A stretch of 41,008 bases of DNA, taken from Phascolarctobacterium sp. GTDB taxonomy: Bacteria > Bacillota > Negativicutes > Acidaminococcales > Acidaminococcaceae. The notes below the pieces were generated by a model. The model did not search any database and was not told the DNA's origin. It worked only from the letters and a program-made list of their open reading frames with translations. The position numbers were made by a program, and so were the translations under genes. The stretch's first letter is position 1; each line of letters opens with the position of its first letter. The stretch spans positions 1-41,008 of the forward strand of contig JAFTID010000075.1 in assembly GCA_017457085.1 (NCBI GenBank), written 5' to 3'. Below are positions 1 to 41,008 of the stretch, one piece after another.

Positions 1-142
1 AACGCCCCTGACAGGGGCTGCAAAAGAGTAAAATGCAGTGTGGCTTGAACAAAGAGAAAGCCAGCGTCTTGAGGCGCTGGCTAGTATAAAGGGCTTATAG
101 CCCGTCGTCAAACCACCCGTTTGACGGGTGGTCATGATTTTT
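1..142 (+). other. Nested-hairpin region, possible IS200/IS605-type right end or omega-RNA remnant
   Basis: No coding region is recognisable here. Several GC-rich inverted repeats follow one another: gcccct/aggggc (4-9/13-18), an imperfect ccagcgtc/ggcgctgg (61-68/73-80), gggct/agccc (91-95/99-103) and a perfect 9-bp stem accacccgt/acgggtggt (112-120/124-132) followed by T-rich DNA. A row of hairpins ending in a strong subterminal stem is what is known at the 3' end of tnpB and the right end of IS200/IS605 elements. No tnpB reading frame is visible in the window, so that assignment is an inference; a plain transcript 3' end is the alternative. Confidence 0.3.
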
Positions 143-153
143 TAAAAATTTTT
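112..153 (+). terminator. Rho-independent terminator-like hairpin
   Basis: A perfect 9-bp stem with a 3-nt loop (112-132) is followed by catga and then T-rich sequence (138-153). It would end transcription coming from left of the window, just ahead of the amidase gene. Confidence 0.55.
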
Positions 154-216
154 TCTGAGGACATTGCCAAAATTGAAAGCTCAGTTGTAGTTATAGAGTG
201 AAAGGAGGTGATACGC

Positions 217-795
217 TTGCTGGTAACAAACCCGGTAACGATTACACACCAAGAACTGCACATGCTTGGTTTAAGGGCGAAAGGCAAAATCAAACACCTT
301 TACCTGCACTGGACTGCAGGCTACTATGGTCAAGCCTTTAGCGATTACCACATCAACATTGACAAGGACGGCGAAATTTATTTGACCTGCCATGAGCTGT
401 ACCAACCGAAGCGCCATACTTTTATGCGCAACGAGGACGGCATCGGGATTGCACTGTGTTGTGGTGTAGGGGCTAGCTTTTCCGGAAAAGGTCCCGATGA
501 CATTGATTATGGCGAATGCCCACCAACCTTGATGCAGATTGAAAAGGCGGCACAGGTTATCGCAGTTTTAGCGGACGCGTTGGAACTGCCCATTGAATTT
601 AGTGCTGTCGCTACCCACGCAGAAGTTGCCATCGTTGATGGTTATGGACCTTTAAGCCGCGATGAGCAAAAGCGTTGGGATTTATGGTTCCTGCCTGGTA
701 CGCCCGGTAACGCCGATTACAGATTAGGTGGCGTAACCTTGCGTAAGAAGGCACTTTGGTACAAAGAATTATTTGACCGCAAGATTGCGGCTTGA
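217..795 (+). CDS. N-acetylmuramoyl-L-alanine amidase, phage-lysin type (Amidase_2/PGRP fold)
   Basis: A 192-residue protein that most likely cuts the bond between N-acetylmuramic acid and L-alanine in peptidoglycan. Amidase_2 features are visible: LYLHWTAG near the N terminus supplies the first zinc histidine, a YHI segment follows, and ATHAE about two thirds along supplies another histidine. There is no signal peptide, so it would need a holin or another export route, as phage lysins do. An open frame begins at GTG 208, but the strong Shine-Dalgarno aggagg (203-208) overlaps that codon, so TTG 217 with an 8-nt gap is the better start. It is followed closely by DUF1659 and DUF2922 genes, suggesting a domesticated or prophage-derived cassette. 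Family is fairly sure; biological role is open. Confidence 0.8.
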   Translation: MLVTNPVTITHQELHMLGLRAKGKIKHLYLHWTAGYYGQAFSDYHINIDKDGEIYLTCHELYQPKRHTFMRNEDGIGIALCCGVGASFSGKGPDDIDYGECPPTLMQIEKAAQVIAVLADALELPIEFSAVATHAEVAIVDGYGPLSRDEQKRWDLWFLPGTPGNADYRLGGVTLRKKALWYKELFDRKIAA

Positions 796-812
796 AAGGA
801 GATTGTTAAAAG

Positions 813-1037
813 ATGAATGTAGAACAAATTTTGATTAGACGTAGTTTGGTAATTAATGTGGAGGACGGTTTCAATGCTGATGGCAGTGTGAAGACTAAAA
901 GCCGTACCTACAGCGACATCAAGGAAACTGCAGAACTGGAAGGCTTGTACAATGCAGGCAATGCTCTTGCAGGATTGATGGCAAACACTTTGTCCAGCAT
1001 CATGCTCAGCGACAGAAGCGAACTTGCCGAAGCATAA
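813..1037 (+). CDS. DUF1659 family small protein
   Basis: A 74-residue protein matching the pattern of DUF1659: about 70 residues, a basic N-terminal strand region, a segment of the form FNADGSVKTKSRTYSDIK, then a helix with NAGNALAGL and a C-terminal polar end. It has no signal peptide or membrane segment. The Shine-Dalgarno aaaggag (796-802) stands about 10 nt before the ATG. It lies 17 nt after the amidase and before a 22-codon ORF and a DUF2922 gene. DUF1659 and DUF2922 genes are often neighbours in Firmicutes and neither has a firmly known function. I infer one transcript with the amidase. Confidence 0.75.
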   Translation: MNVEQILIRRSLVINVEDGFNADGSVKTKSRTYSDIKETAELEGLYNAGNALAGLMANTLSSIMLSDRSELAEA

Positions 1038-1048
1038 GGTGAATGCCT

Positions 1049-1117
1049 ATGTGGAATAAGTTTTGGCATGCAGTAGCACGCATCTTACTGAAGCTGATTG
1101 CTTGGGAACGTAAATAA
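1049..1117 (+). CDS. 22-residue amphipathic peptide between DUF1659 and DUF2922 genes
   Basis: A very short ORF starting ATG 1049 and ending TAA 1117, beginning MWNKFWHAVARILLK. It has a plausible Shine-Dalgarno, aaggtga (1036-1042), 6 nt ahead. The peptide holds three Trp, four Lys/Arg plus a terminal Lys, and a run of aliphatic residues spaced like one face of a helix, so it could lie in or across a membrane. Its place directly between two small genes with similar ribosome sites, and the absence of any other feature in this gap, argue that it is translated. Function is unknown; a holin-like, leader or toxic peptide are all guesses. Confidence 0.5.
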   Translation: MWNKFWHAVARILLKLIAWERK

Positions 1118-1195
1118 TTACGCTCTTAACAGCAGAACTACTCCTCTTGCAAAAGGGGCAAGTAAAATTTTTCAAAACGAAAGGTGAAATTTAAA

Positions 1196-1408
1196 ATGGA
1201 AAAGATTTTAGAATTGGTTTTTAAAAATGAAGACGGCGATACCAAGGTTGTAACTGTTGTGGATCCTCGTGAGGGCATTACTGCCGAAGAAGCAAATGAA
1301 GCAATGCAGATTATCATTGCCGCAGATGTTTTTGAAACTAGCGGGGGCAAGCTTGTAGAAATTGTGGAAGCACGCCTGCGCATTACCCAAGTAACCGTTT
1401 TGCAATAA
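1196..1408 (+). CDS. DUF2922 family small protein
   Basis: A 70-residue protein with the DUF2922 pattern: KILELVFKNEDGDTK at the N terminus, then VDPREGITAEEANEAMQIII and ETSGGKLVEIVEARLRITQV. No signal peptide or membrane span is seen. The frame is open from GTG 1184, but aaggtg (1181-1186) reads as the Shine-Dalgarno and places the start at ATG 1196. It is the last gene of the amidase - DUF1659 - small peptide - DUF2922 series and is followed by a terminator. No biochemical role is established for the family. Confidence 0.75.
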   Translation: MEKILELVFKNEDGDTKVVTVVDPREGITAEEANEAMQIIIAADVFETSGGKLVEIVEARLRITQVTVLQ

Positions 1409-1477
1409 GCGGGAATTCATTGCATAACCTCTAAAAGTGTGTAGCGCACTCAGGATTAAGTACTAAGGATTAAAAAG

Positions 1478-1518
1478 AAAAGCTGTAGCTAATCATACGA
1501 CTAGCTACAGCTTTTGCT
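1478..1518 (+). terminator. Rho-independent terminator after DUF2922 gene
   Basis: A 13-bp perfect stem aaaagctgtagct/agctacagctttt (1478-1490/1503-1515), extended by one more A-T pair, with a 10 to 12-nt loop. The descending arm ends in a short T run. The A-rich 5' arm means it could also work on the opposite strand. Confidence 0.8.
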
Positions 1519-1615
1519 TATTTTAAAAATATACATACTACCATTTAGTTCATAGGCAAATTTTCCTGTTGCATTGCTTTAGACATTACTTATAACACAA
1601 CTCATCAATAACATA

Positions 1616-1735
1616 TTTGTAACTGAATTGACCTATGAAAAGTTCTTCGACGAAGTTAAAGAAAAGTTGGCACCAGAGTTCACGGGGATTTCACAACTTC
1701 GCGAAATAAATAGGGGTGGATTTACTTTTTTCTAG
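1616..1735 (+). pseudogene. Short ORF remnant, unrecognised
   Basis: Within the 403-bp gap 1409-1811 an open stretch reads FVTELTYEKFFDEVKEKLAP and continues to an in-frame stop at about 1735. It looks protein-like (charged amphipathic helix, ordinary codons), but it has no ATG in frame, no ribosome site and no recognisable family. I read it as a possible C-terminal leftover of a lost gene; it could also be chance. Confidence 0.2.
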
Positions 1736-1747
1736 AAGTGTTAAATA

Positions 1748-1778
1748 CACATATATAATCTAAACTTGACTATATGTG
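1748..1778. promoter_or_regulatory. Inverted repeat, candidate toxin-antitoxin operator
   Basis: The arms cacatata (1748-1755) and tatatgtg (1771-1778) are exact reverse complements 15 nt apart, one arm overlapping the -35 box of the promoter before the HigB-like gene. Autorepression by the HTH antitoxin at such a dyad is the usual arrangement for this class; the binding itself is inferred. Confidence 0.45.
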
Positions 1779-1794
1779 ATAAAGAACATAAAAT
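1766..1794 (+). promoter_or_regulatory. Sigma-A-type promoter of toxin-antitoxin pair
   Basis: TTGACT (1766-1771), a 17-bp spacer and TAAAAT (1789-1794). Predicted start of transcription is close to 1801, leaving a very short leader before ATG 1812 that still contains the purine-rich ribosome site. Confidence 0.6.
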
Positions 1795-1811
1795 AAGGAA
1801 AGGAAGATAGT

Positions 1812-2162
1812 ATGCCAAATTTTAAAGTAGAGTTTTATGGAAAAGATAATGGAACTTTTCCAGCAGAAGATTTTATTTTAAAACAGTCCCCTAAAATGAG
1901 GGCGAGAATTTATCAGTATATTAGGCTCTTAGAAATCAAAGGAAATGAATTAAGAGAACCATTTTCAAAATATTTAAGAGATGGAATTTTTGAATTAAGA
2001 ACGCAACAGGGAAGTGATATTGCAAGAGTATTATACTTTTTTGTTGTAGGTCGTAAGGTTATTTTGACAAATGGATTTATCAAAAAATCACCTAGGACAC
2101 CTAATGATCAGATAGAATTAGCGAAGAAGTATAAAGCTGATTATGATAGCAGACAGGAGTGA
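1812..2162 (+). CDS. higB: HigB/RelE-superfamily toxin (phage-derived Gp49-like family)
   Basis: A 116-residue basic protein with the Gp49/HigB layout: an N-terminal strand FKVEFYGKDNGT, a helix pair around PKMRARIYQYIRLLE, then LRDGIFELRTQQGSDIARVLYFFV and NGFIKKSPRTPNDQIELA. The ...FELR...RVLYFF...F.KK.. series is the hallmark of this branch of RelE-fold toxins, which are ribosome-dependent mRNA nucleases. The toxin gene comes first and the HTH gene follows after 4 nt, the order seen in higBA loci. Ribosome site aaaggaag precedes ATG 1812. Local DNA is AT-rich compared with the housekeeping genes, consistent with transfer. Confidence 0.85.
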   Translation: MPNFKVEFYGKDNGTFPAEDFILKQSPKMRARIYQYIRLLEIKGNELREPFSKYLRDGIFELRTQQGSDIARVLYFFVVGRKVILTNGFIKKSPRTPNDQIELAKKYKADYDSRQE

Positions 2163-2166
2163 TACC

Positions 2167-2457
2167 ATGAACAAAGATTTTAGAGAATCACTAAATGAAC
2201 AACTTAAAGATCTGGAATTTAGGAAAGAGTATGAGGCACTAGAGCCAGAGTTTCAAATAATCAGAGCGATGCTTGAAGCTAGAGATAAGTTGAATTTAAC
2301 GCAAAAGGATTTAGCAGAACTTAGTGGTATTACTCAAGCAGATATTAGCAGATTAGAAAATGGTAATGCCAATCCTTCTATACGTACCTTAAAAAAATTA
2401 GCTTCTGCTATGAATATGGCGCTAGATATTAAATTTGTGCCGTTAGCAAAAGCATAA
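2167..2457 (+). CDS. higA: HigA-type antitoxin, XRE-family HTH
   Basis: A 96-residue protein with a Cro/cI-type helix-turn-helix at about residues 38-92 (LNLTQKDLAELSGITQADIS, RLENGNANPS, TLKKLASAM). This is the antitoxin partner that would bind the HigB-like toxin and repress the promoter at 1766. The open frame reaches back to ATG 2143 inside the toxin gene, but the site aggag just before ATG 2167 and the 4-nt gap favour 2167. The N-terminal 37 residues are acidic and helical and probably make the toxin contact. Confidence 0.85.
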   Translation: MNKDFRESLNEQLKDLEFRKEYEALEPEFQIIRAMLEARDKLNLTQKDLAELSGITQADISRLENGNANPSIRTLKKLASAMNMALDIKFVPLAKA

Positions 2458-2491
2458 ACAATTAAATGAAATTTTGCATCTAAACACAAAC

Positions 2492-2531
2492 CTACCCGCT
2501 AACATTACGTTAACGGGTAGTCTTTATTTTC
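2492..2531. terminator. Bidirectional terminator between higA and the EamA gene
   Basis: The stem ctacccgctaac/gttaacgggtag (2492-2503/2509-2520, one G-T pair, 5-nt loop) is followed by a T-rich stretch on the plus strand. It lies between two converging genes. Confidence 0.75.
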
Positions 2532-3404
2532 TCAAGCCCTCTTTTTTGGCATATTCAAAACAATTATAGAGCTGCAGATAAGCGCTGTGCCTATGAGCTT
2601 GTGGAGCGTAATTGGCTCGCTGAAAATGGCAATGCCCACGGCTGCTGCTACTAAGGGTTCGACAGTTGCCAAGATGGAAGCTCGTCCTGCTTCCACTTCT
2701 TCCAAGCCCCAAGTGTAGAGCAGGTAGGGAATTACGGTGGAGAGTGCCGCCAAGCCTAAGGCTGCCCAAAGGGTAGTGAAGTCAAAATATTTTAGGTCGC
2801 TGGTAAAATTCGCCAAGGGTATGGAGCTGATGGAAGCAAAGAAAAATGCGTAGGTTGTGATTGTAAGGGTGGAGTAGCTGCGAATGGCGTACTTTCCGAA
2901 AATGCTGTAAAGTGCGTAGCCAATGCCACTGCCCAATCCGAACAATAGGCCTGCTAAGGAAAGGCTAACGTCACTGTCGAAGGCACCAGTTACAAAGGCG
3001 CAGCCCAAGAAGGTTGCTCCAAGGGCGATAGCTTTCGGAATGGTAAAGCTTTCTCCGAATAAGACAAGAGACATTAACATTACAAAGATTGGCGCCGTGT
3101 AGAGCAGGAGTGCTGCCACTGCCAAAGAGCTTAGCTCGATGCAGTTAAAGTAGCAAAAATTGGAAAAGGTTAAGCTGACGATGCCCATTCCCACTAAAGG
3201 CCAAATGGTTTTCAATTCAATTTTAAAATATTGCGTACCCATTTTCAGAAGCACCAATACCATGAGCAGGGCAGATACCACTGCGCGGATGGAAACTATC
3301 TGCATTGAGGTAAAGCCTTGTGCTGCCAAGGTTCTTACGAATAAACCGATTAAGCCCCAAAAGACAGCGCTGGCTACGATATAAAGATAAGCTTTAGTTT
3401 TCAT
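2532..3404 (-). CDS. EamA/DMT-superfamily transporter
   Basis: A 290-residue membrane protein with about ten hydrophobic segments in two repeated halves, as in the EamA (RhaT-like) drug/metabolite transporter family. The family consensus shows in AVFWGLIGLFVRTLAAQG at the start of half one and in LLFGLGSGIGYALYSIFGKY and TVIPYLLYTWGLEEVEAG in half two. Substrate cannot be told from sequence; amino acids and metabolites are common for the family. It starts inside the 3' end of the YitT-type gene (11-bp overlap), so the two are co-transcribed and probably translationally coupled. Confidence 0.85.
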   Translation of the reverse strand: MKTKAYLYIVASAVFWGLIGLFVRTLAAQGFTSMQIVSIRAVVSALLMVLVLLKMGTQYFKIELKTIWPLVGMGIVSLTFSNFCYFNCIELSSLAVAALLLYTAPIFVMLMSLVLFGESFTIPKAIALGATFLGCAFVTGAFDSDVSLSLAGLLFGLGSGIGYALYSIFGKYAIRSYSTLTITTYAFFFASISSIPLANFTSDLKYFDFTTLWAALGLAALSTVIPYLLYTWGLEEVEAGRASILATVEPLVAAAVGIAIFSEPITLHKLIGTALICSSIIVLNMPKKRA

Positions 3405-4305
3405 GGTGTTGGTGATGTCCTTTAGGAGGTAATGGTCTGGGGTAATTGGGACCAGAAGCTTTTAAAGTAAAGCCTCGTCCGAAAACGTCGTTCACGTCGT
3501 GGATAATCATAAAGGCGTTGGGATCAATATCACGTACAATGGAGCGAATCTTTGCGGTTTGGGTAAGCTTTGCCACAACAAAAAGCACATCTCGTTGGCG
3601 ATGGGTAAAAGCACCTTCGCCATGCAGGTAGGTTACGCCACGACCAACAATTTTAATGATACCTTCAGCGATAGGTTCCGGGTTGTCGCTGATAATGATA
3701 ATGTTCTTTTTGAAATCGAAGCCTACGACAAATGCATTACAGGTCTTGGTCATCACAAACATGGTCAGCAAGGTGTAGAGGGCAGGCTCCAGACCGAACA
3801 AGAAGCTGCTGACAAAGAGCAAGCCGATATTAAAGATGAAGCCTGTGGTGCTAATGCTGATGGAATAATGCTTTTGCACGATGGCTCCGATAATATCCGT
3901 TCCACCACCACTACCACCAACGCGATACATCCAAGCTGCGCCAATGCCATACATTACACCGCCCGCAATGCAGCTGAGCATGGTGTCGTGAACCAAGGTG
4001 TATTCTGCCATAAAGCTAAAGAAGTCTAAGGAAAAGGAGAAGACAAACATACCGTACAAGGCGCCGATGAGGTATTCCTTGTCCATAAACTTGTAGCCAA
4101 GGGCGAAAAGGGGAATGTTCAAAAGGATGCTCATAATACCAATGGGAAAGTCCATTGTATAATAGAGAATACCTGCAATACCGCTGATGCCTCCGCTTAA
4201 AAGTTTGTTGGGAACGTAGAAAGCATTAAAGGCAACGCCCATGATTACGCAGGCGATTGCTACAACTATATAACGATATATAATACTTTCAGTAAAATTT
4301 TTCAT
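3394..4305 (-). CDS. YitT family protein (five membrane segments plus DUF2179)
   Basis: A 303-residue protein. Residues 1-200 carry about five hydrophobic spans including LLSGGISGIAGILYY and the glycine-rich YRVGGSGGGTDIIG, typical of YitT. Residues 215-290 form the cytosolic DUF2179 domain (GRGVTYLHGEGAFTHRQRDV). The end is unusual, a Pro-rich and His-rich tail (GHHQHHEN) that overlaps the next gene. Ribosome site aaggag precedes ATG 4305 on the minus strand. Transport function is suspected for the family but the substrate is not established. Confidence 0.85.
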   Translation of the reverse strand: MKNFTESIIYRYIVVAIACVIMGVAFNAFYVPNKLLSGGISGIAGILYYTMDFPIGIMSILLNIPLFALGYKFMDKEYLIGALYGMFVFSFSLDFFSFMAEYTLVHDTMLSCIAGGVMYGIGAAWMYRVGGSGGGTDIIGAIVQKHYSISISTTGFIFNIGLLFVSSFLFGLEPALYTLLTMFVMTKTCNAFVVGFDFKKNIIIISDNPEPIAEGIIKIVGRGVTYLHGEGAFTHRQRDVLFVVAKLTQTAKIRSIVRDIDPNAFMIIHDVNDVFGRGFTLKASGPNYPRPLPPKGHHQHHEN

Positions 4306-4428
4306 AAAAGCTCCTTGGTTTAGTAACGTGATTCAAGATTTAATCAAGTATATAGTAACACGTTGGAAGAAAAAAGCAACAGCTATCTAAGCTCTAAAGA
4401 ATGTAAATAAAAAGTTAAAATAATGTGG

Positions 4429-4438
4429 CGAACGTTCG
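4429..4438. promoter_or_regulatory. Palindrome cgaacgttcg, candidate PurR operator
   Basis: A perfect 10-bp palindrome lies 9 bp upstream of the -35 box of the ispE-purR operon. Its AACGTTCGAG half shares CGAAC/GTTCG with the PurBox known for Bacillus PurR, and a related GAACGTTC stands in the purC intergenic region. Regulation by the PurR encoded in this operon is an inference. Confidence 0.35.
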
Positions 4439-4447
4439 AGAATATAC

Positions 4448-4476
4448 TTGAAGTTGCTGCTGTTGCAGGATAAAAT
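4448..4476 (+). promoter_or_regulatory. Promoter of the ispE-purR-glmU operon
   Basis: TTGAAG (4448-4453), a 17-bp spacer and TAAAAT (4471-4476), about 44 bp before the ispE start. No other good match was seen in the gap. Confidence 0.55.
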
Positions 4477-4519
4477 AATATTGTATACACGATTTTAAAT
4501 TTGAACAAGGTGTGTGGAT

Positions 4520-5386
4520 ATGGCTAAAAAAATCATTGAAACGGCTTATGCAAAAATAAATTTAGGCTTACGAATCTTAGGCAAGCGTAATGATGGTTAC
4601 CACGAGGTAAGTATGATTATGCAGAGCGTGGGACTTAGTGACGAAGTTATCATCACTGAGGGCGAAGGCATTCAGGTTAGTACTAATCTTGAAGGTTTAA
4701 CCTGTGGCAAGGATAACCTTGCTTACAAGGCAGCTGCCCTTTTGGCAGAACGCTACAACATTGTTCCGAATGTTCACATTGTGTTGAACAAAAAGATTTT
4801 TATGGCGGCAGGCTTGGCTGGTGGCAGTAGTGATGCGGCGGCGGTGCTTCGTGGTCTGAATAAATATTGGGATTTAAATTTGTATGACGATAGGCTGGAA
4901 GCCTTGGCGGCAGAGCTTGGCAGTGATGTTCCCTTCTGTATTAGCGGTGGCAGTGCTATTGCTAAAGGTAGAGGCGAAGTTATTTTGCCCTTGCCCGATA
5001 TGCCGGAAACTTATGTTGTTTTAGCTAAACCTAAAAATTTAGATATATCTACTGCTTGGGTTTATAAAAATTATAATCCGGGACGCATTGTTAACACTCC
5101 TGGTATTTGGCAGATTGCAGAAAACATTGGCAACGGCGCTGAGGCAATGGTGCCTTACATGGGTAACGTACTGGAAACGGTTACCATTCCTGCTCATCCG
5201 CAAATTGCTTTGATTAAGGCGAGAATGCTTAACGCAGGTGCCTACTTCTCCATGATGAGTGGTAGTGGGCCGACTGTTTTTGCTTTTGCTGAAAATAAAG
5301 AAACTGCTGAAAAAATTGTAGAAGCATTGAAAGATTTTGAATTAGAAACTGCGATAACAACTACCGTAGGGAGGAAGAAAGTATAA
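4520..5386 (+). CDS. ispE: 4-diphosphocytidyl-2-C-methyl-D-erythritol kinase
   Basis: ATP-dependent phosphorylation of CDP-methylerythritol in the MEP pathway of isoprenoid synthesis, in the cytosol. The 288-residue length is normal for IspE. Visible signatures are AKINLGLRILGKR at the N terminus, the GHMP-kinase ATP loop AAGLAGGSSDAAA (about residues 96-108), LGSDVPF with the catalytic Asp (about 136) and the C-terminal MMSGSGPTVFA. The frame is open from GTG 4514, but aaggtg (4507-4512) sits properly for ATG 4520. First gene of the operon; its stop overlaps the next start in TAATG. Confidence 0.95.
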   Translation: MAKKIIETAYAKINLGLRILGKRNDGYHEVSMIMQSVGLSDEVIITEGEGIQVSTNLEGLTCGKDNLAYKAAALLAERYNIVPNVHIVLNKKIFMAAGLAGGSSDAAAVLRGLNKYWDLNLYDDRLEALAAELGSDVPFCISGGSAIAKGRGEVILPLPDMPETYVVLAKPKNLDISTAWVYKNYNPGRIVNTPGIWQIAENIGNGAEAMVPYMGNVLETVTIPAHPQIALIKARMLNAGAYFSMMSGSGPTVFAFAENKETAEKIVEALKDFELETAITTTVGRKKV

Positions 5387-6063
5387 TGGCAGGACATTTA
5401 CAACCTATTAAACTGGATAGCTATAGACCTTTGCGTGAATTGGTATGCGAATGCATCCGTCAAGCAATCACTGACGGAACCTTTAGCCCCGGTGAACGCT
5501 TGATGGAAATTCAATTGGCAGACGAGATGGGCGTAAGCCGTACTCCCGTGCGTGAAGCTATCCGTAAATTGGAACTGGAAGGCTTCGTAGTAATGATTCC
5601 CCGTCGTGGCACTTACGTAGCAGATATTTCCATTCGTGATATTACCGAAATTTACGAAATCCGTGCTTGCCTTGACGAATTGGCTGCAGGCTTGGCAGCT
5701 GAACGTATTACTGACGATGAGCTGGAAACCTTGAATCGCCTGTTGGTAGAATTTGGTCAGTATATTACCGCTGGTGACATGGAAAAAATTGTTGAAGTAG
5801 ATACTGCTTTCCACGAAGTGCTTTATACTGCCAGCCGCAATGCTCGTTTGCATAGCATTATCAACAATTTGCGTGAACAAGTTACCAGTATTCGTGGACG
5901 TTCCATGAGTTATCCTGGTCGCTTGAATGATACTATGAACGAACATCGCATCTTGGTAGACTTCATTGCTGCCCGTGACGTAGAGGGTGCAAGAAACGCA
6001 GCTCGCGTGCACATTGAAAACGCAGAACATACCTTGATGCAATCCATTACTCCTAGCAGATAA
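5386..6063 (+). CDS. GntR-family transcriptional regulator, FadR/FCD subfamily
   Basis: A 225-residue DNA-binding regulator. Residues 12-75 form the GntR winged helix (LRELVCECIRQAI, PGERLMEIQLADEMGVSRTP, VREAIRKLELEGFV). Residues 82-215 form the helical FCD ligand-binding domain (YEIRACLDELAAGLAAE, FHEVLYTASRN, HRILVDFIAARDVEGA). FCD regulators usually sense a small carboxylate, often with a metal. The effector and targets here are unknown. Its start overlaps the ispE stop by one base and the next gene starts 1 nt after its stop, so it is tightly embedded in the operon. Confidence 0.9.
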   Translation: MAGHLQPIKLDSYRPLRELVCECIRQAITDGTFSPGERLMEIQLADEMGVSRTPVREAIRKLELEGFVVMIPRRGTYVADISIRDITEIYEIRACLDELAAGLAAERITDDELETLNRLLVEFGQYITAGDMEKIVEVDTAFHEVLYTASRNARLHSIINNLREQVTSIRGRSMSYPGRLNDTMNEHRILVDFIAARDVEGARNAARVHIENAEHTLMQSITPSR

Positions 6064-6064
6064 T

Positions 6065-6820
6065 ATGGAACAATATAATGTAGTAATTTTAGCTGGCGGA
6101 CGTTGTCCTTGGCTTAAAAAAGTTGCCGGTACTGACGTGCGTTGTCTGGCAAAGATAAATGACAAGCGTATGCTTGACTATATAGTAGAAGCAATCCGTG
6201 AGAGTGGGCGCGTGAAACGCATTTTGCTGGCAATAGACCCTGCTGTCATTGCAGGGAAAGAATTGCCGGAGGGCGTGGAGCTGTGCGAAGCAGCTCAGGA
6301 TTTGCCTTCAACTGCGGATAAGGCTGTGGCTGCTCTTGATTACAAAGGTAAGGTTCTCTTTGTCTGTGATGATATTCCCTTTTTGCACGGGGCTGCCATC
6401 AACGACTTCCTTGATAAATGCGAGGCTAGACCTGGTGGTAACAGCTACTACCCCTTGATTCCCAAGGAAGTGTGCGAGGCTGCCTTCCCCAATGCGAAGC
6501 GTACCTACGCTAGAACTAAGGAAGGACTTTTTACCGGTGGCAACATCATGATGATGGATGCAGAGGTTATTCCTGCTGCTCTTGCCAAAGGCAGAGAGAT
6601 TTTCGCCAAGCGTAAGAAGCCTTTTGAATTAGTAAAGATGCTGGGCGTAGGCTTTATTTTGAAATTTTTGTTCCACCGTCTGTCCTTAGACGACGTGGAA
6701 GAACGTGGTAGTTTAGTTGTTGGCTTTGAGGGCAAGGCAATTGTAAGCTCTTTCGCAGAGGTGGGCATGGACATTGACAAGCCCGAAGACTTTGCCTTAG
6801 CAGAAAAATATTTAGGTTGA
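6065..6820 (+). CDS. MobA-like NTP transferase domain protein, role unassigned
   Basis: A 251-residue protein opening VVILAGGRCPWLKK, the nucleotide-binding LxGG motif of NTP_transf_3 nucleotidyltransferases, followed by a Rossmann-type core (RILLAIDPAV, KVLFVCDDIPFLHG) and an ending MDIDKPEDFALAEKYL that resembles the metal-binding IDxPxD pattern of MobA/CofC/MocA-type enzymes. The usual LAGGxSxRxG form is altered to LAGGRCPWLKK. It starts 1 nt after the GntR gene with no clear ribosome site, implying translational coupling. The donor nucleotide and acceptor cannot be read from sequence. Its place between ispE and purR/glmU suggests cofactor or envelope precursor metabolism. Confidence 0.75.
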   Translation: MEQYNVVILAGGRCPWLKKVAGTDVRCLAKINDKRMLDYIVEAIRESGRVKRILLAIDPAVIAGKELPEGVELCEAAQDLPSTADKAVAALDYKGKVLFVCDDIPFLHGAAINDFLDKCEARPGGNSYYPLIPKEVCEAAFPNAKRTYARTKEGLFTGGNIMMMDAEVIPAALAKGREIFAKRKKPFELVKMLGVGFILKFLFHRLSLDDVEERGSLVVGFEGKAIVSSFAEVGMDIDKPEDFALAEKYLG

Positions 6821-6866
6821 AGCTAACTTTTTACAAGTAAAATAAATTTTAGAAAAGAGGGCGATT

Positions 6867-7679
6867 ATGGGAAGAGCCAAAAGAATGGAGCGTGTGGTTG
6901 CCTTAACTAAGATTTTGGTAGACCACCCCCAACATTTATTTTCATTTTCCTATTTTTGCAAAAAATTTGAAGTTGCAAAATCTACTTTGAGTGAAGATGT
7001 CTTGGCTGTGAAAACCGGCTTGGAGCTGTTTGGCTTGGGCAAGGTGGAAACACTTTCCGGCGCTGCTGGTGGTGTACGCTTTATTCCCGGTCATAAGCTG
7101 GAAGACGATAACGAGTTCCTGAAAGAACTGGCAGTAAAGCTTGCTGATCCTGAAAGAATTTTGCCTGGTGGCATGCTGTACATTACTGACATTCTTTGCA
7201 ATCCGCAGCTGGTTGTGAGATTGGGCGAAATCTTTAGAAGCCGTTTACAGCATTTGGCACCGGATTACGTTATGACAGTAGAAACCCGTGGTATTTCTTT
7301 GGCGCTGCTTGTGGCTCGTGCCTTTAACGTACCTTTGGTAATGGCTCGTCACGACAACTATGTCACCGAAGGCCCTACCGTGAACATTAACTACGTAAGT
7401 GGTTCTGCCAAAGAGATTCGCACTATGGGCTTGCCAAAACGTATGTTGCAACCCGGCAGCAAGGTGCTGATTGTGGACGACGTTATGAAAGCTGGTGGCA
7501 CTGGCCGTGGCATGGTGGAGCTGGCGACAGAAGTAGGAGCAGTTGTAGTTGGCAAAGCCTTCCTAATTGAAACTGCGGAGCCTGCAACTAAAATGTTAGA
7601 GGATTATACTGCTTTCTTCCGTTTGCATAGTGTGGACGGAGAAAATCGTAAAATAACTATTGAGCCTATTTTAGGTTAA
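6867..7679 (+). CDS. purR: Pur operon repressor
   Basis: A 270-residue Gram-positive-type PurR. The N-terminal 75 residues are a winged helix (RVVALTKILVDHPQHLFSF, YFCKKFEVAKSTLSEDV) and the rest is a type I phosphoribosyltransferase-like domain with the PRPP-binding motif VLIVDDVMKAGGTG at about residues 200-213. In Bacillus the protein represses purine genes at PurBoxes and PRPP releases it. The same ispE-purR-glmU-prs order is found in Bacillus. Here it sits just before prs, which makes the effector PRPP. Candidate targets in this window are its own operon and purC. Confidence 0.95.
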   Translation: MGRAKRMERVVALTKILVDHPQHLFSFSYFCKKFEVAKSTLSEDVLAVKTGLELFGLGKVETLSGAAGGVRFIPGHKLEDDNEFLKELAVKLADPERILPGGMLYITDILCNPQLVVRLGEIFRSRLQHLAPDYVMTVETRGISLALLVARAFNVPLVMARHDNYVTEGPTVNINYVSGSAKEIRTMGLPKRMLQPGSKVLIVDDVMKAGGTGRGMVELATEVGAVVVGKAFLIETAEPATKMLEDYTAFFRLHSVDGENRKITIEPILG

Positions 7680-7694
7680 GAAAGGGGCAAGAAA

Positions 7695-9065
7695 ATGTCT
7701 GAATTGATTGCTGTAATTTTGGCTGCCGGCAAAGGTACTCGCATGCGTAGTAAATTGCCGAAGGTTTTACATAAAGTGGGCGGCAAGGAAATGCTGCAAC
7801 ACGTAATTGATGCTGCTACCCTTGCTGGTGCAGAAGAAAAAGTTGTTATCGTAGGTCACGAAGCTGAACTGGTAGAAGAAATGGTTGGAACTCAAGGCAA
7901 AATTGCTTTGCAGACTGAACAGCTTGGTACTGGTCACGCAGTAATGCAAACTAAAGAAGCATTGGCTGGCTTCACTGGTACTGCCATGATTTTGTGTGGC
8001 GATACTCCGCTGCTTGACGGCGAAGAGCTGAAAAAATTCTACGAAGGTCATAAAGCTTGTGGCGCAGCTGCTACCGTACTGACTGCTGTAATGGAAAATC
8101 CTTACGGCTATGGCCGCATTGTGCGTGACGAAGCTGGCAACGTGCTTGGCATTGTAGAAGAAAAAGATGCAACTGCTGAACAAAAATTGATTAAAGAAAT
8201 CAACACTGGTATCTACTGCATCGAATGCCCCTTGATGTTTGATGTGCTGGCTACCTTAACCTGCAACAACGCCCAAGGCGAATACTATCTGACTGACGTG
8301 CTTTCTAAACTGAATGAACGTGGCGAAAAAGTTGGCGGCGTTATCACTGAAGACAGCGATATGGTTATGGGCATTAACTCTCGTAAGCAATTGGCTGTGG
8401 CTGAAGGCGTAATGCGTAACCGCATCTTAGATAAATTGATGGATGCGGGCGTAACCATTATGGATCCTGCTAGCACCTTTATCGAAGGCACTGTTAAAAT
8501 TGGCGCAGATACCATTATTTATCCCTACACTTGGCTGGAAGGCTCTACTGAAATTGGCGAGGACTGCGAAGTTGGCCCCAACGTGCGCTTGACTAACGTA
8601 AAAGTTGGTAACGATACCCATATGCAATTTGTTTATGGTCATGACTGTGAAGTTGGCAATGGCGTAACCGTTGGCCCTTACGTACACCTGCGTCCTGATA
8701 CCGTGATTAGCGACAAAGTTAAGATTGGTAACTTTGTAGAAGTTAAAAACTCCAACGTTGGTGTTGGCACTAAACTGCCGCACTTGACCTACATTGGTGA
8801 CAGCGATATTGGCAGTGGCGTGAATATGGGCTGTGGCTGCATTACCGTAAATTATGACGGCAAAAAGAAACATCGTACCATTATTGAAGATAATGTTTTC
8901 GTAGGCTGCAATACTAACTTGGTTGCCCCTGTTACTGTTAAACAAGGCAGCTACATTGGCGCAGGCTCCACCATTACTAAAGAAGTTCCCGAAAATGCTT
9001 TGGGTATTGCCCGCGCAAGACAAAAAAATTATGAAGGCTGGGCAGAAAAACAACGTCAAAGCTAA
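7695..9065 (+). CDS. glmU: Bifunctional UDP-N-acetylglucosamine pyrophosphorylase / glucosamine-1-phosphate N-acetyltransferase
   Basis: Makes UDP-GlcNAc, the precursor of peptidoglycan and lipopolysaccharide. At 456 residues it is full length. The N-terminal uridyltransferase half has LAAGKGTRMRSKLPKVLH (residues 9-26), CGDTPLL and the EEKDAT loop. From about residue 250 a left-handed beta-helix of hexapeptide repeats begins (IGADTIIYPYTWLEGSTEIG) and carries the acetyltransferase site (GVNMGCGCITVNYDG). It lies 15 nt after purR and has the ribosome site aaagggg. Operon continuation to prs is broken by a 100-bp gap with its own promoter. Confidence 0.97.
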   Translation: MSELIAVILAAGKGTRMRSKLPKVLHKVGGKEMLQHVIDAATLAGAEEKVVIVGHEAELVEEMVGTQGKIALQTEQLGTGHAVMQTKEALAGFTGTAMILCGDTPLLDGEELKKFYEGHKACGAAATVLTAVMENPYGYGRIVRDEAGNVLGIVEEKDATAEQKLIKEINTGIYCIECPLMFDVLATLTCNNAQGEYYLTDVLSKLNERGEKVGGVITEDSDMVMGINSRKQLAVAEGVMRNRILDKLMDAGVTIMDPASTFIEGTVKIGADTIIYPYTWLEGSTEIGEDCEVGPNVRLTNVKVGNDTHMQFVYGHDCEVGNGVTVGPYVHLRPDTVISDKVKIGNFVEVKNSNVGVGTKLPHLTYIGDSDIGSGVNMGCGCITVNYDGKKKHRTIIEDNVFVGCNTNLVAPVTVKQGSYIGAGSTITKEVPENALGIARARQKNYEGWAEKQRQS

Positions 9066-9085
9066 GGTTTTAAGCCTAAAATGAC

Positions 9086-9114
9086 TTGTAGAAGCAATGG
9101 GCATAAGGTATAAT
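9086..9114 (+). promoter_or_regulatory. Promoter of prs
   Basis: TTGTAG (9086-9091), a 17-bp spacer and TATAAT (9109-9114), about 52 bp before the prs ATG. It would let prs be expressed separately from the purR-glmU transcript. Confidence 0.65.
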
Positions 9115-9165
9115 TAACGAAGAGAAGAACATAATTATTAATGTTCAATTTGGAGGGTTTAGGGC

Positions 9166-10125
9166 ATGTTAAATGATGTAAACAAATTCAAAATCTTTTG
9201 TGGTAACGCAAATCCTGATTTAGCTCGTGAAATTGCTGCATATTTGGGCACCACCATTGGTGACGCAGTGATTAACCGTTTCAATAATGGCGAAGTTCAA
9301 GTTATGATTAACGAAAGCGTACGTGGTAAAGACGTATTTATCGTTCAACCTACTTGCGGCCCCATCGTTAACGACAACGTAATGGAACTTTTGATTATGG
9401 TTGATGCTTTCAAACGTGCATCTGCTAACCATATCACCGCAGTTATTCCTTACTATGGCTATGCTCGTCAAGACCGCAAAGCTCGTGGTCGTGAACCTAT
9501 CACCGCAAAATTGATGGCTGATTTGTTGGAAGCAGCAGGCGTAACCCGCGTTGTTACCATTGACTTGCACGCTGCACAAATCCAAGGCTTCTTCAATATT
9601 CCGTTTGACCATATGCTTGGTGCTCCCACCATGGCTGAATATATTAATGAGAAAAAATTGGAAGATGTTATCGTAGTATCTCCTGACCTTGGTGGCGTAG
9701 GTCGCGCACGTAAATTTGCTGACCTCTTGAACGCTCCTTTGGCAATCATCGATAAACGTCGTCCTGAACCCGGTGTTGCAGAAGTTATGAACCTTATCGG
9801 TGACGTTGCAGGCAAAAACTGCGTAATGGTTGACGATATGGTTGATACTGCAGGTTCCTTGACCGAAGCTGCGCGCGCATTGAAAAAATTCGGTGCGAAA
9901 GACATCTATGCTTGCTGCACTCACCCCATCCTCACTGATCCTGCATTGAGCCGCATTGCTCAATCCGATATCACTGAATTGGTTGTTACCAATACCATTC
10001 CTCTGCCTCCCAACAAAGTTCATCCGAAAATCAAAGTGCTTACCATTGCACCTATTTTGGCAGAAACCATCCTGCGCATTTACAATGAATGGTCTGTAAG
10101 CCAATTGTTTGATACCGGTAAATAA
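9166..10125 (+). CDS. prs: Ribose-phosphate pyrophosphokinase
   Basis: Makes PRPP from ribose 5-phosphate and ATP for purine, pyrimidine, His and Trp synthesis. The 319-residue length is standard. Signatures seen are RFNNGEVQVMINESVRG, YYGYARQDRKARGREPITAK (about 96-115), DLHAAQIQGFF (133-143), the flexible-loop region SPDLGGVGRARKFA and the PRPP loop VMVDDMVDTAGSL. A good ribosome site, ggaggg, precedes ATG 9166. Its product is the effector of the PurR encoded two genes upstream. Confidence 0.97.
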   Translation: MLNDVNKFKIFCGNANPDLAREIAAYLGTTIGDAVINRFNNGEVQVMINESVRGKDVFIVQPTCGPIVNDNVMELLIMVDAFKRASANHITAVIPYYGYARQDRKARGREPITAKLMADLLEAAGVTRVVTIDLHAAQIQGFFNIPFDHMLGAPTMAEYINEKKLEDVIVVSPDLGGVGRARKFADLLNAPLAIIDKRRPEPGVAEVMNLIGDVAGKNCVMVDDMVDTAGSLTEAARALKKFGAKDIYACCTHPILTDPALSRIAQSDITELVVTNTIPLPPNKVHPKIKVLTIAPILAETILRIYNEWSVSQLFDTGK

Positions 10126-10148
10126 GAGGATTTAGTTTTTGAAATTTT

Positions 10149-10178
10149 AAAAGGCTTGCCAAACGGCAAGCCTTTTCC
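10149..10178 (+). terminator. Terminator of prs
   Basis: A perfect 12-bp stem aaaaggcttgcc/ggcaagcctttt (10149-10160/10165-10176) with a 4-nt loop, 23 nt after the prs stop. Confidence 0.9.
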
Positions 10179-10200
10179 TATATTAAGGTTGTTGTGATAT

Positions 10201-10397
10201 AAAATTTTTCTATATTCCCGTGACACTCAAACGCAACGCTCCTTTTAGTATAAAAATATCGCTGTCCACATATTCGCTTCTAAAATAATTACAAGTTTTT
10301 CCAAAGTACAGCTCAAGATGTGGACGGGCGCGCTATTTTCTTTTAATATGTGTCGCTGCTTATTTCGAATCGTCACTTGGAATATAAGAAAAATTTT
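10201..10397. repeat. Large imperfect fold-back element, copy A
   Basis: It fills most of the 348-bp gap between prs and the deacetylase gene. Outer arms: 10201-10218 with 10379-10397 (one bulge), then gtgac/gtcac (10220-10224/10372-10376). Inner arms: 10253-10262 with 10330-10339 (one mismatch) and gtccacat/atgtggac (10264-10271/10318-10325). Between them is acgctccttttagta, shared with copy B (11281-11450). Arm sequences differ between the copies but stay self-complementary. Identity is unknown: a MITE-like element or a structured RNA are both possible. Confidence 0.65.
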
Positions 10398-10473
10398 AAT
10401 TTAGAGATAACTATATAAGATTCACAGAAGAATGTTTTTTTGAGATAGTTTACTAGAAAATAGGAAGCAGTTT

Positions 10474-11268
10474 ATGCGTTTAATTTACATTCTAATAATA
10501 ACAGGAATATTGGCAGTTGCCATGCTTTGGCTTGGCAAGCTTGGGGTAGTTCGGAAGAAGCTGGCGGCGCTGGTGGCGTGTGCTTCCCTTTTGTGTGGGG
10601 GAGGTTTGCTACTTTTGGCAGTGCTTCCTGGCAACAGCTTTTATGGTGAAACAATCACGTCAGGACAAGTTGCCAGTGGGAAGAAGCTTGTAGCACTGAC
10701 TTTTGATGACGGACCATACCCTCCTTATACGCAAAAGTTGTTGACCGTTTTGGAAGAGAAGCAAGTACAGGCAACTTTTTTTGTCGTGGGCAATAATACT
10801 AAGCAATTTTCAGAAGTGGTGTGCCTAACTGCAAGTAAAGGTCACGAAATTGCCTTGCACGCTGGCGAACATAAGGACTTCTTGAAGCTGAGCAAAGGTG
10901 AGCTTGTGGAAAATATATCTGCTGGTAAAAAGCTTTTGGAAGAATTGACAGGGAAGCCTGTGAAATATATGCGCCCTCCCCACGGTTTTAGGGATTGGGC
11001 AGTAATGGAAGCTGCTTCTGATTTTGGACTAAAGGTTGTCAATTGGCGCGTTATTCCTCGTGATTGGACAAATCCCGGAGCGCAGGTGATTGCAGATAGG
11101 GTGTGCAAGGATGTTGCGCCCGGAGCAATTGTGTTACTGCATGATGGGGATGCGCCTGCTCAAACTGCGAGTCGTGAGCAGACGATAGAAGCAACTTCTA
11201 TCATTATTGATGAACTACTAAGTCAAGGTTATGAGTTTGTGACTGTTGGGGAATTGTTGAATCAATAG
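10474..11268 (+). CDS. Polysaccharide deacetylase (NodB-type), membrane-anchored
   Basis: A 264-residue enzyme likely to remove acetyl groups from a cell-wall or exopolysaccharide N-acetyl sugar outside the membrane. Two hydrophobic stretches (about 2-20 and 31-51) form a signal anchor or hairpin. The NodB domain runs from about residue 70: motif 1 LTFDDGP (D78, D79), motif 2 LHAGEH with H129 and H133, motif 3 RPPHG (167-171), then VVNWRVIPRDW and LLHDGD. The Asp-His-His metal triad is intact. Motif 2 deviates from the common HSxxH form. The gene stands alone, bracketed by two related fold-back elements. Confidence 0.88.
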   Translation: MRLIYILIITGILAVAMLWLGKLGVVRKKLAALVACASLLCGGGLLLLAVLPGNSFYGETITSGQVASGKKLVALTFDDGPYPPYTQKLLTVLEEKQVQATFFVVGNNTKQFSEVVCLTASKGHEIALHAGEHKDFLKLSKGELVENISAGKKLLEELTGKPVKYMRPPHGFRDWAVMEAASDFGLKVVNWRVIPRDWTNPGAQVIADRVCKDVAPGAIVLLHDGDAPAQTASREQTIEATSIIIDELLSQGYEFVTVGELLNQ

Positions 11269-11280
11269 CAATATAAAATA

Positions 11281-11450
11281 AGCAATTTATAAATTTTCCG
11301 CTTATGAAGAAATGCTTAACGCTCCTTTTAGTAGAAAATATTGCTGAGCAAATAACTCGCTTACGCTCAGACAAATTTGCTCATTGCAACATTTTCTTTA
11401 TTATAGGTCGCTACATTTCTTAAATGTCGCTTGAAAATTTATAAATTGCT
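11281..11450. repeat. Large imperfect fold-back element, copy B
   Basis: It starts 12 nt after the deacetylase stop. Outer arms are an exact 18-bp inverted repeat (11281-11298 with 11433-11450), followed inward by aagaaatg/catttctt (11307-11314/11414-11421). Inner arms are agaaaatattgc/gcaacattttct (11333-11344/11386-11397, one mismatch) and gagcaaat/atttgctc (11346-11353/11375-11382). acgctccttttagta is shared with copy A at the same structural position. It may also terminate transcription of the deacetylase gene. Confidence 0.7.
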
Positions 11451-11542
11451 TTCTTGCAAAATTTATGGTAGCATTATTTTGCTTTCGATATGGAAATACA
11501 TAAAACAAGTTAATTGTTTTTAGATAAAGAAAGGAAATAGAA

Positions 11543-12220
11543 ATGAAACTGATTGTTGGTTTGGGAAATATTGGCAAAGAGTACGAAAACACTCGTCATA
11601 ATATTGGCTTTATGGTTGTGGACGAACTGGCAAAGCGTTGGGGCGTAAGCTTTAACCGTACTGATAAGAACGCTATGTTCGCAGAATACCGTGCGCCGGA
11701 AAAAATTATGCTCATTAAACCTACTACTTATATGAACCTGAGCGGTATCGCCGTAGGTGCGTACGCAAATTATTACAATCTTGGCAATGAAGAGATTGCT
11801 GTTATCCAAGACGATTTAGATTTGCCTGTTGGTCAACTGCGTATTCGTAAAAAAGGTAGTGCCGGTGGGCACAATGGTATTAAATCCATTCAAGAACATC
11901 TTGGAACTGACGAGTTCCCTCGTTTTAAAATTGGCATTAGCCATCCTGCTCGCAATGGCAAAGCTGTGATTAGCCACGTTTTGAAACCTTTTGCTGGTGA
12001 AGAAAAGGCTGCCATCGAAGAAGCAGTTAAGAAAATGGCAGATGCTTTGGAACGTTGGGTAAAAGAGGATATCGATGCTGTAATGAACGAATACAACAAG
12101 AAACCTCCTAAACCGAAGAAAGAAAAGCCTAAAAAAGAGGAAGCGCCTCAAGCTGAAGCTGGTGTGGAAGCAAAGGTTGAGGTTAAGGCTGAGGAATCTG
12201 CAAAAAATATAGAAGAATAG
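11543..12220 (+). CDS. pth: Peptidyl-tRNA hydrolase with charged C-terminal tail
   Basis: Recycles peptidyl-tRNAs released from stalled ribosomes. The catalytic domain (about residues 1-185) shows VGLGNIGKEYENTRHNIGF with the conserved Asn10 and His19, KPTTYMNLSG, QDDLDLPVG and GGHNGIKSI. Normal bacterial Pth has about 190 residues; this one has 225. The extra part from about residue 186 is low-complexity KPPKPKKEKPKKEEAPQ followed by alternating Ala/Glu/Val/Lys, so it is probably disordered and might aid ribosome or RNA binding. The tail is in frame with normal codons and followed by a terminator, so it is not a sequencing artefact by appearance. Confidence 0.95.
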   Translation: MKLIVGLGNIGKEYENTRHNIGFMVVDELAKRWGVSFNRTDKNAMFAEYRAPEKIMLIKPTTYMNLSGIAVGAYANYYNLGNEEIAVIQDDLDLPVGQLRIRKKGSAGGHNGIKSIQEHLGTDEFPRFKIGISHPARNGKAVISHVLKPFAGEEKAAIEEAVKKMADALERWVKEDIDAVMNEYNKKPPKPKKEKPKKEEAPQAEAGVEAKVEVKAEESAKNIEE

Positions 12221-12277
12221 AATCTATTGTCTTTCATCGTAATATTAAAGATGAAATTATGACCAAAGGAAACAAAA

Positions 12278-12312
12278 AGAGTACTTCACTTTCGTGAGGT
12301 ACTCTAATTTTT
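12278..12312. terminator. Terminator between pth and the HAD gene
   Basis: The stem agagtacttcac/gtgaggtactct (12278-12289/12294-12305, one G-T pair, 4-nt loop) is followed by aatttttta on the plus strand and has an A-rich 5' flank. It can serve both converging genes. Confidence 0.85.
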
Positions 12313-12968
12313 TATCCTAACAAAAATTTTCTCAAATCCTCTACAGTCTCTAAATAATAATCTGCGCCAGCTTCGGAAAGCTCTGCATAATCGCCAAAGC
12401 CGTAGCCTACACCAATGCATTTGATGCCGTTGGCATGAGCAGCTAGTACGTCCATGGATTTATCGCCAACAAGTACGGTAACAGCCTTGTCCTCTTCGGT
12501 AACGATGTTCCATTTTTCCAAAGAGAGGGCAACAACTTGAGCTTTGTCATCCATGCTACCGTCAAGGGTTGCGCCGGTGATAGTTTCTAAATAAGGCTTA
12601 AAACCAAATTTTTCTGCAATGGGTACGGCGAAAAACTCCGGTTTTGCGGTGCACATGCCAGTTCTGAAACCTGCAGCCTGCAAATCACGGCAAAGCTCTA
12701 CCATTCCGGGGTAAGCTTTGTTTTCTGCCCAACCAACTCTGGTGTAGCGTTCACGGTAAACTTCCAGCGCAGTTTGTACTTCGTCAGGGGTGGAGTTGTA
12801 AAATTTAACCATGCTGCCACGGAGGGGCGGTCCGATAAATTTTTTAAGTTCATTTAAATCAGGTTCGTCAATGCCGATGGCACGCAGGGCAAGCTGCATG
12901 CTTTTGGTAATGCCTTCGGAAGAATCGGTTAAGGTTCCATCTAAATCGAAAAGTATATTCTTAAACAT
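12312..12968 (-). CDS. HAD-superfamily phosphatase, phosphoglycolate phosphatase-like
   Basis: A 218-residue hydrolase with HAD motif I FDLDGTLTDS (nucleophile D at about residue 8), a helical cap (KFIGPPLRGSMVKFY, YRERYTRVGW), motif II/III around GMCTAKPE and motif IV VGDKSMDV. The family removes phosphate from small molecules such as 2-phosphoglycolate, pyrophosphate or sugar phosphates; the substrate cannot be fixed. The frame is open further upstream to 13154, but the motif-containing start MFKNILFDLDG at 12968 has the ribosome site aaggag and the upstream extension runs into the divergent gene. Confidence 0.85.
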   Translation of the reverse strand: MFKNILFDLDGTLTDSSEGITKSMQLALRAIGIDEPDLNELKKFIGPPLRGSMVKFYNSTPDEVQTALEVYRERYTRVGWAENKAYPGMVELCRDLQAAGFRTGMCTAKPEFFAVPIAEKFGFKPYLETITGATLDGSMDDKAQVVALSLEKWNIVTEEDKAVTVLVGDKSMDVLAAHANGIKCIGVGYGFGDYAELSEAGADYYLETVEDLRKFLLG

Positions 12969-13071
12969 AGTAATGCTCCTTAAAAAAGGTTTAAAAATTT
13001 GCTTAAACAACAAAACTATTATAACATAGATGATGTTAAAGAACACAGCAGATTTTTGAGGTGATAGATTT

Positions 13072-14265
13072 ATGACTGAAAAATTATATAACGATAACGT
13101 AATGCTTAAAAGCTGCAAGGCTACTGTCCTTGCTTGCGAAGAAAAAGACGGCAAATTTTTTGTAGAGCTTGATAAAACAGTGATTTTCCCCGAAGGTGGC
13201 GGTCAGCTAAGTGATAAAGGTAAGATTAACGATGCTAACGTGCTACACGCTTCTGAAAAAGATGGTCGCCTTTGGCATGAGTGCGATGCGCCTGTAGAAG
13301 TTGACACGGAAGTAGACGTAACCTTGGATTGGAAGGTGCGTCTTGACAGAATGCAACAGCATTGTGGCGAGCATATCCTTTCCTTCGTGTGCTGGAAGCT
13401 TTTTGATTCTCAAAACATTGGCTTCCACATGAACGAAGATTTTGTAACTGTAGATTTGGATAAGGCTTTGAGCGAAGACGAACTTTTACAGGTGGAACAG
13501 GCGACAAACGCCATCATTTGGGAAAATAGACCTATCAATGTTTTGAATTTAGAAAGTGAAGAAGCAGCGAAGCTGCCCATGCGCAAGTTCAATAGCAATT
13601 TGAAAGGCATCTTACGCATTGTAGCGGTAGAAGGTGCTGACGTTTGCACTTGCTGTGGAACGCATCCGCCGTTTACCGGAATGGTTGGCTGCATGAAAAT
13701 TATCCGTGCAGAACGTCGCAAGCAAGGACAACGCTTGGAAATTTTGTGTGGCGCTCGTGCTATGGCAGATTACGCTAAGAAAAATAAAATCCTCCATAAT
13801 CTCGCTACAGACCTTTCTTCCAAGGTGGAAGAAGTTCCTGAACGCTATGCCAAGCTGAAAGAAGATATGGCTACTTTGCTGGAAAGCTTAAAAGAAAAAA
13901 CTGCCAAGCTACTGGATGTTGAACTCCAAGAAGTTTTGGCAGAGGCAGATACTCGCGCAGATGGTGCGAAGCTTTTACATTTAGTTTTAGATGATGCCAA
14001 AAATGGCAAAAATTTGATGCCCAAGCTTGGCACCTTGGAAAATGTTGTGAGCGTAGTTTTGGCAGTGCAACCGGAACGTATCAGCTATTTTGTAGCTTTA
14101 GGTAAAAATACAGCTGGCGACTGCCGCGCCTACATTAAACTGCTTAACGATACCTTTGGCGGCCGCGGCGGAGGTAAGCCTGATGGTGCCCAAGGTGGCG
14201 CAGATTTCTGCCCCAATTGGCAAGAAAAGCTGGATCAAGTTCTGACCCAGCTTAAAGAGTTATAA
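13072..14265 (+). CDS. AlaX-type alanyl-tRNA editing protein with DHHA1 domain
   Basis: A 397-residue stand-alone relative of the AlaRS editing module that would hydrolyse Ser- or Gly-tRNA(Ala). Seen are FPEGGGQLSDKG, the zinc motif HCGEH (H97, H101), a second zinc part CCGTH (C194, H198), a coiled segment at about 240-290 and a C-terminal DHHA1 domain with GGRGGGKPDGAQGG (about 369-382). This is the long AlaX architecture, without the aminoacylation domain. Ribosome site gaggtga precedes ATG 13072. It converges on azlD; the two coding ends overlap by 6 bp and no separate terminator is visible. Confidence 0.88.
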   Translation: MTEKLYNDNVMLKSCKATVLACEEKDGKFFVELDKTVIFPEGGGQLSDKGKINDANVLHASEKDGRLWHECDAPVEVDTEVDVTLDWKVRLDRMQQHCGEHILSFVCWKLFDSQNIGFHMNEDFVTVDLDKALSEDELLQVEQATNAIIWENRPINVLNLESEEAAKLPMRKFNSNLKGILRIVAVEGADVCTCCGTHPPFTGMVGCMKIIRAERRKQGQRLEILCGARAMADYAKKNKILHNLATDLSSKVEEVPERYAKLKEDMATLLESLKEKTAKLLDVELQEVLAEADTRADGAKLLHLVLDDAKNGKNLMPKLGTLENVVSVVLAVQPERISYFVALGKNTAGDCRAYIKLLNDTFGGRGGGKPDGAQGGADFCPNWQEKLDQVLTQLKEL

Positions 14266-14571
14266 GAAAGTATATTGCAGGAAGTTTACTGCTACTGCTG
14301 CCAGTACGCAGGCAATTACGGGGAGCCGTAGCCATGCGAGAGCTCCTGCTGTGATTGCTCCGGCAATACCGATATAAGGATTAGCACCGTCAACGAAAAA
14401 GACTCCTGGGAAAACCAGGGCGCTGATGGCGGTGTAGGGGATGAGCCTTAAAAACTTTTCCGTTTTCGCTCCGAAGCGCATCTTGTCGATGATGATGGAG
14501 GGAAGCATACGGGGAATGTAAGTTACTAGAGCCATGCCCAAAATTAAAAGAGCATATTCAAAACTATTCAT
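14260..14571 (-). CDS. azlD: AzlD family branched-chain amino acid export subunit
   Basis: A 103-residue membrane protein with three to four hydrophobic spans and the AzlD patterns VTYIPRMLPSII and FLRLIPYTAISALVFPGVFF. It works with AzlC as a two-subunit exporter of branched-chain amino acids or analogues. It overlaps the 3' end of azlC by 8 bp, the normal gene pairing. Confidence 0.9.
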   Translation of the reverse strand: MNSFEYALLILGMALVTYIPRMLPSIIIDKMRFGAKTEKFLRLIPYTAISALVFPGVFFVDGANPYIGIAGAITAGALAWLRLPVIACVLAAVAVNFLQYTFL

Positions 14572-15280
14572 CTGCGCATTCCTCCTTGTTGCCTTCTAAG
14601 TCAACGGTGAAGATGCCGATGAAAGCACATACCAAAGTAGAAACAATCAGCGCCCAGCTAGCAGGCATAAATTGGGAAAGCACAGTGTTGCAAATGGCTG
14701 TCAGCACTACCAATAAACCCAAGCGGAAATTTTTGGTAATGTTGGGAACTAGTAGCCCGATGAACAAAGCGTAAAGGGCAACGCCTAAGCTGGCGGTGAT
14801 GATTACAGGTAAAAAATCAGAAGCGATGGCGCCAATAAAAGTGCCAGCGTTCCAAGCGGTGTACAAAGCGAGATTCATTCCCATGAGATACGCTATTGTG
14901 CACCGTTCTTCTTTTTCTGTGGTGAAAAGGGCAAAGGATTCGTCCGTAACACCAAAGCTGGCAAGAAGTTTTTGCTTTAAGGTAGATTGCTTGATGCGCT
15001 CAAAAACGCAAGTGCTCATAATTAAATGTCTAAAGTTTAAAATAAAGGTCGTCAAAATTATAGCGATAATGCTGGCCCCCTGTTCGTACATACCCACTGC
15101 CATCATTTGGCTGGCGCCTGCGAAAACAAAAATAGAAAAGCCACAGGTTTGGGCAACGGTAAAGCCTGCCTGTCTCGCCATAATGGCAAAAGCAATGCCA
15201 ATGGGAACGAAGCCCAAGACAACAGGAATCCCTGCTCGCATTCCACTGATGAATTCAGCCTTAAAATTTGAGCCTTGCAT
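14564..15280 (-). CDS. azlC: AzlC family branched-chain amino acid export subunit
   Basis: A 238-residue membrane protein with the AzlC N-terminal signature VLGFVPIGIAFAIMARQAGF, then FAGASQMMAVGM and LNFRHLIMSTCVFE, and about seven hydrophobic segments. Exports branched-chain amino acids together with AzlD. It starts 3 nt after the stop of the threonine aldolase gene, with the site ggag inside that gene, so aldolase, azlC and azlD form one transcript. The link may be efflux of a product of amino-acid breakdown. Confidence 0.9.
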   Translation of the reverse strand: MQGSNFKAEFISGMRAGIPVVLGFVPIGIAFAIMARQAGFTVAQTCGFSIFVFAGASQMMAVGMYEQGASIIAIILTTFILNFRHLIMSTCVFERIKQSTLKQKLLASFGVTDESFALFTTEKEERCTIAYLMGMNLALYTAWNAGTFIGAIASDFLPVIITASLGVALYALFIGLLVPNITKNFRLGLLVVLTAICNTVLSQFMPASWALIVSTLVCAFIGIFTVDLEGNKEECADE

Positions 15281-15283
15281 AAC

Positions 15284-16318
15284 TTACAGCTCCGGAATCA
15301 TAGCGATAAGCTTATCAACTTCTTCGTCCTTGGTTGCCCAGCTTGTGCAAATGCGTGCGCTGTAGTTGCCATCGGGCAGATATTCGATAAGACTTAACAC
15401 AAATTCCTCGCTCAGCTTTTCAAATTGAGCAGGAGTTAAAATTACAAATTGTTGGTTGGTGGGAGATTCGGTAATAAATTTAAAACCGTGCGCCAGGAAA
15501 GCATCGCGGATTTTATAAGCTTGTTCTACAGCGTGACGACAAATTTCGATATACATATTGTCTTTCATCACAACGCCAAACTGAATGCCCAGCAGGCGAC
15601 CTTTCGCCAAGATGGCACCATTTTGTTTAGCGATGGAACGGAAGTCTGGTTTCAGGTTGTCGTTCAAAATAACAACAGCTTCGCCAAAAAGTAAACCGCA
15701 TTTGGTACCGCCAATGTAGAACACGTCGCAGTTGTTGGCAACGTCTTCTAAGGTCAAGTCGCTATCGGGAGAGCCAAGGGCGTAACCAAGACGGGCACCG
15801 TCAATGAAAAGGTACAAGCCATATTTTTTGCACACTGCGTACAGGGCTTCCAGTTCTGCTTTGTTATACATGCTGCCAACTTCAGTAGATTGGGAGATGT
15901 AAACCAGTTTGGGCTGCGCCCAATGTTCGCGGGCAGGGTCAGTATCGTACTTAATCCATTCAGCTTCGATTTGGGCAGCAGTCAGCTTGCCGTCGTCGGT
16001 GTGCAGGGGGATTACACGATGACCACCGTGTTCAATGGCACCTGCTTCGTGAGTGTTGATGTGACTGGGGAAGCTGGCGAGAACTGCTTGGTGGGGGCGC
16101 AGTGCCGCAGAGATTACTACTAAATTTGTTTGAGTGCCGCCAACTAAAAGATGCACGTCTGCATCGGGACGGTTGCAGGCAATTTTAACCAGCCCACGTG
16201 CTTCGTTGCAGTAAGCATCCATTCCGTAACCAGTGGTTTGCACCATATTGGTTGCTACTAATTTATCTAAAATGGCAGGATGACAGCCTTCGGTGTAATC
16301 GCTATTAAAACAGTACAT
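15284..16318 (-). CDS. Threonine aldolase family PLP enzyme (beta-eliminating lyase fold)
   Basis: A 344-residue fold-type I PLP enzyme, probably a low-specificity L-threonine aldolase that splits threonine into glycine and acetaldehyde. The N terminus FNSDYTEGCHPAILDKL is typical of the family. HxNTHEAGAIE (about 86-96) stacks on PLP, FIDGARLGYAL (about 171-181) holds the Asp contacting the PLP nitrogen, and GGTKCG has the Schiff-base lysine at about K206. Ribosome site aggag precedes ATG 16318. It heads or continues a minus-strand series with azlC and azlD, 46 nt after dedA. Confidence 0.88.
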   Translation of the reverse strand: MYCFNSDYTEGCHPAILDKLVATNMVQTTGYGMDAYCNEARGLVKIACNRPDADVHLLVGGTQTNLVVISAALRPHQAVLASFPSHINTHEAGAIEHGGHRVIPLHTDDGKLTAAQIEAEWIKYDTDPAREHWAQPKLVYISQSTEVGSMYNKAELEALYAVCKKYGLYLFIDGARLGYALGSPDSDLTLEDVANNCDVFYIGGTKCGLLFGEAVVILNDNLKPDFRSIAKQNGAILAKGRLLGIQFGVVMKDNMYIEICRHAVEQAYKIRDAFLAHGFKFITESPTNQQFVILTPAQFEKLSEEFVLSLIEYLPDGNYSARICTSWATKDEEVDKLIAMIPEL

Positions 16319-16364
16319 GTGAATTCTCCTAATCTATTAATCTTAAAAAAGTTAGAAGTGCTTA

Positions 16365-17009
16365 TTACTTTTTTAGGTGAGCTTTGACGAACTCAAGAAT
16401 AATGGGCATCACGGATAAAACTACGATACTCAAGGTTACGATGGGGAAGTTTTGTTTTACGAAGGGAATGTTACCAAAGAAGTAACCACCGCCTACGAAC
16501 AAGGCAACCCACACGCAAGCACCGATAACATTGTAACGGGCAAAGGTTCCGTAGTGCATTTTGCCAATGCCAGCAACGAAGGGTGCGAAGGTACGCACGA
16601 TGGGAACGAAGCGTGCCAAAACGATAGCTTTGTGACCGTGCTTTTCGTAAAATTCGTGAGCCTTTTGAATATGCTCCGGCTTTATGATGCCTCGCTTGGA
16701 ATTTATAATCGCCATGCCAGCCTTCTCGCCTATAAAATAGTTGGTGGCATCGCCTAAGACTGCGCTCACCAAAAAGATACCGGTGATAATGGTAATGTTC
16801 ATGCCGTCAGGAGCAGTAGCTGCCAAGGCACCGCAAGCAAAAAGCAGGGAGTCGCCCGGTAAAAAGGGAGTAACTACCAAACCAGTTTCGCAGAAAACAA
16901 CAGTAAATAAAATTGCGTAAATAAAATGACCGTAAGCTTCCATGATGGCAGGCAAATGCTTGTCCAAATGAAGCACTAAGTCGATGAATTGCAGAATTAA
17001 TTCTTCCAT
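16365..17009 (-). CDS. DedA family membrane protein
   Basis: A 214-residue protein with the DedA/VTT signatures FLPGDSLLFACGALAA, DATNYFIGEKAG and ARFVPIVRTFAPFVAGIGKM and four to six hydrophobic segments. DedA proteins act as lipid (undecaprenyl phosphate or phospholipid) translocases or scramblases in the inner membrane. The frame is open to 17120, but MEELILQFIDLVLHLDKHL at 17009 has the ribosome site aaagga and the usual family start. It is divergent from map. Confidence 0.9.
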   Translation of the reverse strand: MEELILQFIDLVLHLDKHLPAIMEAYGHFIYAILFTVVFCETGLVVTPFLPGDSLLFACGALAATAPDGMNITIITGIFLVSAVLGDATNYFIGEKAGMAIINSKRGIIKPEHIQKAHEFYEKHGHKAIVLARFVPIVRTFAPFVAGIGKMHYGTFARYNVIGACVWVALFVGGGYFFGNIPFVKQNFPIVTLSIVVLSVMPIILEFVKAHLKK

Positions 17010-17107
17010 AAATAAGTCCTTTCTTGCATAAAAGTAATCATACAGAACAATTTTACCACAAGCATCCCTTAATGTCATAATAAATTTATCACGGAGAAAA
17101 GAATTTG

Positions 17108-17116
17108 TGCTATAAT
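17108..17116 (+). promoter_or_regulatory. Extended -10 promoter of map
   Basis: TGC directly before a perfect TATAAT (17111-17116), 35 bp before ATG 17151. No good -35 box is seen at normal spacing, which an extended -10 element does not need. Confidence 0.55.
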
Positions 17117-17150
17117 ACAATGTTAGAAAAGAATTTTAAGGAGAATTAAA

Positions 17151-17963
17151 ATGAATCAAGAGCTTTTAAATAAAATTGAAGCCTATAGAGCCAAAGGCTA
17201 CGAAGTTCCCGATGTGGATATGATTAAAACTCCGGAACAAATCGAAGGTATTCGTAAGGCTTGCGAAATTAACACTGCTGTTTTGGACGAAGTTGCTAAA
17301 CACATTAAAGCTGGTATGACCACTGCTGAAATCGATAAAATTGTTTATGACTTTACCACTGCTCAAGGTGCAGTGCCTGCTCCCCTTGGCTTCTGCGGCT
17401 TCCCGAAAAGTGTTTGCACTTCCATCAACGACCAAGTTTGCCACGGTATTCCTAGCGAACACGACGTGCTGAAAAGTGGCGACATCGTAAACGTAGACGT
17501 TTCTACCATTTATAATGGTTACTACGCAGATGCTTCCCGTATGTTTATGATTGGCAAAGTAACTCCCAAGGCTGAAAAGCTTGTTAATATTACTAAAGAA
17601 TGCTTGAAAAAAGGCATTGAAGCTGCCAAAGCTTGGGGCACCGTTGGTGACATTGGTGCTGCAGTTTCCGCACTGGCTCGCAAACACGGCTACAGTGTTG
17701 TAGAAGAATTTGGTGGTCACGGCGTAGGCGTTGAATTTCACGAAGAACCTTTCGTTTGCCATGTTGGCAAGCGTGGAACGGGTATGCTCCTGGTTCCCGG
17801 CATGATTCTTACCATCGAACCAATGATTAACGCAGGTAAACGTGACATTTTCGTTGACGCTGCTAACGAATGGACTGTTTATACTTCTGACCGTAGTTTG
17901 TCTGCGCAATGGGAGCATACCATACTTATTACTGAGAATGGACCTGAAATATTAACATATTAA
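17151..17963 (+). CDS. map: Type I methionine aminopeptidase
   Basis: Removes the initiator methionine from nascent proteins. The 270-residue protein has the metal-binding series DVSTIYNGYYADASRMF (two Asp), GHGVGVEFHEEP (His), ILTIEPMI (Glu) and AQWEHTILIT (Glu). The extra 25 N-terminal residues before IKTPEQIEGIRKACEI are longer than in the shortest type Ia enzymes and have no zinc-finger cysteines. The gene stands alone, not in the usual ribosomal-protein operon, so it may be a second copy; the rest of the genome would tell. Confidence 0.94.
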   Translation: MNQELLNKIEAYRAKGYEVPDVDMIKTPEQIEGIRKACEINTAVLDEVAKHIKAGMTTAEIDKIVYDFTTAQGAVPAPLGFCGFPKSVCTSINDQVCHGIPSEHDVLKSGDIVNVDVSTIYNGYYADASRMFMIGKVTPKAEKLVNITKECLKKGIEAAKAWGTVGDIGAAVSALARKHGYSVVEEFGGHGVGVEFHEEPFVCHVGKRGTGMLLVPGMILTIEPMINAGKRDIFVDAANEWTVYTSDRSLSAQWEHTILITENGPEILTY

Positions 17964-17969
17964 AAACTG

Positions 17970-17997
17970 AAAGCTCCGCATTCGCGGAGCTTTCGTG
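17970..17997. terminator. Terminator of map
   Basis: A perfect 10-bp stem aaagctccgc/gcggagcttt (17970-17979/17984-17993) with a 4-nt loop, between the converging map and DUF805 genes. Confidence 0.85.
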
Positions 17998-17999
17998 CT

Positions 18000-18359
18000 T
18001 TAAAAATCGAACTCAAGTGGATCTGGTCCGTATTGGTTCCAGCCATCAGTGCCTTTGGCAAAGAGCAGGTATAAAAGGAAGAAAAAGTTTACGACGGGGA
18101 TTAAAACCAAGAAACCCCAGTAACCACTTTTATCCAAATCGTGGCAACGGCGCACGATGAAGGAGCTGGTAACAATTACGTTAAAAACAGGTACTACCTT
18201 AAAAAGCATATCTGTGATGAATAAAGGTAGCAGCATTTCAAAAATCATTAGCAAGCAGCTTACTGCTAAGCTAAAGAGAATGGGCTTCCAAAAGTAAGGC
18301 CAACGGTTAATACGTCCGTCAAAGCGCAGGTAATCGTATTGAAATTGTTCCCAAGTCAT
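18000..18359 (-). CDS. DUF805 family membrane protein
   Basis: A 119-residue protein with the DUF805 pattern: an N-terminal FDGRINRWPYF, three to four hydrophobic spans, RRCHDLDKSGYWGFLVLIP in the second half, and the C-terminal KGTDGWNQYGPDPLE. Function of the family is unknown. The frame reaches GTG 18368, but gaggtga overlaps that codon and is well placed for ATG 18359. It lies 14 nt after ttcA on the minus strand and is probably co-transcribed. Confidence 0.88.
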   Translation of the reverse strand: MTWEQFQYDYLRFDGRINRWPYFWKPILFSLAVSCLLMIFEMLLPLFITDMLFKVVPVFNVIVTSSFIVRRCHDLDKSGYWGFLVLIPVVNFFFLLYLLFAKGTDGWNQYGPDPLEFDF

Positions 18360-18373
18360 TAATATCACCTCAT

Positions 18374-19174
18374 TTATTTGTTGTTCTTTTTATTCCAGAA
18401 GGCGCGGAATTTTTGCGCCAGTTCTTTTTGACCAAGCTTGTCAGGCCACAGCTCCTGCGTATTGGTGCAGCGCATTGCTGCTGCTAGATGTTCGTACACT
18501 TCCGGGTACTGGTCGTTGAGGGCAGCGATATGCTCCTTCACATCTTGGCGAGTAGTGTAGCCATCGTAGGGACAGGGATTTTTAAGAGGCTTCAGCTGTA
18601 ATTTATCTACCAGCTCACGAATTTCGCTTTCTCTGTAATACAAAAGGGGGCGCAAAACTGTAAGCCCCGTTCTGGAAAGGGGTGTCACCGGCAAAAAGGT
18701 ACGCAGCTGACCGCTAGTAAAGATGTTCATAAAGAAAGTTTCTACTGCATCGTCGTGATGATGTGCCAAGGCAACCTTGTTAAAGCCCAGCTCCAAGGCC
18801 CTGCGATTTGTGGCAGCGCGTCTAAAATAGGCACAGGTAAAGCAGGGAGTGTTCCCCTTATTTTGCCAAGCAGCGTTTACGTCCACGTCATCGTGGTAAT
18901 GTTCTACACCGTAGTGCTTGCAAAAATCTTCCAGCTCTTGTTTAGGAAAGTTAGGCGCAAACATGGCATTGACCGTGTAGCAGGCAAGGTCAAAGGGAAT
19001 GGGAGAATATTTTTTTATCTCAGCCAAGGCTGCCGTCAGGAACATACTATCCTTGCCACCACTTAGACCGATTAAAATTCTGTCACCGGGGGCAAGCATG
19101 TCAAATTCGATAATGGCACGCCAAAGCTTACTTAAATCGTCCGCTGGGACGAAGGAGGTACGTTTTTCAGTCAT
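18374..19174 (-). CDS. ttcA: tRNA 2-thiocytidine synthetase TtcA-like
   Basis: A 266-residue PP-loop ATPase that probably thiolates cytidine 32 of some tRNAs. Visible are LIGLSGGKDSMFL (PP-loop, about residues 36-48), a CxxC pair in PCFTCAYFRRAATN (iron-sulfur ligands), ALAHHHDDAVETFFMN, and NPCPYDGYTTRQDVKEH with a further cysteine. These are the features that separate TtcA/TtuA relatives from other PP-loop enzymes. Other TtcA-like proteins with unknown targets are the alternative. Confidence 0.85.
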   Translation of the reverse strand: MTEKRTSFVPADDLSKLWRAIIEFDMLAPGDRILIGLSGGKDSMFLTAALAEIKKYSPIPFDLACYTVNAMFAPNFPKQELEDFCKHYGVEHYHDDVDVNAAWQNKGNTPCFTCAYFRRAATNRRALELGFNKVALAHHHDDAVETFFMNIFTSGQLRTFLPVTPLSRTGLTVLRPLLYYRESEIRELVDKLQLKPLKNPCPYDGYTTRQDVKEHIAALNDQYPEVYEHLAAAMRCTNTQELWPDKLGQKELAQKFRAFWNKKNNK

Positions 19175-19322
19175 CTTAAAACCTTCTGTAAAATAGTTAG
19201 CTTGGTCTGATAAAATGGGAGAAAATTATCAGTATCTATATTATAGCATACTCACTTCGTAAAAAATTGTAAAAATTTGAAATGTATACATTATGCTTCA
19301 GGGGCAATTGGTAAGATTTTTG

Positions 19323-19331
19323 TGTTATAAT
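19323..19331 (+). promoter_or_regulatory. Extended -10 promoter before pcrA
   Basis: TGT directly followed by TATAAT (19326-19331), about 70 bp before the helicase ATG. No convincing -35 box. Confidence 0.4.
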
Positions 19332-19399
19332 AATAAGACTGTAGATAGAAAAATAGTTGTTCAGGCGCGTAAGCGCAAATTGGAGGTCTAGGAAATTTT

Positions 19400-21622
19400 A
19401 TGGTAGATGATACGATTAAGGGACTGAACCCGCAGCAAGCAGATGCAGTGCAAACGGTGAACGGTCCCATGTTAATTTTGGCAGGTGCTGGTAGTGGCAA
19501 AACTAAAGTGCTTACCTGTCGTATTGCTCATTTGTTAAATCAAGGTGTATTGCCTTACAGAATTTTGGCGATTACCTTTACCAATAAAGCGGCAGCAGAG
19601 ATGCGTGAACGTGTAGACAAAATGGCAGGCGTGGCAGCAAAGGACGTATGGCTCCATACCTTCCATGCATTTTGTGCTAAACTGCTCCGTTTTGAAATTG
19701 ATAAATTAGGAACTTACACAAATAATTTCGCGATTTACGATACAACTGATACTAAAAGCTTGGTGAAGCAAGTTCTGCAAGAGTTGAACTTGGACGAAAA
19801 ACGTTTCCAACCCTCTGGTGTAATCAGTCATATCAGTAATGCTAAGAACCAATTGAAAACTGCGGCAGCTTACGCTAAAGAAGCTGGCGATTTTTACGAG
19901 CAAAAGGTTGCGGAAATTTACGCTCGCTACGAAGCGAAGCTGCAACAAAATAACGCTCTTGACTTTGATGACTTGCTCTTGGTTACTTTGAAACTGCTCC
20001 AAGAAAATGAAGAAGTACGCACTAAATATCAAGACAAGTTTGATTATATTTTGGTAGACGAATATCAAGATACTAACTACGCACAATATCTGCTGACCAA
20101 GCTTTTGGCGGCGAAGCATAAAAATATTTGCGTTGTTGGTGATGCTGACCAAAGTATTTACGGCTGGCGCGGTGCTGATATTACCAATATCCTTGATTTT
20201 GAAAAGGATTACCCGGAAGCTAAGCTGGTTAAATTGGAACAAAACTACCGTAGCACTCAAGTAATTCTTGATGCGGCAAACGCTGTAATCGATAATAACA
20301 CTGGTCGTAAGCCTAAAAACTTGTGGACTGATAAAGACAATGGCAAAGAGATTACCTATTTCAAAGCTATTGATGAACGTGATGAAGCACGTTTTGTGAT
20401 TGAACAATTGCAAGGCCTGCAACGTCGTGAAAATAAAAAGCTTGGCGATATGGCAGTGCTCTATCGTACCAACACCCAATCCCGTGTGTTTGAAGAAATG
20501 CTGATTAAGAGTGGCATTCCCTATAACATCGTGGGGGGCACAAAGTTCTATGAACGTAAGGAAATTAAAGATATCATCGCTTATATGCGTGTAATTTTTA
20601 ATCCTAACGACTCTTTAAGCTTGCTGAGAATTATTAATGTGCCTCGTCGTGGCATTGGTGATGCTACTTTGGCGAAGCTGCTTGCTTACGCAGAAGAAAA
20701 TCAAATGAATTTGTTTGACGTAGTTTCTGCTTCCAGTGAAGTGCCTGGTTTGAGCAGTCGCTTTGTTGGCAAGCTGGAAGAATTGAGCAGCATTATTTTT
20801 GAATTGATGGGCGAAGCAAATTCTGGCGAAGTGCCTGTAAAACAACTCATTGATAATGTAATGACTAAAACCGGCTATCTTGAGGAACTGCAAAACAGCA
20901 AGAGCGCTCAAGATCAGAGCCGTGTAGAAAATTTACAAGAACTGCTTTCCGTTGCAGAAGATTTTGCCAAAGGCGAGGAAGAAGATACTTTGGAAAACTT
21001 CTTGGGCAGGGTAGCCCTTGTTTCTGATATTGATGATGCAGAGCTTGGTGAAGATGCCATTACTTTAATGACTCTCCACTCTGCAAAAGGCTTGGAGTTC
21101 CCGGTGGTGTTCCTGGTTGGTATGGAAGAAGGCATCTTCCCCCACGCTCGCACTTTGATGAGTGATGAGGAGATTGAGGAAGAACGCCGCTTGTGCTACG
21201 TGGGCATTACCCGTGCGGAACAAGATTTATATTTAAGCCACGCAAGAATGCGTACAATTTTTGGGCATACTGTTTCTTATCCGCCCTCTCGTTTCTTGAA
21301 GGAAGTACCTCGCAATTTGATTCACGAGTTCAAACGTCCCCAAGCACAACGTACTGTTTCCCAACAAACAGCACCTCAACGTGAAAAACGCATGACTAAT
21401 ACTGACTGGTTCTTGCAGCCTAAGAGTAGCTTCGTGCCGAAGGAAACTGCTGGCAACAGCACTACCTTTAGCGCAGGCGACAAGGTTAGCCATAGCAAGT
21501 GGGGCGTTGGTACCGTAGTTAGCGTTATTAACGGCGCTGATGGACAAGAGGTAAAAGTTGCGTTTGCTGGCGCAGGTATTCGCAGTTTGCTTACCAAGTA
21601 CGCTGTGCTTAAAAAGGTTTAA
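19400..21622 (+). CDS. pcrA: ATP-dependent DNA helicase PcrA/UvrD
   Basis: A 740-residue superfamily 1A 3'-5' helicase for nucleotide excision repair and replication-fork processing. Motifs in order: Q motif LNPQQADAV, Walker A GAGSGKT (29-35), AITFTNKAAAEMRERV, motif II VDEYQDTN (about 219-226), GDADQSIYGWRGA, QNYRS, TLHSAKGLEFPVVFL and VGITRAEQDLYL. The C-terminal Tudor-like part (GDKVSHSKWGVGTVVSV) is what PcrA uses to touch RNA polymerase. It is followed by ligA, the same pcrA-ligA order as in Bacillus. Confidence 0.96.
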   Translation: MVDDTIKGLNPQQADAVQTVNGPMLILAGAGSGKTKVLTCRIAHLLNQGVLPYRILAITFTNKAAAEMRERVDKMAGVAAKDVWLHTFHAFCAKLLRFEIDKLGTYTNNFAIYDTTDTKSLVKQVLQELNLDEKRFQPSGVISHISNAKNQLKTAAAYAKEAGDFYEQKVAEIYARYEAKLQQNNALDFDDLLLVTLKLLQENEEVRTKYQDKFDYILVDEYQDTNYAQYLLTKLLAAKHKNICVVGDADQSIYGWRGADITNILDFEKDYPEAKLVKLEQNYRSTQVILDAANAVIDNNTGRKPKNLWTDKDNGKEITYFKAIDERDEARFVIEQLQGLQRRENKKLGDMAVLYRTNTQSRVFEEMLIKSGIPYNIVGGTKFYERKEIKDIIAYMRVIFNPNDSLSLLRIINVPRRGIGDATLAKLLAYAEENQMNLFDVVSASSEVPGLSSRFVGKLEELSSIIFELMGEANSGEVPVKQLIDNVMTKTGYLEELQNSKSAQDQSRVENLQELLSVAEDFAKGEEEDTLENFLGRVALVSDIDDAELGEDAITLMTLHSAKGLEFPVVFLVGMEEGIFPHARTLMSDEEIEEERRLCYVGITRAEQDLYLSHARMRTIFGHTVSYPPSRFLKEVPRNLIHEFKRPQAQRTVSQQTAPQREKRMTNTDWFLQPKSSFVPKETAGNSTTFSAGDKVSHSKWGVGTVVSVINGADGQEVKVAFAGAGIRSLLTKYAVLKKV

Positions 21623-21650
21623 TTTATATACATTAATCAATAAGTCTGGC

Positions 21651-23739
<2,089 letters not shown>

Positions 23740-23763
23740 AACTGTTATAAGTAAGTAAAAAAG

Positions 23764-23796
23764 GAGTGGAAGCAAAAGCTTTCACTCGTTTTTTGT
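23764..23796 (+). terminator. Terminator of ligA, identical to the one at 32417
   Basis: The stem gagtggaagc/gctttcactc (23764-23773/23778-23787, one G-T pair, 4-nt loop) is followed by a run of six T. A 28-bp stretch (23764-23791) recurs exactly at 32417-32444, so identical copies bracket the Fic/hsd genes. Confidence 0.85.
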
Positions 23797-23832
23797 TATT
23801 CCGTTATTTAGATAAATATTGTTCCGAAGTTA

Positions 23833-23861
23833 TTGGTATTATTTCGATAAAGTGGTACACT
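23833..23861 (+). promoter_or_regulatory. Promoter of the fic-hsd operon
   Basis: TTGGTA (23833-23838), a 17-bp spacer and TACACT (23856-23861) preceded by TGG (extended -10), 25 bp before ATG 23887. It is the only good promoter seen upstream of the five island genes. Confidence 0.5.
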
Positions 23862-23886
23862 ATAGGTAATACAGGAGGGATAACCG

Positions 23887-24780
23887 ATGTTTATTACAGT
23901 AAAACAGGCTTCTGAAAAATGGGGCATTTCTGATAGAAGAATACGGGTGCTTTGTTCTGAAGGGAAAATTCCCGGTGCGTATCAAGAAGGACGAGGTTGG
24001 AAAATTCCAACAGATGCAAGAAAACCAGTAGATGGAAGATATAAATCAAAGGAAAGCGTCTTGCTACAAATTGACCGTAAGAAAGTAGAATTAGACGGCA
24101 GGAGACCTTTGACTGCCGGTGAGGTAGCAAGACTCAATGAGGAATTTATCGTAGAGTATACATATAATTCCAATGCAATTGAAGGCAACACTCTTACGCT
24201 AAGAGAAACAGATTTAGTGCTTAGAGGTCTTACTATTGATAAAAAACCATTAAAAGATCACTTGGAGGCTGTAGGACACAAAGAAGCTTTTGAATTTGTA
24301 AGAGAGCTTGTAAAGGATAATGTTCCTATTAGTGAAAGGGTTATTAAGCAAATTCATTACCTCGTTCTGGCAGATAAGAAAGAAGATAGAGGTGTATATC
24401 GCAGAGTTCCTGTAAGAATTATGGGAGCTCAACATGAACCTGCGCAACCATATCTTATTGAAGTAAAGATGGAGCAGTTGTTGCGTGAGTTTGCTGAAAG
24501 TACAGAACATATTGTGACAAAGCTGGCGCGTTTCCATATTGAATTTGAAGGCATCCATCCGTTTATTGATGGCAATGGTAGAACAGGACGGCTACTGGTG
24601 AATCTTGAGTTGATGAAAGCAGGCTACCCGCCTATAGACATTAAGTTTACAGATAGAATTACTTATTACAATGCATTTGATGAATATTACGTAAAGCACA
24701 ACCTTTCAGCTATGGAGAATCTGTTTGCAGGATATATCAATGCAAGACTGGATATGTATTTAGATATGTTGAAAGATTGA
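23887..24780 (+). CDS. Fic family protein with N-terminal HTH
   Basis: A 297-residue protein. Residues 1-45 resemble an excisionase/MerR-type helix-turn-helix (VKQASEKWGISDRRIRVLC...GRGWKIP). The rest is a Fic domain with the full active motif HPFIDGNGRTGR (224-235), which in the family transfers AMP or another nucleotide moiety to protein hydroxyls. SNAIEG (95-100) fits the inhibitory helix [ST]xxxE[GN], placed N-terminal, which makes it an autoinhibited class II Fic protein with no separate antitoxin needed. Ribosome site ggaggg precedes ATG 23887. It is the first gene of the hsd operon, 43 nt before hsdM. Targets are unknown; regulation or a growth-arrest back-up for the restriction system are inferences. 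Confidence 0.88.
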   Translation: MFITVKQASEKWGISDRRIRVLCSEGKIPGAYQEGRGWKIPTDARKPVDGRYKSKESVLLQIDRKKVELDGRRPLTAGEVARLNEEFIVEYTYNSNAIEGNTLTLRETDLVLRGLTIDKKPLKDHLEAVGHKEAFEFVRELVKDNVPISERVIKQIHYLVLADKKEDRGVYRRVPVRIMGAQHEPAQPYLIEVKMEQLLREFAESTEHIVTKLARFHIEFEGIHPFIDGNGRTGRLLVNLELMKAGYPPIDIKFTDRITYYNAFDEYYVKHNLSAMENLFAGYINARLDMYLDMLKD

Positions 24781-24823
24781 CTATCTTTTGTGCTCTATTC
24801 TTGGAACAGGGAGAACGATTAAA

Positions 24824-26329
24824 ATGATTACAGGCGAATTAAAAAATAAAATAGATGGTCTTTGGGATATATTCGCAGCAGGTGGATTGGTAAATCCTCT
24901 TGATGTTATTGAGCAAATTACTTACTTGATGTTCATTCATGATTTAGATGAGGCAGATAATTTGCGTGCTAAAGAAAGTGCAATGCTTGGCTTGCCTTAT
25001 CAAAGTATGTTTGCAGATGTTGTTGTCATCAATGAACGCGAAGTGGATGGCAAGCAATTAAAATGGAGCGTCTTCCGCGACTTTCCTGCAGGGAAAATGT
25101 ATTCCGTAATGCAGGAAGATGTGTTTCCATTCATTAAACAGCTTCACGGAGATAAGAACAGCGCTTATTCCAAGTATATGGATGATGCAATTTTTAAACT
25201 GCCAACACCTTTAGTACTTTCTAAAGTTGTAGCAACCTTGGACGAAATTTATAACCAAATGGCACAAGTACACGATAGCGATATTCGTGGTGATGTGTAC
25301 GAATACTTGCTGTCTAAAATTGCACAATCTGGTCGCAATGGACAGTTCCGCACGCCTCGTCACATTATTAAAATGATGGTTGCCTTGATGCAACCTAAAC
25401 CTGACGATGTAATTTGTGACCCGGCTTGTGGTACAAGTGGTTTCCTTGTAGCAGCTGGTGAATATTTAAAAGATAACCATAAAGAAGAAATCTTCTTCAA
25501 CAAACAAAAGAAGGACCATTACATGAACGGTTTGTTCCATGGTTATGATATGGATAGAACTATGCTGCGCATTGGCGCTATGAATATGATGACTCACGGT
25601 GTGGAAAATCCTTTTATCGAATATCGTGATAGTCTTTCTGACCAAAACCCTGACAGAAATAAATATTCCCTGATTTTGGCGAACCCTCCGTTTAAAGGAA
25701 GTCTTGATAACGATATCGTCTCCGTTGATTTACTCAAGATGTGTAAGACGAAAAAGACAGAGCTGCTTTTCTTGGCACTCTTTATGAAAATGCTCAGACT
25801 TGGCGGGCGTTGTGCTTGTATTGTTCCTGATGGCGTACTCTTTGGTTCTTCCAATGCTCACAAGGCAATTCGCAAAGAGCTTATTGAAGGCAACCGTTTG
25901 GAAGCAGTAATCTCTATGCCTTCCGGTGTGTTTAAACCTTACGCTGGTGTAAGTACTGGTATTTTAATTTTTACTAAGACTGGACACGGTGGCACCGATA
26001 AAGTTTGGTTCTACGATATGCAGGCCGATGGCTTTAGCCTTGATGACAAGCGTACTGCTATAAATGACAACGATATTCCAGATATCATTGCGCGCTTCCA
26101 TAATTTAGATGGCGAGGCAGAACGCGCTCGCACAGAAAAATCCTTCTTCGTGGATGTGCAAGAGATTATCGAAAATGGTTATGACCTTTCCATAAACAAA
26201 TATAAAAAGATTGAGTATGTTCCTGTAGAATACCCGCCAACAGAACAAATTATGGCGGAACTGCACGAACTGGAAATGGAAATTACCAAAGGCTTGGCAG
26301 AATTAGAGGAGATGCTTGAAAATGACTGA
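24824..26329 (+). CDS. hsdM: Type I restriction-modification system methyltransferase subunit
   Basis: A 501-residue N6-adenine DNA methyltransferase subunit. The helical HsdM N-domain comes first (LKNKIDGLWDIFAAGGL, VIEQITYLMFIHDLDE), then the SAM-binding motif I DPACGTSGFL (199-208) and catalytic motif IV NPPF (287-290). It needs HsdS for target recognition. The frame is open from TTG 24788, but ATG 24824 is the family start and has agggag upstream. Its end overlaps the next gene by 8 bp (ATGACTGA), so translation is coupled to the AlbA_2 protein rather than directly to HsdS. Confidence 0.95.
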   Translation: MITGELKNKIDGLWDIFAAGGLVNPLDVIEQITYLMFIHDLDEADNLRAKESAMLGLPYQSMFADVVVINEREVDGKQLKWSVFRDFPAGKMYSVMQEDVFPFIKQLHGDKNSAYSKYMDDAIFKLPTPLVLSKVVATLDEIYNQMAQVHDSDIRGDVYEYLLSKIAQSGRNGQFRTPRHIIKMMVALMQPKPDDVICDPACGTSGFLVAAGEYLKDNHKEEIFFNKQKKDHYMNGLFHGYDMDRTMLRIGAMNMMTHGVENPFIEYRDSLSDQNPDRNKYSLILANPPFKGSLDNDIVSVDLLKMCKTKKTELLFLALFMKMLRLGGRCACIVPDGVLFGSSNAHKAIRKELIEGNRLEAVISMPSGVFKPYAGVSTGILIFTKTGHGGTDKVWFYDMQADGFSLDDKRTAINDNDIPDIIARFHNLDGEAERARTEKSFFVDVQEIIENGYDLSINKYKKIEYVPVEYPPTEQIMAELHELEMEITKGLAELEEMLEND

Positions 26330-27815
26330 TAAATTATTATTAGGCGAATCCGTAAATGTTGAGTATAAAGAAACTGTGCCAGAAAAGAGTATTAAATATA
26401 TGAAAACCGTTGTAGCTTTTGCTAACGGTAAAGGTGGCACTCTTGTTTTTGGCATAGAAGATGGCACTATGAAAGTGATAGGCATTGATAAAGAAGAACT
26501 GTTTACTACTATGGATGCTATTACTAATGCTATTATGGATAGTTGCAAACCGATGATTGTTCCCAATATTTATGTAAGGAATATTGAGGACAAGTATGTT
26601 TTGTTTGTTGAGATTGAAGCAGGTAAACAAACTCCGTATTATATTAAATCTTTAGGGATTGAAAAAGGTAGCTTTATTAGAGTAGGTGGAACTACTCGTT
26701 TAGCAGAAATATATTACGTTAAAGATTTGATTTTACGAGGAACTAATAAATTTTATGACCAACTTCCCGCTCGTGAACAATCTATAACTGAAAAAGAGAT
26801 AGAAGATTTTTGTGTGGAAGCGTTTGAATATGCTAAGAGCCAATGTGAAACTGCCAAAGAACGTGCTACGATTCGTCCGCTTACTAAAAATAAATTGTAT
26901 GAATGGAAGTTATTGCATGATGTAGATGGGAAAGTTGTTCCTAGTATAGGATTATGTATTTTATTAGGAAAACCGCTGGATGGAATGGATGTTAAGGTGC
27001 AATGCGCAGTGTTTAAAGGAGACACAAGAGCAATTTTTGTTGACCGTAAAGAATACACTGGCAAACTATCTGAACAAATTGATGAAGCTTATGATTTTGT
27101 TTTGCGCGCCATACATTTGGGAGCAAAAATTGAAGGTATACAAAGAAAAGATATTTATGAACTGCCTATTGATGTTATTAGGGAGTTAATTTGCAATGCT
27201 ATTTGTCATCGTAGTTATTTAGAACCTGTTAATGTTCAAGTTATATTGTTTGATGATAGATTAGAGATAACTTCTCCTGGTATGCTTATGAATGAAGTAA
27301 GTATCGAAAGAATGAAGCAAGGTTATTCTCAAGTACGTAATCGTGGCATTGCTAATGTGTTGGCGTATATGAAAATTATTGAAGGATGGGGAACTGGTAT
27401 TCCCAGAATGTTTAAACGTTGCAAAGAATACGGATTGCCTGAACCTAGAATACAAGATTTGGATGGAGCTGTGAGGATAGATTTATATAGGGATGGTTAT
27501 TTGGTGAGTCCCCAATCGCTCCCCAATCACTCCCCAATCACCCCCCAATTGCTCCCCAATCAAGAAGTAGAAGTCCCCAAAAAGTTTTATTTCGCAAACG
27601 ATATAGTTCTGAGTGAACAAGAGGTAGCTGTTTTAGAAGTTATTAGGGAAAATTTGGTTATTACCCAACAAGAAATAGCAACTAAGTTAAATGTTGATAG
27701 GGAACTTATAAAATATTATGTCAAACGTTTGAGAAAAAATAAGGTTTTGGATAGACAGGGAAATACTAGAAGTGGCAAGTGGATTGTGAATGAGCAGATA
27801 CTTGTTGAGGAGTAG
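26322..27815 (+). CDS. AlbA_2-domain / HATPase_c_4-type protein embedded in the hsd operon
   Basis: A 497-residue protein. Residues 1-125 match the AlbA_2 (Schlafen-like) domain: LGESVNVEYKET, TVVAFANGKGGTLVFGIED, and PYYIKSLGIEKGSFIRVGGTT. Residues about 260-390 match a GHKL-type ATPase remnant as in HATPase_c_4 (IRELICNAICHRSY, DDRLEITSPG, NRGIANVLAYMKIIEGWGTGIPRM). A Pro/Gln/Asn-rich linker follows, encoded by five 11-bp tandem units (27509-27563), then a C-terminal winged helix (LVITQQEIATKLNVDRELI). Such proteins are usually annotated as ATP-binding or transcriptional regulators; role is unknown. A one-unit slip in the repeat would shift the frame and remove the C-terminal helix domain. 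Confidence 0.85.
   Translation: MTDKLLLGESVNVEYKETVPEKSIKYMKTVVAFANGKGGTLVFGIEDGTMKVIGIDKEELFTTMDAITNAIMDSCKPMIVPNIYVRNIEDKYVLFVEIEAGKQTPYYIKSLGIEKGSFIRVGGTTRLAEIYYVKDLILRGTNKFYDQLPAREQSITEKEIEDFCVEAFEYAKSQCETAKERATIRPLTKNKLYEWKLLHDVDGKVVPSIGLCILLGKPLDGMDVKVQCAVFKGDTRAIFVDRKEYTGKLSEQIDEAYDFVLRAIHLGAKIEGIQRKDIYELPIDVIRELICNAICHRSYLEPVNVQVILFDDRLEITSPGMLMNEVSIERMKQGYSQVRNRGIANVLAYMKIIEGWGTGIPRMFKRCKEYGLPEPRIQDLDGAVRIDLYRDGYLVSPQSLPNHSPITPQLLPNQEVEVPKKFYFANDIVLSEQEVAVLEVIRENLVITQQEIATKLNVDRELIKYYVKRLRKNKVLDRQGNTRSGKWIVNEQILVEE
27509..27563 (+). repeat. Five tandem 11-bp units inside the AlbA_2 gene
   Basis: The unit tccccaatcnc begins at 27509, 27520, 27531, 27542 and 27553, an exact 11-bp period; the fourth unit has a T to C change and the last base of each unit varies. 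Eleven is not a multiple of three, so gain or loss of one or two units changes the reading frame, as in contingency loci. Confidence 0.85.
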
Positions 27816-27828
27816 TGTGTAGAATTAA

Positions 27829-27868
27829 GTTGCCGAGAAATTCTCGGCAACTGTTTCCAAAATGGAAA
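27829..27868 (+). promoter_or_regulatory. Two adjacent hairpins before hsdS
   Basis: Stem gttgccgaga/tctcggcaac (27829-27838/27842-27851, 3-nt loop) followed by tttcca/tggaaa (27854-27859/27863-27868). They occupy the only sizeable gap (about 100 bp) inside the operon. There is no proper T run after the first, so a pause, RNA-processing site or weak attenuator is more likely than a full terminator. Confidence 0.4.
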
Positions 27869-27916
27869 TAGTTGGAGTAAATCACAGCAGAAGTAGAAAT
27901 ATAGGAGGATGTTGTG

Positions 27917-29065
27917 ATGGTTAGATTAGGTGATGTTTGTAAAATAATTAGTGGATATGCGTTCAAAAGCGAAGAGTTTATAACTGATGGCGTTCCTGTA
28001 ATTCGTATAAGTAATTTGGATGGAGAAACTGTTAATGTTGATAAGAATGTCTGTTATTCTGTTGAGTTTTTGAAAAACAATGATAATTTTATAGTTCGTA
28101 AAAATGATATTTTAATGGCTATGTCAGGTGCAACAGTAGGGAAGATTGGTGTCTATCCAAATGAGTATGTTGCATTATTGAATCAGCGCGTTTGTAATTT
28201 GAAACCTGTTGAAGATAAACTTAACAGAGAATATCTGAATTGTTATTGTCAGTCTGATTATTTCAAATCAGAAATTTTAAAAAATGCTTTTGGTTGTGCG
28301 CAACCTAATATTAGCGTAAAGCAAATAGCAGATTTTGAAATAAAGATTTTAGATTTAAAATCACAAGTAAGCATTGCAAACAAACTCAAAAATATTTTGT
28401 GTCTTATTGAAAAACGTAAACTACAACTTCACAAATTAGATGAACTTGTCAAAGCCCGATTTGTCGATATGTTTGGGAATCCTGTGCGTAATGAGAAAAA
28501 TTGGGATACCGTATTGTTGCAAGATGTTTGTGATGGTATTGGTGATGGTTTACATGGGACACCCAACTATGTGGAAACGGCTGAGTATCCGTTTATTAAT
28601 GGTAATAATTTAATAGGCGGAAAGATTGTAGTTACTGATACTACTAAATTTGTGGATGAAGCAGAATATGGTAAATACTATATTGAACTATCACCTAATG
28701 CTATTTTACTTTCTATTAATGGTACGCTAGGTAAGCTGGCACTATATAGGGGTGAAAAAATTGTTTTAGGTAAAAGTGCATGTTACTGTAATTTGAAATC
28801 AAATATGAATCGTCAATTTGTATATAACTTAATGCAAACAGAATCGTTTTTGAATTTTCTTGAAGAAAATTCTACTAGAAGTACAATAAAAAATGTTGGT
28901 TTAAAGGCTATAAGAAATTTTAGGATGATTATTCCACCGTTAGAATTGCAGTGGCAATTCTCGGTTTTTGTTAAACAAATCGACAAATCAAAATTAGACA
29001 TTCAAAAAAGTTTAGATAAATTAGAAACTTTAAAGAAAGCTTTGATGCAGAAATATTTTGGGTGA
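27917..29065 (+). CDS. hsdS: Type I restriction-modification system specificity subunit
   Basis: A 382-residue HsdS with two target-recognition domains. The first runs from MVRLGDVCKIISGYAF to about residue 140; a conserved helical region follows (VSIANKLKNILCLIEKRKLQ, LDELVKARFVDMFGNPVRN); the second starts at about NWDTVLLQDVCDGIGDG and ends before a second helix (PPLELQWQFSVFVKQIDKSK). Each domain reads half of a bipartite target, which cannot be predicted here. aggagg (27903-27908) best fits ATG 27917 rather than GTG 27914. The DNA is visibly AT-richer than the housekeeping genes. No second, silent hsdS copy is present in the window for shuffling. Confidence 0.93.
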   Translation: MVRLGDVCKIISGYAFKSEEFITDGVPVIRISNLDGETVNVDKNVCYSVEFLKNNDNFIVRKNDILMAMSGATVGKIGVYPNEYVALLNQRVCNLKPVEDKLNREYLNCYCQSDYFKSEILKNAFGCAQPNISVKQIADFEIKILDLKSQVSIANKLKNILCLIEKRKLQLHKLDELVKARFVDMFGNPVRNEKNWDTVLLQDVCDGIGDGLHGTPNYVETAEYPFINGNNLIGGKIVVTDTTKFVDEAEYGKYYIELSPNAILLSINGTLGKLALYRGEKIVLGKSACYCNLKSNMNRQFVYNLMQTESFLNFLEENSTRSTIKNVGLKAIRNFRMIIPPLELQWQFSVFVKQIDKSKLDIQKSLDKLETLKKALMQKYFG

Positions 29066-29119
29066 GTAAGTTAAAACAGTTTCCCTAAATACGCAGTTAC
29101 TTTGAAAGTGGTGAGCAGT

Positions 29120-32100
29120 ATGACCAATTTTGACTTTCTGCTAGCAGAACCGCAGTTTAAACCGTTTGCCGATGTAGCGATAGCAGCAGAAAAAATTTTA
29201 CACATTGATCCTACGACTACAGTTATTAATTGTCGCAGGACGATGGAGTTTGCCATCAAATGGATGTATTCAGTAGATAGCAGTCTTGAAAAGCCCTACG
29301 ATGACAAGCTTGTAATGTTAATGAATAGTGAGGACTTTCGCGATATTGTTGGTGCCGATTTATGGCAAAGGCTGAATTTAATTCGCCTTATGGGCAATAA
29401 AGGCAACCACAAATATGATAAAAAGAATACCGTTGAAGAAGCTTCCCTGTGTTTAGAAAACTTGCATATCTTTATGGACTTCGTCGCTTATTGCTACGGT
29501 GATAATTACACGGAAAAATCTTTTGATGCAAGCTTGCTTGTTGCGCATGAAGAAATGCCTGCTCCTAGCCAAGTGCAACTTGATTTTGAAAAACTTCTAG
29601 CTGAAAATAAGGCTTTGCGTGAAGAGCTTACTGCTCGTCGTGAACAGCAGCAACAGACTTATGTTCCCAAACCATTGGAGCTTTCCGAATATAAAACTCG
29701 CAAAATTTACATTGATGCAATGCTTCGTGATGCTGGTTGGGTTGAGACGGTGGATTGGGTGAATGAGGTTCCTATTCCCGGCATGCCTAACAAAAGTGAA
29801 TTGGGATTTGCTGATTATGTCTTGTACGGAAATGATTGGAAGGTACTTGCTATAATTGAAGCTAAACGTACCTGCGTAGATGTTTCTAAAGGCAGACAAC
29901 AAGCAGAAGAATATGCGAAGCTTATAGAAAAGAAACAAGGCTTTAAACCTGTAATCTTCTTGACCAATGGTTTTGAAACACGTATCAATGATGGCGTTTA
30001 TCCTGAACGCAAGGTAGCAACTATTTATTCTAAACGTGATTTGGAAAAACTGTTTAATTTGCGCCGTATGCGTAGCAGTTTGAAACACGTTGTCGTAGAT
30101 AAGAATATTGCTGGTCGTTATTACCAAGAAGCTGCCATTAAAGCAGTTTGTGAAAGTTTTGGCGTGAAAAATAGACGTAAAGCATTACTGGTAATGGCAA
30201 CAGGTAGTGGCAAGACTAGAACTGTTATTGCTCTTTGTGATGTTTTGCAAAAGCAAGGCTGGATTAAGCATGTCCTGTTCCTTGCAGACAGAAACTCCTT
30301 GGTAACGCAAGCGAAGCGTAATTTTGTAAATTTGCTTCCTAATATGAGTGTTACCAATTTGTGCGAAGAAAAAGATAATTATGCAGTTGAGGCTGTGTTT
30401 AGTACTTATCAGACGATGATGAATTGTATTGATGAGGTGAAGGATGAACAAGGCAAATTGTTTACCTGCGGTCATTTTGATTTAGTTATCTGTGACGAAG
30501 CGCATCGTTCTATTTATAATAAGTATCGTGATATTTTTAATTATTTTGATGCGCCTTTAGTTGGCTTGACTGCAACTCCTAAAGATGAAATCGATAAAAA
30601 TACCTATGAAATTTTTGAGCTGCAAAATGGTGTGCCTACATACGGCTACGAGTTAGCGCAGGCAGTTAAGGATGGCTATTTAGTTGACTACGTTTCTGTT
30701 GAGAGCCATCTTAAGTTTTTGACAAGTGGTATTCGCTATGACGAACTTAGTCCTGAAGAACAAAAGATTTATGAAGCAACTTTCGCCAATGAAAATGGTG
30801 AGTATCCGGAATCTATTGCACCTTCTGCACTGAATAACTGTATTTTTAATGAAGATACTATTCGCAAGGTGCTTAATACTTTGATGACGGATGGGATTAA
30901 AATTGATTATGGTAACAAGTTGGGCAAGAGTATTATTTTTGCTAAGAACCATACCCATGCAGAAAAAATTTTGGAAATTTTTGGCAAAGAGTATCCCCAT
31001 TTGCCTGGATTTGCCAAAGTGATTGATAACTATATCAATTACGCACAAAGTGCCATTGATGAATTTTCTGATGCTAAGAAGCTTCCGCAAATTGCCATTA
31101 GTGTAGATATGCTTGATACTGGTATTGACGTGCCGGAGATTTTGAATTTGGTGTTCTTTAAGCCAGTTTTTAGTAAGGCAAAATTTTGGCAGATGATTGG
31201 TCGCGGCACTCGCTTGTGTGCTGGCTTGCTTGATGGCGAAGACAAAAACAAATTTTATATTTTTGACTTCTGCGGAAATTTTGAATTCTTCCGTATGAAC
31301 CAAGGCAAGCCTACGGCTAACCAAATTGCTTTGCAGGGAGCAATCTTTAATTTGAAAGCGCAGATTGCTTTTAAATTGCAGGATTTAGCTTATCAGACAA
31401 AAGATTTGATTGCGTTCCGTAAAAGTTTAGTAGCTGATATGGTTGCTAAAGTGCAAGAACTGAACAAAGAAAATTTTGCTGTTCATCAACATTTGCGTTA
31501 TGTGGAGCTGTATTCTAATCCTGAAAATTATGTGAGTCTTTCTTTAGAGAATACTAATGATATGCGCGAACATCTTGCTTCACTGGTAACGCCTGATGCA
31601 GATGATCCCAAAGCGCTGCGTTTTGATGCGTTGATGTATGGAATTGAACTGGCGTATTTGGCTGGGAAAGGCTATGGTCGTGGCTTGAAAGATTTGTTTA
31701 ATAAGGCAAGCGACATTGCAAGAGTTGCCAACATTCCGGAAATCATTGCTAAGTCTGATTTGCTGGAGAAGATTTTACGCACTGATTACGTCGAAAAAGC
31801 AGGCATCAACGAATTTGAACATATCCGTAAAAATTTACGTGACTTGGTGAAATATATTATTCCAGAACGAGATAAATATTTTACGAATTTTACGGACGAT
31901 GTTTTAGGTGTGGACTGGAATGATGCGGAACTGGAAAATGATGATTTAAAAAATTATAAGGCTAAAGCAGAGTTCTATGTGCGTAAGCATCCAGACCATA
32001 TTGCAATTTTCAAGCTGCGTAGTAATAAACCTTTGAACAGTATTGACCTTAAATCTTTAGAAGATATTTTGTGGATCGAGGTAGGTACAAGGGAGGATTA

Positions 32101-32407
32101 CCGTGCAGAATATGGCGAGAAACCTTTAGGCGAGTTTGTTCGTGAAATTGTTGGTATGGATATGAATGCGGCGAAAGAAGCTTTTGCAGAATTTCTAAAT
32201 GACACCAGTCTAGACAGCAGACAAATTTATTTTGTAAATCAGATTGTGGAATATATAGTTCACAACGGAATTTTAAAGGATATGTCTGTGTTGCAGGAAA
32301 CTCCTTTTACAGATAGAGGTAGCATTGTAGAAATATTTACTGACTTGAATGTATGGAATAAATTACGAGGTGCCATAGAGCGAGTAAATGCCAACGCCGT
32401 CGCATAA
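29120..32407 (+). CDS. hsdR: Type I restriction endonuclease subunit R
   Basis: A 1095-residue motor and nuclease subunit that translocates DNA and cuts away from the target. The N-terminal 130 residues look like a DUF4145 domain (INCRRTMEFAIKWMYSV, LNLIRLMGNKGNHKYD). The nuclease core is near 215-250 with ADYVLYGNDWKVLAIIEAKRT (Asp...Glu-x-Lys). Helicase motifs follow: ATGSGKTRT (about 359-367), CDEAHRS (about 457), LTATPKDEIDKNTYE, IGRGTRLC. The C-terminal half is the HsdR helical region. The start is ATG 29120; open frame to TTG 29102 lacks a better ribosome site. It ends 9 nt before the second copy of the 28-bp terminator. Confidence 0.95.
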   Translation: MTNFDFLLAEPQFKPFADVAIAAEKILHIDPTTTVINCRRTMEFAIKWMYSVDSSLEKPYDDKLVMLMNSEDFRDIVGADLWQRLNLIRLMGNKGNHKYDKKNTVEEASLCLENLHIFMDFVAYCYGDNYTEKSFDASLLVAHEEMPAPSQVQLDFEKLLAENKALREELTARREQQQQTYVPKPLELSEYKTRKIYIDAMLRDAGWVETVDWVNEVPIPGMPNKSELGFADYVLYGNDWKVLAIIEAKRTCVDVSKGRQQAEEYAKLIEKKQGFKPVIFLTNGFETRINDGVYPERKVATIYSKRDLEKLFNLRRMRSSLKHVVVDKNIAGRYYQEAAIKAVCESFGVKNRRKALLVMATGSGKTRTVIALCDVLQKQGWIKHVLFLADRNSLVTQAKRNFVNLLPNMSVTNLCEEKDNYAVEAVFSTYQTMMNCIDEVKDEQGKLFTCGHFDLVICDEAHRSIYNKYRDIFNYFDAPLVGLTATPKDEIDKNTYEIFELQNGVPTYGYELAQAVKDGYLVDYVSVESHLKFLTSGIRYDELSPEEQKIYEATFANENGEYPESIAPSALNNCIFNEDTIRKVLNTLMTDGIKIDYGNKLGKSIIFAKNHTHAEKILEIFGKEYPHLPGFAKVIDNYINYAQSAIDEFSDAKKLPQIAISVDMLDTGIDVPEILNLVFFKPVFSKAKFWQMIGRGTRLCAGLLDGEDKNKFYIFDFCGNFEFFRMNQGKPTANQIALQGAIFNLKAQIAFKLQDLAYQTKDLIAFRKSLVADMVAKVQELNKENFAVHQHLRYVELYSNPENYVSLSLENTNDMREHLASLVTPDADDPKALRFDALMYGIELAYLAGKGYGRGLKDLFNKASDIARVANIPEIIAKSDLLEKILRTDYVEKAGINEFEHIRKNLRDLVKYIIPERDKYFTNFTDDVLGVDWNDAELENDDLKNYKAKAEFYVRKHPDHIAIFKLRSNKPLNSIDLKSLEDILWIEVGTREDYRAEYGEKPLGEFVREIVGMDMNAAKEAFAEFLNDTSLDSRQIYFVNQIVEYIVHNGILKDMSVLQETPFTDRGSIVEIFTDLNVWNKLRGAIERVNANAVA

Positions 32408-32416
32408 AAAATAAAC

Positions 32417-32444
32417 GAGTGGAAGCAAAAGCTTTCACTCGTTT
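32417..32444. terminator. Bidirectional terminator between hsdR and the outer-membrane gene
   Basis: The same hairpin as at 23764 (28 identical bases). Here the run of T after the stem is better on the minus strand (cgtttatttttta), so it serves the converging outer-membrane gene as well as hsdR. Confidence 0.8.
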
Positions 32445-32467
32445 ATGTACGCTTATCACGCATTTTG

Positions 32468-33076
32468 TTAGAACTTCACAGTTACACCCATCTGCACGCC
32501 CTTAGCTCTCATCTCTTCGTCGCCGTCAATAACGTCTTTGAATTTGCCGTCATAGTAGGACAAGTTTAGTTCGATGTTGTTGAAAAGTGGTTTGGAAATA
32601 CCAATTTCGTAAGCACTGCTTTTGGTACCTACGCCCACGTTACCATAAACGGTAAAGAGCAGGGGGATGTCAAAGTGCGCTTGCAAGCCTGCGTGTGCAG
32701 AATTTTTCTTTTTGCCGTTGCCAACATTAACATCAGCATCTGCACCCAACCAGCCAGCGTAAGCAGAAACGTTGGGAAGCACTTGGTACATCAAGTTAAA
32801 TTGTTGCGCAGTCAAATCACCGTCGCTACCTTTATATTTATCCCATTGGTAGTTCAGAGCCATACGTTTGCCAATGCCAACAGTCGCGCTGTAGTAGGAG
32901 CTGTCGGATTTAGACATTTTGTAATTGCCGCCCTTCAAGCTGGAAGGGAAGGTGATGCCTGCATCAATGGCAAATTTGCCGGTATCATAATTTTTCAGCG
33001 GAGCAGCAAAGGCGCTAGTGCTAAAGCAAACGGTCATGATTGCTGCTGCGGTTAAAGCTGCATAAAACTTTTTCAT
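32468..33076 (-). CDS. Small outer-membrane beta-barrel protein (YfaZ-like)
   Basis: A 202-residue precursor with a clear signal peptide (KKFYAALTAAAIMTVCFSTSAFA, cut after AFA at about residue 24). The mature part alternates hydrophobic and polar residues in short strands with Tyr/Gly-rich turns (SYYSATVGIGKRMALNYQW, FTVYGNVGVG, IELNLSYYDG) and ends in VTVKF; a terminal Phe is the outer-membrane insertion signal. It resembles YfaZ-type barrels of Negativicutes, with no known substrate. A ribosome site (aaggag) precedes ATG 33076. It is one of the signs that the organism has an outer membrane. Confidence 0.8.
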   Translation of the reverse strand: MKKFYAALTAAAIMTVCFSTSAFAAPLKNYDTGKFAIDAGITFPSSLKGGNYKMSKSDSSYYSATVGIGKRMALNYQWDKYKGSDGDLTAQQFNLMYQVLPNVSAYAGWLGADADVNVGNGKKKNSAHAGLQAHFDIPLLFTVYGNVGVGTKSSAYEIGISKPLFNNIELNLSYYDGKFKDVIDGDEEMRAKGVQMGVTVKF

Positions 33077-33159
33077 AATAAATCACTCCTTATAAAAAAT
33101 ATTTTATCACAAGAAAAATCTAATGCAAGAATTAAGTAGCCTACATTTTGGGGAAAGGC

Positions 33160-33188
33160 TTGTAAAAACGCCTGAAAAATAGGATAAT
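33160..33188 (+). promoter_or_regulatory. Promoter of flippase gene
   Basis: TTGTAA (33160-33165), a 17-bp spacer and GATAAT (33183-33188), 32 bp before ATG 33220. Confidence 0.5.
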
Positions 33189-33219
33189 TAGTGTGTAACT
33201 TTTTTAGGAAGGCAAATTT

Positions 33220-34827
33220 ATGAGTGATACTTCAGCAAGTTCTAATAATAAATTTTTAAAAGGCACGTTAATTTTGGCGGTGTCCAGCGTTGTGGTAAAG
33301 GTCATCGGCTCCCTGAACTGGATTATTCTTTCCAGAGTCTTGGGCGGCGAAGGCATTGGCTTGTACCAAATGGGCTTCCCCATTTACCTGATGGCGATTA
33401 CCGTTTCCAGTGCAGGTATTCCCGTGGCAATCTCCATTGTTGCGGCAGAAAAACTTGCCAACAAGGATTACCGTGGCGCCAAACGAGTCTTTAACGTTTC
33501 TTTGCGACTGCTTCTATTAAGTGGTTTGATGTTTTCTTCTGCCTTGTTCTTTGGAGCAGGCTGGCTTATTGATAACCAATATATCCGCGACCCCCGCGCT
33601 TACTATTCTATAATTGCGCTGGCTCCGGCGGTGTTCTTCGTAACTTTCCTTGCTAGTTTCCGTGGCTACCTGCAAGGCTGGCAAATTATGACACCCACCG
33701 CTGTTTCCGAAGTTGTGGAACAGTTGATGCGCGTAATTACCATGCTCATTTTTGCAGATATGTTCTTGCCTTACGGCTTGGCGTATGCTGCAGGTGGTGC
33801 GAGCATGGGCGCAGGCGTTGGTGCCTTTTGTGCGTTGATTGTTTTAATTTGGTTCTACGCTCGCCTGAAACGTAAGTTCCAAGAAGAAATCAACGCTCAA
33901 GACGAAAGCGCACCTGTCGAACCTGCAGGACAGATTATCAAACGCTTGTTAAAGCTGGCGCTTCCTGTTTCCCTGTCCAGCTTGATGCTTCCCATCGGTG
34001 CGAACCTTGACCTTTTGATTGTACCTCAACGTTTGGAAGCAGCAGGCTTTGACGTGCGCCACGCTACGGAACTTTTCGGTTACTTAACTGGTATGGCGGT
34101 GCCTCTTGTAAATTTGGCGACAATTTTTACAGCGGCAATGACCATCAGCCTTGTGCCTGCCATTTCAGAATCTCGTGCTTTGGAAGATTACCCTGCCATT
34201 CGCGACAAGATTCGTATTGGCTTTAGGGTGGCGATGATTATCAGCTTCCCTTGCTTCGTAGGCTTGTTCTTCCTTGCAGAAAAGGTTGCTGCTTTGATTT
34301 ACAATGCTCCCGGTGCGGCAGGTGCCATTCAGACTATGAGTGCGGGCATTCTTTTCCTTGGTTTGCACCAAATTAGTACGGGTGTACTGCAGGGCTTGAA
34401 GCATACTGCCATTCCCGTAGTGAATATGATTATCGCAGGTGTGGTTAAGGTTGTGCTGAGCTGGTGGCTTACTGCTATCCACGAACTGGGCGTGAAGGGC
34501 GCGGCTTTGGCGACAGTTGCGGATTTTGCCGTGGCTGCTGTGATAAATATGTGCTTTATCTACAAGTTCACAGGCTTCTGTATGACCTTTGGCAGCGTTG
34601 CCAAGCCTTTGCTTGCTTCTAGCATTATGGGTGGCGTAATTTTTGTGGTGCTGCATTTTACCGAAAGCCTTGGAGCGTGGGCGATACTTTTCGCCATGGG
34701 GGCAGCAGTTCCCACTTACGCACTGTCTCTTTTGGCTTGTGGTGGTTTGCGCCAAGAGGACTTGGAGCGTATTCCCTTCATTGGTCGCAGAATTTTAGCC
34801 CTTGGTCAAAAAATAGGCGTTTTCTAA
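33220..34827 (+). CDS. Polysaccharide/lipid flippase of the MOP superfamily (SpoVB/YtgP/MurJ-like)
   Basis: A 535-residue membrane protein with about 14 hydrophobic segments and the SpoVB/YtgP layout: LILAVSSVVVKVIGSLNWIILSR at the N terminus, GEGIGLYQMGFPIYLM, SAGIPVAISIVAAE, FRGYLQGWQIMTPTAVSEVVEQLMRV, LPIGANLDLLIVPQRL and GVLQGLKHTAIPV. These proteins flip lipid-linked sugars across the inner membrane; members have been shown to flip lipid II. There is no sporulation context here, so a role in cell-wall or O-antigen precursor flipping is the more likely one. The last codons overlap a degenerate tandem repeat. Confidence 0.85.
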   Translation: MSDTSASSNNKFLKGTLILAVSSVVVKVIGSLNWIILSRVLGGEGIGLYQMGFPIYLMAITVSSAGIPVAISIVAAEKLANKDYRGAKRVFNVSLRLLLLSGLMFSSALFFGAGWLIDNQYIRDPRAYYSIIALAPAVFFVTFLASFRGYLQGWQIMTPTAVSEVVEQLMRVITMLIFADMFLPYGLAYAAGGASMGAGVGAFCALIVLIWFYARLKRKFQEEINAQDESAPVEPAGQIIKRLLKLALPVSLSSLMLPIGANLDLLIVPQRLEAAGFDVRHATELFGYLTGMAVPLVNLATIFTAAMTISLVPAISESRALEDYPAIRDKIRIGFRVAMIISFPCFVGLFFLAEKVAALIYNAPGAAGAIQTMSAGILFLGLHQISTGVLQGLKHTAIPVVNMIIAGVVKVVLSWWLTAIHELGVKGAALATVADFAVAAVINMCFIYKFTGFCMTFGSVAKPLLASSIMGGVIFVVLHFTESLGAWAILFAMGAAVPTYALSLLACGGLRQEDLERIPFIGRRILALGQKIGVF

Positions 34828-34900
34828 AATTGAAAAGCTTGTTTAAAATTGAGGAAACTTATTCTGAAATGAAAAGCTTCTTCTAAAATTGTATAAGAGC
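34822..34900. repeat. Degenerate tandem repeat of about 20 bp
   Basis: Four loose copies of ttctaaaattgaaaagctt start at 34822, 34842, 34862 and 34881. The first supplies the stop codon of the flippase gene. Copies 1 and 3 are the closest. Significance is unknown. Confidence 0.5.
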
Positions 34901-34909
34901 ATTAAAAAA

Positions 34910-34943
34910 GAGCGTTAGTCCTTGCGGATTAACGCTCTCAATT
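34910..34943. terminator. Bidirectional terminator between flippase gene and purC
   Basis: The stem gagcgttagtcc/ggattaacgctc (34910-34921/34926-34937, one G-T pair, 4-nt loop) is followed by aattttta and preceded by aaaaaa, so it works for both converging genes. Confidence 0.85.
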
Positions 34944-34953
34944 TTTAATGGGA

Positions 34954-35637
34954 TTATTTTGCGAGGATGAGTTTGGTCAAATCCATGGGATCAACAATTT
35001 TGCCGTCTTTGTAAACGCGCATGTTGCCGCTTGCGATTTCGTCAATGAGGATTACTTCGTCATTGTTGTAGCCAAATTCAAATTTAATGTCATACAGGTC
35101 AAGACCTTTTTTAGCCAATTCATCAGCAACGATGTGGGTGATTTTCAAGGTTTGAGCTTTCATGCTTTCGAACATTTCGCGGTTCATTACGCCCAATGCT
35201 TCCAAACCTTCGCAGGTTACCAGCGGATCACCTTTTTCGTCGTTTTTGAAGGTGCATTCTACATAACCGCCGGACAATTCGGTGCCGTCAGCAATGTAAT
35301 CACCATAACGACGAATGAAGCTACCGGTTGCTTTCAAACGGCAGATAACTTCCAAGCCTTTGCCGAAAACTTTTGCAGGCAATACTTCCATGGTAGCTTC
35401 TTCCAAATTAGCGCCAACATAGTGGGTTTTAACGCCAGCTTCTTTGAGGATTTCAAAGAAGAGGATGGAAGTTTCCAAGTTTGCTCTGCCAATGCCTTCG
35501 ATGGTGAGGCCTACAGTGTTTTCGCCCGGGTCAAACACGCCGTCTTTACCGGTGCAGTCATCTTTAAATTTCAACAGTACGTTACCGTTTTCAAGTTGGT
35601 AAACGTCTTTGGTTTTGCCGGAATAAAGTTTTTGCAT
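34954..35637 (-). CDS. purC: Phosphoribosylaminoimidazole-succinocarboxamide synthase (SAICAR synthetase)
   Basis: Joins CAIR and aspartate using ATP in purine synthesis. The 227-residue length is normal for bacterial PurC. Seen are [23 protein letters not shown] (ATP site), [50 protein letters not shown]. The frame is open for 26 more codons upstream, but [11 protein letters not shown] at 35637 is the family start and has aaagga before it. It is an isolated purine gene here, not in a pur cluster, and is divergent from the GltD-like gene with a candidate PurR site in between. Confidence 0.96.
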
Positions 35638-35683
35638 AATAACATAACATCCTTTCGTTGTTATATAAAATTGCTCCATAAAA

Positions 35684-35712
35684 ATATTACCACAAAGCAT
35701 TTTATTGCTCAA
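35684..35712 (-). promoter_or_regulatory. Promoter of purC
   Basis: On the minus strand TTGAGC (35712-35707), a 17-bp spacer and TAATAT (35689-35684), about 47 bp before the purC start. Confidence 0.45.
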
Positions 35713-35747
35713 CAATTTTTTAGAGATATTTTTCCTGTTGGTTCGTG

Positions 35748-35763
35748 GAACGTTCGGGTTTTC
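35748..35763. promoter_or_regulatory. GAACGTTC dyad, candidate PurBox
   Basis: gaacgttc (35748-35755) is a perfect palindrome followed by ggg and a T run. On the minus strand aaacccgaacgtt matches the Bacillus PurBox AWWWCCGAACWWT at 11 of 13 positions. It lies between the divergent purC and GltD-like promoters. PurR is encoded in this window, so control of purC by it is likely but unproven. Confidence 0.45.
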
Positions 35764-35771
35764 AAAAACTG

Positions 35772-35799
35772 TTTACAACTTAAATTGTGAACTTATTAT
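35772..35799 (+). promoter_or_regulatory. Possible promoter of GltD-like gene
   Basis: TTTACA (35772-35777), a 16-bp spacer and TATTAT (35794-35799); an alternative -10 TATAAT (35799-35804) overlaps it with poorer spacing. Confidence 0.4.
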
Positions 35800-35834
35800 A
35801 TAATAAAGCTAGGATATAAAGGAGGCTTGATATT

Positions 35835-36959
35835 ATGTTGAAAAAGGCCGTTTATAATAGAGAAGATTTTTTGAAGCTTAATGTTTTACCCCAACGTTTA
35901 CGCATTTGGGCAGAAGATACGGAACTGGAAGATTACATTCGTGATGAAGCGTTCTATCACAGGGATTTGCCACGTAAGGCTCCTGTAGCCTTGGAGCCTT
36001 TGAAGGTTGCCGTAATCGGTAGTGGTCCTGCTGGCTTAGGGTGCGCTGACCAGTTGCAAAGGCTTGGCTACGACGTAACCGTTTTTGAACGGGACGATAG
36101 ACCGGGCGGCTTGCTCATGTATGGCGTTCCCAATATTAAACTTCCGAAAAATTTACTTATGGAAAAGATTACTGAACTTATTAATAAAGGCGTGAAGTTT
36201 GTTTTAGGCTGGGAGCTGAAAGACGAAGCAGGTTTTGCCAAGCTGCAAGAAGAATTTGCGGCAGTGGTGCTGTGCGTTGGCAGCAGAAAGCCTAAAGTTA
36301 TTCCGGGTATTCAAGTGGATAACAAGCAAATCTTCCACGCTAAGGATTTTTTGACGGAAGTTACCAAGGATATGCTTAACGGGACCGATTTAATGAACGT
36401 TAAGGGTAAAGACGTGGTAATTGTTGGCGGCGGTGATACTGGTGTGGATTGTGCTGCCATTGCTATTGCCCAGGGTGCTAACACCGTACATCAACTGGAA
36501 ATGCAGGAATGTCAGGCAACTGCCAACAGCGTGCGAGACGATTTGTGCAATATCGTGCAGGGGGACTTCACCATTTCCTATGGCACTGTTTTGAAACGTT
36601 TGCTCCGTGACGAAGAAGGCAAACTGAAAGCAGTAGAAACTGCTCAAGTTGAATGGCGTAGTGCTAGAAGTGGAGCCCTTCCTAATACTGTGGATGTGCT
36701 TGGTAGCGAAAAGATTTTGCGTGCCCAGGTGTTAATCTTGGCGCTTGGCTTCAACGGTCCCGAAGACGAAATCTTTTCTGCTTGCGATGTGAAGCGTTCC
36801 CCGGCAGGAATGTTGGCTGACGGCGGTGAATACTTTACTACCACCAAAGAAGGGGTGTTCGCTGCAGGCGATGCCCGCCGTGGTAGTGGCATTGTAGCGT
36901 GGGCGTTTACGGAAGGTCGCAACGCTGCCATGAAATGTGCAGAATATCTGCGTAGATGA
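35835..36959 (+). CDS. GltD-like NAD(P)-dependent flavin oxidoreductase, short form
   Basis: A 374-residue member of the glutamate-synthase small-subunit family. FAD-binding VAVIGSGPAGLGCADQL (about 58-74) and ERDDRPGGLLMYGVPNIKLPK are followed by an NAD(P)-binding VVIVGGGDTGVDCAA (about 194-208) and the late FAD contact GVFAAGDARRGSGIVAWA. Full GltD is about 480 residues with an N-terminal double iron-sulfur domain; here the first 55 residues hold no cysteine cluster. No gltB is present, so it is not a normal glutamate synthase. The next gene, 18 nt on, encodes a small iron-sulfur protein, suggesting the two exchange electrons. Ribosome site aaggagg precedes the gene. Confidence 0.82.
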   Translation: MLKKAVYNREDFLKLNVLPQRLRIWAEDTELEDYIRDEAFYHRDLPRKAPVALEPLKVAVIGSGPAGLGCADQLQRLGYDVTVFERDDRPGGLLMYGVPNIKLPKNLLMEKITELINKGVKFVLGWELKDEAGFAKLQEEFAAVVLCVGSRKPKVIPGIQVDNKQIFHAKDFLTEVTKDMLNGTDLMNVKGKDVVIVGGGDTGVDCAAIAIAQGANTVHQLEMQECQATANSVRDDLCNIVQGDFTISYGTVLKRLLRDEEGKLKAVETAQVEWRSARSGALPNTVDVLGSEKILRAQVLILALGFNGPEDEIFSACDVKRSPAGMLADGGEYFTTTKEGVFAAGDARRGSGIVAWAFTEGRNAAMKCAEYLRR

Positions 36960-36977
36960 TTTGTTGGAGGGAAGGGT

Positions 36978-37175
36978 ATGGCGATTCGTTTAAACGAAGA
37001 TAAAGAAATAGTAGCTCAAATCCGCGAGGGGTTGAAAATGAAAGGTGGTTATTGCCCCTGTCGTTTAGAAAAAACTGAGGACAATAAGTGTATGTGTAAA
37101 GAGTTCCGTGACCAAATAGCAGATCCGAATTTTGAAGGATATTGTCATTGCTTATTGTATTATAAAGAAAAATAA
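36978..37175 (+). CDS. Small ferredoxin:thioredoxin reductase catalytic-chain-like protein
   Basis: A 65-residue protein with three Cys-x-Cys motifs: CPC (26-28), CMC (38-40) and CHC (56-58), in the context GGYCPCRLEK, EFRDQIADPNFEGYCHCLLY. CPC...CPC...CHC holds the 4Fe-4S cluster and the redox disulfide of ferredoxin:thioredoxin reductase. Plant and cyanobacterial FTR has spacings of 16 and 8 residues between motifs; here they are 9 and 15, and the chain is about half as long. The likely job is reduction of a disulfide through a 4Fe-4S cluster, with the adjacent GltD-like flavoprotein as electron donor (inference). Ribosome site ggaggg precedes it. Confidence 0.78.
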   Translation: MAIRLNEDKEIVAQIREGLKMKGGYCPCRLEKTEDNKCMCKEFRDQIADPNFEGYCHCLLYYKEK

Positions 37176-37192
37176 ATATTAAAAATTTAAGT

Positions 37193-37230
37193 AAAGGTAC
37201 TTATCTTGCGGTAAGTGCCTTTATTTTTTT
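37193..37230 (+). terminator. Terminator after the FTR-like gene
   Basis: The stem aaaggtactta/taagtgccttt (37193-37203/37212-37222, one G-T pair, 8-nt loop) is followed by attttttt. Its T run is also the start of the next promoter's -35 box. Confidence 0.85.
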
Positions 37231-37258
37231 GACATTTTTGTAAACTTCGTGTTAGAAT
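37229..37258 (+). promoter_or_regulatory. Promoter of the 3D-rnmV-rsmA operon
   Basis: A perfect TTGACA (37229-37234), an 18-bp spacer and TAGAAT (37253-37258) with a TGT before it (extended -10), 28 bp before ATG 37286. Confidence 0.7.
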
Positions 37259-37285
37259 TGTTAGGTTGTAATTAGGAGGTACATT

Positions 37286-37951
37286 ATGTCTTTTAAAAGA
37301 GTAAGACGTTGTCTGGGAATTTTGCTCTGCGTGCTTGTGGCAGTTCCCTTTCTGGTAGGTTTCGACTTAGCGAAAAAAATTACTGTAATTAATGATGAAT
37401 TGACTTATGTAGAACAAAACGTAGAAATGCCTGTAGAATATATTTACGATAAAAATGTAGCGAAAGGCATCGACACTGTTGAAGTGGAAGGCAGAATTGG
37501 TAGAGAACGCATCATCTACAAAACTGTAACCAAGGCTGATGGTAGCGTAAAGGCAGAAGCTGTTAAACGTGAAATGCTGCAAGCTCCTGTTGCTCAAGTT
37601 GTGCGTGTGGGTACTGCGCCCAGCGTGAAAACTAAGGACGGCTTTAAACGTTTTAAAAAGAAAATGACCGTGCAGGCTACTGCTTACTGGACTCACGACC
37701 CTGTAGATGCCAGCGGTACTGGTATTGCTTATGACGGCACTCCTGCAGTGCCCTACAAAACTATCGCTGTAGACCCCAAGGTTATTCCCCTGCAATCCCA
37801 AGTTTATATTCCCGGCATTGGTCAAGTGCGTGCTAACGATACCGGCAGCGCCATCAAAGGTAAAATTATTGACATTGCCATGGATAGCCGTAAAGCTGCT
37901 TGGAACTGGGGCAGACGTAATATTGAAATTTATATTTTAGACGAAAAATAA
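37286..37951 (+). CDS. G5 and 3D domain cell-wall protein (YabE/YuiC-like)
   Basis: A 221-residue exported protein. Residues 10-30 are a signal peptide or anchor (GILLCVLVAVPFLVGFDL). Residues 35-110 resemble a G5 domain (VEQNVEMPVEYIYDKNVAKG, GRERIIYKTV, VAQVVRVG). Residues 125-217 are a 3D domain with its three aspartates: VDPKVIP, ANDTG and IDIAM. The fold is that of MltA-type lytic transglycosylases, so it probably remodels peptidoglycan. Bacillus has the same kind of protein (YabE) directly before rnmV and rsmA, and the order is kept here. Confidence 0.88.
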   Translation: MSFKRVRRCLGILLCVLVAVPFLVGFDLAKKITVINDELTYVEQNVEMPVEYIYDKNVAKGIDTVEVEGRIGRERIIYKTVTKADGSVKAEAVKREMLQAPVAQVVRVGTAPSVKTKDGFKRFKKKMTVQATAYWTHDPVDASGTGIAYDGTPAVPYKTIAVDPKVIPLQSQVYIPGIGQVRANDTGSAIKGKIIDIAMDSRKAAWNWGRRNIEIYILDEK

Positions 37952-37972
37952 TTTAGAAGCGAGGAACAAATT

Positions 37973-38509
37973 TTGTTAAAGGAAGTTCTTGTTGTAGAAG
38001 GCAAGATGGATACCGTTGCCATTAGGAAGGCGCTGGAAGCAGACACCATTGAAACTGGTGGCTTTACCCTTGCACCCCACACCTTACGTCAAATTGCTGC
38101 TGCTTATGAAAAAAGAGGCATCATCATTTTGACTGACCCTGACGGTGCAGGCGAGCGTATCCGTAAATTTTTGACGGAACGTTTCCCAAACGCAGGGCAA
38201 GCTTTTATCCCCAAGGTGCAGGCTACTGCCAACAACGACGTGGGTGTAGAACAAGCTCAGCCGGAAGCAATCCTTGCAGCTTTGGCGAAGGTGCGCCACC
38301 ACGAATACAAGCCTCAACAAGAATTTACCATGCAAGATTTGTTTGCCAATGACTTAAACGGAAGCCAAGCAGCTTCTGCCAGACGTGATGCCCTTGGTGT
38401 AGAGCTGGGTATTGGCTACGGCAATGCTAAACGCTTTTTGGAACGTTTAAATCATTACGGCGTAACCCGCGCTGAATTTGAAGCCGCACTGGCAAAGATA
38501 GGAGAATAA
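37973..38509 (+). CDS. rnmV: Ribonuclease M5
   Basis: A 178-residue Toprim nuclease that matures the 5S rRNA precursor. KEVLVVEGKMDTVAI (catalytic Glu at about 9) and ILTDPDGAGERIRKFL (Asp-x-Asp) are the Toprim motifs. YKPQQEFTMQDLFANDLNG and GIGYGNAKRFLERLNHYGV belong to the C-terminal half. The start must be TTG 37973, since the next ATG would cut the first Toprim motif; gaggaa stands about 6-9 nt before it. It lies between the 3D-domain gene and rsmA. Confidence 0.94.
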   Translation: MLKEVLVVEGKMDTVAIRKALEADTIETGGFTLAPHTLRQIAAAYEKRGIIILTDPDGAGERIRKFLTERFPNAGQAFIPKVQATANNDVGVEQAQPEAILAALAKVRHHEYKPQQEFTMQDLFANDLNGSQAASARRDALGVELGIGYGNAKRFLERLNHYGVTRAEFEAALAKIGE

Positions 38510-38513
38510 ATTT

Positions 38514-39365
38514 ATGCAGCATCCCGTAATCGCATCTCCCCAAGTTACGAACCACATCCTGCACAAGTTTAAACTGCGTGCGGATAAAAAATTGGGGCAA
38601 AACTTTTTGATTGATGAAGATATTGTGCGCCGCATTGTGGAAGCGGCAGAACTTACCCCGGAGGACACTGTTTTAGAAGTTGGCCCCGGTATTGGCACCC
38701 TTACCCAAGGCTTGGCAGAAAGTGGTGCGCAGGTAGTTTCCGTAGAATTGGACAAACGCCTTTTGCCCGTATTGGATACTACCCTCGAAGGCTACGACAA
38801 TGTGCGCATTGTCAGTGGCGATATTTTAAAGGTAGATATAATGAAGGAAGTTGGCGTGGAAAATTTCAAATGCTGCGCTAATTTGCCCTACTATATTACT
38901 ACGCCCATCATCTTTGCCATTCTGGAAAAACGCTTGCCTATGGAACGCCTTGTTGTTATGGTGCAAAAGGAAGTGGCAGAACGCATGGCGGCGCAACCCG
39001 GTGGTCGTGATTATGGCGCGCTTTCCGTAGCTATCCAATATTACACTGAACCGGAAATTGCTTTCATCGTACCGCCTACCAGCTTCATTCCTGCTCCTGC
39101 AGTGGATAGCGCAGTAATCGTGTGCAAACGTCGGGAGAAACCTCCTGTAGAAGTGTGCGACGAAGGGCTGTTCTTTAGAGTTGTCAAGGCAGCTTTTTCC
39201 CTGCGTAGAAAAATGCTTAACAATGCGCTGAAGAATATGGGCTTGAACAGCGAGCAGGTAGCAAAATGGTGCGAGCTTGCTGGCATTGACGGCAAACGTC
39301 GTGGCGAAACCTTAACTTTGGAGGACTTCGCTGCGCTGACTAACACCTTCTCTCAAATTAAATAA
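38514..39365 (+). CDS. rsmA: 16S rRNA adenine dimethyltransferase (KsgA)
   Basis: Dimethylates the two adjacent adenines near the 3' end of 16S rRNA during small-subunit maturation. The 283-residue protein has RADKKLGQNFLIDEDIVRRI, SAM-binding VLEVGPGIGTLTQGLA (about 54-69), VVSVELDKRL, the catalytic NLPYYITTPI (about 123-132) and FSLRRKMLNNALK in the C-terminal domain. It starts 4 nt after rnmV and ends the operon at a terminator. Confidence 0.97.
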   Translation: MQHPVIASPQVTNHILHKFKLRADKKLGQNFLIDEDIVRRIVEAAELTPEDTVLEVGPGIGTLTQGLAESGAQVVSVELDKRLLPVLDTTLEGYDNVRIVSGDILKVDIMKEVGVENFKCCANLPYYITTPIIFAILEKRLPMERLVVMVQKEVAERMAAQPGGRDYGALSVAIQYYTEPEIAFIVPPTSFIPAPAVDSAVIVCKRREKPPVEVCDEGLFFRVVKAAFSLRRKMLNNALKNMGLNSEQVAKWCELAGIDGKRRGETLTLEDFAALTNTFSQIK

Positions 39366-39370
39366 AACTC

Positions 39371-39396
39371 AAACGGCTCGTAAAAGCCGTTTTTTA
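39371..39396 (+). terminator. Terminator of rsmA
   Basis: The stem aaacggct/agccgttt (39371-39378/39385-39392) with a 6-nt loop and a run of six T, 5 nt after the rsmA stop. Confidence 0.85.
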
Positions 39397-39519
39397 ATTG
39401 CTTGGTTTAAATACGTAATTAAAGGAATTTGTATATAAATTGTGAAAAAATTGTTACAATGGTATCGTCTATAATTAGATGTATCTTTAAAAGAGAAAAT
39501 TTATGAGAGGTGTAATTAT

Positions 39520-40833
39520 ATGAAAAAACATTTATTGGCTTTAAGCGCAGCTGCAGTTTTGTTGGCTCCTCAAGCTGTAGGTGCAGAAGGCTTTTCCATC
39601 AACGAATGGTCTGCAGAAGGCTTCGCAATGGGCGGCGCTCGTATGTTTGCTGAAAACGACGCAGCTAACATGGCGTACAACCCTGCTTCCTTGACTAAAA
39701 TTAAAGGTGAAGTTGCTAAAATTTCTGCAACTTACATCAGCCCGCACGGCAAGTATAAAACTGAGAATGCTCAATATGGTGTTGGCGCTACTGGGGAATT
39801 GGAAACTACTGGTCATAACAGAGTTCATCCTGCATGGGCTCCCGGTATGTACTATGTAAAACAAATCAATGACAAAGAATGGCTTGGCTTTGGTTCTTAT
39901 GCTCGTTTTGGCAACTCTTGCCAATTTGAACCTGGTTCTTTGCCTGGCTATAATAATACTAGTTCTAAACTTAATGGTATGAGCATTGGCGTTAACTATG
40001 CAAAAAAATTGGACTCTAAATGGTCTGCTTCTTTAGGTGCAGAAGTTAACTATGCATGGTTGCAAATTGATAAAACTTTGCCTTATGCAACATTCTTGCC
40101 GGCAGGTAACGTGCAAGTTGAAGGCGAAAGCTATGCTTTAGGTTGGAATGCTGCTGTTAATTATGAATTTGACGATAAGAACGAAATGGGTATCGTCTAT
40201 CGCAGTGCAGTAAACCATTCTATGGAAGCTAATGTAAGAGATAACGGTTATATGTCCTTTGGTGAAATTAATGGTGCTACCGATGCTTATGGTTGTGTAA
40301 CTTTGCCGGAAAGCGTCATGATTGGTTACAATCATAAATTCAATGATAAAACTCGTGTAGAATTGAATGGTACTTGGACTCGTTGGAGTCGTTTTGATGC
40401 ATTTAATATGACTTATAGCGGTGCAAATTTGAGCTACCATGGTCAGCCTATGCCTAGTCTTACTCATCCTGATGCTAGAAACTGGAAAGATGGCTGGCGT
40501 TATGCTATCGGCGTAGAACATAAACTGAGCGATAAATACTCCTTGTTGGCTGGTGTTGCTCATGATGAATCCTCTATTCCTGATTATGAAGGTACTTTAG
40601 AATCTATGGGCGCAGACTTTATGGTTCCCACCGGTACTAGAACTACCTTTACCATTGGTACTCAATATCATGATGACAGACAAACCGTTGCGTTTACCAT
40701 TGGTTATATGAAGGTTGGCGATTTGTCCATTGAAGGTGATACTGCACCTGGTAATAACAAATTCTACAATAGCGCTAAAATGTATGACTCCTACACCAAA
40801 TTGGTATCCATCTCCTACCAATACAACTTCTAA
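39520..40833 (+). CDS. FadL/OmpP1-type outer-membrane channel
   Basis: A 437-residue precursor with a signal peptide (KKHLLALSAAAVLLAPQAVGA, cut near residue 22). The mature protein opens EGFSINEWSAEGFAMGGARM...NDAANMAYNPASLTKI, the family's hatch region with the conserved N-P-A, followed by about 14 amphipathic strands and a terminal SYQYNF. The family imports hydrophobic compounds such as long-chain fatty acids across the outer membrane. Ribosome site gagaggtg precedes ATG 39520. The 150-bp region before it has an A/T-rich leader with a tataat at 39470-39475 but no clear -35 box. It is strong evidence for a diderm envelope. Confidence 0.92.
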   Translation: MKKHLLALSAAAVLLAPQAVGAEGFSINEWSAEGFAMGGARMFAENDAANMAYNPASLTKIKGEVAKISATYISPHGKYKTENAQYGVGATGELETTGHNRVHPAWAPGMYYVKQINDKEWLGFGSYARFGNSCQFEPGSLPGYNNTSSKLNGMSIGVNYAKKLDSKWSASLGAEVNYAWLQIDKTLPYATFLPAGNVQVEGESYALGWNAAVNYEFDDKNEMGIVYRSAVNHSMEANVRDNGYMSFGEINGATDAYGCVTLPESVMIGYNHKFNDKTRVELNGTWTRWSRFDAFNMTYSGANLSYHGQPMPSLTHPDARNWKDGWRYAIGVEHKLSDKYSLLAGVAHDESSIPDYEGTLESMGADFMVPTGTRTTFTIGTQYHDDRQTVAFTIGYMKVGDLSIEGDTAPGNNKFYNSAKMYDSYTKLVSISYQYNF

Positions 40834-40845
40834 TCTTGCTTTTAA

Positions 40846-40872
40846 AGGCACTCTCGAAAGAGAGTGCCTCAG
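40846..40872 (+). terminator. First terminator after fadL-like gene
   Basis: A perfect 10-bp stem aggcactctc/gagagtgcct (40846-40855/40860-40869) with a GAAA tetraloop, but no T run behind it. Confidence 0.65.
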
Positions 40873-40879
40873 ACTGTTG

Positions 40880-40918
40880 AAAAAGCCTGTTTTGGAAAAA
40901 TTCCAAAGCAGGCTTTTT
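40880..40918 (+). terminator. Second, stronger terminator after fadL-like gene
   Basis: An 18-bp stem (40880-40897 with 40901-40918, one G-T pair) with a 3-nt loop and a five-T end; A-rich on the 5' side, so usable on both strands. Confidence 0.85.
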
Positions 40919-40971
40919 ACGTTATGAATTACATAACAAAATATAGAATTGTTTGAAAAAATATTTTTGTT

Positions 40972-41004
40972 TTGACATATCCTTCCTTTGGGAGTAGGAT
41001 GTGT
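40972..41004 (+). promoter_or_regulatory. Strong promoter with overlapping dyad, gene beyond the window
   Basis: A perfect TTGACA (40972-40977), a 17-bp spacer and TAGGAT (40995-41000). acatatcct (40975-40983) and aggatgtgt (40996-41004) form a 9-bp inverted repeat with one mismatch covering both boxes, which could be a repressor site. The transcribed gene lies right of the window. Confidence 0.55.
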
Positions 41005-41008
41005 CCGT

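What the first reader, a model, noticed from the sequence alone, without database searches (positions are those of the whole stretch)
1049..1117. Unannotated 22-residue amphipathic peptide gene
Below usual gene-calling length, but it has an ATG, a good ribosome site at right spacing, a Trp/Lys-rich amphipathic composition and a fixed place between DUF1659 and DUF2922 genes. Downstream of a lysin-type amidase such a peptide could be a membrane partner.
Basis: partly seen in the sequence, partly recalled or inferred. Interest (0 to 1): 0.5.

Follow-up and report, generated by a model that had tools for sequence, protein, structure and literature searches.

The report
Conserved 22-residue peptide in lysis-like cassette
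A gut bacterium related to Phascolarctobacterium carries several copies of a real but overlooked 22-amino-acid, probably membrane-seeking peptide gene inside a small sigma-factor/cell-wall-amidase cassette, in genomes that lack the holin-like protein usually found there.

Summary
The ORF exists as described and is a real gene. It occurs 12 times in the 4 of 4 genomes searched of its genus (uncultured Phascolarctobacterium relatives), each time between DUF1659 and DUF2922. It evolves under purifying selection on amino acids: dN/dS 0.07, against 0.17 and 0.13 for its neighbours and above 1.8 in the two other forward frames; 0 of 1000 column permutations reach its pN/pS. The start is ATG 1049. 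It is predicted to be a cationic amphipathic helix, has no match in Pfam, NCBIfam or PHROGs and none in 376 other genomes of the class.

Elsewhere in the family the cassette is typically amidase (endolysin-like), DUF1659, DUF2922, YvrJ; PHROGs labels YvrJ a holin. YvrJ is in 43 of 59 family genomes but in none of the 4 with the peptide. Best reading: the peptide is the membrane-acting member of a sigma-controlled holin/endolysin-like cassette, standing in for YvrJ. That function is inferred. Seven of 12 copies have only an amidase stub, and 21 YvrJ-less loci elsewhere in the class have no such peptide.

The parts
1049..1117 (+). 22-aa amphipathic peptide gene MWNKFWHAVARILLKLIAWERK (stop included; alternative in-frame ATG at 1043 not conserved)
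1036..1041 (+). Shine-Dalgarno-like AAGGTG overlapping the DUF1659 stop; SD-like motif in 5 of 12 copies
   Evidence: sequence
813..1037 (+). DUF1659 gene (PF07872), predicted beta-beta-alpha-beta
1196..1408 (+). DUF2922 gene (PF11148), predicted beta-beta-alpha-beta
208..795 (+). Endolysin-like Amidase_2 gene (true start may be TTG 217)
   Evidence: Pfam E 3.6e-7; PHROG 5867 endolysin E 1e-28; phage hits
165..205 (+). Promoter-like element TGCCAAAA...TATAGAGTGAAAGG, the window's copy of a motif found upstream of related cassettes
   Evidence: no chance control run

Best explanation
The ORF is a genuine translated micro-gene of this genus. It makes a leaderless, cationic, Trp-rich amphipathic helix that lies on or inserts into the cytoplasmic membrane. 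It is expressed right after DUF1659, by its own SD or by reinitiation, as part of a sigma-factor-associated holin/endolysin-like cassette (sigma70-like gene, amidase or amidase stub, DUF1659, peptide, DUF2922). In this genus it fills the membrane-acting role that the holin-like YvrJ fills in related genera: perturbing the membrane so that the amidase, in cis or in trans, and perhaps the small DUF proteins can reach the wall or leave the cell. SHOWN: the gene, its selection, its place, the cassette, the absence of YvrJ in the same genomes. INFERRED: membrane binding, permeabilisation, control by the sigma-like protein, cooperation with the amidase, replacement of YvrJ.
For: 12 copies, 4 of 4 genus genomes. 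dN/dS 0.072 and 0 of 1000 column permutations. Amphipathic helix with peak at 100 degrees and charge +4 to +5 in the five variants tested. YvrJ in 43 of 59 family genomes, 0 of the 4 peptide genomes; in 0 of 11 g1 pairs with fetched flanks (L049-L059, one of them, L050, with only 133 nt after DUF2922), against a YvrJ -1 to 33 nt after DUF2922 in most other family pairs and 65 to 617 nt in a few. YvrJ matches PHROG 4898 'holin' in 4 of 4 sequences tested, E 9.4e-7 to 1.2e-3. Amidase is endolysin-like. A sigma70-like ORF lies upstream in 8 of 8 g1 loci with enough upstream DNA (L050-L052, L054, L055, L057-L059; two of the ORFs, in L052 and L054, are short); of five scanned, three pass a Pfam sigma-70 region 4 cut-off. 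Precedents seen as passages: the UviA sigma / UviB holin / amidase modules and the short-TM-plus-amphipathic-helix holin TpeE in PMC9527704; yvrJ transcribed by SigO-RsoA in B. subtilis in PMC8103513.
Against: Seven of 12 copies have only a ~44-codon amidase stub, so a cis partnership is not general; each genome does hold at least one full-length amidase copy. No detectable homology between peptide and YvrJ (hhalign probability 0.1), and the peptide lies before DUF2922 while YvrJ lies after it. Twenty-one YvrJ-less loci elsewhere in the class carry no comparable gap ORF, so YvrJ can be lost without such a replacement; the swap in g1 is a single evolutionary event. The peptide has no transmembrane-length hydrophobic run (sequence), unlike known holins. 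In the family outside g1 YvrJ is present with or without a detected amidase, so amidase-YvrJ co-occurrence adds little. The window contig starts before any sigma gene, so the sigma link is seen only in sister cassettes.
Confidence: 0.4

Rival explanations
1. The peptide is a soluble or membrane-docking subunit that binds DUF1659 (and perhaps DUF2922) in a small assembly; its helix packs on the DUF proteins rather than permeabilising the membrane.
For: Its start lies 10-14 nt after the DUF1659 stop in 12 of 12 copies, while the distance from its stop to the DUF2922 ATG ranges from 15 to 155 nt. Seven copies lack an SD, which suggests coupling to DUF1659. Genus g15 has an unrelated, conserved 53-57 aa ORF in the same gap.
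Against: Three Trp plus a strong cationic face is more typical of membrane-active helices (recalled, general knowledge); most gaps read in other genera hold no such peptide.
Confidence: 0.22
2. It is a secreted or released antimicrobial or signalling peptide (leaderless bacteriocin or phenol-soluble-modulin type) carried as cargo of the sigma/amidase cassette.
For: Leaderless, cationic, Trp-rich amphipathic helix; multi-copy cassettes, those with upstream DNA each with their own sigma-like ORF; holin/endolysin modules associated with bacteriocins without signal peptides are described (PMC9527704 passage).
Against: No neighbour beyond the cassette and its regulators is shared by most g1 copies, so there is no common immunity or export gene; one locus (L052) has an ABC-ATPase-like protein about 3.4 kb downstream on the other strand (read by eye). 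Immunity genes were not searched for specifically. Sequence is strongly constrained across copies, whereas bacteriocins usually diversify (recalled).
Confidence: 0.15
3. It is a regulatory upstream ORF or leader whose translation controls DUF2922 or mRNA stability; the peptide itself has no role.
For: Very short; sits between two genes; SD absent in 7 copies.
Against: Selection acts on amino acids rather than nucleotides; the distance to DUF2922 is not conserved (15-155 nt).
Confidence: 0.05
4. Chance ORF preserved because the repeated cassettes are recent copies or kept alike by gene conversion.
For: Multi-copy cassettes within genomes.
Against: Synonymous sites in the peptide are as diverged as in its neighbours (pS 0.625 against 0.533 and 0.538) while amino acids stay nearly fixed.
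Confidence: 0.02

Closest known systems
YvrJ family (PF12841; PHROG 4898 'holin')
   Same: Very short product next to DUF2922 in the same kind of cassette; presumed membrane-acting; present in most family genomes, which lack the peptide.
   Different: YvrJ is about 50 aa with a GFP motif and a hydrophobic segment; it lies after DUF2922. The peptide is 22 aa, lies before DUF2922, and shows no profile similarity.
UviA/UviB/amidase modules of Clostridium (passage in PMC9527704)
   Same: Dedicated sigma factor, small membrane protein and N-acetylmuramoyl-L-alanine amidase near one another.
   Different: Here the extra members are DUF1659 and DUF2922 instead of a bacteriocin, and the membrane member would be a bare amphipathic helix.
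SigO-RsoA regulon of Bacillus subtilis (yvrI-yvrHa, yvrJ; passage in PMC8103513)
   Same: A yvrJ gene under an unusual sigma factor.
   Different: No DUF1659-DUF2922-amidase cassette is mentioned in the passage; no 22-aa peptide.
Leaderless amphipathic peptides (phenol-soluble modulins, aureocin-type bacteriocins; recalled, not searched)
   Same: Short, leaderless, amphipathic, often cationic.
   Different: No sequence relation tested; setting is an endolysin-like cassette.

Membership tests
YvrJ (PF12841) | HMM match above cut-off | tested here: not met
   Pfam scan of the 24-aa form gives 0 families; 0 of 4 peptide genomes match PF12841; hhalign probability 0.1
YvrJ (PF12841) | Placed after DUF2922 | tested here: not met
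   Peptide lies between DUF1659 and DUF2922 in 12 of 12 copies
Holin (functional class) | At least one transmembrane-length hydrophobic segment | tested here: not met
   Read from the sequence: no run of more than four residues without a charged residue, His or Asn; mean Eisenberg hydrophobicity 0.08. No TM predictor was run
Holin (functional class) | Encoded beside an endolysin | tested here: inconclusive
   Full-length endolysin-like amidase in 5 of 12 copies, ~44-codon stub in 7 of 12
Holin (functional class) | Permeabilises the cytoplasmic membrane | not testable with these tools
   needs an experiment
Sigma/holin/endolysin release module (UviA-UviB type) | Sigma-like gene in the cassette | tested here: met
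   Sigma-70 region 4 over the Pfam cut-off in 3 of 5 g1 loci scanned, below it in 2; sigma70-ECF over the NCBIfam cut-off in 1 of 5. Not visible in the window itself (contig start)
Sigma/holin/endolysin release module (UviA-UviB type) | Known cargo toxin or bacteriocin | tested here: inconclusive
   DUF1659 and DUF2922 have no known function; no PADLOC match for either; structure matches weak
Leaderless bacteriocin / PSM | Extracellular antimicrobial or lytic activity | not testable with these tools
   needs an experiment

The most novel reading that the evidence does not exclude
A bare 22-residue amphipathic helix has displaced a holin-like protein as the membrane-opening part of a chromosomal, sigma-controlled release cassette that has multiplied in one gut genus, with promoters that differ between groups of cassettes and, in most copies, an amidase worn down to a selected ~44-residue stub. 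It would be among the smallest holin-like proteins.
Probability: 0.2. Interest if true: 0.75.

Novelty: new variant of a known kind. Interest (0 to 1): 0.5.

Why it matters
It shows that a gene far below usual gene-calling length can show lower dN/dS than its longer neighbours, and it ties three little-studied families (DUF1659, DUF2922, YvrJ) to an endolysin-like amidase and a sigma-like gene. The peptide-instead-of-YvrJ pattern in four genomes makes a testable prediction about what YvrJ does. Full-text searches of the held library for DUF1659 or DUF2922 returned 1 paper and for YvrJ 5 papers, none with the term in title or abstract, and 'YvrJ family' none; apart from passages of one of the five I saw only the listings. 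The cassette appears little described in that library.

Tried and rejected
Homology of the peptide to YvrJ: hhalign probability 0.1, rejected. Phage origin of the peptide: a scan of viral contigs found 22 pattern matches and no relative; DUF2922 in viral contigs none confirmed; DUF2922 and YvrJ queries against phage records no match, although PHROGs holds families matching both DUFs. Plasmids: one Peribacillus DUF2922. Defence system: no PADLOC match for amidase, DUF1659, DUF2922 or sigma-like protein. Homology of DUF1659 to DUF2922: both predicted beta-beta-alpha-beta, but profile comparison gives probability 1.2, so not claimed. Fold searches: no match at E <= 0.001 for DUF1659 in PDB and viral libraries or DUF2922 in PDB; best VIA-align Z for DUF1659 is 5.2, to phi29 p6, 65 residues, rmsd 4.4, a level the tool calls common. 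Sequence search of solved structures: nothing below E 0.5. Phylum-wide search with the peptide profile: 18 of 397 other genomes match at E 9.5e-4 to 0.095; all 18 matches are partial and 7 hold stops; treated as chance. Origin of the peptide from the DUF2922 start read in another frame: 12-15 of the first 18 bases agree, little beyond; no chance control, left open.

One search listed only gap ORFs with an SD-like motif, which most g1 copies lack; I therefore repeated the reading without that filter on its 19 YvrJ-less loci plus two more, L141 and L152: no comparable ORF in 21 of 21. The amidase model used is built from Acidaminococcaceae and finds almost nothing in other families, and three loci (L030/L061, L034/L062, L045/L063) are the same place fetched twice, so its counts (50/33/20/1) are rough and are not used as independent evidence. 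In one search the distances to DUF2922 run to the first possible start of its frame; one search gives the distances to its ATG.

Full report
OBSERVATION. Window 1049-1117 encodes MWNKFWHAVARILLKLIAWERK, with AAGGTG at 1036-1041 ahead of it and DUF1659 and DUF2922 genes on either side. An in-frame ATG at 1043 exists but is private to the window copy. Pfam, NCBIfam and PHROGs have no match for the 24-aa form.

IS IT A GENE? The window's own genome (G000, 1.9 Mb, 90 contigs) has five such cassettes, and the genus has 12 peptide copies in 4 of 4 genomes: 5, 2, 3 and 2. The 12 copies are the 12 DUF2922 loci with upstream DNA; a thirteenth DUF2922 (G002:C32) is cut by its contig end. Eight distinct peptide sequences differ conservatively: H/R at 7, A/G at 8, R/Q at 11, I/L at 12, L/M/V at 14, A/M/Y at 18, K/R at 22; W2, N3, K4, F5, W6, V9, A10, L13, K15, L16, I17, W19, E20 and R21 are invariant. 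Pairwise dN/dS is 0.072 in frame against 1.8 and 2.2 in the two other forward frames; the antisense frames give 3.5, 0.21 and 2.2, the low one presumably because its third positions fall on those of the sense frame. The last 50 codons of DUF1659 and last 61 of DUF2922 give 0.171 and 0.127. Permuting the alignment columns 1000 times never gave as low a pN/pS, and third positions vary most (5/5/16 of 21). This is protein-level purifying selection.

START AND TRANSLATION. ATG at 1049 is kept in 11 of 12 copies; in L014 the start moved two codons upstream. Five copies have an SD-like motif, and these are the 5 with a full-length amidase; the 7 without one have the amidase stub. The start lies 10-14 nt after the DUF1659 stop in 12 of 12 copies, so translation by reinitiation is likely in those 7 (inference).

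THE PEPTIDE. Its hydrophobic moment peaks at 100 degrees (alpha helix); 407 of 20000 shuffles of its residues reach it, 148-237 for four other g1 variants; charge +4 to +5. It has no transmembrane-length hydrophobic stretch (sequence; no predictor run). So it is expected to bind membranes at the surface or to insert as an oligomer (inference).

RANGE. At E <= 0.01 the peptide is in 4 of 59 family genomes and 4 of 380 class genomes, all of the one genus. A draw of 398 genomes of the phylum, with the profile, gave outside G000 only 18 weak, partial matches.

THE CASSETTE. DUF2922 is in 49 of 59 family genomes, 17 of 18 genera, and in most loci read it follows DUF1659. YvrJ is in 43 of 59 genomes, 15 of 18 genera, in most pairs -1 to 33 nt after DUF2922. 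The 6 DUF2922 genomes without YvrJ are the 4 peptide genomes and two incomplete ones (63% and 60% complete). Many family loci also have an Amidase_2-type gene of the window's kind, which is related to phage endolysins, and 8 of 8 g1 loci with enough upstream DNA have a divergent sigma70-like ORF, several with XRE-type regulators beyond it. In the window itself the contig begins 207 bases before the amidase ORF, so no sigma gene is seen. Four YvrJ proteins tested all match PHROG 4898, 'holin'. So the family cassette reads as endolysin-like amidase, DUF1659, DUF2922, holin-like YvrJ, and genus g1 has the peptide and no YvrJ.

HOW IT PROBABLY WORKS. The layout resembles UviA/UviB/amidase modules (passage in PMC9527704), and in B. 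subtilis yvrJ is transcribed by SigO-RsoA (passage in PMC8103513). I therefore read the peptide as the membrane-acting part of a release or lysis-like cassette that stands in for YvrJ. Steps shown: gene, selection, position, missing YvrJ. Steps inferred: membrane action, sigma control, cooperation with amidase, replacement.

AGAINST. (a) Seven of 12 cassettes have only an N-terminal amidase stub, itself conserved: dN/dS 0.092 over 6 of the 7. A holin role would then need the full amidase in trans; each of the 4 genomes has at least one full-length copy. (b) In 21 YvrJ-less loci of other families the gap holds no comparable peptide; YvrJ is dispensable elsewhere. (c) The swap is one event in one genus. 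(d) Holins normally have transmembrane helices. (e) Peptide and YvrJ are not detectably related and lie on opposite sides of DUF2922.

OTHER GAP ORFS. Genus g15 has a different conserved ORF there (53-57 aa; over 28 codons pS 0.77, pN 0.15, three genomes). Genus g18 has MKLFWKILLHIIGGKIWKKY overlapping the DUF2922 start, but its two genomes are too alike to test (64 of 67 gap bases equal) and its helical moment is low (18154 of 20000 shuffles reach it). One g14 locus has a 33-aa amphipathic ORF (L045), untested. The gap may be a slot for accessory small proteins.

VERDICT. Real, new, genus-restricted micro-gene; membrane-partner role plausible but unproven.

Noticed in passing
L049-L054, L056 (upstream of DUF1659): In 7 of 12 g1 cassettes the amidase is reduced to a conserved ~44-codon N-terminal stub ending KFLF (dN/dS 0.092 over 6 of the 7), suggesting a selected function without the catalytic domain.
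   Followed up: partly
L050-L052, L054-L059 upstream of the cassettes; window 165-205: An inverted repeat precedes 9 of 9 g1 cassettes examined apart from the window copy; a promoter-like pattern (TGCCG...TATAGTGAGAGG) covers its right arm in 5 of the 9 and also occurs in the window. The middle matches within a cassette but differs between groups of cassettes. The window copy shows only the right-hand element (no chance control).
   Followed up: partly
L095, L096, L102 (gap between DUF1659 and DUF2922): Genus g15 carries a conserved 53-57 aa ORF (DLKNLLQLVIKAGIEQGILG...) with a good SD in the same gap, not recognisably like the g1 peptide.
   Followed up: partly
L030, L034: Genus g18 has a 20-aa Trp/Lys ORF with SD in the gap whose end overlaps the DUF2922 start; conservation not testable with two near-identical genomes.
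   Followed up: partly
L173, downstream of DUF2922: The only amidase-positive, YvrJ-negative locus outside g1 with enough flank has a 56-aa hydrophobic ORF between DUF2922 and the amidase, perhaps another holin-like replacement; no Pfam or PHROG match.
   Followed up: partly
1812-2457: Toxin-antitoxin-like pair (PF05973 Gp49-like protein followed by an XRE HTH protein) downstream of the cassette.
   Followed up: no
1052-1069 against the start of DUF2922: Of the 18 bases after the peptide's start codon, 12-15 agree with the start of DUF2922 read in another frame (15 consecutive bases in L013); origin by duplication is possible but unproven.
   Followed up: partly
L116 47-334: One g1 DUF2922 gene (G002:C32) has an internal duplication of about 26 residues.
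   Followed up: no
L050, L052, L054: Large proteins with a shared N-terminal signal-like sequence, one with an autotransporter beta-domain, are divergently encoded beyond the regulators of three g1 cassettes.
   Followed up: no

Follow-up and report, generated by a model that had tools for sequence, protein, structure and literature searches.

A fold-back repeat family of Acidaminococcaceae, probably MITE-like, with concertedly changing arms and inversions at orthologous loci

The two large fold-backs that flank a polysaccharide deacetylase gene in a Phascolarctobacterium genome are members of a dispersed repeat family, which is best called a previously uncatalogued family of MITE-like bacterial fold-back repeats, the kind itself being known. 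We consider it probable, although well short of certain, that these are non-autonomous elements whose arms are matched at least partly by template switching and which have spread between the genes of two genera of Acidaminococcaceae, the two fold-backs here being old copies. The interesting features of the family are the concerted change of its arms and the inversion of elements at orthologous loci.

The window, i.e. the whole stretch of 41,008 nucleotides that was analysed, is part of contig C71 of a 1.93-Mb genome (G000), whose congeners are ruminant-gut MAGs designated 'Phascolarctobacterium sp.' The original prediction described two fold-backs around the deacetylase gene, and its coordinates proved right to within one or two bases; the shared blocks and covarying pairs that it named for the copies A and B are correct. 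The features are located as follows.

10200 to 10398, + strand: copy A in full (subfamily 1), with prs on one side and the polysaccharide deacetylase gene on the other
10200 to 10218, + strand: copy A left arm (P1), taaaatttttc-tatattcc, perfect complement of 10379-10398 save a one-base bulge on the right arm
10379 to 10398, + strand: copy A right arm (P1'), carrying an additional base at 7-8 bp from the core
10220 to 10224, + strand: copy A P2, GTGAC, pairing with GTCAC at 10372-10376
10372 to 10376, + strand: copy A P2', GTCAC, after which comes the conserved TT in the 1x2 internal loop
10236 to 10250, + strand: conserved block ACGCTCCTTTTAGTA in copy A, near invariant in alignment A1
10264 to 10271, + strand: copy A upper stem GTCCACAT, with its partner ATGTGGAC at 10318-10325
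10474 to 11268, + strand: polysaccharide deacetylase gene (Pfam PF01522, E 3.2e-30), a neighbour outside the element
11280 to 11451, + strand: copy B in full (subfamily 2), with the deacetylase gene on one side and pth on the other; blast relatives at C19 and C67
11280 to 11298, + strand: copy B left arm, 19 bp, from the inverted-repeat scan of the window
11319 to 11333, + strand: conserved block ACGCTCCTTTTAGTA in copy B, the same block as in copy A
11433 to 11451, + strand: copy B right arm, 19 bp, complementary to the left arm without a mismatch

With the spacer limited to 90-260 and the arms required to match perfectly over a minimum of 12 bp, copies A and B are the sole inverted repeats of the window. 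Forty Markov simulations of the window gave a mean of 0.5 such repeats, and their longest arm reached 14 bp, versus 19 in B. Folded as single-stranded DNA, both copies were more stable than any of 200 shuffles (z -3.6 for A and -7.4 for B). A different, GC-rich repeat, GGGGAGCTGGCATCGCGGAGCGATGACTGAGGGG, occupies positions 21661-21694 of the window, a site at which G002 and G003 hold a fold-back copy, and sequences like it are found near other fold-back copies in G001 and G002.

Used as a blastn query against its own genome, copy A gave 12 further matches, and blast with A and B together revealed 15 copies in G000, belonging to three subfamilies. A covariance model (R1) was trained on 17 copies of subfamily 1, drawn from four congeneric genomes, and no subfamily-2 copy was among them. 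It recovered copy A, itself a training sequence, with 205 bits (E 2.3e-46), and copy B with an E value of 1.4e-17; since no B-type copy had entered the model, A and B are structural relatives from two subfamilies. The R1 search yielded at least 18 copies in G000 (those at C18, C16:61363 and C9 were gained by the model), 24 matches in G001, 23 in G002 and 7 in G003, as well as one copy each in two genomes from a second genus of Acidaminococcaceae, and zero matches in the remaining 53 family genomes searched. Blast with one distant copy from the second genus matched 18 sites in G036, 10 in G037 and 25 in G038. The original prediction, which was to fall if there were no more copies and no covariation past the first two, thus survived: the model, searched across the genome and its relatives, brought many further copies, and covariation extends beyond A and B.

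The elements are about 160-340 bp in size and have no coding capacity, and each copy examined lies between genes, in one orientation or the other. They adjoin many unrelated genes, so that the tie to the deacetylase gene that had been implied finds no support. Of 59 copies, 14 have divergent genes on their two sides and 9 have convergent ones, while both neighbours run along the element's direction in 27 cases versus 9 in which both are opposed, many of these copies being duplicates. No Rfam family matched at gathering score in the window, and none matched the element at E<=1 at five loci holding copies. A phage-borne element was ruled out because no viral contig among those searched contained the conserved block. 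A genome pattern scan produced hits outside Phascolarctobacterium, in about the number that we estimate to be expected by chance.

Several copies have conspicuous surroundings. One copy (L095, G000:C10) is flanked by a T-box leader and a ZTP riboswitch, at 462-672 and 1203-1285. A long subfamily distinguished by an additional insert on the left (L096 in G000:C58, L097 in G000:C17, and L045-L052 and L072-L079 in G001 and G002) lies about 80-180 bp upstream of paralogous genes, the products of which start like MSKKMLKRSLALGALMAFVITGS and are probably exported or outer-membrane proteins; there, element and leader are duplicated together with the genes. In the second genus, a repeat with ACCTGGGAAGTGGCGGAGGCAAGAATGCG often follows directly after the fold-back (right flanks of L176, L186, L191 and L193 in G036, and of L162 and L201 in G038).

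From the outside inwards, the element is composed of P1 arms of 17-27 nt, an internal loop (1x2) whose 3' side bears a conserved TT, P2 (GCAAC/GTTGC) and a covarying P3. Inward of P3, an unpaired conserved ACGCTCCTTTTAGT stands opposite CTTGAAT..GTCGCT, and then come the stem P4 (AAAATATCGC) and variable apical modules. The core consensus in the window genus reads GCAAC...ACGCTCC...GTCGCT...GTTGCTT. Most copies, including ones at loci with different arms, carry a single additional base in the 3' arm, 5-10 bp away from the core; this bulge is absent from B, C11a and C83. The 1x2 loop and the recurrence of the 3'-arm bulge at varied loci suggest some selection on shape.

Pairing is maintained through extensive sequence change. 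In alignment A2, 89.7% of cells are paired, and 22 of the 41 pairs are changed on both sides; for basal pairs the count is 16 of 21. None of 500 shuffles did as well, and every slid register scored far lower. Copy A provides an example, as its GTGAC/GTCAC is a doubly changed form of the usual GCAAC/GTTGC (alignment pairs 19-177 and 20-176). RNAalifold, when applied to the mixed alignment, found the P4 stem only, because the arms were misaligned there, a problem that trimmed subfamily alignments removed. Wobble pairs are the usual intermediates in RNA evolution. Arm pair cells comprise 815 Watson-Crick, 11 A.C and 6 G.T combinations. Intrinsic terminators in the same DNA, used as a control, are likewise without a wobble excess, and we therefore dropped the wobble count as a means of deciding between RNA and DNA. 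The near absence of wobble fits pairing at the DNA level, and in view of the terminator control it is not counted as proof.

When flanks were compared, 4 of 13 orthologous loci turned out to hold the element in opposite orientations in different species. At the locus of copy B, G000 and G002 agree and G001 is reversed within colinear flanks of 76-92% identity, the bulge having turned together with the core. The other inverted loci, again with colinear flanks, are G000:C68/G001:C72, G001:C115/G003:C38 and G001:C10/G002:C8; the last, for which support comes from one flank only, has the arm beside the shared flank unmoved and the core turned. An additional inversion separates G036 and G037 in the second genus. 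Parts of the element can also be exchanged. Between G000:C11a and G003:C22, the arms and P2/P3 are retained and the apical module is replaced, as ectopic gene conversion would do. In G038, two copies, L200 and L202, are related in that the right-side module of one matches the left-side module of the other in reverse complement, suggesting that inverted copies have exchanged half-elements.

In the window genus, the arms differ across loci yet stay complementary, whereas cores within a subfamily are about 80-87% alike, a contrast that initially made target DNA look like the source of the arms. In the second genus, 14 copies at separate sites have common arms of about 27 nt, TGAAATTCGTAATAAG... 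/ ...CTTATTACTCAATTTCA, ending TGAAATT...AATTTCA, with a mean arm identity of 0.92. Terminal inverted repeats are thus common to copies in the second genus and diverged in the window genus. At orthologous loci, the arms are kept although the DNA immediately outside is often unalignable, and they are more conserved than nearby spacer DNA; between G001:C116 and G003:C1, four pair positions are altered on both sides. At the C16 locus, where G000 and G001 carry an element, G002 has a bare hairpin, AAATACCTGCTTTATAAGCAGGTATTT, the one arm-only site whose phylogenetic setting is good. G002 is closer to G001, and the insertion is common to G000 and G001. Since sister and outgroup both carry the element, the hairpin is best read as a loss by exact deletion between TGCTT repeats. 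The arms common to 14 sites, their retention in orthologues and this deletion together indicate that the arms belong to the element as its termini; in old copies, the two have diverged in concert.

An inverted target-site duplication arising on insertion was excluded as the source of the arms, because many second-genus copies at separate sites have the same ones. Among the 14 copies with well-marked ends, no consistent target-site duplication was found, nor did the loci compared include a clean pre-insertion site. A young copy (L165, G036:C15:66258) is bounded on either side by a 12-bp direct repeat, ATCCATAAATAG, which could be a target-site duplication. At L205 (G038:C17), a near-perfect palindrome, ATCATATAGATATATATCCATATGAT, is present where G036 and G037 hold an element; this may be either arms remaining after loss of the core or an unoccupied palindrome.

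The mechanism that we propose would begin with copies moved by a transposase or recombinase provided in trans. After insertion, template switching of the polymerase between the arms would transfer mutations from one arm to the other and occasionally invert the core, so that arms might drift while their pairing persists. Ectopic gene conversion among copies would hold the cores more alike than the arms, and a weaker selection on shape would retain the 1x2 loop and the 3'-arm bulge. Template switching was shown to homogenise the arms of inverted repeats and to invert their spacers (PMC8604942), and, in stems, to create multi-base compensatory changes (PMC8794818). This one process could hence account for the paired change, for the near-perfect match of the arms and for the inversions. 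The original prediction was right that the arms covary, and the covariation is real; its further claim, that compensatory change implies selection on a folded form, is not established, as template switching yields the same pattern without selection and the spacer inversions that it predicts are seen at orthologous loci. Covariation alone is no proof of a selected folded RNA, and we find DNA copying between arms a more likely cause of the paired change than the working of an RNA.

Several observations count against this explanation, among them the lack of a consistent target-site duplication and of a clean pre-insertion site. Template switching alone does not account for the 1x2 loop and should have removed the recurrent 3'-arm bulge, and the conservation of arms above nearby spacer DNA would also come from selection. 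No single-lineage template-switch event with its intermediate was caught among the copies compared. As to the source of movement, the checks made brought up no mobilising enzyme: a Y1 transposase (PF01797) is absent from G000, G001 and G003 and gave two hits in G002; a RAYT-driven REPIN was rejected because three of the four genomes are without this enzyme. Candidates for an autonomous version were five right ends in which no core had been detected, and these proved to be ordinary copies.

Among the other explanations, the one deserving most attention, although we regard it as unlikely, is a structured RNA: copies would work once transcribed, for instance as hairpins for mRNA stabilisation or processing, with their pairing kept under selection in the RNA. 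The strong helix covariation, the conserved 1x2 loop with its recurrent bulge, the conservation of orthologues above nearby spacer DNA and the co-directional bias of neighbouring genes (27 versus 9 copies, many of them duplicates) would all be in line with such a function. It is hard to reconcile with elements inverted at 4 of 13 orthologous loci and with the 14 and 9 copies of 59 that lie between divergent and convergent genes, respectively; Rfam offers no matching family, and the scarcity of wobble pairs in the arms points the same way, a weak point given the terminators.

A recombination site acting as single-stranded DNA would leave the arms free in sequence and constrained in shape, if a recombinase read the shape of the folded strand (the extrahelical base and the 1x2 loop) in the manner of attC. 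Variable Watson-Crick arms nearly devoid of wobble pairs, a one-base bulge on the same (3') side of the core, and the signs of mobility and inversion would suit it; no such recombinase was identified, cassettes in tandem arrays are absent, and some copies (B, C11a, C83) lack the bulge. We judge this reading improbable. Equally doubtful is the corresponding proposal that a putative recombinase moves or flips the elements by folded-strand shape (any arms, an extrahelical base at 7-8 bp, a 1x2 loop) and not by terminal sequence. If true, it would put an attC-like principle in the service of a dispersed repeat family. Least probable of all, to our minds very much so, is that the core alone moves and the arms are pre-existing palindromes of the target, hairpins such as terminators. 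The bare hairpin of G002 and the bare palindrome of G038, each opposite an element in two other genomes, are what it would predict. Insertion into terminator hairpins at the C16 locus was nevertheless set aside, as deletion between TGCTT repeats explains the G002 hairpin; moreover, the same arms recur on 14 second-genus copies at separate sites, and the side of the bulge tracks the core.

With the MITE-like reading preferred, this uncatalogued family of ruminant-gut bacteria represents a natural case in which textbook covariation, usually accepted as proving a functional RNA, may stem from a mutational process. The inversions, copied arms and swapped cores at orthologous loci allow such a cause to be tested. 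They also counsel caution, as covariation alone is a poor ground for naming such repeats non-coding RNAs.

Several known systems resemble the family in part. Integron attC sites have covarying arms and extrahelical bases on one strand, and are recognised in folded form by integron integrases. The resemblance, noted here as a likeness alone, lies in the covarying arms and the extrahelical base; unlike attC, our elements form no arrays and have no link to an integrase. Intergenic palindromes and MITE-like families of the ERIC, YPAL, NEMIS and RUP type (catalogued in PMC2267715) are likewise dispersed, intergenic, non-coding, on the order of 100-200 bp, with predicted stem-loops and inverted-repeat ends. 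The present family differs from them in its Acidaminococcaceae hosts, in arms that vary across the loci of one genome yet remain complementary, and in frequent orthologous inversion, and Rfam found no sequence relation. REPINs are intergenic inverted repeats with predicted single-stranded DNA or mRNA hairpins and compensatory changes between their sides (PMC3116915), and in these respects are similar to our elements. However, REPINs strongly conserve their terminal REPs and vary in the spacer, whereas here it is the outer arms that vary; they are also REP doublets mobilised by RAYT, and three of the four genomes here are without a RAYT/Y1 transposase. Quasipalindromes share with our elements the homogenisation of arms and inversion of spacers (PMC8604942) and the multi-base compensatory changes (PMC8794818). 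Those cases concern short inverted repeats in genes or RNA genes, whereas here template switching would act on a whole dispersed repeat family.
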